From a virus: DNA of 44,579 nucleotides. Of this stretch, positions 1-44,579 are shown piece after piece. Where the stretch lies: positions 1 to 44,579 of the IMG/VR virus record IMGVR_UViG_3300036985_003015. The stretch is one strand, 5' to 3'. How positions within the stretch are numbered: the stretch's first letter is position 1; each line of letters opens with the position of its first letter. Made by a program: the position numbers and the translations under genes. The notes under the pieces are model-generated. The model was not told where the DNA came from and did no database searches. It saw only the letters and a list, made by a program, of their open reading frames with translations.

Positions 1-2542
1 AGGTCGTGTGTCCAGTAACAGCCAACGCACCAGCAAATGTGGCCTTGCTGTCTTGATCAACGGTAACCGCTGTAACTTGTGTCGTTGTAGTGTTAGGCGT
101 AACCTTAATTAAAGTTTTAGCACCCCTTGCTGTAGCGCCCCAATTCTCTGTAGCAACGCCCTCAAATGATGCTTGCGCGTAACCGTCTGAAGATGTAGTG
201 CCATAACCTGCAAGCTCAAACTTACCTAAACTATCACCGCTTAAAGGTGCTTGTGGTGTGCCAGCAGAGCCTCTGAACTTGGTAACCCGCATTGATGAGC
301 TGTTGGCATTGCTTGAATATCCACGCATTGCAATACGAGAGTTTGAATTATTATCGCCAACCGCTCTTACCAAAATAGTAGGAACTGTTGTAGTGCCTAC
401 ACCTAAGTGGTCAATGTTGACTACTGTTTGTGCGTTTAAATTTATTGCCGCACTGGCGCCAGTGTAAGGTATATACGTGCCAGACAATGATGGAATGTCA
501 GCAGAAACTAATGCTCTGAATGATGGCACCCCTGCTGATCCGTTAGGTGCTGCGTAAACATAATTAGCCGTTTGGCTAGTGAATACTGGTTGAGCGCCTA
601 CATCACTAGCCCCTAAAACAACAGTGCCGGTGTAACCGTTGACGCTTGTTACTGCGTCCGTGTTGTCAATCTTTTGCCATTCGGTGCCGCTGTAAATTGC
701 CCAGTCACCTACAGCCCATGTTGTGATGCCGTCGAGGTTGGTTGAGCCTGCTACAGAGACAACGTAGTAGTAGCCTTGCGTGCCTACGCCACTCGCTAGT
801 GTTGGTGTGTTGGTCGATGCGTTCCATGTGCCTTGGTATTTTAAAGCACCAAGCACGGCAGCAGGTAATTGGCTGGTAGGAACTGTACCACCGCCGTCCA
901 AGGTTGCCACACCGCCAGCTGCGCCGGCTGTTAGCAAGGCGGCAGAACCTAGTCCGCTCACTTGTGTGTTAGAGATGGCGATGTTAGTGTCAGCCAACGC
1001 CGTCAACTGCCCCTGCGCGTTAACCGTTGCTGTCAGTGTCTTGCTTGCCGAACCAACAGAGGCTGCCGTAACGCCGGTACTTGCTATGGCGATGGTGACC
1101 GCTGCAGAGCCGTTATAACTCGTACCTGACAGGCCTGTGCCGATAGTCAACGCGTTGGTGGCCGTTGCTGTAACGGTGGTTGATCCACCTAAGCTAACGG
1201 AGTTGCCGTTGATTGTGATTGAGCTATTAGTTAGTTGGCTGTTACCAATACCGCTAAGTGTGCCGCCAAGTGTTAAGTCACCACTGCTTGTGACTGTACC
1301 TGTGAGGGTAATGCCATTAACAGACCCGGTGCCACTAACAGAAGTTACCGTACCGCCGCCGTCTGCTACCCACTCAACGTCGGTAGCGCCTGAGTTAACG
1401 GTTAATCGTTTGTTAGCGTTGCCAGCATAGCTAGGGAGTAAGTTAATACGCGCGTCACCGGCGGTGCTTGCTCCTGTACCACCATCGGCTACGGCTAAGT
1501 CTGTAATCCCTGTTATCGACCCGCCTGTTATTGCGACAGCGTTAGCGTTTTGAGTGCTCATTGTGCCTAGACCAGACACGGCAGTGTTAGCAATGGCGAT
1601 GTTTGTATTGGTTACGCTAGTTACTACACCCTTAGAGTTAACCGCAAACACGGGCACGCTAGACGCTGAGCCGTAAGTGTTCGCCGTTACGCCAGAGGCA
1701 GGTAAGTCAGCGTTGACCATCAATCGGAACGTTGTCGGTGCGTCTACGCCTGTTGTAGGACCAGCGTAGATATAGTTAGCAGGCTGATCGGATACAATCA
1801 ACGCTGAGCCCCAGTCTGGTGCGCCTGCGCCGGTAGAGACCAACACTTGGCCTAGTATGCCGACGGTTGTTAGTTGAATGCCTGATCCATCAGAGTAGGC
1901 AACAGAACCAGCCATAGGGGAGGCATGCGCAACCCCTGTACCACCACTGACCATACCTAGTACGCCGGTTGTTTGTACCGTGCTGGCCAAGTTGACAGCG
2001 GGGTGAACGTGATCGCCACGTGCGGACTCATTAGCCACACCGGTAGTGGCTGCGCCTAAAGCCAATGGTGTAGCGCTTGAGAACACTGCGCTTAATGTTA
2101 CGTTGTTGTTTAGTGCACCGCCGCCTGACAAGCCTGTACCAGCGATGACTTGTCGTGTTACAGGAACAAAGCCTGACACTGAGAACGATGTGGTTGTCGC
2201 TGCGGTAACGCGGCCGTTAGCGTCTACAGTAAGTATGGGTAACTCTGAGGCGCTGCCGTAAACACCTGGCGTCACGCCAGTGTTATCTAATTGCGTTGAG
2301 CCAATGCCACCAACAGCAACGGAGATGGTCCTGTTGACGCTTAAGTCGCCGCCGCCAGTCAATCCTGTGCCCGCGTTAACTTGACGCGTTGTAGGCACAC
2401 CTGACACATTTAAAACGGCGTTTACTTGTACCTTATAGGTTACGCCATTGTTGACGTACATCATCCAGCCTAAATCAGACGGAGACGGATCCTCAGGCAG
2501 TTGCAGTATGGTAACAGGTACTAGATTGGATGGGACTGACAT
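1..2542 (-). CDS. Tail fibre / receptor-binding structural protein (3' end cut by window edge)
   Basis: An uninterrupted minus-strand reading frame of 847 codons starts at ATG 2542 (MSVPSNLVPVT) and runs off base 1 without a stop. It is rich in Gly, Thr, Ser and Val, and contains modules typical of phage tail fibres: two copies of a TRQV-AGTGL-GGG module (about residues 55-75 and 125-145), a DGGTGAST-AGDARINL segment and an AVGDWAIYSGTEWQKI segment. The distal part turns more varied (SNSRIAMRGYSSN), as in shaft-to-tip transitions. It probably forms elongated beta-structured fibres that contact the host. Its start overlaps the stop of the upstream gene by one base (TGATG), so the two are probably translationally coupled. 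The receptor-binding tip would lie beyond the window. Role inferred from composition and position. Confidence 0.8.
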   Translation of the reverse strand, partial: MSVPSNLVPVTILQLPEDPSPSDLGWMMYVNNGVTYKVQVNAVLNVSGVPTTRQVNAGTGLTGGGDLSVNRTISVAVGGIGSTQLDNTGVTPGVYGSASELPILTVDANGRVTAATTTSFSVSGFVPVTRQVIAGTGLSGGGALNNNVTLSAVFSSATPLALGAATTGVANESARGDHVHPAVNLASTVQTTGVLGMVSGGTGVAHASPMAGSVAYSDGSGIQLTTVGILGQVLVSTGAGAPDWGSALIVSDQPANYIYAGPTTGVDAPTTFRLMVNADLPASGVTANTYGSASSVPVFAVNSKGVVTSVTNTNIAIANTAVSGLGTMSTQNANAVAITGGSITGITDLAVADGGTGASTAGDARINLLPSYAGNANKRLTVNSGATDVEWVADGGGTVTSVSGTGSVNGITLTGTVTSSGDLTLGGTLSGIGNSQLTNSSITINGNSVSLGGSTTVTATATNALTIGTGLSGTSYNGSAAVTIAIASTGVTAASVGSASKTLTATVNAQGQLTALADTNIAISNTQVSGLGSAALLTAGAAGGVATLDGGGTVPTSQLPAAVLGALKYQGTWNASTNTPTLASGVGTQGYYYVVSVAGSTNLDGITTWAVGDWAIYSGTEWQKIDNTDAVTSVNGYTGTVVLGASDVGAQPVFTSQTANYVYAAPNGSAGVPSFRALVSADIPSLSGTYIPYTGASAAINLNAQTVVNIDHLGVGTTTVPTILVRAVGDNNSNSRIAMRGYSSNANSSSMRVTKFRGSAGTPQAPLSGDSLGKFELAGYGTTSSDGYAQASFEGVATENWGATARGAKTLIKVTPNTTTTQVTAVTVDQDSKATFAGALAVTGHTT

Positions 2543-2856
2543 CAGGGTGCCTTTTTCACAAATAAGTAACCGTCTTCGGCTTCTGTAGTAATAAACTGCT
2601 CACCATTTTGCGTAATTAAACCGGATGGGTTTGTATTAAGTGGTACATCAGGACGAACAAATGGCAATGTAATTTGATCTGACGGCCTAGGCGCTAGTCT
2701 GTAAGGATCGTATTGATCGCTGTCCTCTTTGCAAACCATTAAGTTTGGGTAGTTAGGGTCAGACATCAACTCACCAAGTGGGAACTTGCGACTACACCTG
2801 GCACATATACCTATGCCAAGGGTAGAATTACCTGTTGTGTCAAGAAAGTGCCCCAT
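2542..2856 (-). CDS. Small conserved phage protein with Cys-rich N-terminus
   Basis: A 104-residue protein with a possible zinc knuckle near the N-terminus (C-A-R-C at about 18-21, then a third Cys in MVCK near 42) followed by a Pro-rich, probably extended C-terminal half. I recall similar short proteins beginning MGHFLDTTGNSTLGIGICARC beside tail genes in environmental podovirus-like contigs, but know no assigned function. Its ATG overlaps the last base of the preceding connector-like gene, and its stop overlaps the tail-fibre start, so it sits in a tightly coupled late operon. A role in tail assembly or fibre attachment is plausible but only inferred from position. Only three of the four Cys usual for a zinc ribbon are clear. 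Confidence 0.7.
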   Translation of the reverse strand: MGHFLDTTGNSTLGIGICARCSRKFPLGELMSDPNYPNLMVCKEDSDQYDPYRLAPRPSDQITLPFVRPDVPLNTNPSGLITQNGEQFITTEAEDGYLFVKKAP

Positions 2857-3839
2857 TATCGTGTATACACTCCGATATTAGGCGTGATAGTTGTTGGGCT
2901 ACCATCGTTGTCGCCATCCCAAGCTGCGCGCAATGCCACCTCGGCCTTAGCGTCTAGCATCGGTATCAAGTTCATGTCGACCGCGTCTGTCTCCATCGCT
3001 AGCTTGGACGCTAACTTGGCCACGATGGCCTCGTACCAACGCTGTGGTATCTCTAGCTCTTGTTGCAACGTACCCACGTCCATGATTTGACGATGACGCC
3101 AAACAATTAGTTGCGCGTACTCTGCCGCTGGGTTTGGAGCCGGCCACAAGTGCAAAATAGGCTGGTTAATGTTACGTTGAAACCAGTACGTTGTTGGGCG
3201 ACCTTGAAATATTTGATTTGCTTGTGCAATGTAAGAGTCGCGGTTAAGCACGCCGAACGGTATCTCTGTTGGCGTGTTACCTAAGTATATCGTCTCGTAA
3301 CTTAACGTGCCTGAGTTGGCAGTTATTCTAAAGTACTTGTACGACCGAGCCGGGGTAATGTCTGTCCAGGTCCACTCGCCAGTGCTGGCAGCAGTTGTCT
3401 GCACCTCGACGTTTGCCCACGTAATGTCATCGTCTGACACGGCAAAGGTAACGGGCACTGCGGCTGCAAGCCACTTAATACCAACGGTACTCACTTGCGT
3501 AAACGTGCCGAAGTTAACCTTGTACGTTGTGGATGTGAATGTCTCTGGGCCTGTTACTTGTTGAAGTGAACGGTAGTTGGCGTTCATCACCTCGACGGTA
3601 CCAATTGGTAGCGTCACATCGGGTTGGCCTTCGTAGAACGGAATGATTAATTTTTCGATACACCAGGAAGGTGCCTTAACGCTTGCCAGCTCAGACAAGA
3701 GAAGATACAAAGCATCGGTTGCAATGCTTTGCATCTCTGCTGTGACGCGCTGGGCAGTCACACGGCAACGACGATAGGCGTGGTCAACCACCTTGTTCGT
3801 GTTAAATACCGTTGTGCTTACTGTTCCAGAAAATGCCAT
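2856..3839 (-). CDS. Tail/connector structural protein with inserted beta-sandwich-like domain
   Basis: The frame is open from 3893, but I choose ATG 3839 (MAFSGTVSTTVFNTNKV) because an AGGAG lies about 7 bases upstream and the 18 residues before it look non-native. The product is then about 327 residues. The N-terminus (VDHAYRRCRV, ATDALYLLLSELASV) and C-terminus (ELEIPQRWYEAIVAKLASKLAMET) are helical and resemble tail-stub or head-tail joining proteins of podovirus-like phages. Between them (about residues 80-200) is a Thr/Ser/Trp-rich stretch with YFRITANSGTLSYETIYLGN, which looks like a discoidin or carbohydrate-binding type beta-sandwich. It lies directly upstream of the Cys-rich protein and the tail fibre. 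Structural role is fairly safe; the exact position in the virion is inferred. Confidence 0.65.
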   Translation of the reverse strand: MAFSGTVSTTVFNTNKVVDHAYRRCRVTAQRVTAEMQSIATDALYLLLSELASVKAPSWCIEKLIIPFYEGQPDVTLPIGTVEVMNANYRSLQQVTGPETFTSTTYKVNFGTFTQVSTVGIKWLAAAVPVTFAVSDDDITWANVEVQTTAASTGEWTWTDITPARSYKYFRITANSGTLSYETIYLGNTPTEIPFGVLNRDSYIAQANQIFQGRPTTYWFQRNINQPILHLWPAPNPAAEYAQLIVWRHRQIMDVGTLQQELEIPQRWYEAIVAKLASKLAMETDAVDMNLIPMLDAKAEVALRAAWDGDNDGSPTTITPNIGVYTR

Positions 3840-3893
3840 CAAAAACTCCTGATTGTTGATGGCAGCTGTTACAGCGTACCCATTTTTTAACAT

Positions 3894-3936
3894 TATGCCC
3901 TATAATTGGCATAAATAAAACTACTATTTTTTAACT
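3894..3936. repeat. Hairpin plus 20-nt sequence repeated after the scaffold gene
   Basis: Bases 3917-3936 (AAAACTACTATTTTTTAACT) are identical to 7419-7438. Each copy straddles the 3' end of a minus-strand virion gene, in a different reading frame, so coding does not explain the identity. Next to it is a 6-bp inverted repeat, TATGCC (3894-3899) and GGCATA (3908-3913). A short hairpin also adjoins the second copy. It could be an mRNA processing or 3'-end stabilising element, or a weak internal promoter. Confidence 0.5.
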
Positions 3937-4304
3937 TTACCACCACACATAAGCATTGGAATACGTGGGTCACGACCGGCCGCCATAGCTGGACCCTTAA
4001 CAACGCGCTTTTGAACCATCTCTTCGCGCTGCATACGAGGTGTTTCGGTCTTTTCGTGCTTCATCATCGCTGATTTAGACGCATAACGCTCACCAGTGGC
4101 CTTTTCCATCACGCTGCCGCCTTTTTTAAGCGCTGTCAATGGAGCGCCCTTGTGCATTGCTTTTTCGTGCTTATGGATTGATTGTGCGATCATCTTTTTG
4201 TCTTGTTTCATGTCAGCTTTAACGTTGCCACCTTCGGCGTAGTTTTTGCCTTTCATCTTGCCGGCTGAGCCAAAATCAAACTCTTTTACATATGTACATG
4301 CCAT
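3924..4304 (-). CDS. Small Lys/Met-rich basic virion-associated protein with GG motifs
   Basis: A 126-residue, strongly basic protein with many Lys, Met and charged residues and little predicted fold. It carries three copies of a short Gly-Gly motif: YAEGGNV near residue 23, LKKGGSV near 61 and MCGGKV at the C-terminus. Related motifs occur in the large internal virion proteins of this genome. Small, basic and located among head and tail genes, it could be a packaged DNA-associated or internal head protein. I do not recognise a named family. ATG 4304 follows GGGGCAATATC, a usable ribosome binding site. Confidence 0.65.
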   Translation of the reverse strand: MACTYVKEFDFGSAGKMKGKNYAEGGNVKADMKQDKKMIAQSIHKHEKAMHKGAPLTALKKGGSVMEKATGERYASKSAMMKHEKTETPRMQREEMVQKRVVKGPAMAAGRDPRIPMLMCGGKVKK

Positions 4305-4314
4305 GATATTGCCC

Positions 4315-4734
4315 CTAGAACGTAGTTGGGTTGGCGTAGGTTTTAATGCACTCTAAGATGATTGTATAACGATCACCAGCGGCAGCACCGACGGTCGTGA
4401 ATAACACGTCGCCTGTCTTACCTGTGCCAGAGTTGTTTGGAATACCGCCAAAGTCTGAGAAGCACATCTTGTACATTACGTCAGCTGGGACTGTGTCAGC
4501 GATAACGTTTGTGTCTGCATTCCAAAGAATGTCTACAGCAACGCCAAATGTTTGCGCCCATATTTTATTAATCTTTACGCCTGTACAAGCACTACCGTTG
4601 GTGTTAACTGCTAAAGTTGAAACGTCAACCTTAACAACCGCAGCCTCACCTGTACCGTCTGAGATGTTTGTGAATTTTTGAATGACGAGTCTGTCGCCGT
4701 CAAGGATTGTTTGTGTGGTTACTGCATCTGCCAT
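4315..4734 (-). CDS. Putative virion (decoration or head-tail) protein
   Basis: A 139-residue protein rich in Thr, Val, Asp and Gly (starts MADAVTTQTILDGDRLVIQKF), with alternating hydrophobic and polar residues typical of a beta-sandwich. The ATG at 4734 is preceded by TAGGAGAACGAC, a strong ribosome binding site. It lies between the decoration-like protein and the basic GG-motif protein in the late operon. I recall proteins of this type next to capsid genes in environmental phages but no experimentally assigned role. Function is inferred only from size, composition and neighbours. Confidence 0.65.
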   Translation of the reverse strand: MADAVTTQTILDGDRLVIQKFTNISDGTGEAAVVKVDVSTLAVNTNGSACTGVKINKIWAQTFGVAVDILWNADTNVIADTVPADVMYKMCFSDFGGIPNNSGTGKTGDVLFTTVGAAAGDRYTIILECIKTYANPTTF

Positions 4735-4763
4735 GTCGTTCTCCTAAAATCAGTAGAGATGAT

Positions 4764-4779
4764 GGGAGCCGAAGCCCCC
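4764..4779 (-). terminator. TTCG-loop hairpin downstream of the decoration-like gene
   Basis: On the minus strand the sequence reads GGGGGC-TTCG-GCTCCC, a 6-bp stem (one G-T pair) with a stable TTCG tetraloop, about 15 bases after the stop of the decoration-like gene. There is no strong U-run, so it may be an attenuator or a barrier to 3' decay rather than a full terminator. A near-identical hairpin follows the capsid gene. Confidence 0.6.
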
Positions 4780-4792
4780 AATCATTATTAAA

Positions 4793-5134
4793 TTATGCTG
4801 CTGCGACTTGAGTCACAACAACACTATAGGTTGCTGAAGCTGCATCAACAGCTGCACCAGTAATGTTTGATGCACGAACAGTTACTGTGTTTGCGGCTGA
4901 AACAAAAGCGTTAAATACTAAACCTGCGGCTGGAGCTACTGGCAAACCTAACGATACAACGTTATTTACAGATGCGCCAGTTACTGTGATTGTTAAATCT
5001 TCTGAAGCTGCTGCTGCGATAGACGCAAAATTTAAGGCTGCAGAAGCGCCTAATATTGCTGTGATTTTTAAGCCAGAGCCTGCTACGAAGCCATTAGTTG
5101 AAATGATTGGACCTGTGAAGGTGGTTGATGCCAT
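4793..5134 (-). CDS. Putative capsid decoration protein
   Basis: I choose ATG 5134 (MASTTFTGPIISTNGF) because AAAGGAAAACATATC precedes it; the frame is open to 5179 but the extra residues (MHRLISETYAKGKHI) look non-coding. The 113-residue product is extremely rich in Ala, Val, Thr, Ser and Asn with alternating hydrophobicity (LTITVTGASVNNVVSLGLP), as expected for an all-beta decoration or stabilising protein. It lies directly after the major capsid gene and is bracketed by two near-identical TTCG hairpins with a structured leader upstream. It thus looks like a separately controlled, highly expressed unit, which fits a protein needed in hundreds of copies. Role inferred. Confidence 0.65.
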   Translation of the reverse strand: MASTTFTGPIISTNGFVAGSGLKITAILGASAALNFASIAAAASEDLTITVTGASVNNVVSLGLPVAPAAGLVFNAFVSAANTVTVRASNITGAAVDAASATYSVVVTQVAAA

Positions 5135-5162
5135 GATATGTTTTCCTTTTGCATAAGTTTCA

Positions 5163-5203
5163 CTTATTAGTCTATGCAACGTCTGCTAGGGCAGTCTAAT
5201 AAG
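5163..5203 (-). promoter_or_regulatory. Nested inverted repeat in the leader of the decoration-like gene
   Basis: A perfect 8-bp inverted repeat, CTTATTAG (5163-5170) and CTAATAAG (5196-5203), encloses a second hairpin, CTGC-TAGG-GCAG (5183-5194). It lies between the capsid hairpin and the ribosome binding site of the decoration-like gene. The transcript could fold into a branched 5' leader that stabilises the mRNA or modulates translation. An operator is an alternative. Confidence 0.4.
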
Positions 5204-5232
5204 CTAAAGTAAATAATCCTAGAAAGTTGGTA

Positions 5233-5248
5233 GGGGGCCGAAGCCCCC
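5233..5248 (-). terminator. TTCG-loop hairpin downstream of the major capsid gene
   Basis: The minus strand reads GGGGGC-TTCG-GCCCCC, a perfect 6-bp GC stem with a TTCG tetraloop, 14 bases past the capsid stop codon and followed by TACCAACTTTC. It is the twin of the hairpin at 4764-4779. It probably acts as a partial terminator or 3'-end stabiliser that raises capsid mRNA over downstream genes. Confidence 0.65.
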
Positions 5249-5261
5249 AAACCATTACAAC

Positions 5262-6176
5262 TTAGATACCAGCGGTACCGTAAGCGGCGCGAGGGTCAGT
5301 CCAACCTAGGCTATAACGCTCTGTTGCTTTGTAGCGCATAGAATCAGTCTCAAAATCCCCTTCCATCGATTTTTCCAAACCACGACGCATAACGATTTTC
5401 AAGCCTTCTGGCGCGTCTGTTTTCACCCACCAAGCGGTGTTTGAAGTCAAACGAGACATGTTAGCTTGACCACCAGCTAATAGACCCATTGATTTAATCG
5501 GGTTCAAGTCGTTGTCTGCTGTACCAGCTTTTAATACACTGTTCAACAATACTTCGCCTTGGAACACGTTAGATGGGCTCAATACTAGTTTTTGTGGTAC
5601 TAAACGGATACGTTTACCGTTGTTGTCCACTGCCTGACGGATTTGAATCAACATTTGCTCTAATGATGTTTGTGACAAAGCAGCTGCAGTAGTTAACTGG
5701 TTGCTGAATGTACCATTCACGATTGGGTGAGCAGTGTTGATCAATGAAACACCGTCGCCGCCAGCGTAAGCGTTGTTGAATGAGTTATTCAACACGTTAG
5801 CTGCCAAGGTCTCTTTTGTCTCAACCAAAGATTGAGCTAAGTGACGAGCGTATGTTTGACCGATACGGATATGGTCACCGTCTTCTACCAAGACTTTAGT
5901 CAAGGCAAAAGCTAGGCCATATACTTTGTACCAGTAGCGTTGTGCGAATAACACACCACCAGATTGGTAAGTAACTGCCATACCGTCTGGTAATTCAGGT
6001 GCTGCACCAAAGCCGTACAATACAGGCTCTTCGTGGTAGTTACGTTTGATACCTTGAACCTCATCAAACACGCCTTTCCACTCATCAGCACGTTGGCTGT
6101 AAATACCGTCAAAACTTTCGTTAAGGATCGGCTCAACAATGGACCTAAAGTCCGTACTTCTCATTGGGGTTGCCAT
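5262..6176 (-). CDS. Major capsid protein (Mu gpT-like)
   Basis: A 304-residue protein starting MATPMRSTDFRSIVEPIL. It has the layout of Mu gpT-like major head subunits with a HK97-type fold: an early helical arm (FDEVQGIKRNYHEEP), a central LTKVLVEDGDHIRIGQTYARHLAQSLVETKE segment that fits a spine helix, the NTAHPIVNGTFSNQ region, and the QKLVLSPSNVFQGEVLLNS segment found in many phage capsid proteins. It assembles the procapsid with the scaffold and portal encoded nearby. The start follows GGAGGTCTGACAA, a strong ribosome binding site. A stable hairpin follows the stop. Identification rests on remembered family motifs, length and the head-operon position. Confidence 0.88.
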   Translation of the reverse strand: MATPMRSTDFRSIVEPILNESFDGIYSQRADEWKGVFDEVQGIKRNYHEEPVLYGFGAAPELPDGMAVTYQSGGVLFAQRYWYKVYGLAFALTKVLVEDGDHIRIGQTYARHLAQSLVETKETLAANVLNNSFNNAYAGGDGVSLINTAHPIVNGTFSNQLTTAAALSQTSLEQMLIQIRQAVDNNGKRIRLVPQKLVLSPSNVFQGEVLLNSVLKAGTADNDLNPIKSMGLLAGGQANMSRLTSNTAWWVKTDAPEGLKIVMRRGLEKSMEGDFETDSMRYKATERYSLGWTDPRAAYGTAGI

Positions 6177-6189
6177 TTGTCAGACCTCC

Positions 6190-6795
6190 TTAGATTGACG
6201 CTGTAGCTGCTTTGTAAGCGTGTTCGTTGATACGAACATACGCAACAACATAAGCATCTGTTAGCGATTGGTTAATGTTAGTAGCGAAGCCAGTGATTTG
6301 GAACTGACCAGTACCTGAACCTTCGATAGCGGCTAAAGACGCTGTTGAAAGACCTGTACGGGTAGAACCACCTGGAGCTGCAAAGCCAGTAAAGTCACAT
6401 TGTTCACCTACGGAAGTTTGAACTGAATCAGTACCAGCAGTACCTGGATTTGTGTATTGAGCTTCAAACAGTGTTTCTGGATCATCGAACACATAAGCAT
6501 CGATTTCAGTAGCAGTACTACCACCAATCCAGTATGGAGAGATAGAAGGCTTGCCAGTTGAATCACGATACTCAACACCAGCTAAAGTACCAAGCAATGT
6601 TACGCCTGACACTGTACCTGTACGTGTACCATCTGATGTACCAAGTTGAACTGTACCAGCGTCTACTAATTTCACGGGATCATTTGAAAAAATGTTCGTG
6701 GCGTAGGTGCTAGCAATTGTATAAGCTTTCGGACGAATCTGACCACTGTTGTGGAAAGAAGGGCGGAAGCCAAAAGGTGCGCTTGTTGAAGGCAT
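6190..6795 (-). CDS. Conserved head-associated virion protein
   Basis: A 201-residue protein beginning MPSTSAPFGFRPSFHNSG, rich in Thr, Gly, Ser and Ala, with many short beta-like segments and no helical core. I recall proteins starting PFGFRPAYHPSG immediately upstream of capsid genes in environmental podovirus-like contigs. They are usually unannotated or called structural. It lies 13 bases before the capsid ATG, so the two are probably made together. A ribosome binding site (AAGGAGTAATTAAG) supports ATG 6795. A decoration or head-completion role is plausible but unproven. Confidence 0.7.
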   Translation of the reverse strand: MPSTSAPFGFRPSFHNSGQIRPKAYTIASTYATNIFSNDPVKLVDAGTVQLGTSDGTRTGTVSGVTLLGTLAGVEYRDSTGKPSISPYWIGGSTATEIDAYVFDDPETLFEAQYTNPGTAGTDSVQTSVGEQCDFTGFAAPGGSTRTGLSTASLAAIEGSGTGQFQITGFATNINQSLTDAYVVAYVRINEHAYKAATASI

Positions 6796-6822
6796 CTTAA
6801 TTACTCCTTAAAAAAAATAAAG

Positions 6823-7365
6823 TTAGGTCAAGTCAAATTGAGCTCGACCAGCATTTTTCCTCAAGTCCTGTGTACCATCACCTTCATATAGACGACTGCC
6901 GGTAGTTTCTGCATCGCGTTTAAGGAACTCGGAAGTATCCGTCAACTTTTCTAGCTCACGCAAAGGTGCATCGTGGTGCGCCTCTTGCATGTACTTCTCA
7001 TAAAGAGAAAGTGGTAGCTTGAATGCGAGCATTTCGTTAACCCCAATAAAGCCAATCCATTCACCTGTTTTAACAGATGTTGATTCCCAGCCAGGAATGT
7101 CTTCTGGCTTAATGGCTTCGTAACCCAACCGCATACGCATATTGATCGTATCTCGTGGGTTTGTAGTGGTCAACCAGCATACGTGGTATCCAGGTATTTT
7201 TGGTAGATCAGGAAGTGAAGATTGAAAGAACTGTTGCCGAAATATATCTAGACGGTCTGCATCCGAGATTTCACGATTCTCCGTGACAGCACGATTTTCC
7301 ATCGCGCGATCCCCACGACCATCACCTACACTTTTCTTTAAACGTTCATCATTTGTATTTGTCAT
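6823..7365 (-). CDS. Conserved hypothetical protein of the head operon
   Basis: I choose ATG 7365 (MTNTNDERLKKSVGDG) over the ATG 12 bases upstream because GGAG lies 6 bases before it. The 180-residue product has a charged, probably flexible first 40 residues, then a compact part containing PGYHVCWLTTTNPRDTINMRMRLGYEAIKPEDIPGW. It ends in a charged helical tail with an LYEGDGTQDLRKNAGRAQF segment. It lies between scaffold and capsid genes, where assembly chaperones or head-completion proteins are often found. I recall related proteins in environmental phages but no function. Confidence 0.65.
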   Translation of the reverse strand: MTNTNDERLKKSVGDGRGDRAMENRAVTENREISDADRLDIFRQQFFQSSLPDLPKIPGYHVCWLTTTNPRDTINMRMRLGYEAIKPEDIPGWESTSVKTGEWIGFIGVNEMLAFKLPLSLYEKYMQEAHHDAPLRELEKLTDTSEFLKRDAETTGSRLYEGDGTQDLRKNAGRAQFDLT

Positions 7366-7388
7366 TACTTGCTCCATTCAGCAATTGA

Positions 7389-7438
7389 TTAGAATTATGT
7401 TCTAATTTTTATAAAAAGAAAACTACTATTTTTTAACT
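7389..7438. repeat. Hairpin plus second copy of the 20-nt gene-end repeat
   Basis: Bases 7419-7438 repeat exactly the 20-nt element at 3917-3936, here overlapping the scaffold stop codon. Next to it is a 6-bp inverted repeat, TTAGAA (7389-7394) and TTCTAA (7400-7405). Each copy is therefore followed, in the direction of transcription, by a short AT-rich hairpin before the next gene. Confidence 0.5.
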
Positions 7439-8365
7439 CTTGTTAGCACGATCGTATTCAGCGTACTTTTTAACGTAGCGCTGACGCAATACTGGATCAT
7501 CCCAAACGCCTGCCTCTTGTAAGGCTGCCTTGCGCTCAGGGCTAATGTAAACCTCTTTGCGTGTCGATACTGGCGCATGCTCACGACCAGAACCTACAGC
7601 GGGACCGCCTGTTGGCTTGCGTGCTGCCTTAAACTTCTCTGGCAAGCGACGCTTAACTCGATCGTGCAACTCATCCCAATATTCTTCTGAGCGGGGGTCA
7701 TAACCTTCCTGCGCTAGTTTATTGTCGATGGCAAGCACAATAGCCGAGTCCTCGTCCTTACCTTGAGGGTCGTACCAACTGTTCTCTTCCATAAACTCTT
7801 TAGCATAATGCACGACCTCACTATCAACCTGTGGCTGACGTGGCGCTTGTGCTTGCTGAGTTTGTTGTTGCTTGTACTGTGAGAGTTGTTGAGCCTTAAG
7901 TATTGCCTGATCACGGTAACGCATTGCTTGCGCAACGTCCTCACCATTACCAGCCTCAACCGCACGAGCGATAATCTTCTCGGACGTTTCAACCTCACTT
8001 ATGGCCTGTTGAATTTGTTGATCCAACTGGCTTAAGTTACTTTGTTGGGTGTGTGTCTCAACAGCACCAATACGACGCTCTAGCTCATCGTTACGGCTTC
8101 GTAAAAAGTTAAGCTCAACTTTGTCACGACCGATGGCCTTATCGCGGCGCTCTTTGCGTTCTTTTTTCTCTAGTCGACGGCGCTCACGAATTGCTTCACG
8201 GTCGTCTTCACTACTAGCATCGCCCTCTTCTTCGGATGATTTTAAGGTACTCTCCTCTTCTTCATCGTCTTCGTCAAGCGGATTGTCAACGGCTACATAC
8301 TCCGCATCCTTTAGTTCGTCCTCATCGTCTTCGATGATTGCCTCAACTTCTTTTTCTTTTGCCAT
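7433..8365 (-). CDS. Capsid scaffolding protein
   Basis: A 310-residue, highly charged protein. Its first 55 residues are very acidic (runs of Asp and Glu), followed by a basic Arg/Lys block (RERRRLEKKERKERR). Then comes a coiled coil (about 80-175) with heptad-like ELERRIGAVE and SQLDQQIQQAISEVE and a Gln-rich linker. The C-terminal part contains an AKEFMEENSWYDPQG motif that I recall from scaffold-like proteins of environmental podoviruses, ending in a short basic tail. Size, helical character and location between portal and capsid genes all fit a scaffold that directs procapsid assembly and then leaves. ATG 8365 follows AAAGGAGCTAGGC. Confidence 0.8.
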   Translation of the reverse strand: MAKEKEVEAIIEDDEDELKDAEYVAVDNPLDEDDEEEESTLKSSEEEGDASSEDDREAIRERRRLEKKERKERRDKAIGRDKVELNFLRSRNDELERRIGAVETHTQQSNLSQLDQQIQQAISEVETSEKIIARAVEAGNGEDVAQAMRYRDQAILKAQQLSQYKQQQTQQAQAPRQPQVDSEVVHYAKEFMEENSWYDPQGKDEDSAIVLAIDNKLAQEGYDPRSEEYWDELHDRVKRRLPEKFKAARKPTGGPAVGSGREHAPVSTRKEVYISPERKAALQEAGVWDDPVLRQRYVKKYAEYDRANKS

Positions 8366-8383
8366 GCCTAGCTCCTTTATCAG

Positions 8384-8785
8384 CTATAAGAAAGCACGAA
8401 TGGCTAATGGGTCAACTGTTACCTTACCGATTAGATCCGTGTCTTTAAAAATTACGAACATTGCGGACGTGTCTTTATCAATGCGCACTTCCCAACGATC
8501 ACCACCGTACTTAGCGACTCGAACAAAGTCACCCTTCTCACACCAAGCACCCTCAGGCCATAACTCCATGCTGTTACGGTTCTTAAAGGCCAATGGCCCC
8601 ACTGTTACTACCTTACCTACCTGTGTGTTCCACTTCTCGGTCTCTGTAGTTTCAGCGTTTAAAATAATACCGCCTGCTGTTTTTAGCTTTGGCGCCCTAA
8701 TTTGTACCAATACATAACTCCCAAAAGGTGTTATTCCAGGGTCTGCACTTGGAAACGCATCATCCAGCGTTTGATCAGACATCAT
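8384..8785 (-). CDS. GroES-like co-chaperonin
   Basis: A 133-residue protein matching the Cpn10/GroES fold: FGSYVLVQIRAPKLKTAGGIIL corresponds to the first strand, which leads into the mobile loop that binds GroEL. QVGKVVTVGP and GDFVRVAKYGGDRWEVRIDKD match the central strands, and FVIFKDTDLIGKVT the last. It is longer than host GroES (about 97 residues), with a disordered N-terminus and an added segment. It probably caps host GroEL to fold the capsid protein, as T4 gp31 does. It lies in the head operon just upstream of the scaffold. ATG 8785 overlaps the stop of the preceding small gene and follows GAGG. No phage GroEL is in the window. Confidence 0.85.
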   Translation of the reverse strand: MMSDQTLDDAFPSADPGITPFGSYVLVQIRAPKLKTAGGIILNAETTETEKWNTQVGKVVTVGPLAFKNRNSMELWPEGAWCEKGDFVRVAKYGGDRWEVRIDKDTSAMFVIFKDTDLIGKVTVDPLAIRAFL

Positions 8786-8960
8786 CGTTATCCTCTTTAA
8801 TTGTTGACAAAATCACTTCTATAGCACGCTCAATTCCAGCGTACATCCCCACCATGCGCCCGTATTCAAACGCATCATGTGAATTTGGTGAACGAAGCGC
8901 AGCCACTGCCAACTCTTGCTGCGCGTTCGTTAATAAATTTAAAACCTTATCGATCGTCAT
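8775..8960 (-). CDS. Small helical protein
   Basis: A 61-residue protein that looks almost wholly helical (KVLNLLTNAQQELAVAALRSPN, then DAFEYGRMVGMYAGIERAIEVILSTI) with an acidic tail. It overlaps its neighbours at both ends, by four bases with the zinc-finger gene upstream and by eleven with groES downstream. That supports real, coupled translation. I recognise no named domain. Similar short helical proteins occur beside portal and GroES genes in environmental phages I remember. Confidence 0.6.
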   Translation of the reverse strand: MTIDKVLNLLTNAQQELAVAALRSPNSHDAFEYGRMVGMYAGIERAIEVILSTIKEDNDDV

Positions 8961-9145
8961 TTCTTGTTTATCCGATTCTCATAGTCCTGTCTGCACCCAA
9001 CGCTACACCACCGGGCCCCATTCTTTGTACTATCTAAGCAATTTAAACAGACATTGCTTGTCGGTATCGTTAGATCAAGCTTGTACTTAGATCTAATTAA
9101 ATCTTCACGCTCTTGGCGGTCCTGACTTAAGTCCGCGTCATCCAT
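8957..9145 (-). CDS. Small zinc-finger protein
   Basis: A 62-residue protein with a charged N-terminal helix (DLSQDRQEREDLIRSKYK) and a four-Cys zinc site near the C-terminus, CLNC followed about 11 residues later by CSVGC, then RQDYENR. This resembles the TraR/DksA-type or small treble-clef fingers of phage proteins. It may bind RNA polymerase or nucleic acid, but I cannot tell which. It overlaps the next gene by four bases (ATGA arrangement). Confidence 0.6.
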   Translation of the reverse strand: MDDADLSQDRQEREDLIRSKYKLDLTIPTSNVCLNCLDSTKNGARWCSVGCRQDYENRINKK

Positions 9146-9149
9146 ATCA

Positions 9150-9278
9150 TTACTTTGGAATTGATTGTGTTTTAACTGGCGTGCCTGGTAATGACTTACC
9201 GTCTAACTTAGCGCCCATCGCCATGCGTTGGTGCTGTGATACGCCTTGTGAGTCTTTGCATTTATCTGTTGTTGCCAT
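9150..9278 (-). CDS. Very small hypothetical protein (42 residues)
   Basis: A 43-codon frame starts at ATG 9278 with a strong ribosome binding site (AGGAGAACCAAA) only 11 bases after the portal stop codon, and ends at TAA 9150, just before the zinc-finger gene. The product (MATTDKCKDSQGV... to SIPK) is polar, with one Cys and a Met/Gly-rich centre. It fills exactly the gap between portal and zinc-finger genes. Real translation is likely from spacing and ribosome binding site, but no function is apparent. Confidence 0.6.
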   Translation of the reverse strand: MATTDKCKDSQGVSQHQRMAMGAKLDGKSLPGTPVKTQSIPK

Positions 9279-9289
9279 TTTGGTTCTCC

Positions 9290-11800
9290 TTAAAAGTTAG
9301 GGTTTGGGTTAATACCCGTGCCAGTCGATACGTCTACTTTATTGCCGCTCAATATCTCAGCAGCAGCGAGGTCCTTGGCTGTAGCGTTGTCTTCTTGGTT
9401 CATTTGCAAGCGCACGGTTAGATCAGCTTGTTTGCGTGCGTCTTCACGATCTTGTCTTAGCAACTCAGTCTGCATGTCAAGCTCGTCCTGACGAAGTTGC
9501 AAGTTAGCTTGAACTTGATCACGTTGAGCTTGAGTCTGTGCTTGAGATTGATCACGCTGTGCTTGTGCTTGTATCTTCATTTGATCAGACTGGGCACGTT
9601 GAGCGATGGCTTGTTTTTGAACCTCTGCTGAAACCTGTGTAGGATCTTGTGGTTGTGGTGGTTGCATTTGTTGTGCTTGCTCGTAAGCAGCGCTTACGAT
9701 TTGCAAGAACTCAGGCGGTATCGCTTGCTCAATAGCTTGTTGAATCTCAACGGCTGCTTGCGCCTCTATCATCGCGTCGTCTTCGCCTAACATACCACTG
9801 TCGCTTGCTGCCTCTAAGCCTTTTCTGCTTATCTTCATGTAGTGCATTAACAAGTGATCCTTGATGTGAGCCACGATGGCCGGCACAAACATAGGCGCAA
9901 TGATTGGGTTTTGACCAAACATTGGTGACTGTAAGAACGCCAAGTGTACACGCATGTGAGCGATGTGCTCTTGATCAGGCAACGCACCAATTGGCTTGCC
10001 AACTGAGGCCGCAAAGTTCTCTTGAATGGGGTCGATGTCCTTAGGCTCAGGTTTTGGTACCAATAACTCTGTGCCCTCTGGTATTTTAAGCTGTTTTAAG
10101 AATAATTCTTCGACCTTGCGCACATCGTATAGTTGTGGTAGAGCCATTGCGCGCTGTTGTACAGCCTGAACCTGCGCAAAACGCTGTGTTTCACTGAAAA
10201 TATTGGGGTCTGAGACAGGAATAACGTCCATCGGGCCGTCAAAGTCTGACGGATCGACCATTTTCTCGCCCAACTCGTCAATCACCATCTCGTCTGTCAA
10301 ATAAGCAGAGTTTAGACGGTGCATTACCTTCAAGACGTGCGCCATTGAGTTGTGTAGGCGTGAGTGAATGGATGAAAACACCACCATCCCTTGCTCAATC
10401 AACGCCAACGTCGTGCCAACTGGCATGTTTGGGTTCTGATCGGACAGTTTCTCGAACGAAGTTTGCACCACACCCTTACCTGCGTCGACCAAGAAGCCTA
10501 GCAACTGCATCAACACAGGGCTTGGTGGGTTAAACGGCATAGGCATAGCGATTTTACGCACGTCGTCGACGTTAATGCCGCCCTCTAGCTCGATAACCTC
10601 TGTCGGTTGTGGGTTAACGTTCTGGCCGTTGGGGCCACCTTTTAACTTAAGTAATGTTGGAATGTTAGATATGTGCGCAGAGTCAAGCAACGCGCGCAAC
10701 GCACCGGTCGCTGCGCCTGATAGGCCGCCAATCATGTGTGTCAAGCCGATAGGGTAGGCACCGCGCCAGGGTACGAACGGGAACTCAACGATAGACTCTA
10801 GTGGGTTCTTGTAGCCCTCGTCACGTGGATCCCAGTTACGGTACACGGCCAAGCACTTACGCGTGGCCTTGTCGACTGTAATCACGTACGGTAAGAACTC
10901 GTCACCCTCAAGGTCGGCCGCCGTGGTAATCTCAAACACCGTGCGTAGTCCGTCCTCGTTGTAGGAGTCGTCCTCGCGGCCTTCGATCTTATCGTTAGCC
11001 TTGGTGGCCTTAGAGAAGTCAAGGTCGTCTGGCATGCCAAGGTCAACCTCGCGGTACATGCCTGAGCGTACACGCTTGTCGTACTCAAACTTGGTGATGT
11101 ACTGCACGTGCGTCTTGCGCTCGGCGGTGTAGAAGTTAGACGCTGCGAACGGTAGGTAGATGTCGTCCACCGGTATGAACACAGACTCAATGCGGTTAAG
11201 GTCCTTGTTCCAGAACAGCTTCATGTACTGGACGCCACCTAGTGGCAACTGCGTGGTCAACTGCTCAAGCTCCGTACGGAACTCAGGCATCTGCTCTGTA
11301 AGCTGCCAGTTTAAGTACTTGGCCTTGCGGTCAGCCTTCTCTATCTTGGCCTTCTCTTGCTTACCTATGATCTTGCTGCGTACTGGGCCGTTCGATGGGA
11401 ACAGCTCCTTCATGGCTCGCGCTGAGAAGTCAACGCAGGCCTCTGTCATTAGTGGGTGAACAACCTTGTTGGCTCCAGTAAATTGCGCACCACCTGGAGC
11501 GTCATCACCAAGACCAGTACGACGAATGCCCTCTTCATATTGCTCATCCCTTTTCTTACGTGCGTCCTTGTCACGGCCAATCTTGGCTATCAAGTCTTCG
11601 ACGATTGTGTTAAGGACCTTGGGGTCGATGTCGTCAACGATGTTGGCAAAGTGCTCACTCTGGGTTTGATGATCCTCTTCGTTCTCAAGCGCAACCATCG
11701 CTCCGCCGTCGTCGGTGTCGCGGATGTCTGACTCCTCTTCATCTAACTCAACCGTCTCGCCCTGAAGCTCTTCTTCATCGTCCATCATGTCTTTAGCCAT
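9290..11800 (-). CDS. Portal protein (P22-like)
   Basis: An 836-residue protein. The acidic N-terminus (about residues 1-45) is followed by a conserved body typical of large portal proteins: YEEGIRRTGLGDDAPGGAQFTGANKVVHPLMTEACVDFSARAMKELFP, then VPWRGAYPIGLTHMIGGLSGAATGALRALLDSAH and MPVGTTLALIEQGMVVFSSIHSRLH. The last 140 residues form a Gln-rich coiled coil with repeated AQRDQ elements. It forms the dodecameric ring through which DNA is packaged and to which the tail attaches. P22 portal is about 725 residues, so this one is somewhat longer. It lies after the polyvalent virion gene and before the head genes. ATG 11800 follows CGGAGCAGTAA. Confidence 0.88.
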   Translation of the reverse strand: MAKDMMDDEEELQGETVELDEEESDIRDTDDGGAMVALENEEDHQTQSEHFANIVDDIDPKVLNTIVEDLIAKIGRDKDARKKRDEQYEEGIRRTGLGDDAPGGAQFTGANKVVHPLMTEACVDFSARAMKELFPSNGPVRSKIIGKQEKAKIEKADRKAKYLNWQLTEQMPEFRTELEQLTTQLPLGGVQYMKLFWNKDLNRIESVFIPVDDIYLPFAASNFYTAERKTHVQYITKFEYDKRVRSGMYREVDLGMPDDLDFSKATKANDKIEGREDDSYNEDGLRTVFEITTAADLEGDEFLPYVITVDKATRKCLAVYRNWDPRDEGYKNPLESIVEFPFVPWRGAYPIGLTHMIGGLSGAATGALRALLDSAHISNIPTLLKLKGGPNGQNVNPQPTEVIELEGGINVDDVRKIAMPMPFNPPSPVLMQLLGFLVDAGKGVVQTSFEKLSDQNPNMPVGTTLALIEQGMVVFSSIHSRLHNSMAHVLKVMHRLNSAYLTDEMVIDELGEKMVDPSDFDGPMDVIPVSDPNIFSETQRFAQVQAVQQRAMALPQLYDVRKVEELFLKQLKIPEGTELLVPKPEPKDIDPIQENFAASVGKPIGALPDQEHIAHMRVHLAFLQSPMFGQNPIIAPMFVPAIVAHIKDHLLMHYMKISRKGLEAASDSGMLGEDDAMIEAQAAVEIQQAIEQAIPPEFLQIVSAAYEQAQQMQPPQPQDPTQVSAEVQKQAIAQRAQSDQMKIQAQAQRDQSQAQTQAQRDQVQANLQLRQDELDMQTELLRQDREDARKQADLTVRLQMNQEDNATAKDLAAAEILSGNKVDVSTGTGINPNPNF

Positions 11801-11811
11801 TTACTGCTCCG

Positions 11812-14800
11812 TTATCTAAACTCGTACATAGCATCATAGTCTACCTCGCCGCCTTCTGCAAATGCTGGCTCATCTTTTTTAAACTCGTACATCTCGTCGT
11901 AGTCAAAATCATCCGTCTCAACCTCGCCGCCCTCTGCGTATTCCGGCTCCTCGTACTGCGGTAGCATCTTGGACGAGCGTTTGCCGTACTCGGCTGATCG
12001 TCTTTGTATCTCGGCCTCGGTGGCGCGTCTGCCGCGCTCTTTAATACCAGCCTCAACGCCGGCCATGTTCTCGTAGTAGTCACCGACGGCGTCGCTCTTA
12101 GGGCCAGTGAACGGTGAGAAGAAGTAGTCTGTGTACTGGTAGGCCTTGCCCATGTCTCTAGCTACGTCAGCTGGGATGTCTTGTCTGACACCGAAGTCGT
12201 AGCCACCGCCGTAGTTTAACGCCACATCAAGTGGTGAGCGGTTCACTCGTGAGTTGCCAACCTCGTCTAGGTAGTTCTTCTTAAGCTCGCTCGATAGCGC
12301 GTCAGGGTACTTACCGTGATCAACCGCTTGCTTGTTGTACTGGACGCGGTACTTGGCAGCCTTAGCTAGCAGCTTGGCCTTGTCAAGCATTGATAAACCA
12401 GCGAACGGGTCGCTGTTAACCTTGCCGCCCCCTGCGAAGTTCTTGGTGTAGTTGATGCCCTTGTAGTAAGGTGACACGTTAACGCCAACGCTTGACTGGC
12501 TGCGTGGGTCGGTGCGGTAACCAGACCATCCCTTCGCTAGTGGCTGACGGCCAACGCCGTACTGTACGCCGTCATCGGTTGTGTACCTGGCGCGTAGCTC
12601 GCTGATGTCGTCGCGTTTAATCTTACGTGCCGGCACAGTCTCTGTGTAGCCATCCTCGTAGGTGTAGGTGCGCTCAGGCAACTTGAACACCTGGCCCTCT
12701 TTGGTAACACCGAAGCCGTACTTGTTTAGGATGTCGATGTCGGTGTTAACCTTGTAGTGACTGCCTGATGAGCCCTCGCTGTCAAAATTGCCGTAGTCAC
12801 CTGACGCTCTAACGTTTAAGCCACCCTCGTCCATGTGCACCACTCCACCGCCGGCGAACTTCTGCTCGGCCTTGGCTGCGTACGCTGGGTTCTTAGCGAT
12901 AACCAACGGGCCAATCTGAAGTATCTCTTCGGCGCCAGCGATAGGCTCCATCGTGCTGCGGTCGTAGAAGTAGCCGTGACGCTCAGGGTCGTAGCCAACC
13001 TGGACCCACTCACCACTAGCCAAGTTTTCTTGGGCAGTCTTGACCGCGTCCTCTTGGCTTATAGGGTTCCACTCGCCACGTATGACAGCAAACGGTGCCT
13101 TGGGTCCACCCTTAGCTACCTTTAACGCCTTCTCTGGTGCGCCTATCATGGTCGCGTTCTTAACGGACGACACGGAGTCGTATACCGTTGGCGCGTCCTT
13201 GCGGTGGATAGAGTTTACCCACACGCCGTGATCCTTGTAGGCTGGGATGTCTAGGCGTAGGTCTGTCTGCTCACCCGCTGGGATCTCTGACGCTCGGCCG
13301 TACATAGGCTGCTTGTTCTTAGTGAGCGCGCGCATCGCGTCTTCGTACGTTGCCGGTGCCGGCACGAACGAGTAAGGCGCCACTGGCTTAAGTGAGTTGA
13401 CTAGCTTGTCGTACTCGCTCGCACTAATCTCGCCTGTCTCTAACATGTTGGCTGCCCGTGTTAGCTCAGGGACGCGCTTGGTGACGTCCTTGTAATTCAT
13501 GTCTATGCGGTTAACGGCCGGTGTTGCCTTAGGCGCCATGTAGTGCTCGGCCATCTCACGCAAGCCCTTGGCTGCAGCCTTGACCACACCGCCACCAGCG
13601 AACGCAGGTAGGCCTTGATTCATCACGTAGTCACGTATCTCTGGCGTGATCTCGAAGCCCATCTGCTCTGACACGTTATCACCAAGCTGCACACCAATAG
13701 GTTTAACGCGTTCCGTTACACCCATTGATTTTAAGATGTCGTTGGCCGTGCTAGGTACGATCTGATCGTAGTAGGTTCGCATGCCCTCACCGCCGACTTG
13801 TAGATCCAAGCCAGACAGTGTCCTTGGTTGTGGTGGAGCAGCAACGTCGCCGTATATTGACGGCGCTGCCTCCCAACCTACGCTAGTGCCTGCCGGCGCA
13901 TCAGTGCCCTCGCTCTTAACAATCTTCTCTGCTATGTCTTTACCTAAGTGATCAGCAAGCTCGTCCTGCGTTAGGCCTTCTTTTGAAATAACCTCTTGCC
14001 CGTTCTTTACTGCTGAAAAGCTGTAGGTCCCGTCAGGGTTCATACTATGATTTATGCTATCAATCTGCTTAGCCAGGTTGTAACGATCAGCCTGCTGCGC
14101 GCCAGTGGTCCAGGCCAAATGGCTTTGCCCCTCGTCAACCGCGCGCTCGATGGCCTTCTTCAATCCCAACGCTGTCCAGTCGCCTGTGTCTTCGACGTAC
14201 GGGCCATGAGGAATACCTTTTGGCACGTATGATGTGGGTAGTGCTGCTCTTACAGCTTCCTCACTATTTAATGCGGAAAACCGCTCACCATTTACGCGGA
14301 GCTCGATTGTATTTCCATTATTATCGTACGCTCTAAAAAAGCCATTAGCGTCTGGCTTAATAGTCACCCCGCTACCAAACCCTTTCTTCCTACCCTGCTG
14401 AGCCCAATCAGACTGCAGCTCCTCTAGGAAAAGCACCTCATTGTTGTCAGGTGTGGTTTTAATATTGGTGCGTAGGTGAGCGACAACGTTAGGCTCGTCG
14501 AAGTGACCAGACGCAAAGTTAGATGGGTCACGGAGCACATCGCTAAGATTAGGCTGATCAAACTCGCGCACCACCCAGTCTGGGTTGTTGCTCAGCTTCT
14601 CAAGTGTGCGCGCCGGTATGGGCATTGTGCCACTAGCGAGGACGGTTCCGTTAGCGTCAGCAATCTCAAAGGCCTTATCAACTCTGATTTTTGGCGAGCT
14701 TGTGTTTGCAGGTAGGTGAATGAGCGTCTCAGTGTAGTCATGGCCACCTGGCAGCACGTACTTGGCGTACTGCGTCTCGTCGCTGCCAAAGCCATCAGCG

Positions 14801-15063
14801 CGGATGTTCTTGGTGGTAAGCTTGGGTGAGTTCTCTTGTATGTGTTTGACGATGTCCGCCTTGGACACCTTAGGTTGCCGCGCTAGTAGCTCGTCTAGCT
14901 TGATTGCTAGTGCTTCCTTCTTCGCGGCCTTGGGTGCGTTAGCCTTGATGTATGCTGCCCACTGTGAGCTGGGCATGGTCTCCATCTTATGCGCGATGAT
15001 CGTTCTCTCTAGTGGAGAGAACATGTTCTTGATCTTGGAGAGTGCGCTAACTGGGCTTGGCAT
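11812..15063 (-). CDS. Large multidomain 'polyvalent' type virion protein
   Basis: A 1083-residue protein made of at least two domains I recall from large phage polyvalent proteins. The first (about residues 205-330) holds LFLEELQSDWAQQGRKKGF, then HLAWTTGAQQADRYNLAKQ. The second (about 505-730) ends in EWVQVGYDPERHGYFYDRSTMEPIAGAEEILQIGPLVIAKNPAY. Five copies of [FY]A-x-GG-x-V separate or follow domains: near residues 488, 736, 875, 1042 and 1068. The extreme C-terminus is a tandem repeat of AEGGEV...DYDxMYEF. It lies between TerL and portal. Such proteins are thought to be carried in the virion and delivered to the host, but no catalytic activity is proven for these domains. Whether it is processed at the GG motifs is unknown. 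Confidence 0.75.
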   Translation of the reverse strand: MPSPVSALSKIKNMFSPLERTIIAHKMETMPSSQWAAYIKANAPKAAKKEALAIKLDELLARQPKVSKADIVKHIQENSPKLTTKNIRADGFGSDETQYAKYVLPGGHDYTETLIHLPANTSSPKIRVDKAFEIADANGTVLASGTMPIPARTLEKLSNNPDWVVREFDQPNLSDVLRDPSNFASGHFDEPNVVAHLRTNIKTTPDNNEVLFLEELQSDWAQQGRKKGFGSGVTIKPDANGFFRAYDNNGNTIELRVNGERFSALNSEEAVRAALPTSYVPKGIPHGPYVEDTGDWTALGLKKAIERAVDEGQSHLAWTTGAQQADRYNLAKQIDSINHSMNPDGTYSFSAVKNGQEVISKEGLTQDELADHLGKDIAEKIVKSEGTDAPAGTSVGWEAAPSIYGDVAAPPQPRTLSGLDLQVGGEGMRTYYDQIVPSTANDILKSMGVTERVKPIGVQLGDNVSEQMGFEITPEIRDYVMNQGLPAFAGGGVVKAAAKGLREMAEHYMAPKATPAVNRIDMNYKDVTKRVPELTRAANMLETGEISASEYDKLVNSLKPVAPYSFVPAPATYEDAMRALTKNKQPMYGRASEIPAGEQTDLRLDIPAYKDHGVWVNSIHRKDAPTVYDSVSSVKNATMIGAPEKALKVAKGGPKAPFAVIRGEWNPISQEDAVKTAQENLASGEWVQVGYDPERHGYFYDRSTMEPIAGAEEILQIGPLVIAKNPAYAAKAEQKFAGGGVVHMDEGGLNVRASGDYGNFDSEGSSGSHYKVNTDIDILNKYGFGVTKEGQVFKLPERTYTYEDGYTETVPARKIKRDDISELRARYTTDDGVQYGVGRQPLAKGWSGYRTDPRSQSSVGVNVSPYYKGINYTKNFAGGGKVNSDPFAGLSMLDKAKLLAKAAKYRVQYNKQAVDHGKYPDALSSELKKNYLDEVGNSRVNRSPLDVALNYGGGYDFGVRQDIPADVARDMGKAYQYTDYFFSPFTGPKSDAVGDYYENMAGVEAGIKERGRRATEAEIQRRSAEYGKRSSKMLPQYEEPEYAEGGEVETDDFDYDEMYEFKKDEPAFAEGGEVDYDAMYEFR

Positions 15064-15123
15064 AGCATTCCCTAAAAAGGATTGGCTTTGCGCGATTTTA
15101 ACTCATATCAAATTAAAATACAA

Positions 15124-16665
15124 CTAAGCAGCGTACGGATTACCTCTTTCTTTTGGAGGCACGTAGCTGTCCTCGCTCTGGTTGCTGTCGATGTTTAGCA
15201 TGCGCGTGTCGCGTAGGTAGATCAGCGCCTGCGTCATGCTGTCGACCATGTCGTCGTGCTCGCCGTTTGGGAAGATCATCAGCTCGTGCATCATCGCGTC
15301 TGTCCACGATGGCGCGCGGCCTGGGTTCTTCTTAGACTCAGGTAGGTACACCAGGCCAGACTCAAGCAAGGGTGCGACCGAGTGGACACGTGTGACCTTG
15401 TCAGCTCGCCCTGGGTTGTACGGGTGACAAGGCACGCCGCTGCGACGCAGGTCTTGCATAAGACTGATACCAGAGCCCTTCTCCTCGATCAGCACCACGT
15501 CGACCGTCTTGTCCTTGTCGCCGTACTTGGACCGGTACTCCTCGCCCATCTTCTTACGCAGGTCGGGGTAACCGAGGTGCTCCTTCCAACAGTCAAGCAG
15601 CACGACCGACTTACCCTTCTCGTGGTTGAACACGCCCCAGGTGCTGCAGGCCGTTGGGTCGTTCTGTGTCTTCTCGGTGAAGGCCGTGTCGTAGGACTGC
15701 ACAACGTACATGAGCTTAGGCAGTGGGTCATTGGCCGACAAGAGCTTGAACCAGTCGCGCTTGATGATACCACCAGCGGCCGGTGACGGACGTTGTTGTA
15801 GCTGACCCGATGTGCCGTACTCGCCTAGCTGCACCTTGAGCTCGTCGATCTCTTTAACGCCGAAGCGCCCCTTCCACAGCAACTCGCCGTCCTCGGTGCG
15901 TGGGTCGTAGTTGCCTAGCGTGGTCTTGCTGCGTCTGCCCCTCTCGAACTGAGCCGGCAGGCAGAGGTGATCCCAGCCACCCTGCCTGAGTACGTGGCCA
16001 GAGAGGTCGTTCTCGTGCAGCCGCTGCATCACGATCACCTTGCAGCCGGTCTTGGGGTTGTTGAGCCGCGTGCTCATCGCCTGGTCCCACCACTCAAGCG
16101 TGGACTCGCGCATCGTGTCTGACTGCGCCTCCATCGAGTTGTGCGGGTCATCGACAACCAGCACGTCACCGCCGTGGCCAGTGGTCGACGCGCCCACAGA
16201 GGTAGCGAACCGGTAGCCTGACTTGTCGTTCTCGAAGAAGGTCTTAGCGTTCTGGTCGCCGGTCAACGCGAACCGATGGCCCCAGCGCTCTTGGAACCAG
16301 GGAGACTCGATCAGTCGCCGGCACTTGAGTGAGTCACGCACAGACAGGCTGATCGCGTAAGAGGCGAACAGCCATCTGAACTGCGGCTGCGTCATCCACA
16401 CCCACACCGGCCACATCACAGCGACCTGTATCGACTTCATGTGCCTGGGTGGTACGTTGATGAGCAGGTTGCGTATCTCGCCCCTCGTGACGGCCTCCAG
16501 GTGCTCGGAGATGGTATCGAGGTGCCAGTTGCCTATGTAAGGCGTGCCAGGCTCGATCACGTGCCAGGCCATCTTAGTGAACTCGCTAAGTGAGCGCTCA
16601 GCTCGCCGCCTGTCGTGCTCAAGCTGGATAGCTCGCAGCGGTATCACGTTGGACATGTCAATCAT
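15124..16665 (-). CDS. terL: Terminase large subunit
   Basis: A 513-residue packaging ATPase-nuclease. The ATPase domain has a deviant Walker A, NVPPRHMKS (about residues 70-78), a Walker B VLVVDDPHN (about 169-177) and an R-rich QRLHENDLSGHVL coupling region. The nuclease domain starts near SYDTAF (about 326), has LIEEKGSG in its middle and ends with HDDMVDSMTQAL, supplying the acidic cluster that binds metal. Length is normal for the family. It drives DNA into the procapsid through the portal. The ATG lies 8 bases inside the XF1762-like gene; AAAGG sits upstream. TerS is two genes ahead, so the two terminase genes are separated by one gene. Confidence 0.93.
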   Translation of the reverse strand: MIDMSNVIPLRAIQLEHDRRRAERSLSEFTKMAWHVIEPGTPYIGNWHLDTISEHLEAVTRGEIRNLLINVPPRHMKSIQVAVMWPVWVWMTQPQFRWLFASYAISLSVRDSLKCRRLIESPWFQERWGHRFALTGDQNAKTFFENDKSGYRFATSVGASTTGHGGDVLVVDDPHNSMEAQSDTMRESTLEWWDQAMSTRLNNPKTGCKVIVMQRLHENDLSGHVLRQGGWDHLCLPAQFERGRRSKTTLGNYDPRTEDGELLWKGRFGVKEIDELKVQLGEYGTSGQLQQRPSPAAGGIIKRDWFKLLSANDPLPKLMYVVQSYDTAFTEKTQNDPTACSTWGVFNHEKGKSVVLLDCWKEHLGYPDLRKKMGEEYRSKYGDKDKTVDVVLIEEKGSGISLMQDLRRSGVPCHPYNPGRADKVTRVHSVAPLLESGLVYLPESKKNPGRAPSWTDAMMHELMIFPNGEHDDMVDSMTQALIYLRDTRMLNIDSNQSEDSYVPPKERGNPYAA

Positions 16666-17170
16666 GGCTTGTTACCTTTATGTCATTGATGCTAGTGGTT
16701 TCTTGCAAGTTGCTTTTAATCTCCCAAAGAAGTCTCTTCACCCCTCCGTTGCCTACAGCATCGCGCATTGCTTTGAGTCTGTCATCAGAAGTGGACTCTG
16801 ACCAGGACTCTCTTGGCTCAAGCTCTTTTACACAAACCCACCCAGCTGCGCGAAGGCTTGCCCCGCTCTCGTCGTGTTGCGTGTAGGTAATACATCTCTT
16901 GTACCCCATCGCCTTACCAGCGCGCCATATGGCACCATACAGCATGCTGTTTGCATTGGCTGTACCATCGGTGCATGTCCTGTTAACCTCTAACGTTAAG
17001 CCGTCGTCAAAGTGTCTTGCTACCGGACGGCCTGCCATTGCCACGCCAACTAACACACCGTTGTTCTGTAGGCCTATGCTAAACTTATGACCCCTGGGCG
17101 GCTTGTTGTGTCTATGAAGTAGTGTAACGAAAGCGCAGGCAGCTCTAAAGGTTATTGGAACAACCATCAT
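16658..17170 (-). CDS. XF1762-family GNAT-like protein
   Basis: A 170-residue protein matching the XF1762 family as I remember it: FVTLLHRHNKPPRGHKFSIGL near the N-terminus, then VGVAMAGRPVARHFDDGLTLEVNRTCTDGTANANSMLYGAIWRAGKAMGYKRCITYTQHDESGASLRAAGW. The family is predicted to have an acetyltransferase (GNAT) fold, but its substrate is not established. It lies between TerS and TerL, overlapping the first by four bases and the second by eight, so it is co-translated with the packaging enzymes. It could modify a host or phage component during late infection. The C-terminal 45 residues are charged and variable. Confidence 0.8.
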   Translation of the reverse strand: MMVVPITFRAACAFVTLLHRHNKPPRGHKFSIGLQNNGVLVGVAMAGRPVARHFDDGLTLEVNRTCTDGTANANSMLYGAIWRAGKAMGYKRCITYTQHDESGASLRAAGWVCVKELEPRESWSESTSDDRLKAMRDAVGNGGVKRLLWEIKSNLQETTSINDIKVTSHD

Positions 17171-17700
17171 ACATCAGTCACCACCTTAAGACCATCTAGG
17201 CTCTCGTCTGAGGCCTTCGCGGTTAGTCTGAGGTACTCGGTCAGCTCGTCGTCAGTTAAGCGGCTCAGCTTGATCTCACTAGCGAGCGTGCCGTTCAAGT
17301 TAATGTTCTTGCTCTCGATCTTATCAACGTAGAGGCCGCTGACCTTGCCTCGCAGCATCTCGCCGTTGATGGCCGCAGAGTACTGATCCTTGGCTGCAGC
17401 GAGGTCACTCAGCTGGCCCAACTTGTTTATGTGCTCCTCGAGTGTGATCTGCACCTTCTTGATCACAGGAGCGCGCAACTCCGCGATGCGAGCCATGACG
17501 TGAGGTCGCTGTGCGACAGTCTTAGCTGCAGCGTGGATGGTGCGCTCTTTGTAGCGACTTGTGTCGTAGGCCGCCCTGTAGGCATCTGATTGCCCCAAGC
17601 CACGCACGATGTTCTGACAGAAGACCTCCTCTGCGGATGTTACGCCACTAGGCATCAGCGTCGTTGAGGCTCTCTCGCGTGGCTCACTCACTTCACTCAT
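17167..17700 (-). CDS. terS: Terminase small subunit
   Basis: A 177-residue protein. The N-terminal half contains the helix-turn-helix pattern of small terminase subunits: EVFCQNIVRGLGQSDAYRAAYDTSRYKERTIHAAAKTVAQRPHVMARIAELR (about residues 25-76). The coiled oligomerisation helices follow (about 80-120) and a C-terminal tail likely contacts TerL. It recognises the packaging start site on phage DNA and stimulates TerL. It overlaps the XF1762-like gene by four bases (ATGA) and the HTH gene upstream in the same way. Identification is by motif and by position at the head of the packaging operon. Confidence 0.85.
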   Translation of the reverse strand: MSEVSEPRERASTTLMPSGVTSAEEVFCQNIVRGLGQSDAYRAAYDTSRYKERTIHAAAKTVAQRPHVMARIAELRAPVIKKVQITLEEHINKLGQLSDLAAAKDQYSAAINGEMLRGKVSGLYVDKIESKNINLNGTLASEIKLSRLTDDELTEYLRLTAKASDESLDGLKVVTDV

Positions 17701-17951
17701 GCTTTAAGTCCTGACAAATGTTCAATCGTAAGTGTAAACCCTTCACGTCTTGCGATGTGAATAATTTCAATCCAATACTTCTGCGGGATGTGGCCGTCTG
17801 TTCCCTTCATGATCTTAGGGTAGGTCCAGCGGGTGATCGTGCTCGGACTGATGCCAAGCTTCTTGGCCAAGGATCGGTTGCTCTTAAACTTAGACAAGAC
17901 CGTCGAGGCGGGCTTCTTGTTCATCAGGTGGCTGTACTCTTCGTTGCTCAT
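17697..17951 (-). CDS. Small helix-turn-helix DNA-binding protein
   Basis: I choose ATG 17951 (MSNEEYSHLMNKKP), preceded by TTGGAAAACAA; a TTG seven codons upstream is possible but has no ribosome binding site. The 84-residue product has a clear Cro-like helix-turn-helix, NRSLAKKLGISPSTITRWTYP (about 28-48), then GHIPQKYWIEIIHIARREGF. This pattern is common in small phage and prophage regulators. It is the first gene of the packaging operon, with TerS overlapping its stop. Its promoter carries a sequence block shared with the three early promoters, so it is a candidate for the factor that binds that block. Confidence 0.75.
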   Translation of the reverse strand: MSNEEYSHLMNKKPASTVLSKFKSNRSLAKKLGISPSTITRWTYPKIMKGTDGHIPQKYWIEIIHIARREGFTLTIEHLSGLKA

Positions 17952-17980
17952 TTGTTTTCCAATATCAATCAACAGCCGAC

Positions 17981-18011
17981 AGTATAAACTACTTATGCGT
18001 TTCTCTCAACA
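17981..18011 (-). promoter_or_regulatory. Sigma-70 promoter of the packaging/head operon, with shared operator block
   Basis: Reading leftwards, a -35 TTGAGA (18009-18004) and a -10 TATACT (17986-17981) are separated by 17 bp, about 30 bp upstream of the HTH gene start. On the plus strand 17997-18011 reads GCGTTTCTCTCAACA, identical to the core of the early promoter at 29122-29153 and nearly identical to those at 18094 and 18894. The same DNA element thus lies over the -35 of the divergent late promoter. Confidence 0.65.
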
Positions 18012-18093
18012 TACAAAGACAACTTAAATAAAATTGCCTTTGAAACCCAATCATAGCCTCATCGTTAAAAATAATTAAAAATAATTAAAAATA

Positions 18094-18125
18094 AGTGTTG
18101 CGTTTACCTCAACACTCTGTATAAT
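18094..18125 (+). promoter_or_regulatory. Early promoter P1 with embedded inverted repeat
   Basis: The -35 TTGCGT (18098-18103) and the perfect -10 TATAAT (18120-18125) are 16 bp apart. A 7-bp inverted repeat, AGTGTTG (18094-18100) and CAACACT (18110-18116), covers the -35 and spacer, the expected position of an operator. An AT-rich run (repeated AAAAATAATT) lies just upstream and could be an UP element. The transcript begins with a leader shared with P2 (GTGGTTGGGCAACAC, then AAAACTAAAAGGACT). Confidence 0.8.
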
Positions 18126-18172
18126 CGTTTCTGTGGTTGGGCAACACAATAAAACTAAAAGGACTAAATAAA

Positions 18173-18355
18173 ATGAACGATTACGAATACACAAACTACG
18201 GTACCGATCAAGATCGAGTAGACCAATACACCTCCGTTTACGGCGCTGAAAGAACAGACTCACAGTGGATTCTTTCACCGTACGATACCTGGGAACGCAA
18301 CCCATACTACACAGGCCCAGATCAGGGTCACCCAGAAGACGATTACGACTATTAA
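18173..18355 (+). CDS. Small acidic Tyr/Asp-rich protein
   Basis: The ATG at 18173 follows AAAAGGACTAAATAAA; an upstream TTG in frame has no support. The 60-residue product is rich in Tyr, Asp and Pro (starts MNDYEYTNYGTDQDRVDQ, ends GHPEDDYDY) and strongly acidic. It is the first gene after early promoter P1, so probably among the first made. Small acidic early phage proteins often inhibit or redirect host proteins, but nothing in the sequence shows a particular target. I recognise no family. Confidence 0.65.
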   Translation: MNDYEYTNYGTDQDRVDQYTSVYGAERTDSQWILSPYDTWERNPYYTGPDQGHPEDDYDY

Positions 18356-18361
18356 TTAATA

Positions 18362-18375
18362 GGGCCTTCGGGCCC
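18362..18375 (+). terminator. TTCG-loop hairpin between two early genes
   Basis: GGGCC-TTCG-GGCCC forms a 5-bp GC stem with a TTCG loop right after the stop of the first early gene. Only CTCTT follows, so it is more likely an attenuator or mRNA-stabilising hairpin than a full terminator. Confidence 0.55.
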
Positions 18376-18392
18376 CTCTTAAGGAGAATAAA

Positions 18393-18656
18393 ATGAACAG
18401 CAAACTAAAAAGAAAAGCAGACCAGATCACTAAACGCTTCCCTGGCGTGTGGCTAAAAGACGGTGAGGACTTCAACGGCCACAAGAACACATTGTGGAGC
18501 GGTGAGGGCTCAGAGATCAACGAAAACTACGCGTTCGACTACTACGGCTTCCGCGACACGATGGGCGTACACCCAGAGTTGTTTGAGTACCTAAACAAGA
18601 TAGGCCTGCACTCAGAGTGGCACGACTGCGGTACTGTTTTAATTTACCCTAACTAA
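18393..18656 (+). CDS. Hypothetical early protein
   Basis: An 87-residue protein (MNSKLKRKADQITKRFPGVWLKDGEDFNGH) with a basic N-terminal helix and an aromatic-rich acidic remainder (NYAFDYYGFRDTMGVHPELFEYLNKIGLHSEWHDCGTVLIYPN). It has the compact look of a small globular domain. AAGGAGAATAAA supports ATG 18393. It is the second gene of the P1 unit, after a TTCG hairpin. I do not recognise a family; an early host-takeover role would be a guess from position only. Confidence 0.65.
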   Translation: MNSKLKRKADQITKRFPGVWLKDGEDFNGHKNTLWSGEGSEINENYAFDYYGFRDTMGVHPELFEYLNKIGLHSEWHDCGTVLIYPN

Positions 18657-18667
18657 GGAGACACAAG

Positions 18668-18841
18668 ATGAAACTATCACACGAAGAGGTACTACTGCTA
18701 GTCAACACCATCAACCCAACGGTTGAGTACTACCGCGAGGTTAATGAGAACCGGTTCAAGGCGCTATCAGCGCTGCAGGCCAGGCTCGAAGAGTACCACG
18801 ATACGACCATGCAGCTAGAGTACGAGGCCAACCAAGAGTAG
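18668..18841 (+). CDS. Very small helical early protein
   Basis: A 57-residue frame with ATG 18668 preceded by AAGGAGACACAAG and ending at TAG 18841. The product (MKLSHEEVLLLVNTINPTVEYYREV, then LSALQARLEEYHDTTMQLEYEANQE) is highly helical and Glu-rich with coiled-coil character. It lies 11 bases after the preceding stop, consistent with co-transcription from P1. No named family is recognised. Confidence 0.6.
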   Translation: MKLSHEEVLLLVNTINPTVEYYREVNENRFKALSALQARLEEYHDTTMQLEYEANQE

Positions 18842-18848
18842 GCCAGGT

Positions 18849-18863
18849 GGGGCTTTGGGCCCT
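18849..18863 (+). terminator. Weak GC hairpin before promoter P2
   Basis: GGGC (18850-18853) and GCCC (18859-18862) can form a short stem with a five-base loop just after the stop of the P1 unit, followed by CTACTAAAAATAATT. It lacks a U-run. It may only partly separate the P1 and P2 transcripts. Confidence 0.35.
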
Positions 18864-18893
18864 ACTAAAAATAATTAAAAATAATTGAATAAA

Positions 18894-18925
18894 AGTGTTG
18901 CGTTTACCTCAACACTCTGTATAAT
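18894..18925 (+). promoter_or_regulatory. Early promoter P2, near-exact copy of P1
   Basis: The -35 TTGCGT (18898-18903), 16-bp spacer and -10 TATAAT (18920-18925) are identical to P1, as are the AGTGTTG/CAACACT inverted repeat (18894-18900, 18910-18916), the AT-rich upstream run and the leader up to the ribosome binding site. Only a few bases differ (TAATGG for TAATCG, GGTAGGG for GGTTGGG). The identity of about 90 bp of non-coding DNA is too long for chance and shows a duplicated control unit. Confidence 0.82.
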
Positions 18926-18972
18926 GGTTTCTGTGGTAGGGCAACACAATAAAACTAAAAGGACTAAATAAA

Positions 18973-19257
18973 ATGACAAACCTAGCTAAACTACAAGCAA
19001 CAACTCAAATCGACCAACTAGGCATCTTGTTAGCTCAAATCGCTGACCTTGAGGCACAGGCCGAGATCATCAAGAACGATCTTAAATCAAACGAAGGCGT
19101 TATCGAGGGTGACCTCTTCCGTGGCGTTGTTACTCTTTCAGAAAGAAAGACAGTCGACAACAAGGCGGTCTTCATCGCTGCCGACGTACCAGCAGAACTA
19201 ATCGCTAAGTACACAAAGACAACGGCTGTTATCACCTTAAAAGTAACTTCACGCTAA
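18973..19257 (+). CDS. Hypothetical early protein
   Basis: A 94-residue protein immediately after promoter P2. A helical first half (QIDQLGILLAQIADLEAQAEIIKNDLKSN), probably a coiled coil, is followed by a small beta-rich half (GDLFRGVVTLSERKTVDNKAVFIAADVPAELIAKYTKTTAVITLKV). I recall similar short proteins in environmental phages but no function. ATG 18973 follows AAAAGGACTAAATAAA, the same leader as in the P1 unit. The SprT-like protease gene follows 11 bases later. Confidence 0.65.
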   Translation: MTNLAKLQATTQIDQLGILLAQIADLEAQAEIIKNDLKSNEGVIEGDLFRGVVTLSERKTVDNKAVFIAADVPAELIAKYTKTTAVITLKVTSR

Positions 19258-19268
19258 GGGGAAAGGAC

Positions 19269-19727
19269 ATGAAACTATCAAGCGCAACTAAGATAGCCAT
19301 GACCCTAATGAAAGAACATGGCTTGTTGACCCAAGGTTGGAAGTTCACTTACGACAGGGCCGTTCGCAGGTTTGGCCTTTGCAGCTACAAAGAAAAAACC
19401 ATCAGCTTAAGCAAACACCTGGTAGAGCTTAACGATGAAAAGCAAATGATTGACACCATGCTGCATGAGATTGCTCACGCGTTGGTTGGTAAGGGCCACG
19501 GCCACAATCGCACTTGGCAACGTCAGGCCGTTAGCATCGGCTGCAGCGGGACTAGATGTTACGGGAGAGAGGTTGTTAGGCCTAAAGCAAAGTACTCACT
19601 AACCTGCCCCAACTGTAGCCGTGTAACAACCCGATCAAAGCTTTGCAGCGGACTTGCTTGTGGGGCCTGCTGCAGACAATACAACGGTGGTAAATACTCT
19701 GCTGCCTATCAATTTATAGTTAACTAG
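19269..19727 (+). CDS. SprT-like zinc metalloprotease
   Basis: A 152-residue protein with the metallopeptidase motif H-E-I-A-H at residues 66-70 followed by ALVGKGHGHNRTW, matching the HExxH...H zinc site of SprT/Spartan enzymes. After it comes a C-terminal zinc ribbon (CPNC near 113 and CGAC near 134). Spartan proteases cut proteins crosslinked to DNA, and the phage version may clear obstacles from replicating DNA or degrade a host factor; which is not visible here. It lies in the P2 early unit. The start fits a ribosome binding site (AAGGGGAAAGGAC). Family assignment is confident, substrate unknown. Confidence 0.87.
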   Translation: MKLSSATKIAMTLMKEHGLLTQGWKFTYDRAVRRFGLCSYKEKTISLSKHLVELNDEKQMIDTMLHEIAHALVGKGHGHNRTWQRQAVSIGCSGTRCYGREVVRPKAKYSLTCPNCSRVTTRSKLCSGLACGACCRQYNGGKYSAAYQFIVN

Positions 19728-19737
19728 GAGAACCGAC

Positions 19738-19950
19738 ATGACAACATCAACACAAACAACTTGGACGCCCTACGACGCCTCAGCGTGCGTGGAGGGCTTC
19801 GACGGCGAAGACCACGATCAGGACACAATCATCTCAGCCTGGCAGTACCTACTAGACACAGGACTCGTCTGGCAGCTGCAAGGTTGGTACGGCCGTGCAG
19901 CCAACGAACTAATCGAAGCCGGCTTCATCACCCCACCAACCACACACTAA
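19738..19950 (+). CDS. Small conserved phage protein (AWQYLLDTGLVWQLQGWYGR type)
   Basis: A 70-residue protein. Its core, AWQYLLDTGLVWQLQGWYGR followed by AANELIEAG, is one I recall from many unrelated phages, where it is an uncharacterised small protein. The N-terminal 30 residues are polar and acidic. ATG 19738 follows AGGAGAACCGAC. It is the last gene of the P2 unit, followed within 50 bases by a strong hairpin. Function unknown despite wide distribution. Confidence 0.72.
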   Translation: MTTSTQTTWTPYDASACVEGFDGEDHDQDTIISAWQYLLDTGLVWQLQGWYGRAANELIEAGFITPPTTH

Positions 19951-19965
19951 TCTTACCCTCCAACC

Positions 19966-20020
19966 GAACCGAGTAACCAGCACCCTAATTTGAAATAGGG
20001 GTGCGGTGCTCGGTTCTTCT
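19966..20020 (+). terminator. Terminator of the P2 early unit
   Basis: An 8-bp stem GAACCGAG (19966-19973) and CTCGGTTC (20009-20016) encloses a second stem, GCACCCTA (19980-19987) with TAGGGGTGC (19996-20004, one extra G), and is followed by TTCTTAT. It is well placed to end transcription after the last gene of the unit. Confidence 0.7.
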
Positions 20021-20041
20021 TATACTACTTAAATGTGTAAT

Positions 20042-20086
20042 GTGTGTGTGTTTTATGTGTGTACCAATTCCAAAACATACACACAC
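20042..20086. repeat. TG/CA-rich imperfect hairpin in the convergent intergenic region
   Basis: A TG-repeat arm (20042-20054) can pair with a CA-repeat arm (20072-20086) with a two-base bulge. It lies between the early plus-strand genes and the 3' end of the primase gene. The rest of 19951-20228 is AT-rich and holds no convincing gene. This may be a relaxed simple-sequence stretch. Confidence 0.35.
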
Positions 20087-20170
20087 TAATCTCATATGAA
20101 TACTTTTTACCCTTTAACCGATAACCGATATCCTAAATAAAGAATATATAGTAAAAACAAAGAGATAAAT

Positions 20171-20194
20171 AGGGGCGCGGTTAGGGGCGCGGTT
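20171..20194. repeat. Tandem 12-bp direct repeat
   Basis: AGGGGCGCGGTT occurs twice head to tail. The inverted sequence ACCGCGCCCCTAA recurs at 20320-20332 inside the primase gene, and a shorter related GC-rich motif forms the terminator next to it at 20199-20225. The cluster may be remnants of duplicated terminator arms or protein-binding sites. Confidence 0.5.
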
Positions 20195-20198
20195 GCAA

Positions 20199-20225
20199 AA
20201 AAGGGCGCAGTGACCGCGCCCTTTT
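20199..20225. terminator. Bidirectional terminator between early genes and primase gene
   Basis: A perfect 10-bp inverted repeat, AAAAGGGCGC (20199-20208) and GCGCCCTTTT (20216-20225) with a 7-base loop, ends in U-runs in both directions. It lies 4 bases from the primase-helicase stop, so it ends the minus-strand operon and stops leftover plus-strand transcription. Confidence 0.85.
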
Positions 20226-20228
20226 AGC

Positions 20229-22676
20229 TTAAAATTCTACCTTCTCTAAAAAATTACCGGTTTTGTTGCTGTAAAAGTCTCGGACAATATTTTTTACCTC
20301 CAACACGCGCGCGTCATCGACCGCGCCCCTAATCCACACATAATGATGCCCATCGTTGTAGATCTTTATCTTACGTCCAGGGATGGGGGAGTACCCCATC
20401 TCAGACAGGATAATAGAGGCCGTCCTATTCTTAGGTAGCTCGCCGCCCTGGCCCAAGACAACCTTATTCATCCAGGTAATGTCAACAATCTTATCGTTAA
20501 TAACCTCGCAGGTGTTGTTGCTGATAGCGTCGTCCATCGCGTCCCACTCAGGCGACACGCTCAAGGCTTTCATCTCACGCTTGGCCCCGGTGTCCGGCGC
20601 ACGTCCGCTAGGGTCGAAGCTCTTAGCAATCTTCCTATCGAGTAAGAACCTAGCGATAGCGTCTGGGCGACGTCGTGTGTTAGCGAACAGGTCGTCGAAG
20701 TAGTCACGAGCCTTCTCACGGCCACCGAAGGCGTCGAACAACTCCTCCTCGCTCTGTATCCTAGAGAACATAGCGCAGTAGCGGCGCTCACCGTCGCCCA
20801 AGGGTACCGCGTCCTTGTGGTTGGTCAGCAAGAAGTACGAGGTGAAGTTAGGCACGGTCCTGTGGTCGCGGCCCTTCTCCTCGATCTGTATCGTCGAGTT
20901 AGATATGATAGGCTTGAGCTTGTCAAGGATCTCGTACTTGTTGGTGCCGGCGATGCGGATCTCTTCGACCACCGTAACGATAGAGCCGTGAGCCCAGCCG
21001 GTGAAGCGGCCAGAGATGGCCTGCGTGTCCAGCGACCGGACGTTGCTGCCGAGCAGCTCCTCGAAGACGTTTCCAAAGTAGCTCTTGCCGGTACCGGGGG
21101 CACCCTGCAGCAGCATTGCCCAGCCCACTCGCTTGCCTGGGTTCTGATAGATGTAGGCCATCCAGTCTAGGAAGAGGTCCTGCTCGTCCGTTGACTCAAG
21201 CGTGAACGCGACGTGCTTCAGGAACATGTCAACAACCTGCTGGCCGTCGGCGTCGATAACCTCACACGGGCTGACGCCCTTGGGTGAGTAAGAGTTCATC
21301 ATGCGCTTGTGCTCGTACGTGAAGAACTTACCGGCAGCGGGGAAGAACATAACGTCCACCACGGTCTGAAGGTCGTAGTTAACCAGGGCGAGCTGTGAGG
21401 CCTGACGCTCGGCAGCCACGCACTCAGGCTCGCGGTCGAACTTAGCGTTGAAGGCCTCGCGCTTGATCATGTAGTCGGCCACGTCCGCGTTGGCGAACGA
21501 GCAGGTGTTCTCGACGTAGACCCAAGGGTCCAGCCAGTCCGGCTGCACAACGGAGTGAGTCCTGGCGACCCGTGAGGCCTGCATCTCTTTAGTGATAGCA
21601 CCCTTGGCGATCTTGTTGAGCTTACCGAAGTGGTCGGCGAGCTCACTCACGACACTGGACCGGTAGACCGGCGGCAGCACGTGGTCGCTCATGGCGGTGA
21701 TCTTGTCCTTGAACAGCTGGTACTCGTCGAAGGTGGCGACCTTGGCCGCCTCAAGCAGCAAGGACTCGAACATGTTGTCGACGGCCACGACGCCACCGGC
21801 CTCTTTAACCCAGTGCATGATCGAGGCGAACGTGATGGGTGACTCAGAGCCACCGAACGAGCGCCACTTGGTTGGCATCTCTGACTCATCGAAGCGCTCA
21901 CCGTCGGCGCTGGACCAAGCGACCCAGCGTTCAAAGCCGGCAGCCGACCCTTGGAACTGATGGAAGATGGCCATGCCGACCTTGACCCAAGTGTCGTACT
22001 CGACGTTCCTTGGGTCCAAGGCGGACAGGTAGGCGTCGACCATCTCAGGTGTGATGTCGAGCGGCTGGTTGGCTAGCGCGGCGCTGAGCTCATCGAGCCC
22101 GTCGTCTGAAGAGTCGACCGTGACGTGTCTCTCGACACCAGGGATGATGTCAGGCACCTGCAGCTCATCGCCATCCTGCGTCATGGACCAGCACTCACCA
22201 CCCTCAGGGTGCTGCGGCAAGAACATCGCCTGGTTAGGCACGGACGAGCACTTGTCGAAGGCCTCGAACGGGATCGTGGTGTTGAGCATGAAGTTGATAG
22301 CTAAGGCGCGGTACTCGTCGGGAGTGACCTCACGGCTGAGCGGGAGCACGACGCGAATGCGCGGCTTCTTCTTGTCGTGACGGTAGCTTGAGTAGGCGAC
22401 GAACGCGCCGGGCACGCTGATCTCAAGATCAAACGCCAGGTCCTCAATCGATCCAACGTAGCCATCGATGTCTAGCACGAGCAGCGTACGCGCGACCATG
22501 AACTCTTCCTTGCGCACGTCACCCTTGTAGTAACCACCGACCAGGTACTTGCCGCCCTTCTTAGCCGCGACCGTGTGAGTCGATAGCTGCTTCATTATAT
22601 GTTGCCAACCGCGAACGACGGTGACGACCTTATTACTCGATTCTGTCTTACCAATCGAGAGATTGTATGTTTTCAT
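20229..22676 (-). CDS. Primase-helicase fusion (AEP-like primase, PriCT, SF3 helicase)
   Basis: I choose ATG 22676 (MKTYNLSIGKTESSN); a TTG four codons upstream is possible. The 815-residue protein has an N-terminal archaeo-eukaryotic type primase region with LLVLDIDGY (about 66-74) and SSYRHDKKKPRIRVVLPLSR. A PriCT-2-like helical domain follows (YLSALDPRNVEYDTWVKVGMAIFHQF... to WVKEAGG, about 215-300). The C-terminal superfamily 3 helicase carries Walker A GAPGTGKSYFG near 525, VVEEIR as Walker B, and LLTNHKDAVPLGDGERRY. It should unwind DNA and prime replication for the family B polymerase on the other strand. It follows the small repressor gene in one operon, opposite in direction to all other replication genes. 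Confidence 0.85.
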   Translation of the reverse strand: MKTYNLSIGKTESSNKVVTVVRGWQHIMKQLSTHTVAAKKGGKYLVGGYYKGDVRKEEFMVARTLLVLDIDGYVGSIEDLAFDLEISVPGAFVAYSSYRHDKKKPRIRVVLPLSREVTPDEYRALAINFMLNTTIPFEAFDKCSSVPNQAMFLPQHPEGGECWSMTQDGDELQVPDIIPGVERHVTVDSSDDGLDELSAALANQPLDITPEMVDAYLSALDPRNVEYDTWVKVGMAIFHQFQGSAAGFERWVAWSSADGERFDESEMPTKWRSFGGSESPITFASIMHWVKEAGGVVAVDNMFESLLLEAAKVATFDEYQLFKDKITAMSDHVLPPVYRSSVVSELADHFGKLNKIAKGAITKEMQASRVARTHSVVQPDWLDPWVYVENTCSFANADVADYMIKREAFNAKFDREPECVAAERQASQLALVNYDLQTVVDVMFFPAAGKFFTYEHKRMMNSYSPKGVSPCEVIDADGQQVVDMFLKHVAFTLESTDEQDLFLDWMAYIYQNPGKRVGWAMLLQGAPGTGKSYFGNVFEELLGSNVRSLDTQAISGRFTGWAHGSIVTVVEEIRIAGTNKYEILDKLKPIISNSTIQIEEKGRDHRTVPNFTSYFLLTNHKDAVPLGDGERRYCAMFSRIQSEEELFDAFGGREKARDYFDDLFANTRRRPDAIARFLLDRKIAKSFDPSGRAPDTGAKREMKALSVSPEWDAMDDAISNNTCEVINDKIVDITWMNKVVLGQGGELPKNRTASIILSEMGYSPIPGRKIKIYNDGHHYVWIRGAVDDARVLEVKNIVRDFYSNKTGNFLEKVEF

Positions 22677-22696
22677 TGGAGTGTCCAATCTATTAA

Positions 22697-22906
22697 TTAT
22701 TTTTGTAGATCCGCTGACTCGCTTGGTGCTACAATGTCTATCGCCTTAAAGCGGCCGTTAGTGATTCGCTCTATCTCAATCGCTCTACGGGCAGGCAGGC
22801 CACCCGTAGCGATCCACTGACTGACGGCGCCCTGCGTTACCTCTAGCGCGTCGGCCATCTTATCCTGCGTACCGAAGTACGCGACCAGCTCTATTAACTT
22901 ACTCAT
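22697..22906 (-). CDS. Cro/YdaS-like repressor
   Basis: A 69-residue helix-turn-helix protein: QDKMADALEVTQGAVSQWIATGGLPARRAIEIERITNGRF is the classic Cro/YdaS pattern (residues about 14-53). It is the first gene of the operon with the primase-helicase and divergent from the recombination operon. Two tandem 15-bp operator-like sites (22939-22968) lie in the short divergent region; they overlap its own -10. A third, perfectly symmetric, overlaps the ssb promoter. It probably represses itself and both replication units. No CI-type partner or integrase is seen, so this need not mean lysogeny. Confidence 0.82.
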   Translation of the reverse strand: MSKLIELVAYFGTQDKMADALEVTQGAVSQWIATGGLPARRAIEIERITNGRFKAIDIVAPSESADLQK

Positions 22907-22938
22907 TATGATTACCCTTTGGTTGAATACGCAAATAT

Positions 22939-22980
22939 ATTAGCACAAGTAATATTAGCTGTGGTAATATTATTTTGCAA
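22939..22980 (-). promoter_or_regulatory. Repressor-gene promoter with two tandem operators
   Basis: Reading leftwards, -35 TTGCAA (22980-22975), a 17-bp spacer and -10 TAATAT (22957-22952) form a good sigma-70 promoter for the Cro-like gene. Two abutting 15-bp sites, ATTAGCACAAGTAAT (22939-22953) and ATTAGCTGTGGTAAT (22954-22968), overlap the -10. They are imperfect forms of the palindrome at 24509. A divergent plus-strand promoter (candidate -10 TAATAT, 22965-22970) would be covered as well. Confidence 0.7.
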
Positions 22981-23011
22981 TACATCATTTAAAACTAAAA
23001 GGAAAATCAAA

Positions 23012-23383
23012 ATGTCACTAGAAGATAACATCAAAGAGCTAACGCTAGCCATCCACAAACTTACTGTAGCGCTAGACGTTACAACCGCGAGCGTCACACC
23101 GGCATCGACCGAGACCGTCTTCGAGGTAGAGCTTGAGGCCGCGCCGCCTAAGAAGGCCAAGCCTGAGCTGAAGGCCGTACCAATTAAAGAGGCACCGGCC
23201 GACACACCCGAAGTAACACGCGAGAAGCTGAAGGCGCTGTGCCTAGATCTAGTGCGCAAGGACAGAGAGAACTCGCCCAAGGTCAAGGCCATCATCGCTA
23301 GCTTCGGCGGAACCTTGGTGAGCGATGTCTCAACAGAGAAGTTACCTGAGCTTGCTAAACAACTATTGGCGCTAGGCGCATGA
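23012..23383 (+). CDS. Hypothetical protein of the recombination operon
   Basis: The frame is open from 22919 but ATG 23012 (MSLEDNIKELTLAIHKL) follows AAAAGGAAAATCAA and is the likely start, giving 123 residues. An N-terminal helix is followed by a charged Ala/Pro/Lys-rich linker (about 35-75) and a C-terminal helical domain, REKLKALCLDLVRKDRENSPKVKAIIASFGGTLVSDVSTEKLPELAKQLL. I recall similar C-terminal domains in phage proteins next to exonuclease genes, without a known function. It overlaps the Cas4-like exonuclease gene by four bases (ATGA), suggesting a shared role. Confidence 0.65.
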   Translation: MSLEDNIKELTLAIHKLTVALDVTTASVTPASTETVFEVELEAAPPKKAKPELKAVPIKEAPADTPEVTREKLKALCLDLVRKDRENSPKVKAIIASFGGTLVSDVSTEKLPELAKQLLALGA

Positions 23384-24513
23384 GCACCGCGCACGCTAAG
23401 TTAAGCGCAAGCGGCAGCGCCAAGTGGTCCCTCTGCCCCGGCAGCGTGTTTGCCGAGAAGGACTTTCCCAACACAACATCCGTCTTTGCTGAAGAGGGCA
23501 CGGCTGCGCACGAGCTAGCTGAGATGCTGCTGCGAGGCGACGACGAGATTGTCTTCGGTAACATAATCGGTGCGCCGCTTCCTGAGAGCAACGTGGTCGT
23601 CACGCAGGACATGTACGACTACGTTCAAAGCTACGTGAGCTACGTCAACTCAATCAGCGGCGAGCTGTTCGTCGAGCAGCGGGTAGACTTTAGTCACATC
23701 GCGCCAGATGGGTTCGGCACCAGCGACGCCATCGTGATTAACGACAGCGTGATGACCATCGTCGACCTTAAGTACGGCAAGGGTGTACGCGTTGACGCTG
23801 AGAACAACACCCAGGGGGTGCTTTACGCTTTGGGTGCGGTGAACGACTACGGCATGCTGTTCAACATCAAGACCATTAATATAGTGATCGTGCAGCCGCG
23901 CCTTGATCACATCTCAGAGTGGACCATCGGCATCGACGAGCTTAACCGTTGGGGCGAGCGCCTAAAGCAAGCGGCCGAGCTGACAGCGACGGAGAACGCA
24001 CCGAGGGTACCGGGTGAGAAACAGTGCCAGTGGTGTAGGGCCAAGGCCACGTGCCCGGCACTAGCCAAGCTGACCGAGAGCACGCTGATGACCTCGTTCG
24101 ATAACCTAGACACCAGCAAGCCAGAGCAGCTGACAGACGAGCAGCTGAAGGTCGCGCTAGACAACAAGAAGTTGATTGTCTCATGGTTCGACGCCGTCGA
24201 GACCTTGGTGACCGACCGCCTAAGCACCGGCCAAGGGTTCAACGGGTACAAGCTGGTTGCAGGTAGAGCCAACCGAGCCTGGCGTGACGAGGAGGCAACC
24301 GCCCAGGTGCTGCTGACTGTACTAGGTGAAGCGATGCTGTACACACGCAAGATCATATCGCCGGCGCAGGCAGAGAAGGAGCTTGGCAAGTCACGCGCTG
24401 AGTTGCTGGACGACCTAGTCACTAAGCCAGAGGGCGCGCCAACGCTAGTGCCTGAGTCAGACAAGCGGCCGCCAGTCAACGTCAGTAAAAATGACTTTGA
24501 CATAATTAATTAG
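23380..24513 (+). CDS. Cas4-like PD-(D/E)XK exonuclease (DUF2800 family)
   Basis: A 377-residue protein of the DUF2800 family. An N-terminal Cys (C19 in WSLCPGS) and a C-terminal trio, CQWCRAKATC (C216, C219, C225), match the four-Cys iron-sulfur cluster of Cas4/AddB-type nucleases. The nuclease core has GTSDAIVI (about 114-121) and VDLKYGKG (about 128-135), the D...DxK catalytic arrangement. It probably resects DNA ends for recombination or helps degrade host DNA. It overlaps the preceding gene by four bases, and the ssb promoter starts inside its last codons. Family assignment is good; polarity and substrate are unknown. Confidence 0.85.
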   Translation: MSTAHAKLSASGSAKWSLCPGSVFAEKDFPNTTSVFAEEGTAAHELAEMLLRGDDEIVFGNIIGAPLPESNVVVTQDMYDYVQSYVSYVNSISGELFVEQRVDFSHIAPDGFGTSDAIVINDSVMTIVDLKYGKGVRVDAENNTQGVLYALGAVNDYGMLFNIKTINIVIVQPRLDHISEWTIGIDELNRWGERLKQAAELTATENAPRVPGEKQCQWCRAKATCPALAKLTESTLMTSFDNLDTSKPEQLTDEQLKVALDNKKLIVSWFDAVETLVTDRLSTGQGFNGYKLVAGRANRAWRDEEATAQVLLTVLGEAMLYTRKIISPAQAEKELGKSRAELLDDLVTKPEGAPTLVPESDKRPPVNVSKNDFDIIN

Positions 24514-24525
24514 CTGTGCTAATAT
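24497..24525 (+). promoter_or_regulatory. ssb promoter with perfect palindromic operator
   Basis: A consensus -35 TTGACA (24497-24502), 17-bp spacer and -10 TAATAT (24520-24525) lie just before the ssDNA-binding gene. ATTAGC-TGT-GCTAAT (24509-24523), a perfect palindrome, occupies the spacer and most of the -10. It is the best copy of the sites found beside the Cro-like gene at 22906. Confidence 0.8.
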
Positions 24526-24582
24526 TCTTTTTGTGCGCAGTCTAGGCACAATAAACTTCAAACGTAAAAGGAAAAAAGTAAA

Positions 24583-25098
24583 ATGTCTCAAATTAAACTT
24601 AAAAATGTACGACTATCATTCCCCTCACTGTTTCACAAGGCGTCTTTCCAAGGCAACGAAACTAAGTACGAGGCAACCTTCCTACTAAACAAGAAGACAC
24701 ACGCGGAAACAATCACCGAGATCCAATCTGCAATCGCTGAGAAAGTTAAGAACGACTTAAAAGGTGCTAAGCTTGGCGCCGACAAGATCTGTCTTAAGGA
24801 TGGCGACGAGATTGATTACGATGGCTACGCCGGTCACTTTAGTATCAAGGGCGCTAACGGCAAACGTCCGTTGGTTATTGGTAAGGACAAGTCACCACTG
24901 ACAGAGGACGATAACGTTCTCTACGCTGGTTGCTACGTCAACGCAATAATCGAGCTTTGGGCACAGGACAACGGCTTTGGTAAGCGCATCAATTGTAACT
25001 TATTGGCTGTTCAGTTTGCCGGTGACGGTGAGCCGTTCGGTGACGGCGGTACGAGTGTTGGAGTAGATGACTTTGATGTGATCGACGAAGACTTTTAA
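24583..25098 (+). CDS. ssDNA-binding protein (DUF2815 family)
   Basis: A 171-residue protein matching DUF2815, a family of phage single-strand DNA-binding proteins: LKNVRLSFPSLFHKASFQGNETKYEATFLLNK at the N-terminus, then NGKRPLVIGKDKSPLTEDDNVLYAGCYVNAIIELWAQDN. The acidic tail DDFDVIDEDF resembles the partner-binding tails of bacterial SSB. It should coat single strands made by the helicase and exonuclease nearby. It has its own strong promoter and is followed by a strong terminator, so it forms a highly expressed single-gene unit. ATG 24583 follows AAAAGGAAAAAAGTAAA. Confidence 0.88.
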   Translation: MSQIKLKNVRLSFPSLFHKASFQGNETKYEATFLLNKKTHAETITEIQSAIAEKVKNDLKGAKLGADKICLKDGDEIDYDGYAGHFSIKGANGKRPLVIGKDKSPLTEDDNVLYAGCYVNAIIELWAQDNGFGKRINCNLLAVQFAGDGEPFGDGGTSVGVDDFDVIDEDF

Positions 25099-25103
25099 TA
25101 CGC

Positions 25104-25115
25104 GTTACATGTAAC
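25104..25115. repeat. 12-bp palindrome GTTACATGTAAC
   Basis: A perfect palindrome between the ssb stop and its terminator. Related GTTAC/GTAAC and TACATGTA elements occur in the control region at 32483-32625. A binding site is possible; chance is not excluded. Confidence 0.4.
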
Positions 25116-25117
25116 AC

Positions 25118-25143
25118 CGCCCCTCGATGCTGAGGGGCGTTTT
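25118..25143 (+). terminator. Rho-independent terminator after ssb
   Basis: A perfect 8-bp stem, CGCCCCTC (25118-25125) and GAGGGGCG (25132-25139) with a six-base loop, is followed by TTTT. It separates the ssb unit from the DNA polymerase gene, which has only a 21-base leader after it. Some read-through may be needed to express the polymerase. Confidence 0.88.
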
Positions 25144-25163
25144 AACTAAAAGGCCACCCCTTA

Positions 25164-26945
25164 ATGTTCATAATCGATACCGAGGTCTACTCGGATTATT
25201 TTTTGCTTGCTATGCTACGCCTAAGCGACGGTAAGATCCGTCACTTTGAGTTTCACGCAGACGCCAAGCTTGATGTAACCAAGATAAAAAAACTGTTTGC
25301 GACCGAGACCGTTATTAGTTTCAACGGCAACAGCTACGACATACCTATTATCAGTGCAGCCGTCTCTGGCTACACCAACCAACAAATTAAAGACCTATCC
25401 GACAGTATCATTAAAAGCAACCAGCCTAGCTGGACGATACTGCGTGCGCATAACTTTGACATACTTAAGGCCAACCACATTGACCTGATCGAGGTCGCCC
25501 CTGGGCGGTCCAGCCTTAAGATTTACGGCGGCCGCATGAACGCCCCCAAGATGCAGGACCTACCGATTGACCCAAGCAGCAGCATATCCATCAAGCAACG
25601 CGCCGAGCTGCGCGATTATTGCGAGAATGACCTACACACGACGGCCATGTTGTACAAGGCGCTGAAGCCACAGATTGACCTGCGCGTTGGGCTGAGTGAG
25701 CAGTACGGGATGGACCTACGCAGTAAGAGCGATGCGCAGATTGCTGAGACGGTGATCATTAGCGAGATGACCAAGATCACCAAGCAAGGCTACGGTAAGA
25801 CCGCCCTAAAAGAAAACACATCGTTTAGCTACATCGACCCGCGCATCGTTAACTTTACCGACACCAAGCTTAACATACTGATCAACAGCCTGTGTGAGCA
25901 CAGGTTCACCCTAGGATTGAACGGCGCGGTGCAGATGCCTGACTGGCTACGCAGTACCAAGATTAAGATTGGCTCTGGTGAGTATCAGATGGGGATAGGT
26001 GGCCTACACAGCTGCGAGAAGACGCAGTACATCAAGGCCGACGACGAGCACATCCTGTTAGAGCTTGACGTGGCCAGCTACTACCCGAACATAATACTGC
26101 AGCAGCGCCTTGCGCCTAAGAGTATGGGCGCGCCGTTCTTGAGCGTGTACCAGTCTATTGTTACTAGGCGCCTAGAGGCCAAGCACCGTGGCGACAAGGT
26201 AACGGCCGACGTGCTTAAGATTGCTGTCAACGGCAGCTTCGGTAAGCTTGGCAGCAAGTACAGCGCCCTGTTCGCGCCGGAGCTACTGATACAGACAACC
26301 ATCACCGGGCAGCTTGCGCTGCTGATGCTGATCGAGGCCATCGAGCTAGCAGGCGCCAGGGTAGTCAGTGCCAACACCGACGGCGTGGTGATTCTGTGCC
26401 CACGTGTACTTGAGAAGCGTATAGACGAGGTTGCCTTTGACTGGATGCTTAACACTTCGTTCGATTTAGAGCGAACAGACTACCGAGCGTTGGCCAGCCG
26501 TGACGTGAACAGCTACGTGGCTGTTAAGCTAGACGGTAAGATCAAGGGTAAGGGGGTCTTCGCTAGCACTAGCCTGGCCAAAAACCCAGACGACCCAATC
26601 ATCGCCCAGGCGGTGGCCCAGTACGTCGCGCATGATATCCCACTTGAGATCACCATACGCAACTGCCGTGACATCACGCAGTTTATAACGATACGACGCG
26701 TACAGGGCGGCGCCACGTGGCAAGGGCAGTACCTAGGTAAGGCGGTGAGGTTCTATCACAGCAACGCCGTACCAAGCGCGCAGTGTATACACTACGCGAC
26801 CAACAGTAACCGCGTACCGAACTCAGCGGGTGCGCGACCATTGATGCAGTTACCAGACACGTTCCCAACAGACGTTGACTACAACTACTACCTGGTTGAG
26901 GCTGAGAAACTATTATGTGAGGTGGGTTGCAATGCTAGAGCGTGA
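25164..26945 (+). CDS. Family B DNA polymerase
   Basis: A compact, 593-residue replicative polymerase. The proofreading exonuclease has Exo I IIDTEV (D5, E7), Exo II SFNGNSYD (ending D59) and Exo III YCENDL (near 152). The polymerase has motif A LELDVASYYPNIIL (near 300), motif B KIAVNGSFGKLGSKYS (near 352) and motif C SANTDGVV (near 404), where the usual DTD is reduced to NTD. It is shorter than most family B enzymes, with little between exo III and motif A and a short thumb. It should copy the genome with the primase-helicase and ssb. The start follows AAAAGGCCACCCCTTA. The VRR-NUC gene overlaps its 3' end by 14 bases. Confidence 0.9.
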   Translation: MFIIDTEVYSDYFLLAMLRLSDGKIRHFEFHADAKLDVTKIKKLFATETVISFNGNSYDIPIISAAVSGYTNQQIKDLSDSIIKSNQPSWTILRAHNFDILKANHIDLIEVAPGRSSLKIYGGRMNAPKMQDLPIDPSSSISIKQRAELRDYCENDLHTTAMLYKALKPQIDLRVGLSEQYGMDLRSKSDAQIAETVIISEMTKITKQGYGKTALKENTSFSYIDPRIVNFTDTKLNILINSLCEHRFTLGLNGAVQMPDWLRSTKIKIGSGEYQMGIGGLHSCEKTQYIKADDEHILLELDVASYYPNIILQQRLAPKSMGAPFLSVYQSIVTRRLEAKHRGDKVTADVLKIAVNGSFGKLGSKYSALFAPELLIQTTITGQLALLMLIEAIELAGARVVSANTDGVVILCPRVLEKRIDEVAFDWMLNTSFDLERTDYRALASRDVNSYVAVKLDGKIKGKGVFASTSLAKNPDDPIIAQAVAQYVAHDIPLEITIRNCRDITQFITIRRVQGGATWQGQYLGKAVRFYHSNAVPSAQCIHYATNSNRVPNSAGARPLMQLPDTFPTDVDYNYYLVEAEKLLCEVGCNARA

Positions 26946-27198
26946 CATAGAGAAGGCGTTTGTTAAGCGGGTCAAGTCACTCGGCGGCATGGCGGAGAAG
27001 TTCACGTCACCCGCCAAGCGCTCGGTGCCTGATCGTATTGTCACGTTGCCCGGCGGCGTGATTATCTTTGTTGAACTAAAGAAGCCAGGCGCTAAGCCGA
27101 CTGAGCTGCAGCTGCGCGATCATGACATCCGTCGTGCGTTTGGCTGCGACGTCAGGGTTATCTCTACTATGGAGCAGGTCGATGCGTTTCCTAAGTGA
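26932..27198 (+). CDS. VRR-NUC nuclease
   Basis: ATG 26932 (MLERDIEKAFVKRVKSLGG) follows GAGGTGGGTTGCA and is preferred to the frame opening upstream. The 88-residue product is a minimal VRR-NUC domain: ERDIEKAFVKRVKSLGGMAEKFTSPAKRSVPDRIVTLPGGVIIFVELKKPG, with the PD...ExK catalytic residues. Such stand-alone nucleases are common beside SNF2-type helicases in phages and are thought to cut branched DNA. Here the helicase follows after an inserted homing endonuclease gene. Family assignment is strong. Confidence 0.88.
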   Translation: MLERDIEKAFVKRVKSLGGMAEKFTSPAKRSVPDRIVTLPGGVIIFVELKKPGAKPTELQLRDHDIRRAFGCDVRVISTMEQVDAFPK

Positions 27199-27892
27199 TT
27201 GTTTTTGTTTTACCTTCGGTATATACTTACTTTTCTATTATCCAAGAGTAAGATTATTATGCAAATAAACGCAGAACTATTAAAAAAATTAGTAAATTAT
27301 GACGAAGTCTCTGGTGAAATGAGGTGGTTAAATCGACCAGTTGAAATGTTTAAAACAAAAAGTGCTCACGCTGGTTGGAATAAACGATTAGCTGGCAAGA
27401 AAGCAGTAACAATTGATGGCAAAGGATATTTGGTTGTTTCTATATTTTGCAAAAGATATTTAGTTCATCGGCTTATATGGCTTTATGTTTATGGCAGGTT
27501 TCCTAAAATAATAGATCACATTAATGGTATTCGCACAGACAACAGACTTGTTAATTTACAAGAAGTGACTAATCAACAAAATCACATGAATCAAAAACGA
27601 TCGTCAAAAAACACAAGTGGTGCAACAGGCGTATATTTAAATAAAAAGCGCAATATATGGTGCGCGCAAATTAAATTTAATGGCAATACTTATCATATTG
27701 GGTCTAGTAAAAATTTTGATGAAGCGGTGCTTATGCGAAAAAATGAAGAAAAAAAATTAGGTTTTTCTGAAAGGCATGGTAATGAGATTTAAATCAGAAA
27801 TGCATAATTATCAAAATAACGCTGTTGATTTTATAAGAGTGCAAAAACGTTGTCTTCTTGCAATTGGAATGGGTTGCGGAAAAACATGTATT
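27199..27892 (+). mobile_element. AT-rich homing-endonuclease insertion with flanking conversion tract
   Basis: From the base after the VRR-NUC stop to about 27892 the DNA is much richer in A and T than either side. It includes the endonuclease gene and the first ~39 codons of the helicase, with codons such as AGA, ATA and GGA that are rare in the rest of that gene. The change back is sharp, just after the Walker A codons. This looks like an insertion with co-conversion of the flank. Confidence 0.65.
27259..27792 (+). CDS. HNH homing endonuclease with AP2 DNA-binding domain
   Basis: ATG 27259 (MQINAELLKKLVNYDEVSG) is preferred; the 20 residues upstream look non-coding. The 177-residue protein has an HNH core, HRLIWLYVYGRFPKIIDHINGIRTDNRLVNLQEVTNQQN (about 70-108), and a C-terminal AP2-like domain, SGATGVYLNKKRNIWCAQIKFNGNTYHIGSSKNFDEAV. 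This is the standard layout of free-standing phage homing endonucleases, which cut a cognate allele and are copied into it. It sits between VRR-NUC and helicase genes that are usually adjacent, and overlaps the helicase start by 17 bases. No intron or intein is visible. Confidence 0.87.
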   Translation: MQINAELLKKLVNYDEVSGEMRWLNRPVEMFKTKSAHAGWNKRLAGKKAVTIDGKGYLVVSIFCKRYLVHRLIWLYVYGRFPKIIDHINGIRTDNRLVNLQEVTNQQNHMNQKRSSKNTSGATGVYLNKKRNIWCAQIKFNGNTYHIGSSKNFDEAVLMRKNEEKKLGFSERHGNEI

Positions 27893-29122
27893 ACCCTGAC
27901 GGCCATCAACGACTTGATTGACTCGTTCACGATACACAAGACGTTGATCATTGCGCCACTACGCGTGGCCAACAGCGTCTGGGCACAAGAGGCCGAGCTG
28001 TGGGAGCACACCAAGCATTTAAAGGTCAGCGTCTGCACGGGTAACGAGCGGGCGCGGCTGACGGCGCTTATGCAAGACGCCGACATCTTTGTGATCAACC
28101 GTGAGAACGTCGAGTGGCTAGTCAAGTCGCAAAAAAATTGGCGCTTCGATTGCGTGGTGGTCGACGAGTCAGACTCGTTCAAGAACGCCAGCTCTAAACG
28201 CTTTAGGGCACTACGCAAGGTGCTGCCAGACACGACGCACATGGTTCTACTATCAGGCACCCCGTCGCCCAATGGCCTACTCGATGTCTGGGCACAGATG
28301 TACCTGATTGACTTTGGTGAGCGCCTAGGTCGGACGATGACCTCGTACAAGGATCGGTTCTTCGAGAAGGACTACATGGGTTACAACTTCACACTGCGTG
28401 AGGGTAGCGCCGGCAAGATACACGACCTGCTTAGGGACAAGGTCTTGAGCATGAGCAGCGAGGACTACCTTGAGCTGCCTGATCGGATAAGTTTGGTCGA
28501 GCCCGTAGACTTACCGCCGGCCACACTGCGTGAGTACAAGGACTTCGAGACCACGCTACTGGCGACGCTGCCAGACGGTGAAGAGATTGAGGCCATGAAC
28601 GCGGCCGTGTTAGCCGGCAAGCTACTGCAGTACGCCAACGGGGCCATCTACACCGACGAGCACCACAATTGGACCAACATCCACGACGTTAAGCTAGACG
28701 CCCTGGCCGAGATCATTGAGAACAACAGCGGTGAGAACATCCTGGTCGCGTACAACTTTAAGCACGACCTAGCCAAGCTGCAGCAGCGGTTCCCTAGTGG
28801 CGTCGCGTTAGACAAGGACCCCAACACCGTCGTGCGTTGGCAGCAGGGTAAGATCAAGCTAATGTTTGCCCACCCACAATCTGCCGGGCACGGGCTAAAC
28901 CTACAAGACGGTGGCTGCCTAGCTGTTTGGTTTGGGTTGACCTGGTCACTTGGCCACTACCTACAGTTCAACGCAAGGCTACACAGACAGGGACAACAGC
29001 GCCCAGTGCGAATTATTCACATCATCGCCAGCGGCACGATAGACGAGCGAGTGGTGTCAGTACTGAGTTTGAAGGGTGCCGTACAAAATAATTTGCTAAA
29101 TGCGTTAAAAGTACAAAAATAA
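27776..29122 (+). CDS. SNF2-type superfamily 2 helicase
   Basis: A 448-residue helicase. Motif I is GMGCGKT (residues 31-37), followed by TLIIAPLRVANSVWAQEAELW (Ia), VVVDESDSFKN (II, DESD), LLSGTPSPNGLLDVWAQMYLID (III), LVAYNFKHDL (IV), HGLNLQDGG (V) and LQFNARLHRQGQQRPVRIIHI (VI). It is of the short phage type that pairs with VRR-NUC nucleases and probably remodels replication or recombination forks. Its first 39 codons are AT-rich, unlike the rest, which links this part to the homing endonuclease insertion. ATG 27776 and ATG 27782 are both possible. Its stop overlaps promoter P3. Confidence 0.9.
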   Translation: MVMRFKSEMHNYQNNAVDFIRVQKRCLLAIGMGCGKTCITLTAINDLIDSFTIHKTLIIAPLRVANSVWAQEAELWEHTKHLKVSVCTGNERARLTALMQDADIFVINRENVEWLVKSQKNWRFDCVVVDESDSFKNASSKRFRALRKVLPDTTHMVLLSGTPSPNGLLDVWAQMYLIDFGERLGRTMTSYKDRFFEKDYMGYNFTLREGSAGKIHDLLRDKVLSMSSEDYLELPDRISLVEPVDLPPATLREYKDFETTLLATLPDGEEIEAMNAAVLAGKLLQYANGAIYTDEHHNWTNIHDVKLDALAEIIENNSGENILVAYNFKHDLAKLQQRFPSGVALDKDPNTVVRWQQGKIKLMFAHPQSAGHGLNLQDGGCLAVWFGLTWSLGHYLQFNARLHRQGQQRPVRIIHIIASGTIDERVVSVLSLKGAVQNNLLNALKVQK

Positions 29123-29153
29123 GTGTTGCGTTTCTCTCAACACTCTGTATAAT
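29122..29153 (+). promoter_or_regulatory. Early promoter P3, third copy of the P1/P2 type
   Basis: The -35 TTGCGT (29126-29131), 16-bp spacer and -10 TATAAT (29148-29153) match P1 and P2, with the inverted repeat AGTGTTG (29122-29128) and CAACACT (29138-29144) preserved. The loop is CGTTTCTCT instead of CGTTTACCT. The leader (GTGGTAGGACAACACAATAAAACTAAAAGGA) also matches. It starts the long run of small plus-strand genes, 11 kb away from P1 and P2. Confidence 0.82.
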
Positions 29154-29200
29154 CGTTTTTGTGGTAGGACAACACAATAAAACTAAAAGGAGAATTAAAA

Positions 29201-29632
29201 ATGGCTTATGTATCAAACTTAAAAAAATTAAATATTAGCGCGGCATTAAGACCTATATTTAAAAGCTACGGCGTTAAGGCTACGATTGCTCGCAGCTCTA
29301 ACAAGTCAACCTTGGTTGTAAATATCTCAGCCGGCGACATCGACTTCGGTTCCGATTACACACAAGTCAACGTGTACCACATAAACAAGAACCACGTTGG
29401 TAAGGCCAGGTTCTTTTTAAATGAAGTATTAGACGCCATTAAAAGTACTGGCGACTGGTACGACAACTCAGACGCAATGACAGACTACTTCAACACCGCG
29501 TTTTATATCGACATCAACGTCGGCCGTTGGAACAAGCCGTATAAAAATACCAAGGTTAACTTGTTGGATGACGTGCTAGAGTTCAAGGCGTTGCGCGAGC
29601 TTGGCAAACTTCAACTTATTCATGTGAGATAA
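29201..29632 (+). CDS. Conserved phage protein (GDWYDNSDAMTDYF type)
   Basis: A 143-residue protein, first in the P3 unit. The N-terminal half (LRPIFKSYGVKATIARSSNKSTLVVNISAGDIDF) looks like an alpha/beta domain. The second half holds the conserved segment STGDWYDNSDAMTDYFNTAFYIDINVGRWNKPY, which I recall from many environmental phages and from large polyvalent-type proteins, without a proven activity. ATG 29201 follows AAAAGGAGAATTAAAA. It is probably strongly expressed early. Function unknown. Confidence 0.7.
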   Translation: MAYVSNLKKLNISAALRPIFKSYGVKATIARSSNKSTLVVNISAGDIDFGSDYTQVNVYHINKNHVGKARFFLNEVLDAIKSTGDWYDNSDAMTDYFNTAFYIDINVGRWNKPYKNTKVNLLDDVLEFKALRELGKLQLIHVR

Positions 29633-29642
29633 AGGATTGATT

Positions 29643-29762
29643 ATGCTTGACATTAATGAAGAATTAGCGGAAATTATCCGTCAGATACAAGAGGCACGTA
29701 AAGAGTTTGAGGCACTAGAGATGCGTATGGCGCAAAGGGAGATTGAAAATGGTACAGATTGA
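29643..29762 (+). CDS. Very small coiled-coil protein (39 residues)
   Basis: A 40-codon frame with ATG 29643 after AAAGGATTGATT and TGA 29760-29762. The product (MLDINEELAEIIRQIQEAR... to REIENGTD) is a single charged helix with heptad spacing. Its last codons overlap the next gene start by 14 bases, as expected in this compact operon. No family recognised. Confidence 0.5.
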   Translation: MLDINEELAEIIRQIQEARKEFEALEMRMAQREIENGTD

Positions 29763-29928
29763 TTACGTTAAACAGATGGAGCACTTGGGTGCTGGCATGA
29801 CAGAACAAGAAAAACAGGACGCCATAATGAATGGCATACACAACAACATTGCCGCATTGATTGGCATGCTGCAGCACTTAGAGCAACGCGTTAGCTCGAT
29901 AGAGGAGAAAATAAATGCGCTACCGTGA
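29749..29928 (+). CDS. Small helical protein
   Basis: ATG 29749 (MVQIDYVKQMEHLGAGMTEQ) is preceded by AGGGAGATTGAAA. The 59-residue product is helical, with a Met-rich middle (IMNGIHNNIAALIGMLQHLEQRVSSIEEKINALP) that resembles a coiled coil. It overlaps genes on both sides. It may form an oligomer with the neighbouring coiled-coil peptide, but that is a guess from shared character and position. Confidence 0.55.
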   Translation: MVQIDYVKQMEHLGAGMTEQEKQDAIMNGIHNNIAALIGMLQHLEQRVSSIEEKINALP

Positions 29929-30091
29929 GCCTTGGGATAAGAGCAACTACCAGTTCAATCGCCAGGACGAATGGACCGGCGCTGCGTTTGTAGAGGAAGA
30001 TCACTGGGACGCAGATCACTTGCGCCTTTACACTGGTCGATGGATCATGGTTTGCTTGGTCGCCTTGGGTGCACTACTATGGATAATGTAG
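29915..30091 (+). CDS. Small membrane protein with C-terminal membrane anchor
   Basis: A 59-codon frame, ATG 29915 after AGAGGAGAAAATAA and TAG 30089. The 58-residue product starts polar and acidic (MRYREPWDKSNYQFNRQDEW) and ends in one membrane segment, WIMVCLVALGALLWIM. It overlaps both neighbours (14 and 13 bases). A tail-anchored inner membrane protein is likely. It could take part in superinfection exclusion or lysis, but nothing specific is seen. Confidence 0.55.
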   Translation: MRYREPWDKSNYQFNRQDEWTGAAFVEEDHWDADHLRLYTGRWIMVCLVALGALLWIM

Positions 30092-30462
30092 CGACCTTTA
30101 TTGCTACCGCAGCCAAGACAGAAGACATCGCCAAGGTGCGTATGAACCTGTACGCAGAGGTGTTGATTGCCGACCGAACTGGTAGAAGCTTGATGGCGCA
30201 AGGGTTTAGTAGATCAGACCTTCAGTACAGCATGCAACTGCTTGTTAAAGAGGGCCTTGTTTTTAAGTACGGGGTTGGTAGGAACACGTACTACTCCGTA
30301 ACAAAAGACGAGAGCAAAGAACGGTCTAATAGAATAGACCCAATCATTATCCCAGAGCAGTACGTCGGCAACTTAAAGCTTGGTATGCGTATGGGGTACA
30401 CAAACATTGAACCAAAACCAAGCAGAACAATTAGGAGGCTGTCAAATGGCAAAGAATCGTAA
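30079..30462 (+). CDS. Putative winged-helix DNA-binding protein
   Basis: ATG 30079 (MDNVATFIATAAKTEDIAKV) lies inside the end of the membrane-protein gene; upstream codons in this frame are shadow sequence. The 127-residue product contains RSLMAQGFSRSDLQYSMQLLVKEGLVFKYGVGRNTYYSVTK, which fits a winged helix-turn-helix with a wing at GVGRNTYY, then a basic C-terminal tail (EPKPSRTIRRLSNGKES). It may regulate genes of the P3 unit or host genes. The fold is an inference from pattern, not a named match. Confidence 0.6.
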   Translation: MDNVATFIATAAKTEDIAKVRMNLYAEVLIADRTGRSLMAQGFSRSDLQYSMQLLVKEGLVFKYGVGRNTYYSVTKDESKERSNRIDPIIIPEQYVGNLKLGMRMGYTNIEPKPSRTIRRLSNGKES

Positions 30463-30643
30463 TTCAATAACTGGCGATAAGATTATCACCAAGCATAAGT
30501 CAAAGTCATTTGACGACAATTTTGACCTTATTTTTAGATCTAAAAAACCTACGATTGAGCAAGTCGATGACGACTGGATTAATGCAGAAGAGGACTTAAC
30601 AGAATGGCTTACTATAAAAGGGCTTCAAGAAAATGAAAGTTAA
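30446..30643 (+). CDS. Small hypothetical protein
   Basis: ATG 30446 (MAKNRNSITGDKIITKHKS) has a near-perfect Shine-Dalgarno sequence, TTAGGAGGCTG, 6 bases upstream, which fixes the start. The 65-residue product has a basic N-terminus and an acidic C-terminal half (IEQVDDDWINAEEDLTEWLTIKGLQENES). It overlaps genes on both sides by short distances. No family recognised. Confidence 0.6.
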   Translation: MAKNRNSITGDKIITKHKSKSFDDNFDLIFRSKKPTIEQVDDDWINAEEDLTEWLTIKGLQENES

Positions 30644-30809
30644 ACGGACAATGCCCAAGTGGGTATGGTGGCGCCAGGGTGAGTGCGTGGTTGAGGTAAT
30701 AAAGACTGGCCACTACCCAACAACCATTATCGGTAAACTACCTAATGGCAAAGAGGCTGAGATTGACATCGATCAGCTTGAGCTTACAAAGGACGGGGTG
30801 CAAGTATGA
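30633..30809 (+). CDS. Small basic beta-rich protein
   Basis: A 59-codon frame, ATG 30633 to TGA 30807-30809, overlapping the next gene by ATGA. The 58-residue product starts with a basic aromatic patch (MKVKRTMPKWVWWRQGE) then alternates hydrophobic and polar residues (CVVEVIKTGHYPTTIIGKLPNGKEAEIDIDQLELT), which fits a small beta barrel such as an SH3-like fold. Function unknown. Confidence 0.55.
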   Translation: MKVKRTMPKWVWWRQGECVVEVIKTGHYPTTIIGKLPNGKEAEIDIDQLELTKDGVQV

Positions 30810-31048
30810 GCTGGAATTACAGGGTTGTCAGGTTTGACGGTGCGTTTGACGAGCCGTACTTTGAAATAAAAGAGGTGTACTACAACCGAGATGGCTCACT
30901 CATGGGGTTCTGTGACGCGACCGTCGCAAGTGAAACCTTTGAGGGCATCATCGAAGTGCTAGATCAAATGAAGGCCGATGCACACCGCATCATAATAGAC
31001 GAGGAAGAGTTCTACCGAGTAGATACTAATCGAGAGGAGTTTGATTAA
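30806..31048 (+). CDS. Small conserved phage protein (SWNYRVVRF type)
   Basis: An 80-residue protein of a type I recall in many phages: MSWNYRVVRFDG at the N-terminus, YFEIKEVYYNRDGSLMGFCDATVASETFEGIIEVLDQMKADAHRIIIDEEEF to the C-terminus. It should be a small alpha/beta domain. It overlaps the gene before it by four bases and directly abuts the DUF3310 gene (TAA then ATG). Function is not known in any relative I remember. Confidence 0.7.
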   Translation: MSWNYRVVRFDGAFDEPYFEIKEVYYNRDGSLMGFCDATVASETFEGIIEVLDQMKADAHRIIIDEEEFYRVDTNREEFD

Positions 31049-31333
31049 ATGAGCGACGGAATGTGCAGCATGCATGAAGATGAAATGCTTGAAGAGATAG
31101 CAAGGACTGAGGGTGTACAGCTAACCAACGCACTAAGTAAGCAGGTGGGTGGTAATCATTATGCAGAAATGCCCATACAGCCCGTAGAGTTTATTGTGGC
31201 TAACGAGATGGGCTTCTTAGAGGGTAACATAATTAAGTATATATGCCGACACCAGGATAAGAACGGTGCCGAGGATATTAAGAAGGCGATACACTACTGC
31301 GAGTTGTTACTACAAATTAAATACGATGAGTAA
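31049..31333 (+). CDS. DUF3310 protein
   Basis: A 94-residue protein with the DUF3310 signature: VGGNHYAEMPIQPVEFIVANEMGFLEGNIIKYICRHQDKNGAEDIKKAIHYCELLL (about 33-90). The domain is common in phages and is sometimes listed as a nucleotide kinase, but I know of no firm biochemical proof. The first 30 residues are an acidic extension. It starts on the base after the preceding stop and its end overlaps the next gene by eight bases. Confidence 0.85.
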   Translation: MSDGMCSMHEDEMLEEIARTEGVQLTNALSKQVGGNHYAEMPIQPVEFIVANEMGFLEGNIIKYICRHQDKNGAEDIKKAIHYCELLLQIKYDE

Positions 31334-31445
31334 CATTATAATCGAATACATTCAGTGCTACTGGCAAGCGTTTGGGCTAGGCATGATGTTTATTTTATTG
31401 CTACAGCGTATACAGGTAAAGTTGGAGAGCAGTCGTGCAGATTAG
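31326..31445 (+). CDS. Very small single-pass membrane protein (39 residues)
   Basis: A 40-codon frame from ATG 31326 inside the end of the DUF3310 gene to TAG 31443-31445. The product has a hydrophobic core (CYWQAFGLGMMFILLL, about 11-26) followed by a charged tail (QRIQVKLESSRAD). It looks like a tiny inner membrane protein. The next gene overlaps its end. A role in lysis or membrane remodelling is only a possibility. Confidence 0.5.
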   Translation: MSNIIIEYIQCYWQAFGLGMMFILLLQRIQVKLESSRAD

Positions 31446-31599
31446 ACGTAGGTACGCTAAAACCATAATGGCTAGCATGCGTCGCGATCACTTGCCACAC
31501 AATATTAAATTTTTAGCGTACACGGCCTTTACAACACGTATGAAATACGGTCGCTACGTTTGTACTTACAGATGGCACTTTAAAAGTAAATTAAACTAA
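31435..31599 (+). CDS. Very small basic protein with GTG start
   Basis: A 55-codon frame from GTG 31435, with TTGGAGAGCAGTC giving a good ribosome binding site, to TAA 31597-31599. The 54-residue product is strongly basic and aromatic (VQIRRRYAKTIMASMRRDHL, then TRMKYGRYVCTYRWHFKSKLN). Such peptides may bind RNA, DNA or membranes. It overlaps the small membrane-protein gene, so the two may be made as a pair. Confidence 0.5.
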   Translation: MQIRRRYAKTIMASMRRDHLPHNIKFLAYTAFTTRMKYGRYVCTYRWHFKSKLN

Positions 31600-31611
31600 A
31601 AGGAAAATAAA

Positions 31612-31965
31612 ATGTTAGAAATACAATTAAGAAAGATTGAACAACTTTTAACTATTCTAGATAGCGTGGATGCGCAGTACAAAATCATCCTTGCCGACGG
31701 TACATGCTATGGCGACTTGATGATTCAAGAAGAAATTAAGCGTAGACCGTTGGTTCACCCATACGGCGCCGTCACTAAGTATGTAGAGCCGTATCTGCTA
31801 CCAATGAATGTCGGTGACGCGTTAGAGATACCAGCAAATGGGTATGGATTAGAGAGGGTGCGTAGTGTAGCTTGCTCTTGTGCGTCAAGGCGCTGGGGCA
31901 ACGGTTCGTTAACTACTTACACTAACTTAGACACCGATAACGTAGAAATATTACGCCTTAAATAA
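31612..31965 (+). CDS. Conserved hypothetical phage protein
   Basis: A 117-residue protein. An N-terminal helix (LEIQLRKIEQLLTILDSVDAQYKIILADGTCYGDL) is followed by KRRPLVHPYGAVTKYVEPYLLPMNVGDALEIPANGYGLERVRSVACSCASRRWGNGSLTTYTNLDTDNVEILRL. I recall this pattern (Y-x-P-Y...M-VGD...WG-G-xTT) from proteins in many environmental phages and it may be a DNA-binding domain, but no function is known to me. AAAAGGAAAATAAA precedes ATG 31612. Confidence 0.65.
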   Translation: MLEIQLRKIEQLLTILDSVDAQYKIILADGTCYGDLMIQEEIKRRPLVHPYGAVTKYVEPYLLPMNVGDALEIPANGYGLERVRSVACSCASRRWGNGSLTTYTNLDTDNVEILRLK

Positions 31966-31979
31966 AAAGGGGAACGACA

Positions 31980-32204
31980 ATGACGTGTTCTGGTAACTGT
32001 GAGCAAGGCCGTAGGTGCGACTGCAAAAAAGACGCAAGCGTAGATCGAGCAACCGTAATTGTAGTGACGTTGCTACTTTTGGCTATTTTTTCCATGTGTT
32101 TTGGGTTTTATAACCTTTTAAGTGGAAACGCTGGGCAAGAGTGTGCCGTGACTTTGCAGTTCAATAATAATGTTAAGGCCACGTACATAGGGAAGACAGT
32201 GTGA
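31980..32204 (+). CDS. Small membrane protein with Cys-rich N-terminus
   Basis: A 74-residue protein. The N-terminus, MTCSGNCEQGRRCDC, is Cys-rich and basic and may bind metal. It is followed by a membrane segment, ATVIVVTLLLLAIFSMCFGFYNLL (about 24-47), and a short soluble tail with one Cys. Small phage proteins of this build are common in environmental genomes but unassigned. AAAGGGGAACGACA precedes the ATG. It is the last gene before the palindrome-rich control region. Confidence 0.65.
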   Translation: MTCSGNCEQGRRCDCKKDASVDRATVIVVTLLLLAIFSMCFGFYNLLSGNAGQECAVTLQFNNNVKATYIGKTV

Positions 32205-32238
32205 TCGATTTGTAGCTACATCTACTACGATCGTAGTT

Positions 32239-32270
32239 ATTTTGTATATATTACTTTTTTGAGTTTAATT
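32239..32270. repeat. Direct repeat, copy 1 (32 bases)
   Basis: ATTTTG, then TATATATTACTTTTTTG, A, GTTTAATT. It matches 32394-32428 apart from a three-base insertion and a few changes. AT-rich, with two 6-base T-runs conserved in register. Spacing between copies is 155 bases. Confidence 0.55.
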
Positions 32271-32393
32271 CAGTTTAGTCGCGACTATATTGTAAAGTGG
32301 TTTAATAAAGTCGCTTTGGCGGGTAAGTAACTATGCTGTAAACCGTTGGTGCAACTGGGTTTGAAGTACATTGAGTGAGCATTGATTGCGGAT

Positions 32394-32428
32394 ATTTTGG
32401 CGCATATATCACTTTTTTGCGTTTAATT
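32394..32428. repeat. Direct repeat, copy 2 (35 bases)
   Basis: ATTTTG, then GCGCATATATCACTTTTTTG, C, GTTTAATT. It is the second copy of the element at 32239-32270. The repeats could be iterons at an origin or sites for a regulator; neither is a coding sequence. Confidence 0.55.
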
Positions 32429-32505
32429 ATTTGTGCAGAACTAAACTCATGGTTTACAAACAGACAAAAATGTAAACCATGGGTTACATAGTAACAAATT
32501 TGTTA

Positions 32506-32577
32506 CTATTTGTTCATAACGTACATAGTAACTTCAAAGCCAAAACGCATTTCGGTAGCTGCTGGTGATGTCCACAT
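32506..32577 (-). CDS. pqqA: PqqA-like PQQ precursor peptide
   Basis: A complete 24-codon minus-strand frame (23 residues plus TAG) starts at ATG 32577 with AGGAG 8 bases upstream. The peptide begins MWTSPA and contains RFGFEVTMYV, then NK. It is the same length as the commonest bacterial PqqA and shares, in register, Met1, Trp2, Pro5, Ala6, Arg11, Gly13, Glu15, Val16, Thr17, Tyr19 and Asn22. Glu15-x3-Tyr19 is the pair that PqqE, with PqqD, links to start pyrroloquinoline quinone synthesis. No pqqB, C, D, E or F is in the window, so host enzymes would have to mature it. Its stop codon forms one edge of the 20-bp palindrome at 32489-32508. It runs opposite to the surrounding early genes. Biochemical role is inferred. 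Confidence 0.85.
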   Translation of the reverse strand: MWTSPAATEMRFGFEVTMYVMNK

Positions 32578-32687
32578 GATAAATCTCCTGTTTATTAAGT
32601 GTACACATTAGCGTGTACATGTACGAATTATGCTCTTTTTTAGACATGACACCATAGAGAAAAGCATTATTTTAAATTAGGAACGAT

Positions 32688-32879
32688 ATGACGGTACATA
32701 ATTTATTTGGAGGCATGCAGACTTACTTTCAACACATGATTGGTAAGACCATCGAGGAGGTAGCTATTTTTGATGGTGAGTTGGTAATATTTTTAGATGA
32801 CAAATCCGAGGTGTGCATCTTTGACGCTGAGTTTGGGCTTGCCATGCAGATTAACGAACGACCTAAATTAGATGACTAG
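32688..32879 (+). CDS. Small hypothetical protein
   Basis: A 63-residue protein just after the control region. ATG 32688 has TTAGGAACGAT upstream. The core, IGKTIEEVAIFDGELVIFLDDKSEVCIFDAEFGLAMQI, alternates hydrophobic and polar residues like a small beta barrel. I recall similar short proteins of the form GKxIxxVxIxDxELxIxLDD in other phages. Function unknown. Confidence 0.6.
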   Translation: MTVHNLFGGMQTYFQHMIGKTIEEVAIFDGELVIFLDDKSEVCIFDAEFGLAMQINERPKLDD

Positions 32880-32888
32880 GAGAACGGT

Positions 32889-33056
32889 ATGAAGATAGCA
32901 TTACTTGGTGAGTTGATTGAGCAAGACGACGGCAGTGCGATTGCTGAGCTAGACGTAGACAACGAGGGCAAGCTGTACCTTATGCAGTTGGGTTTTGAGG
33001 CGTTGCTCATGCGAGGCATAGAGACAATGAAGGCGGAGCGTGATGATAGACGATAA
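32889..33056 (+). CDS. Small acidic protein (55 residues)
   Basis: A 56-codon frame from ATG 32889 (AGGAGAACGGT upstream) to TAA 33054-33056. The product (MKIALLGELIEQDDGSAIAELDV, then MQLGFEALLMRGIETMKAERDDRR) looks like a small beta-hairpin plus helix and is acidic, with a basic C-terminus. It overlaps the phosphoesterase start by 14 bases, which supports co-translation. No family recognised. Confidence 0.6.
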   Translation: MKIALLGELIEQDDGSAIAELDVDNEGKLYLMQLGFEALLMRGIETMKAERDDRR

Positions 33057-34200
33057 TTTAGCGCAGTTCGCCACAGACAAGCAGTGGCAGTACTACACCA
33101 AGGCCTGCGAACTAGGATCTCAGCGCCAAGCTGCCAAATTCTTTAATGTTACAGCCACTGTGGTTGATGTTGCTGTCAGAAGTTTAAAAAGTAAGGCAGC
33201 ACTAGCAGGATATGCGCCCAACCATGACATGACCAGGGTTGCGCCAGAGCCGTTTGTAGTTAGAGGCGTGTCGACTTACTACAATGCCGAGGGGAAGGCG
33301 TCTGGCCAGTGGGTTAAGACGCGGCTAAGCGATGCAAAGCTACAGGAAATAATGCTTGAGACGGTCGAGGCCATGAAGGAAGAGATACCTCGTGTGACGA
33401 TGCTGCAGCCGCCACCACTTGGCAACGAAAACCTTTTAAACTGCTACGTCATCACTGACTACCACATGGGCATGTTAGCCTGGCACGAGGAGTGCGGAGA
33501 GGACTGGGATCTCAAACTAGCAGAGGAGTTGGTTGTAAAGTGGTTTGCGCAAGCGATTCATTTGTCGCCTAACGCGGATACGGGTGTGTTTGCTCAACTG
33601 TCAGACTTCTTACACTTTGATGGCATGGACGCGGTAACGCCGGCCAGTAAGCACTTATTAGACGTAGACACGCGCTTTGCTAAGTTGGTTCGATCGTCTA
33701 TCCGCGTGTTGCGTACAATAATCGATATGCTGCTTGCCAAGCATCAAAAGCTGCATGTTATAATGGCCGACGCGAATCATGATCCGGTCAGTCAGATATG
33801 GCTACGTGAGTGGTTTAGCGCAATGTATGAGAACGAACCAAGGGTGACAGTAGACAAGTCACCAAGCCCGTACAACGTGTACGAGTTTGGTAAGGTGGTG
33901 TTGTTCTTCCATCACGGCCACAAGCGTAAGGTAGCTAACGTATCAGAAGTATTCGCCGGTAAGTTTAGGGAAATTTTTGGTCGCACAAAACATGCATACG
34001 CTCACATGGGCCATCTGCATCACATCGATGTAAAAGAGAACAACCTCATGATAGTGGAGCAGCACAGAACACTAGCGCCATCGGACGCTTACGCGGCCAG
34101 GGGCGGATGGTTAACAGGCAGAGACGCCAAGGTCATATCGTACGACAAGAGGTACGGTGAGGTTTCAAGATTAACAATTAACTCGGACATGCTCAAATGA
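33043..34200 (+). CDS. Metallophosphoesterase with N-terminal helix-turn-helix
   Basis: ATG 33043 follows AAGGCGGAGCGTG; the GTG one codon earlier is possible. The 385-residue protein has a helix-turn-helix region (QWQYYTKACELGSQRQAAKFFNVTATVVDVAVRSLK, about 14-50). It then has a calcineurin-like phosphoesterase domain with metal ligands in ITDYHMGM (about 142), SDFLHFDG, MADANHDPV (about 244, in place of the usual GNHD), HHGH (about 289) and HMGHLHHID (about 325). The HTH suggests DNA-guided action; the catalytic domain could act on nucleotides, RNA ends or DNA ends. This combination is one I recall in phages, without a known substrate. It lies in the P3 early unit. Confidence 0.82.
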   Translation: MIDDNLAQFATDKQWQYYTKACELGSQRQAAKFFNVTATVVDVAVRSLKSKAALAGYAPNHDMTRVAPEPFVVRGVSTYYNAEGKASGQWVKTRLSDAKLQEIMLETVEAMKEEIPRVTMLQPPPLGNENLLNCYVITDYHMGMLAWHEECGEDWDLKLAEELVVKWFAQAIHLSPNADTGVFAQLSDFLHFDGMDAVTPASKHLLDVDTRFAKLVRSSIRVLRTIIDMLLAKHQKLHVIMADANHDPVSQIWLREWFSAMYENEPRVTVDKSPSPYNVYEFGKVVLFFHHGHKRKVANVSEVFAGKFREIFGRTKHAYAHMGHLHHIDVKENNLMIVEQHRTLAPSDAYAARGGWLTGRDAKVISYDKRYGEVSRLTINSDMLK

Positions 34201-34271
34201 CAGACGAACAAATGCAAGAACTAAGAGAATTACTTTTGAAGGCCCAACGTAAACAAGGAGAAACAAAATGA
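34197..34271 (+). CDS. Tiny helical peptide (24 residues)
   Basis: A 25-codon frame joined to the phosphoesterase gene and to the next gene by ATGA overlaps at both ends (ATG 34197, TGA 34269-34271). The peptide MTDEQMQELRELLLKAQR continues to GETK and is one helix. The exact double coupling suggests real translation, though a tiny linker frame that carries the ribosome through to the next gene is equally possible. Confidence 0.4.
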   Translation: MTDEQMQELRELLLKAQRKQGETK

Positions 34272-34507
34272 GTGGATACACAACCGCAGCAACATTAATC
34301 GCCGACGCAATGCACGAGGCGTATCAGCAAGGTACCAACCTAGACGAGATGTTTGCCGTCCTGTGCGTGCAACGTGAGGTCACCTCCGTGCACTTAGCTC
34401 AGGCAGCGTTGCATCAACAGGCCGTGTTAGCCAAGCAAGCACAAGATCAAGCTGACAAGGCTGCCTTAGAAGAAGACATGAAGGAGACTGAAGATGGCAC
34501 CAACTAG
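34268..34507 (+). CDS. Hypothetical helical protein
   Basis: A 79-residue protein, ATG 34268 after AAGGAGAAACAAA. It looks wholly helical: TTAATLIADAMHEAYQQGTNLDEMFAVLCVQ, then an Ala/Gln/Lys-rich coiled segment (LAQAALHQQAVLAKQAQDQADKAALEEDMKETED). Its 3' end overlaps the next gene by 14 bases. No named family. Confidence 0.6.
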   Translation: MSGYTTAATLIADAMHEAYQQGTNLDEMFAVLCVQREVTSVHLAQAALHQQAVLAKQAQDQADKAALEEDMKETEDGTN

Positions 34508-34646
34508 AGACGAACTTGTTTTAAGTTTTATGCAAGCGTTAGCAAGTAACCCTGAGCTGCTAACTCAAACTAAAACTAATTACGCCGAGCGCGTTATTGG
34601 TTTTGCAAACGCCTTGGCGGATGAGTACCTAAAAAGCTTGGGATGA
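34494..34646 (+). CDS. Small helical protein (50 residues)
   Basis: A 51-codon frame from ATG 34494 (AAGGAGACTGAAG upstream) to TGA 34644-34646, coupled by ATGA to the next gene. The product (MAPTRDELVLSFMQALASNPEL, then YAERVIGFANALADEYLKSLG) is helical and may be a small phage-conserved domain. Function unknown. Confidence 0.6.
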   Translation: MAPTRDELVLSFMQALASNPELLTQTKTNYAERVIGFANALADEYLKSLG

Positions 34647-34834
34647 TAAACCTGCAACAACTAATTGACGACTGCCGATTTGTTGGGATGGAATTACCTG
34701 AAAAGTTAAGCGAAAGTGATTATGAGGTACTTTTTGCAATTCAGGCCGTCGTGGTACTACAAATTGGCAGAAAACAGCTCTGTACGAGCGATAATTTATA
34801 CACAGTTAATGCTACGGCATTAGAAACAAACTAA
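34643..34834 (+). CDS. Small hypothetical protein, last of the P3 unit
   Basis: A 63-residue protein whose ATG overlaps the preceding stop. The sequence (MINLQQLIDDCRFVGMELPEK, then VLFAIQAVVVLQIGRKQLCT) is helical with a hydrophobic stretch that might form one membrane or buried helix. It ends inside a strong bidirectional hairpin. No family recognised. Confidence 0.55.
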   Translation: MINLQQLIDDCRFVGMELPEKLSESDYEVLFAIQAVVVLQIGRKQLCTSDNLYTVNATALETN

Positions 34835-34875
34835 ATCCCGTCTACGGCTCTAAAAATAGCCTTGACGGGATTTTT
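34833..34875. terminator. Bidirectional terminator between P3 unit and late internal-protein genes
   Basis: A perfect 10-bp stem, AAATCCCGTC (34833-34842) and GACGGGATTT (34864-34873), encloses a 4-bp inner stem (GGCT/AGCC) and is flanked by U-runs (ATTTTT on the plus side). It sits between convergent genes and should stop transcripts from both directions. Confidence 0.85.
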
Positions 34876-34889
34876 ATATCAAAATAACG

Positions 34890-37800
34890 TTATTTCTTAG
34901 GTAACTTGCTTATTTTTGACTTCATTGCCTTGGCGGCATACTTTAGCCCAGACTTAATAGGTGTTTGCACACCGACTAGGTTAAGAAAATCTAAGGCTCG
35001 AATGTCACCGTATGGATTTTCGTGCATCATGCCACCGGTAGCTGAATCAGGTACCCACTTGTTGCCCAATACTGCGCTAGGCATTCCAGCGGTAGTATAG
35101 TCATACATTGCCTCAGGCATTTCACCAATTAAAAAGTCACCGACATCTAAGTTGCTACTCTTCGGATAGAGCACGCTCTCGTCAAATGCTGGGCTACTAT
35201 TTAAAGCGGCTCTTAAGTTTTCTAAACCTTTAGATGTAAGACGACCTGCACCACCAAGGTACTTGTCAGCTAGTCTGTCTCTTTGCGCAATCATGTTGCG
35301 TACAACATTGGCCTTATCTGAAATAACAGGCTGAGTCATCTCGCTGTTGCTATCGTCTAGTCTGTGACCATAGTATTCAGCTGCAGAAACTTCTCCGCCT
35401 TCATCGTAGCCCTCTACCATACCGCCTTCTGCATAGCCTGCTTTTTGCAAGTTGGTCAACATCTCTTCTGTGATTAAGTTTGATGGAGCGTAGCCACGGG
35501 TAAAGTCCATAACTCCAGGTGCTCTACCTTTAGCCTCTGTGAAGCTTTTAATAAAATCATTGAGCACAATCTCCCTTGGCGCAGGTTTAAAATACACACC
35601 TAAGTCTTCGCCAGTTAAAATTGTTGGAAACGCTGGGTGTAAGTCTGGGCGCTCTAACATTTCACCACTTAGGGTAAACATTCTGTTGCCCAATGAACCT
35701 GTCGGAGCATCAATTAAGTCTGGGTCTGTAGTTCTAGCAATTAATTTATCGTAGTCAATAATTTGACTTTTTTTACCACCCACGCCAATACCGCCAATAA
35801 CGTCGGCAACTGCCGCTCGTTTATCAAACGTGTCTATTGCGTTATTGAACTTACGAGACGTAATGTCAAAATTTTGTGGGAATAATGGGTTGCCCTTTTT
35901 ATCTACTGTATTTATTAATCTTAAATTCATCATGTCTAACAACTCAGGATCTAAGTTACCTTGTCTGGCAGACTTACGAAAGTCGTTAATAATGTTATCA
36001 AAAACCATTTGTCCTGATTTGTGTTGAGTAGGTGAACCTAGCATTGGTATAAATATTGTTTGCCCCTCTGATCCCCTCTTAGCTGAGTTAATTAATGTCT
36101 TAGCAACCCCAGGTGTTTTTACTGCCCAGACAGCACCAACATCACCGTAAGCAGGGTCAACGTGTTGCAAGCCAGAGAAACCAGGCCCACCTAAATAGCC
36201 ACCACCGACCTTTTGACGATCAGCTTGTGTAATCCCTACGGTTTTAGCTTCATGTTCACCTAACACTTCGGATAATTTTTTTAAGCCTTTATTTGCTTTA
36301 TCTGCAAGAATAGTAACGACCTTACCACCAGCGGCGTAACCAGGTGTTTGTTCTGGTTCTCTACTGTCACGGTAGTAGTTTAGAGCAGGGGCTGCGAGTG
36401 ACGTTAAGCCACCAATAACTTTAAGGCCTGCGCCAACTGGACCAATAGGTGGAATCATAGACATTGCACCGCCAAGGGCACCCACACCACTGATTGCTGC
36501 ACCAGGGTAGTCACCTTGTTTAAAGCGCTCACCAGCCTCAACCAAATCTAAACCTGAAGCGGCACCAGGTAACATAGACATGCCAGGTATTTTGCTTAAG
36601 TATCGAACAATGTTTGTGCCAACACCAGGTGCTTTCTTAGCGGAGGCTTTAGCGTAATCTTCTTTAGCGATGTCTAAACTGGTTTGTGCCGCAGTCTTAC
36701 CAGACGGGCCTCTTTCTGTTAGGTTGCGTAAGCGATCCGCCTCTTTTTGAGCGACGCTCTCAGCCTTGTCAGCGGCCTTGATTAAGCGTTGGTGCTCTGC
36801 CTCAGCGGCAGCCAACTCTTTTTGAGCAGCGATTTGTTCTGGGTTATAGACAGACGCACCGGCATACTTGTCAGGGACAATTAGGCGTGACTTTTGTGAG
36901 TAGCCTGGACCGGCAGTCTCAGTGCCCTTGCGCACAACGTTAGCCTCGTGAACCTCGCCCATGACGTTAGCGTGACGCATTGCGCCAGAGCCTAGGCCAC
37001 CTTGTTGTGTCACGCCACCTGGTGTAGTCTTAACAACCTCTTCTAGTACACCGTAACGGCGAGCGTTGTCTGTGGCCTTAGCCAAACGTTTTTCTGAAGC
37101 CAATTGAGCATCGCGTAAACGAGCTGCCTCTTTTACTGATGACTCAGCGGCGGTTGTTTGTATTTTAAGACGACCGGTGTGCTCACCCTCTTTGGCAGCG
37201 ACACGAGTCTCACCAGCGGCGATGCGTTTTTCTGCTGAGGCGGCTTGACGTTGAGCGGCCTTTTCACCAGCCTCTGCTTGTTTAATCTTAGCCTCGGTGT
37301 AAGCGCCACTAGCCAACCCGGCTGTTGCACCGGCACCTGCGCCAGCGGCCTCAGCCATAGCGTCACGCTCAAAGGCGGCTTTCTCTTCCGGTAATGGCTC
37401 AATGACCGGCACGTTGTCTGCATCAACGTCAGCACCTTTTGGTTTATACAGTCTGTCTAGCTGATCAACGTAGTTTAGTGTCTCAGTTGGGATGACGCTA
37501 ATGTCGTCTGTCTCTAAGAACTTGTCGGCAACACCAGGGCCAGCGTTGTAGGCAATACCTGCAACGTATGGGTCCTTGTACTTGTCGAGCATGCGCTTGA
37601 AATAAGTGACGCCACCATAGATGTTTTGATCTATGTTGTTCGGATCGACTTTTAACTCTTCAGCCGTACCGGGCATTAATTGCATTGGGCCTAACGCACC
37701 CTTTGGTGAGGCGCCAGTGTTGAAACGATTTTCAATGTGCGCAAGCGATAACATAAGATCAGGGTCAACGCCTTGTCTTTCTGCCTCATCAAAGATCTTA

Positions 37801-37907
37801 TTGGCTATAAGCTTTTGATCTTCTGATAACGAGTCATAATCAATCGATGGTGTACTATCAGGCGTGACGGGTACAGGTTTAAGCGTGATCTCTACGTTAT
37901 CAGCCAT
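34890..37907 (-). CDS. Internal virion protein with lytic transglycosylase domain
   Basis: A 1005-residue protein. Residues about 30-135 form a soluble lytic transglycosylase domain: IFDEAERQGVDPDLMLSLAHIENRFN (catalytic Glu), SPKGALGPMQLMPGTAEEL and DPYVAGIAYNAGPG. Then follow a long Ala/Lys/Glu-rich helical region (about 170-440), a Gly/Pro-rich hydrophobic stretch near 450-520 that may insert into membranes, and further domains separated by GYAAGGKVV, GYAEGGMVEGYDEGGEV. It probably opens peptidoglycan and helps DNA cross the envelope, like the internal core proteins of T7-like phages. It overlaps nothing but abuts the next large gene by two bases. Role well supported for the N-terminus only. 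Confidence 0.85.
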   Translation of the reverse strand: MADNVEITLKPVPVTPDSTPSIDYDSLSEDQKLIANKIFDEAERQGVDPDLMLSLAHIENRFNTGASPKGALGPMQLMPGTAEELKVDPNNIDQNIYGGVTYFKRMLDKYKDPYVAGIAYNAGPGVADKFLETDDISVIPTETLNYVDQLDRLYKPKGADVDADNVPVIEPLPEEKAAFERDAMAEAAGAGAGATAGLASGAYTEAKIKQAEAGEKAAQRQAASAEKRIAAGETRVAAKEGEHTGRLKIQTTAAESSVKEAARLRDAQLASEKRLAKATDNARRYGVLEEVVKTTPGGVTQQGGLGSGAMRHANVMGEVHEANVVRKGTETAGPGYSQKSRLIVPDKYAGASVYNPEQIAAQKELAAAEAEHQRLIKAADKAESVAQKEADRLRNLTERGPSGKTAAQTSLDIAKEDYAKASAKKAPGVGTNIVRYLSKIPGMSMLPGAASGLDLVEAGERFKQGDYPGAAISGVGALGGAMSMIPPIGPVGAGLKVIGGLTSLAAPALNYYRDSREPEQTPGYAAGGKVVTILADKANKGLKKLSEVLGEHEAKTVGITQADRQKVGGGYLGGPGFSGLQHVDPAYGDVGAVWAVKTPGVAKTLINSAKRGSEGQTIFIPMLGSPTQHKSGQMVFDNIINDFRKSARQGNLDPELLDMMNLRLINTVDKKGNPLFPQNFDITSRKFNNAIDTFDKRAAVADVIGGIGVGGKKSQIIDYDKLIARTTDPDLIDAPTGSLGNRMFTLSGEMLERPDLHPAFPTILTGEDLGVYFKPAPREIVLNDFIKSFTEAKGRAPGVMDFTRGYAPSNLITEEMLTNLQKAGYAEGGMVEGYDEGGEVSAAEYYGHRLDDSNSEMTQPVISDKANVVRNMIAQRDRLADKYLGGAGRLTSKGLENLRAALNSSPAFDESVLYPKSSNLDVGDFLIGEMPEAMYDYTTAGMPSAVLGNKWVPDSATGGMMHENPYGDIRALDFLNLVGVQTPIKSGLKYAAKAMKSKISKLPKK

Positions 37908-37909
37908 GA

Positions 37910-40900
37910 TTATTTTCCTTCTTTGTTTTGACGATTAGCACGCTCTTGTCTTATCCGTTCTGCTAAGCTACCACCAGACGTGCTAGCGGCAACAGGTATG
38001 CCGTTCTTCTCAGCAAACGTACGGTACTTCGTTTCGTAGTTGTCGTTGATACGTTTATACTCAGGTGTTTGATAGAAAGAACGTGGACCAGCCTCTGGGT
38101 GTTGCTCTTTGTATTTTTCAAAGGCGTCAACAATTTTTTCTTGCTTCTCAGCACCAATAGTAATCATACCAGCTTTAAGTTGCACGGTCTTAGCGCTATC
38201 AGAAAGTTGCGGACCAATGTACTTGGTTAACGCGCCCTCCATGTTAGACACGGCGCCCTCACCTTTTAAGAACATCTTGCGGTAACCAACCTCAATCAAC
38301 GCTATAGGTGCGGCGGCTAATTGACGAACAGAGGCCTCTGGACCAGTTAATTTAAGCTTAGCGATAGGCTCTTCAACAGCCAAACCAACGCTACCCCACG
38401 GCGTATTAACACCAGTGTCAACTAGGCTGGCTAGTGCATTTGAGAACGTAGGATCGGCAAGTACACCAAACGATTTAGGGCTATTTTTAGCGTAACCAAG
38501 CACAAGGTTTGCCGCGTCTTTTTGTTGCTTAGCAAAAGATTTTTGAGCTAACAAGTCGCCACTCGCTGCAATGTCTGCCTTAGACTGTTCAACCAAGCCT
38601 GTTTCTTTAGCTTTCATTTGCTCTTGTGATAGCGGTAATTGTTTAGGCGCAGCTTGTGCGGGCGCCCCACCTGGTGCTGCCGCTTGTACAGGTGCCCCAG
38701 CTGGTGCTACCGTTTGCGCAAAACGAGCTGGTAACACATTTGAGTCGTAGAACTTGCGTGCCTCTGGGCCAGTAAGTTTAAACGTACCACCCAACTCAGG
38801 AACAGCCACCTCAACCATTTCAAGTTTACCTTGTAGGTTCTCTTGAACAATCGCGTTGCCTTGCTCTTTCGTGATTGCGCCGCTACCGACTAAGAATTTA
38901 ACGCCTCTGATTAAGTCAGAAGGTTTGTTTTGTTCTTTCGCCATATCAACCAATGTTTTTACTGCTTCATCTGCATCTAAAGATAAAAGCAATGCCTTCA
39001 TGTTATCAGGCATGTCCACACCGGCGCCTTGTCCACCGACGGTTGCCCCTGCAGTTGAAGGAGCGTTTGGTGTTAAGTATTGCTCAATCATGCGACGTTT
39101 GCCTTCGTCTCTTTCCATCTCGTATTGCTGTTGAGCAAGTGCTGATCGTGATTGTAGACGTTGTAAGTCTGCTGCCGCATTAAGCGCTCTGGCTTTGCGT
39201 TGATCAGCCTTGTGCGCAGCTAATGATGAAGCAGCGCGTCCCATGCCTTCTCCGAATGAGCCAGTCTTACCTGGATCAGAAAACGCTGCAGCAAAGTTTA
39301 ACCATTTTTCAGACTCAGATGGTCCATAATCAGTTGACGCTGGTGCCTTGGATAGTGAGGTTTGCAACTGTTTTAACAGCGCCCTACGCTCAGCATTCGC
39401 CGCTAAAATTTCAGGGGACTGTGTATAAGGCACCGCTCTTTCCGCTACAGGCATTGGCATGTCTTGTTGTGTTGGGTACTGTTGTTGCATCGCTGCGTAT
39501 TGATCAGCAAAGGCTTGGCCGCCGTCCACTAAATCGGCAGGATTTTCTGCATCGACGTAACCCTCTTCTGCGTAACCTGGAACACGGCCGCCATGTGCTA
39601 GACGTGGCATTGAGTTTCCAAATGGACTTGGGATTTGACTTGCTTTTAATGCCTTCTCATACGCTGCTTTTTGTGAAGCAAGTTTTGATGAGTCTGCTGT
39701 GTAGGCATCGTTTAAAGTGTTGTACTTTGCCGCCAAAGTTTCATACTCTGTCTTTAAAGGCGCTATCTTTTCTAAGCCCGTTGTGTAGCCAGTGTTTAAA
39801 GTGTTGTAGTTATTTAATAACGCATCGTACTCAGCTTGTTTAGATGAGGGCAATACTCCTGTAGAAGGAACAGCCTTTGGACGCATGTACCATACTGTTG
39901 GGTCAGGCCCAGCCACCGTTGTATATCCAGAAGCTGCATATTGATCAATCATTGCTCTGCGCTCTGCGGGGGTAATATCTTTTGGCATTCCAACATCGTA
40001 CGCACCTGAATTATATGCTGACAAAATAGTAGCTGGGTCAGAGTATGGTTTAACCATTGCATTTGCAGCGTCAGCTGCGGCAGTTATAGCACTTGGATTT
40101 AGTGCGTTGTATTGCTCGTTATACTTAGCCTGCAAAGCGTTTGCGGCGGCACTTGTTTCGTTAACTGCCGCAGGGTTTATTGAACTTTTTAGCGCGTTGT
40201 ATTGCTTGTACATCGCCGGCACTGTGTTTGGAGAAGCAATAGGTGCATTCGCAGCGTGATACGCAGCCATGTTGGTCATTGCGTTTCTATTTTGTTCAAT
40301 TGCTGGTTGAACATTAGCCATTTTTTCGTCGTATGGCTTTGTCAAATATTGACCGTAGTCAGCCATCACAGAGCCATACAAGTCTTCCGTGCCTTTTACA
40401 GCACCGCCATCAGCGTAACCATCAATCAATCCACCTTTAGCGTTGCCTGTAGTCAACCCTTTGTAAGTGCCGTAAGCGGCAGCAATGGTAGACAATGGAC
40501 TTGGTGCAAATTGTGTTGTGTAGCCAGTTTGTGTGCCTGTTGTTGGCACCGCTGTAGCTGGCAAACCGCGCAATGTAGCGCTCATGTTGTTAATTTGCTG
40601 TTGAGGGAAATTAATTTGATTTTGATAGTCTTGGTAGGCTACGTCTAACCCTTTTTGTGTTTGTGCTTGTTGTGCTGAACCAACAGCCTCTAACGCAGCC
40701 GCATCGGCAGTAGTTAAGCCTTGTTGCATCTTAGCTAAGTCGGCCACTTGTTGTTGGGTTTGTGCTTGTCTTGCCGCCTCTGCTTGCGCAGTCGCTGCCG
40801 TTTGAGCACCAATTGTGCCTAAGTTTTGTTGACCGGCTTGTGTTAACTGACCGGCTGTTTGACCTAGAGTAGCTTGACGAGCTAAGTCTGCTTGGCTTGC

Positions 40901-41524
40901 ACCTAGCGCTTGGGTATAGCCTGATTGTAAGGCTTGGTTTTGTTGGTTAAGAATGGCCTCTTGTGTGTCACGTAATGCACGGCCACCAAACGTACCCATA
41001 CCAGAAGAACCAAACTGACCAGCACGGATGAATTGATCACTAACGGCTGGCAATAAATTTTCAGATAGGTTACGAGCGCCAAGCTTAGCAATCTGATCCG
41101 TCACATTCTGTGTGTACGGATTCATGTAAGAACCAATATTGCTTACAGATGATTGTCCAGCAGCGTTTAAATACGGTTGTGCAGCGCCAGCACCACTCAT
41201 GCCTGCAGCTTGTTGTAACATACTCAAGCCAGATGTTGTACCGGCAACTTGGCCAGCTAAACCTTGAGTGCCAGCGATAGCGTTTTGCATGGCTGGTTGG
41301 TAGGCACCAGAGCTGCTTGTGATTAAGTTTTGTGCTGCAGTGGTCGGTGCTGTTACATCAGAAATTCGTGGCAACGCATAAGGTTGGTATGGTGTACCAG
41401 CTACTGCGCGTTGTTGCGAGAATAAGTCTACCGTGTAGTCTTGCAACCACTGTGGGACGTCTGATGTGGTTGCTGCGTAGCTGGGCGCCTTTAGCGGATC
41501 ACCTGCAAATAAAGAAGAAGCCAT
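37910..41524 (-). CDS. Very large internal virion protein with GG motifs
   Basis: A 1204-residue protein, probably an internal or ejected virion protein. The N-terminal 340 residues are Gln/Ala/Gly-rich (TAQAEAARQAQTQQQVADLAKMQQ). Then come AKGGLIDGYADGGAV (near 355) and a Tyr/Asn/Ala-rich repetitive part with NTLNTGYTTGLEKIAPLKTEYETLAAKYNTLNDAYTAD coiled-coil repeats. After LAHGGRVPGYAEEGYV (near 640), a more normal C-terminal part follows (about 720-1200). It shares GG motifs with other virion proteins. No enzyme motif is seen. Its ATG overlaps the stop of the next gene. Confidence 0.75.
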   Translation of the reverse strand: MASSLFAGDPLKAPSYAATTSDVPQWLQDYTVDLFSQQRAVAGTPYQPYALPRISDVTAPTTAAQNLITSSSGAYQPAMQNAIAGTQGLAGQVAGTTSGLSMLQQAAGMSGAGAAQPYLNAAGQSSVSNIGSYMNPYTQNVTDQIAKLGARNLSENLLPAVSDQFIRAGQFGSSGMGTFGGRALRDTQEAILNQQNQALQSGYTQALGASQADLARQATLGQTAGQLTQAGQQNLGTIGAQTAATAQAEAARQAQTQQQVADLAKMQQGLTTADAAALEAVGSAQQAQTQKGLDVAYQDYQNQINFPQQQINNMSATLRGLPATAVPTTGTQTGYTTQFAPSPLSTIAAAYGTYKGLTTGNAKGGLIDGYADGGAVKGTEDLYGSVMADYGQYLTKPYDEKMANVQPAIEQNRNAMTNMAAYHAANAPIASPNTVPAMYKQYNALKSSINPAAVNETSAAANALQAKYNEQYNALNPSAITAAADAANAMVKPYSDPATILSAYNSGAYDVGMPKDITPAERRAMIDQYAASGYTTVAGPDPTVWYMRPKAVPSTGVLPSSKQAEYDALLNNYNTLNTGYTTGLEKIAPLKTEYETLAAKYNTLNDAYTADSSKLASQKAAYEKALKASQIPSPFGNSMPRLAHGGRVPGYAEEGYVDAENPADLVDGGQAFADQYAAMQQQYPTQQDMPMPVAERAVPYTQSPEILAANAERRALLKQLQTSLSKAPASTDYGPSESEKWLNFAAAFSDPGKTGSFGEGMGRAASSLAAHKADQRKARALNAAADLQRLQSRSALAQQQYEMERDEGKRRMIEQYLTPNAPSTAGATVGGQGAGVDMPDNMKALLLSLDADEAVKTLVDMAKEQNKPSDLIRGVKFLVGSGAITKEQGNAIVQENLQGKLEMVEVAVPELGGTFKLTGPEARKFYDSNVLPARFAQTVAPAGAPVQAAAPGGAPAQAAPKQLPLSQEQMKAKETGLVEQSKADIAASGDLLAQKSFAKQQKDAANLVLGYAKNSPKSFGVLADPTFSNALASLVDTGVNTPWGSVGLAVEEPIAKLKLTGPEASVRQLAAAPIALIEVGYRKMFLKGEGAVSNMEGALTKYIGPQLSDSAKTVQLKAGMITIGAEKQEKIVDAFEKYKEQHPEAGPRSFYQTPEYKRINDNYETKYRTFAEKNGIPVAASTSGGSLAERIRQERANRQNKEGK

Positions 41525-43563
41525 TATCGTAACCCACCTTTCATGTAAGCTAATGGGGACTTGGCGTCAGGGCTAAATTTTCCTTTAGCTAGTGCCTTAC
41601 CCTTTTGTTTTCTAATTCCTTGGCGCATTTGGTCTAACATTGCTGCGCCTGCTTTGGTTGAGCCGTTACCTAATAATGCCACAGTTTCAGCATCAATGAC
41701 ATACTCACCGTCAGACAATCTTGCATCAATACTATCTGATCGACCGTCACCTGGGCCTAAAGATAATCGAGACATTTGACTTAGCACACCCTGTGGTTGA
41801 CGACGAGTGTTGCGGCCACCTCGTGCCATTGCTGGTTGCTCTGTCAATGTTGGGTTTGAATAGGTCTGCTCGATACCTTGGTTTATTTGTGCCATTAATC
41901 TATCCCACTCAGACGTACCTTGTTCTGGGAAGGTAGTCATGCCAGGATCAAACTTGTAGTTAGTTAACTTGCGCAACATACCTTGTTTTTGTTGCTCTGT
42001 TAACGCTGGGTCTTGCATAATGGCGTCAGTTGCTTGTTGCGGTGTTTTGCCAGCTACCAATGAGCTTAATAGCGCCATTGTACCAAGGTCGCCCCATTTG
42101 AAACCAGCAGTTGCTGCACCAGTTACGCTTGGAGCGCCTGCAGCCGTAGTTGTGGCTGCTTGAGTTAGTGGGCCAGCTGTAGGTACCGCTACTGCTTGAG
42201 TTGGTACTAACGGATTGTTTGCTTGTAGGTTTGCTTGATTAGCTGCCAATTGAGCAGAGAAGCTATTATCAACGGGAGCCACTGCTGGAGCTGCATAGGC
42301 ATATGTTCCACCTTGACCAGTTGTTGCGTCACCACCACTGTATGTTGGATAACCTGCCATTAAGTCAGCTGATGCACCGCCACTAAAATCAATGCCAGCA
42401 GTTGGAGAAGCGTAACTTGGCAATGTTTCATAAGTACCCGTCGCAGGGTTGTATGTAGGCATTTGCAAGTCTTGACCGTTAATCATTTGATTGACTGGTG
42501 CGTTTGGATCCATGTACGCCTCAGCACCCGTTGATGTGCTTGACGGTTCAATGCCCATTCCTTGCAAACCTGACATGGCTAGGTTGCTCAATGCTCCCGT
42601 GCCAGCACCCATCAATGGGTTACCGCCAGTGCTGGCCGCCATGTTTGCGCCAGACACCATGCTGTTTGCCATGCCGTCAGGTAATTTTGATCCAAACTGT
42701 TCAGCAAGTTGCGGAGCGTAGTTGGCAGTTAATCCTGCAGTTAATGCTCCCATCAATGGGTCTTTTCCTAATACAGCAGAGCTCGCACCACCTAAAACAC
42801 CAGCGCCTAAGACTTGATTGCTCAACCCTAAGCTGCTAATGCCTGGTATCTGTGAAACACTTTGACCAATTGTACTTCCTAATGTTTGACCTGGCGACGC
42901 TAAGTAACCACCTAACCCACCAATCAACGCACCCTTTAGTCCACCGCCGCCAGTAGCGCCTAACGCAGCACCTGTCAACGCACCTGCCACTGGACCAAAC
43001 ATGGTGCCAACAACCATTGGGGCAGCAGCTTTAGCTACTGAAACAACAACCTTGGCTACTTTTTTAACTGCTTTTTTAAGCTTTTTAAAGAAGCCAAATT
43101 CCATCAACCCTGTTTGAGGGTTGATAGTGCCTGATCCGCCTAGACGTTTAAGAAACACAGCCTCGTGTGGGCTGATGTGCGCCAGCATGGTATCAGAGTT
43201 ACGACCCTCTGCTTGCACCTTTTGCGCCATGCTAGACAGCCCGCCACGCGCAAAGCCTTGGCCTTTACGTTGTTTTAACTCTTGTAGGGCAAGTAAGAAT
43301 ATGGCAACAAAGACAGGATCAAACTGCTCAGGGAAGTCACCTTGATCTAGCACGTCAGCGTTGATGGCCTCTTGGATAACGCTAGCGTACGTGTCTGGGT
43401 TCTCAGCAACTTGACCAAACAAGTTGATCATTTGATCAAGCACCTCAGGAGTTACGTCTGGGTCTTGCCCAAGCTCCTGCTCAACCTGATCAACCATCTG
43501 TTGAAGTTGTTGTGGTCCTAATTTTTGTGCGACCAATTTAATTAAGTTGTCTTTGTTTGCCAT
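41524..43563 (-). CDS. Gly-rich internal virion protein with membrane-like segment
   Basis: A 679-residue protein. An N-terminal helical domain (LIKLVAQKLGPQQLQQMVDQVEQEL...) ends at GFARGGLSSMAQKVQAEGRNSDTMLAHISPHEAVFLKRLGGSGTINPQTGLMEFG, a segment I recall from environmental podovirus-like contigs. A basic patch (KKLKKAVKKVAKVV) leads into a long Gly/Ala-rich hydrophobic region (about 180-300) with GxxxG-like periodicity that could cross a membrane. The tail part has AMARGGRNTRRQP and SDSIDARLSDGEYVIDAETVALLG, ending YMKGGLR. It is probably ejected to help DNA transfer across the inner membrane. Role inferred from composition and place. Confidence 0.72.
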   Translation of the reverse strand: MANKDNLIKLVAQKLGPQQLQQMVDQVEQELGQDPDVTPEVLDQMINLFGQVAENPDTYASVIQEAINADVLDQGDFPEQFDPVFVAIFLLALQELKQRKGQGFARGGLSSMAQKVQAEGRNSDTMLAHISPHEAVFLKRLGGSGTINPQTGLMEFGFFKKLKKAVKKVAKVVVSVAKAAAPMVVGTMFGPVAGALTGAALGATGGGGLKGALIGGLGGYLASPGQTLGSTIGQSVSQIPGISSLGLSNQVLGAGVLGGASSAVLGKDPLMGALTAGLTANYAPQLAEQFGSKLPDGMANSMVSGANMAASTGGNPLMGAGTGALSNLAMSGLQGMGIEPSSTSTGAEAYMDPNAPVNQMINGQDLQMPTYNPATGTYETLPSYASPTAGIDFSGGASADLMAGYPTYSGGDATTGQGGTYAYAAPAVAPVDNSFSAQLAANQANLQANNPLVPTQAVAVPTAGPLTQAATTTAAGAPSVTGAATAGFKWGDLGTMALLSSLVAGKTPQQATDAIMQDPALTEQQKQGMLRKLTNYKFDPGMTTFPEQGTSEWDRLMAQINQGIEQTYSNPTLTEQPAMARGGRNTRRQPQGVLSQMSRLSLGPGDGRSDSIDARLSDGEYVIDAETVALLGNGSTKAGAAMLDQMRQGIRKQKGKALAKGKFSPDAKSPLAYMKGGLR

Positions 43564-43576
43564 TTTATTACCCCTA

Positions 43577-43816
43577 TTATGCCTCTAGTGCCTTACACAA
43601 GCTGTCTGCCCACAATTGCCAATCATCAAATGCGTACGGTGTCGGCACATTATATGTTGACAACCCCGTTGCTGTTACAAACTGTACTGCCCAATCTTGC
43701 CATTCATTTTCATTCATCAGCTTAGACAACGATGTCTGGTTGTCTAAGTCAAATGTAATCTGGTCTGCCCAATCCATGAGCTCCATCCCAACAGGCAACG
43801 TAATGTTAAAACTCAT
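43577..43816 (-). CDS. Small conserved tail-region protein
   Basis: A 79-residue acidic protein with a FDDWQLWADSLCKAL motif near the C-terminus and many Trp and Asp residues (NENEWQDWAVQFV). I recall similar FDDWK-W-AE proteins next to tail genes in environmental phages. ATG 43816 overlaps the stop of the upstream gene by four bases. Function unknown; a tail assembly factor is possible. Confidence 0.65.
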   Translation of the reverse strand: MSFNITLPVGMELMDWADQITFDLDNQTSLSKLMNENEWQDWAVQFVTATGLSTYNVPTPYAFDDWQLWADSLCKALEA

Positions 43817-44579
43817 CCTGTTATCGTACCATCACCTGCTTCAATGTGCATCAGCACTTGGCCCATTTGATAGTCTCCGCCAACGGCGTTGCTTGTAAAC
43901 CTTACGCGCATCTCGCGACGCTGCTCTTTGAACGGTACAATCTGTGCCGCTGGGTCTGAGCCTGGGTTGGCCACAAACGTCACCACGTTACTTGTAACAG
44001 TAGGTGCCCTAGCGTTGGCACGACCTTTAACCTCAACCGTCATGTCGCCCTCTTGCACAAAGTCTGGCTCAATGTAGCTAATCTTAACCTTGCGGTTTTG
44101 ATTGTTTAACACGGCCAGTGACAAGTCAGACGTCTCAAAGTAAGAGACAATCGCGTTAACGCTAGTGCCGTCAATCTCGTCCAAGCCTTGCTCTTGCAAC
44201 CAAACCTTGTAGCCCAATCCAGCGTTGTTGGTTACGCCAGTGGTTAATGGTGCCGCAAAGAAGGGGACGAATGAACCAGCAGAGCGTCCTGAGTTTGGCA
44301 ATGGGGTGTCGTACCAGGTGTTTTCTCGTACATTATAAACAATAGCGTGATTACATTCGGTGCTGGTTCCGAAAGGAAAGCACCACCATATCTCTCCGAA
44401 ACGTGGTACCTTGGTGGCGAATACTTTTTGCGCTTGTTCATTGTTTAGGTTATCAAAGAAAAAGTTAAGATTCATGGTGTTTGGAACTTCACGCACCACG
44501 CCGTTAAACATTAAGAACCGATCCACACCACACCAATAATAGATACCATCGTACTCAATGATACTGTTTGGACTCAATA
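43813..44579 (-). CDS. Tail or DNA-stabilisation protein (5' end cut by window edge)
   Basis: The last 255 codons of a longer gene; the frame is open to the window edge and the TTG at 44577 is unlikely to be the true start. The protein is Trp/Tyr/Asn-rich: IIEYDGIYYWCGVDRFLMFNGVVREVPN, RFGEIWWCFPFGTSTECNHAIVYNVRENTWYDTPLP, followed by a beta-rich C-terminal part. I recall this pattern in large tail or packaged-DNA stabilisation proteins of podovirus-like phages, with a beta-propeller-like look. The small W-rich gene overlaps its stop. Confidence 0.7.
   Translation of the reverse strand, partial: LSPNSIIEYDGIYYWCGVDRFLMFNGVVREVPNTMNLNFFFDNLNNEQAQKVFATKVPRFGEIWWCFPFGTSTECNHAIVYNVRENTWYDTPLPNSGRSAGSFVPFFAAPLTTGVTNNAGLGYKVWLQEQGLDEIDGTSVNAIVSYFETSDLSLAVLNNQNRKVKISYIEPDFVQEGDMTVEVKGRANARAPTVTSNVVTFVANPGSDPAAQIVPFKEQRREMRVRFTSNAVGGDYQMGQVLMHIEAGDGTITG

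Follow-up and report, generated by a model that had tools for sequence, protein, structure and literature searches.

The window analyzed here is the full 44,579 nt of IMG/VR virus record IMGVR_UViG_3300036985_003015, in which a VRR-NUC-like nuclease gene is followed by an HNH gene and then by a helicase gene of SNF2 type (27776-29122; SNF2-rel_dom E = 5.8e-22 over the full-length protein), with a second possible helicase start codon at 27782 (Table 1). The VRR-NUC label came from an earlier, sequence-only reading of this DNA and is sound as far as its PHROG endonuclease match goes, while its match to the Pfam profile of that name is weak. At its native 3′ end, this nuclease gene also contains codons 1-6 of the helicase as it originally began (ATGCGTTTCCTAAGTGAT).

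Table 1. Features of the nuclease-helicase junction in the window
Feature	Position	Strand	Remarks
VRR-NUC-like nuclease gene	26935..27198	+	PHROG phrog_93 'endonuclease' E 8.6e-27; Pfam VRR_NUC E 0.12
AT-rich block of foreign origin (HNH gene with its leader, plus helicase head)	27199..27892	+	GC 0.316; homology breaks in 5/5 empty loci
AT-rich leader of HNH gene	27199..27258	+	52/60 nt identical in L013
HNH homing-type endonuclease gene, 177 aa	27259..27792	+	HNH_3 E 2.8e-17; phrog_99 E 2.6e-59
Overlap of HNH gene end and helicase start, 17 nt	27776..27792	+	
Foreign helicase head, codons 1-39	27776..27892	+	GC3 0.16 vs about 0.7 in native heads
GMGCGKT Walker A codons, in foreign head	27866..27886	+	6 nt before right edge
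Native helicase body, SNF2/DEAD type	27893..29122	+	nearest to empty relatives

GC content in the block that runs from the nuclease stop into the helicase was 0.316, compared with about 0.55 around it and 0.492 window-wide. The best two GC change points within 26500-29100 fell at 27187 and 27893, and a scan of the whole window placed the starts of equally AT-rich 694-nt segments (within 0.03) at 27106-27278 only. Codon bias, named as a check in the sequence-only reading, followed the same course, with GC3 at 0.23 in the HNH gene and 0.16 in the helicase head and then 0.75 in the next 246 helicase codons, just downstream. The AT-rich block with the HNH gene and the first 39 helicase codons, as that reading described it, is thus real, and its borders are matched by the homology breaks reported below. 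A separate promoter for the HNH gene was considered and is not claimed: a TTGTTT-17-TATACT pair can be picked out by eye at 27199-27227 and is absent from the promoter-scan list. A similar pair is present, again by eye, in L013, one of the relatives described below.

The HNH protein carries the motif HINGIRTDNRLVNL and has an intact HNH domain, with HNH_3 profile positions 1-46 of 46 matched. It had been read as an HNH-AP2 protein, of which the HNH part is well founded and the AP2 part less so: the match to its C-terminal piece was weak (E = 0.058), and related enzymes gave E = 0.015 (L012) and, more clearly, 3.7e-7 (L148) and 1.9e-7 (L163), all of these, including that of the window, under the Pfam cut-off. 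The one structure matched was 1u3e ('HNH homing endonuclease'; weak, E = 0.12, residues 64-125), which we take to be I-HmuI. A search of 26800-28400 against Rfam returned nothing with E ≤ 1, by which a group I intron was ruled out; the helicase reading frame is uninterrupted, and the HNH gene lies outside any intron or intein. In both phage families studied here the gene is present or absent at one fixed site among close relatives, discordantly with backbone descent, and sequence comparison showed that flanking sequence travels with it. The best reading of the gene, from these patterns, is a predicted free-standing homing endonuclease.

We assessed the native state of the junction in family 1, the family of the window, where a helicase-based scan returned 33 loci and seven close relatives cover the junction. 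Five of the seven are HEG-less (L002, L003, L004, L009 and L016, the matches of L003 and L016 being identical). In each of them, similarity to the window ended at 27199 or 27200 and restarted at 27893, in agreement with the earlier claim that the block ends abruptly after GMGCGKT-C-I. The edge in the window is codon 39, two codons after the Walker A threonine. Where the window has 693 nt, the empty loci have 93 nt, a GC-rich native stretch covering helicase codons 7-37, which in L002 encodes LHQYQLHAINFIKQQKRCLLAISMGLGKTIS with a GC3 of about 0.7. The helicase ATG of these relatives lies inside the nuclease gene; since the window keeps the six initial native codons within its nuclease gene and the block then supplies a whole new start, the block replaced native codons 7-37. 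An AT-rich helicase start in empty relatives, which the sequence-only reading had named as telling against it, was seen in 0/5 loci, and since every one carried a GC-rich native head that reading stands in this respect. While the window's helicase body is 92-94% identical to that of L002 at the nucleotide level, the two heads share 22/37 amino acids and 58/111 nucleotides. By these comparisons, the first 39 helicase codons are foreign.

The nearest backbone relatives of the window are empty, and two more distant relatives carry the window-type head. L013 has this head together with the same HNH gene as the window (93% protein identity). In L012 the head is accompanied by another HNH gene (41% identity over 94 aa) and by a nuclease gene that is AT-rich too, a combination suggesting that one head can serve two enzymes and that the tract can extend further left. 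The heads of L012 and L013 are identical (111/111 nt) and differ from that of the window at two sites (109/111 nt identical to each), compared with 84% identity in the helicase body. In the body tree the window grouped with empty L002, L003 and L009 (support 98/99), and a single clade of the three family 1 carriers was rejected on the helicase body (AU p = 0.013, related genomes counted as separate). Head identity by itself does not establish a recent transfer, and a case for one on that ground was rejected after a control among empty relatives: between L002 and L004, dS was 0.19 in the head and 1.37 in the body, so the helicase start evolves slowly there too and the high head identity of the window to L013 gives no date for the transfer.

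Searches for a donor of the head returned the known carriers. Searched as degenerate DNA in viral contigs, the head matched L012 and L013 only; of 22 stretches picked up by a looser HNYQ pattern, those with a matching head were again L012 and L013 alone, and a stricter head pattern had no match in genome contigs. With tblastn of the head against named phages, the best identity among the 30 matches listed of 905 records was 53.7%, with two records in the 60-80% band standing outside those 30. Two AT-rich phages with this gene pair, L066 and L085, were considered as donors and rejected.

Other inserts were observed in the family 1 relatives. In L013 (IMGVR_UViG_3300037488_001970, 3968-6283), the helicase frame of 771 aa has an intein-like insert, recognized by eye, that spans CLAEGTEVLTISGW... 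to ...LLISHN|C with apparent splicing motifs and had no NCBIfam or Pfam intein match. An inner ORF of this insert (5079-5729) encodes a 216-aa protein, HNH-like by eye, in another frame, the helicase frame also being open there; it resembles the out-of-frame HNH of the ShiLan insertion (PMC11855218), to which L013 adds the apparent splicing motifs. In L012 (1378-2323) the DNA polymerase gene is interrupted by a gene that by eye is GIY-YIG-like, and each half of the polymerase terminates in foreign AT-rich DNA, with 76 native nt displaced by these stretches. L009 (3176-3750) carries an inserted AT-rich ORF where its VRR-NUC-like gene begins; a copy of ATGCTAGAGC stands at each end of the insert, and the product is by eye PD-(D/E)XK nuclease-like. 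In L003 and L016 (2755-3748) the polymerase gene and the VRR-NUC-like gene are separated by an extra gene, by eye of cytosine-methyltransferase type, that the window lacks at this place.

An independent test was provided by a second phage family, reached by a search with the L012 nuclease, that has the same gene pair with a helicase about 37% identical. The best 80 of 393 relatives and 23 earlier loci gave 103 loci, 69 of them distinct; the incomplete helicase of L063 was dropped, leaving 68 helicases for analysis over the full ungapped 1380 nt and 65 sequences for trees after near-copies were thinned. Seven genomes had a type A HNH gene at the junction, called by a purpose-built profile, and two (L148 and L163) a type B gene, called by reading the upstream ORFs; the type B enzyme is HNH-AP2-like and 38% identical to the window enzyme over 108 aa. 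The remaining 59 had neither, and 24 of these had other junction inserts. A scan for HNH motifs up to 1300 nt upstream, with less upstream DNA available for some loci, found no further case at the junction.

Head divergence was measured as the excess of nt 1-330 over the body, relative to the HEG-less genome nearest by body. This excess was 0.114-0.248 with type A (7/7) and 0.123-0.144 with type B (2/2), compared with means of 0.034 in the 24 genomes with other inserts and 0.016 in the 35 without an insert (Mann-Whitney p = 1.4e-6, with related genomes counted as separate). A foreign helicase head was therefore present in 9/9 genomes with a junction HNH gene and in 1/59 without. The sole clear exception is L133 (excess 0.193, the next highest being 0.096), which has an L138-type head, no adjacent endonuclease, and a different HNH motif 990 nt upstream of the helicase. 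L056 has an HNH motif 770 nt upstream and L074/L075 a related gene further upstream still than either, none of them adjacent to the helicase.

The junction of this family hosts many different genes (e.g., in L144, L150, L143 and L119), by eye PAPS-reductase-like, methyltransferase-like and small ORFs, and several of these inserts share an end point within a few bases at the helicase start. Such permissiveness, along with an L012 border that falls at a gene start, is what one would expect from ordinary exchange of alleles or modules between gene borders, in which the HNH gene merely rides along and cutting is irrelevant. The other-insert genomes act as controls for this explanation: 23/24 of them keep the native head, L133 being the exception, while none of the nine HNH-gene genomes does (0/9), so an insert as such leaves the head unchanged. 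We consider plain module exchange very improbable. Two further compositional features were observed in the search set. Helicase codons about 30-90 of L080 have a GC3 of about 0.3 with no adjacent HNH match, which is possibly an old scar of the same process, and L094 (10655) shows the opposite contrast, a helicase start with GC 0.57 in a contig stretch with GC 0.39.

We located the right edges in family 2 from carrier bases seen in under 5% of HEG-less genomes. Isolated later sites aside, every one of the seven type A carriers, and L133 as well, had its head edge at nt 326-328 (about codon 109), while the last rare sites of the two type B heads were at nt 128 and 147 (codons 43-49), about 6 codons apart. 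So the right edge appears to track the enzyme type, not the phage. The sequence-only reading had suggested that the cut site may lie at or near Walker A on the argument that homing enzymes often target conserved codons, an argument the edges speak against: they are not specially conserved in native DNA (conservation rank 0.53 for type A and 0.04 for type B, with 0.23 at the Walker A position in family 2), and that of type A lies far past Walker A. A cut site at conserved DNA thus gains no support from local conservation.

Head and endonuclease were linked in composition and in ancestry. Endonuclease GC3 was positively correlated with head GC3 across carriers of both families (rho = 0.87, p = 3e-4, n = 12) and within type A alone (rho = 0.80, p = 0.03), while head GC3 showed no agreement with body GC3 over the carriers. 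The type A heads, together with that of L133, formed one clade (support 95) spread over seven backbones, and one clade for the type A bodies was rejected (AU p = 2.5e-26, related genomes being counted as separate). Distances between endonucleases matched those between heads (Mantel r = 0.815, 1/5040 orders as high) more closely than those between bodies (r = 0.46, 578/5040), with head and body distances themselves also correlated (r = 0.71, 104/5040). In two carriers (L102; L103/L104) different DNA precedes the endonuclease, so the linkage is to the helicase. By these measures, endonuclease and head have a common composition and ancestry, from which the helicase body stands apart. The count of carriers with an endonuclease next to a native head was 0/12 (nine in family 2, three in family 1).

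The type A heads are open, largely synonymous variants, 83-90% identical to the native consensus in amino acids and 72-78% in nucleotides. A preponderance of synonymous differences could also arise if heads had diverged in place under selection to escape cutting, with no import. Against that account stand the composition of the head, which matches the endonuclease and not the body, the single clade formed by heads on unrelated bodies and, in family 1, agreement with the native head at 22/37 residues only. We regard in-place divergence as barely credible.

An import by co-conversion, as the sequence-only reading proposed, fits the tie between a foreign head and a homing-type endonuclease, and its one-off form fits poorly with a single head clade that spans seven backbones. 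In that form the tract would be a neutral footprint, a flank copied once from an AT-rich donor that ends where repair stopped and plays no part in immunity. In favor of this form, flank co-conversion is established for phage homing enzymes (PMC2988022), and L012 has a tract that extends further to the left. A neutral flank would be expected to be lost or recombined away in some carriers, however, and the one clade with its common edge across seven backbones, together with the 0/12 count, makes a neutral footprint unlikely. Seven backbones that form no clade of their own carry one head clade, matched to the enzyme and ending at a common edge codon, and this pattern argues for a lasting linked unit.

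Our preferred reading, to which we give a probability of roughly two in three, is that the block is a mobile cassette moved by break repair, in which a free-standing HNH homing endonuclease gene is coupled to the helicase 5′ segment. Several results weigh against it: the donor searches returned no donor lineage in the sets covered, the slow change of the helicase start among empty relatives weakens the argument from head identity, the head of L012 is paired with a different enzyme, the two type B edges disagree and fall in poorly conserved DNA, and head distances correlate with body distances too. In the mechanism we propose, the enzyme would nick or cut the native helicase 5′ region in co-infecting phages, and repair templated by the carrier would transfer the endonuclease gene together with the head, to roughly the position of the cut. 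The transferred head would yield a helicase that is still functional and whose gene is unrecognized by the enzyme, making the carrier immune; presumably the enzyme is unable to cut the foreign head that accompanies it. An endonuclease next to a cuttable head would be selected against, maintaining the linkage, and recombination would shorten the imported tract until it ends at the border of the target. Given such trimming, the right edge (codon 39 in the window) would lie at or close to the recognition site, which is predicted to fall inside the replaced stretch. The proposed immunity also predicts the direction of the asymmetry among genomes, in that no carrier of the 12 pairs an endonuclease with a native head, and the reverse case, a foreign head with no endonuclease next to it, occurs in one genome of 59 (L133). 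A more specific form of the cassette reading, which we hold tentatively and at a little short of even odds, is that these are natural 'cut and rescue' cassettes, in which each enzyme type destroys the native helicase 5′ part and supplies a diverged version that is uncuttable yet works, the inner edge of which would mark the cut site. Engineered cleave-and-rescue elements use the same logic, and a paper on a 'mobile DNA cassette' reportedly covers T4 MobA with the 50-nt insert of gene 60.

Systems of this kind are already known, and it is the replicated evidence that appears unusually clear here. It is established that free-standing phage endonucleases cause co-conversion of flanks and marker exclusion, and SegF, SegG and MobE of T4-like phages resemble the present case as intergenic endonucleases beside an essential replication gene, with HEG+/HEG- polymorphism and co-transfer of flanks (PMC2988022). 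In T4, cut sites can be hundreds or thousands of bp away (PMC2988022) and are known experimentally, whereas the candidate resistant segment described here spans little sequence, adjoins the endonuclease gene and can be read off natural variation in both phage families. That donor flanks replace the cleavage sequence and thereby confer resistance is a general assumption in the field (PMC12724721). In T4 gene 60, a 50-nt insert is thought to protect against the neighboring endonuclease, so that MobA and gene 60 likewise link an endonuclease gene to a possibly protective stretch in the adjoining gene (PMC5009743). Unlike that non-coding insert, which ribosomes skip, the stretch in our phages is foreign coding sequence that is predicted to work.

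Mobile ORFs of fungal mitochondria (Allomyces atp6; Glomus atp6, atp9, cox2 and nad3) also bring foreign gene ends and create hybrid genes, in their case 3′ ends, with the displaced native end kept downstream (PMC3630166). In the phages, by contrast, it is the 5′ end that is imported and the displaced native end is not retained, codons 7-37 being absent and only the first six codons persisting inside the VRR-NUC-like gene. Barth et al. 2023 described HEG islands at phage exchange borders, with HNH-3 and HNH-AP2 genes beside replication genes and tied to genetic exchange as they are here; the available part of that paper, unlike the present case, mentions no helicases and no enzyme-specific edges within genes (PMC10448857). 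Among titles and abstracts, which covered the literature in part, we found no endonuclease-linked helicase heads and no placement of cut sites from their edges.

The comparisons across genomes show foreign homing-type endonuclease genes and helicase heads that remain linked on phage-native helicase bodies, with an edge that is specific to the enzyme. The linkage joins an endonuclease with a diverged piece of an essential-looking gene, and a phage helicase is evidently able to exchange its ATP-binding head for a version of 59% identity with its reading frame still maintained. Free-standing homing genes are more numerous than those with a known target, and natural sequences alone here yield a specific and cheap target prediction for three enzyme types. 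If the 'cut and rescue' reading is true, the cut sites of uncharacterized free-standing homing enzymes could be read from the ends of HEG-linked alleles in natural phage populations.

Follow-up and report, generated by a model that had tools for sequence, protein, structure and literature searches.

Lone pqqA genes in viral genomes as candidate auxiliary metabolic genes for PQQ precursor supply in methylotrophs

Introduction

Phage-borne pqqA is already known and is not new here, because it appears in two earlier studies, one from Lake Baikal in 2020 and one from a reservoir in 2026. For the Baikal Methylophilaceae phage populations VP_139 and VP_266, Coutinho et al. 2020 (PMC7678222) proposed, much as we do below, that phage PqqA assists the methanol oxidation of these hosts as the product of an auxiliary metabolic gene. 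Both Baikal populations encode methanol dehydrogenase, which is missing from the DNA analysed here, and pqqA was reported in VP_266 alone, with radical SAM proteins in VP_139, whereas in our case pqqA stands by itself (PMC7678222). The 2026 reservoir study listed viral pqqA, pqqD and pqqE (PMC13188868).

The host genes are similar in several respects. Methylophilaceae carry several pqqA copies and a single set of pqqBCDE (PMC4109929), and these copies, like the phage gene, encode a 23-residue peptide, lie away from pqqBCDE and have a hairpin 3′ of the gene. Stand-alone pqqA copies in Methylovorus are credited to Ge et al. 2015, as cited in PMC6520949. The host copies are chromosomal and multicopy, whereas the phage contributes a single copy, carried on viral DNA that replicates. 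Cyanophage psbA is a host-derived gene for a protein subunit that turns over, and it resembles phage pqqA as a host-derived gene that would refill a component consumed during infection. The two differ in their products: that of psbA is a protein subunit, whereas PqqA is a substrate peptide that is spent once per cofactor. Measured against the open PMC papers, the new elements are the breadth of viral pqqA, its enzyme-free form in each of 50 large records, the occurrence of the gene in the isolates infecting OM43 that were found, its absence from isolate annotations, the hairpins common to phage and host genes, and the pattern of gain and loss.

Results and discussion

A PqqA gene in the window and its signals

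The window, that is, the whole 44,579-base virus record IMGVR_UViG_3300036985_003015, contains a frame of 23 codons plus a stop codon that runs on the minus strand from an ATG at 32577 down to a TAG at 32506, exactly as an earlier note on this DNA had read it. The encoded peptide, MWTSPAATEMRFGFEVTMYVMNK, scored above the cut-offs of both PqqA profiles, Pfam PF08042 (E = 1.7e-9, 37.9 bits, cut-off 21.1) and NCBIfam TIGR02107 (E = 1.4e-8, 34.4 bits, cut-off 20). The match is far beyond chance, and the PqqA identity claimed earlier from the letters alone stood up to the profile check; together with the homologues described below, it establishes the window gene as a genuine pqqA. Each of the residues that had been singled out (Trp2, Pro5, Arg11, Gly13, Glu15, Val16, Thr17 and Tyr19) is present, and Glu15 and Tyr19 lie at the E-x-x-x-Y spacing, the Glu and Tyr of which give rise to the PQQ skeleton in PqqA. 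A search for solved structures matching MWTSPAATEMRFGFEVTMYVMNK by sequence found none.

The good ribosome binding site that had been claimed is an AGGAG located 7 nt before the ATG (32585–32589, minus strand). Farther upstream, a palindrome, TGTACAC-N6-GTGTACA (32600–32619), is shared with one of the two nearest relatives (L415) and missing from the other (L416), and could possibly be an operator of pqqA. A promoter scan upstream of the window gene returned one weak site that did not rise above shuffled sequences, and over the whole viral pqqA set promoter-like sites were slightly enriched (34% versus 26% in shuffles). Downstream, a first hairpin with perfect arms of 11 + 11 nt starts within the stop codon (32488–32509, minus strand) and is kept in both L415 and L416. 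A second hairpin, with 15-nt arms that are 93% complementary and without a T-run (32444–32485, minus strand), probably serves as a transcript end or stabiliser. The two hairpins together have a folding energy of −26.4 kcal/mol (z −4.1), and no intrinsic terminator with a T-run was found 3′ of the window gene.

Breadth and conservation of viral pqqA

IMG/VR was surveyed with three degenerate DNA pattern scans for PqqA-like frames, which yielded at least 269 contigs with PqqA in at least 197 distinct contexts, on contigs spanning 4 kb to 365 kb among the matches listed. Trp2 and Pro5, which no pattern forced, were present in 197 of 197 contexts among the matches listed. Glu15 and Tyr19 were retained in 120 of 120 of the matches listed from a scan that left both codons free; loss of either residue in related phages, which the earlier note held would tell against its reading, was thus not seen. 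For codons not forced by the search, pN/pS was 0.24 in the EMR clade and 0.44 overall, so that the viral gene displays the conservation under selection expected of a phage auxiliary metabolic gene. The peptide MWTTPAATEMRFGFEVTMYVMNK is the commonest viral form, occurring in at least 31 viral contigs among the matches listed.

The signals around the gene recur across the viral set. AGGAG precedes the gene in 110 of 168 non-redundant contexts and a shorter form of the site in a further 49 of the 168 (1.4% and 13%, respectively, in shuffles). The 60 nt around and after the stop codon fold with a median z of −2.5 in viral genes, 60% falling below −2 compared with 10% at a control position; for host genes, the median is −4.2, with 89% below −2 compared with 3% at the control. 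These folding signals and ribosome sites indicate that the phage unit consists of a ribosome binding site, the frame and a hairpin, as in the hosts. Strong hairpins 3′ of pqqA in phage and host alike might suggest that the locus has another job, acting as a peptide signal or a regulatory RNA to which the PqqA sequence is incidental. However, the constraint tracks codons: third positions vary freely, and positions outside the gene are near-random except for the ribosome site. The hairpins belong to the normal pqqA gene, because host pqqA has them too, and another job of this kind is very unlikely.

Other viral PqqA clades, with sequences such as DMRFGFEITMYIANR and MKWETPxYxDIRFGFEVTMYINNK (for example in L014, L044, L098 and L042), are unlike the PqqA of Methylophilaceae, and the phages that carry them probably infect other bacteria that make PQQ. 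The gene also occurs on contigs of jumbo-phage size (L041, 356 kb; L385, 365 kb; L387, 231 kb).

Cultured phages carry pqqA without annotation

A translated search for the PqqA peptide over 50,697 phage records placed the gene in cultured phages of OM43 bacteria. The PqqA peptides of P19250A and MEP301 are 95.7% identical to that of the window, as is that of a spring podovirus; the corresponding values are 91% for Venkman, 83% for MEP401 and MEP402 and 73% for the four Melnitz isolates. Among pqqA-bearing isolates, the genomes range from 35 to 142 kb, and the record taxonomy gives Zobellviridae and Kyanoviridae, the rest being without assignment. Two records labelled Acinetobacter phage MD-2021a (CAKLQF020000010, L009; CAKLQH020000055, L010) were set aside because they hold a complete pqqABCDE operon, with polyphosphate kinase alongside in CAKLQF020000010, and look like host chromosome. 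We attributed a match in Escherichia phage ERS-1 (E = 10) to chance.

In the isolate records examined, pqqA is never named: it is either unannotated or lies beneath a hypothetical gene, as in the Melnitz genomes and the spring podovirus; this hypothetical gene is on the opposite strand in the two cases inspected. The suspicion that gene finders easily miss a gene of this size is thus borne out, pqqA being either left out or covered by a false antisense gene, and annotation overlooks a widespread metabolic gene. The gene goes unmentioned in the papers describing MEP301 (PMC8024684) and MEP401/402 (PMC10580990), and in the Melnitz paper PQQ appears only as a medium ingredient (PMC9004378). The antisense hypothetical genes lie at 3961–4056 of L008 and 2067–2195 of L002, both on the minus strand (Melnitz and spring podovirus, respectively).

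Absence of PQQ enzymes and the presumed host

The window encodes a terminase large subunit, a DNA polymerase, a primase, a SNF2-type helicase and an exonuclease, so that its pqqA, a metabolic gene derived from a host, lies on a genuine phage genome; the gene likewise occurs in complete genomes of isolates. Profile searches of the window found no pqqB, pqqC, pqqD, pqqE or PQQ alcohol dehydrogenase, in agreement with the earlier statement that it holds no other pqq genes. Across the window and 49 other large virus records with pqqA, no pqqB or pqqC was found, and neither pqqD nor pqqE exceeded its cut-off in any; the same models match in host genomes, which served as the positive control. One 72-kb pqqA-bearing record also encodes a PQQ-dependent alcohol dehydrogenase of the methanol/ethanol family, as the Baikal phages do. 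In this record (L056, IMGVR_UViG_3300025120_009955), the dehydrogenase gene spans 34049–35731 (608 bits in all) and lies about 6 kb from pqqA at ~41911.

The best matches to the window terminase and polymerase come from phages that infect other hosts, at ~49% and ~46% identity, with no Methylophilales phages among the best matches listed, and no phage record matched the right half of the window by megablast. The pqqA gene itself is identical to a Methylotenera oryzisoli copy at 66 of 69 nt. The GC content of the window (49%) falls between those of Methylotenera and Methylophilus and far above that of OM43 (35%), which points to a freshwater or sediment member of the Methylophilaceae as the probable host; the tetranucleotides weakly favour Methylotenera-like or Methylopumilus-like DNA over that of marine OM43.

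Among 100 Methylophilaceae genomes sampled, all carried pqqA and 97 carried at least two copies (mean 4.4, maximum 12), and MWTTPAATEMRFGFEVTMYVMNK is identical to the host peptide seen most often in this sample. Of ten genomes examined for pqqE, eight had a single match over the cut-off, one had two, and one, a 0.9-Mb single-cell assembly, had none. A methylotroph host that makes PQQ, as the earlier note proposed, is consistent with a presumed host family that has pqqE and, in 100 of 100 genomes, pqqA. The pqqBCDE genes are thus absent from the phage and present in this presumed family, in which stand-alone pqqA is normal.

The absence of other pqq genes from the phage would also suit a decoy that ties up PqqD and PqqE, so that PQQ synthesis drops and methanol oxidation is shut down; in principle, PqqD could be titrated by surplus peptide. 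However, one would expect a blocker to have lost or changed one of the reacting residues, Glu15 or Tyr19, whereas both are kept in every case by the phage peptide, which resembles host PqqA or matches it exactly. The hosts themselves have up to 12 pqqA copies, and the presence of pqqA in a phage with its own methanol dehydrogenase fits supply. Inhibition is very unlikely because the peptides of many phage copies do not differ from host PqqA at all, and, on these sequences, supply is favoured over blocking because the phage peptide often equals that of the host and always keeps Glu15 and Tyr19.

Proposed function of the phage gene

These observations suggest that pqqA of the window is an auxiliary metabolic gene standing by itself, which would provide the host PqqBCDE enzymes with additional consumable PqqA and sustain methanol dehydrogenase, a reading to which we assign a probability of roughly three in four. 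Expression, host processing and benefit to the phage are steps that we infer from sequence. During infection, host enzymes could persist even if the phage stops host gene expression; the phage gene, predicted to be expressed, would add PqqA peptide, which host PqqD, PqqE, PqqB and PqqC together with proteases would mature, its Glu15 and Tyr19 becoming PQQ. The output would keep the PQQ-dependent methanol dehydrogenases of Methylophilaceae supplied. Each PQQ uses up one PqqA, and the enzymes turn over many times. Since PqqA is consumed one to one and the host enzymes are reusable, peptide supply alone could sustain PQQ synthesis.

In Gluconobacter cell-free extract, added PqqA gave rise to PQQ, and a stand-alone pqqA copy of a methylotroph is among the most highly expressed (PMC9851590). 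PqqA supply may nevertheless not be limiting, given that, in Gluconobacter, overexpressing one gene at a time raised PQQ most with pqqB, next with pqqA and less with the others (work cited in PMC7936290). More tentatively, and at somewhat less than even odds, a lone precursor peptide, unaccompanied by any maturing enzyme, could be among the commonest metabolic genes of methylotroph phages, acquired repeatedly by phages of different kinds because supply of the precursor, rather than of the enzymes, limits cofactor and energy in infected cells.

If the proposed role is correct, PQQ precursor supply would limit how well phages grow in methanol oxidisers, bacteria that matter in lakes and coastal seas, and a gene of 69 nt would provide an easily measured handle on this supply. 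The idea is directly testable because cultured host–phage pairs with phage pqqA already exist (MEP401/FZCC0133, Venkman/H5P1 and Melnitz/H5P1).

Gain and loss among related phages

Comparison with close relatives revealed that pqqA of the window lies in a variable block (31969–34196) that also holds small ORFs and a phrog_704 exonuclease gene (33040–34200, plus strand); in L502, a close relative, this 2.2-kb block is swapped for ~0.8 kb. The near relatives L415 and L416 carry pqqA at the same site and on the same strand as the window. In contrast, L495, L496, L497, L502 and L509, the helicases of which are 85–95% similar, lack pqqA across their whole records, and in phages with the neighbouring exonuclease, pqqA lies upstream, downstream or elsewhere, or is absent. 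The expectation of the same gene at the same place in related contigs therefore held for L415 and L416 and failed for other close relatives, and fixation of pqqA at one site in this lineage is ruled out by its absence or other placement in relatives. Because these relatives with similar helicases do without the gene, pqqA appears dispensable in the lineage of the window, or host-dependent there. As read from the sequences, the pattern is one of gain and loss, as expected for an auxiliary gene whose benefit is confined to certain hosts.

Such turnover, with several insertion sites, would also be produced by a passenger, that is, a neutral host fragment acquired by accident; acquisition would be easy, as the hosts hold many copies and the unit of ~150 nt is compact and self-contained, with its own hairpin. 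Neutral fragments should decay, however, and the frames are intact in 197 of 197 contexts among the matches listed, a count in which badly decayed copies are invisible because the search patterns demand a PqqA-like core. The invariance of Trp2 and Pro5 and the predominance of synonymous change likewise argue against neutrality, as does the occurrence of pqqA in cultured phages as unlike as Zobellviridae, Kyanoviridae and those without assignment. We therefore consider a neutral passenger unlikely, and retain the supply of PqqA to the host enzymes as the preferred reading.

Other insertions distinguish the same genomes. Between the polymerase and helicase genes, the window carries an HNH endonuclease gene (27199–27792, plus strand), and in L495-like relatives that lack it, 27200–27892 is replaced by ~0.1 kb; the HNH gene is probably a mobile homing-type insertion. 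In L496 and L509, ~1 kb of extra sequence (6755–7748 in each) splits the DNA polymerase gene at a point corresponding to 26926/26929 of the window, and this insert is perhaps an intron or intein with an endonuclease.
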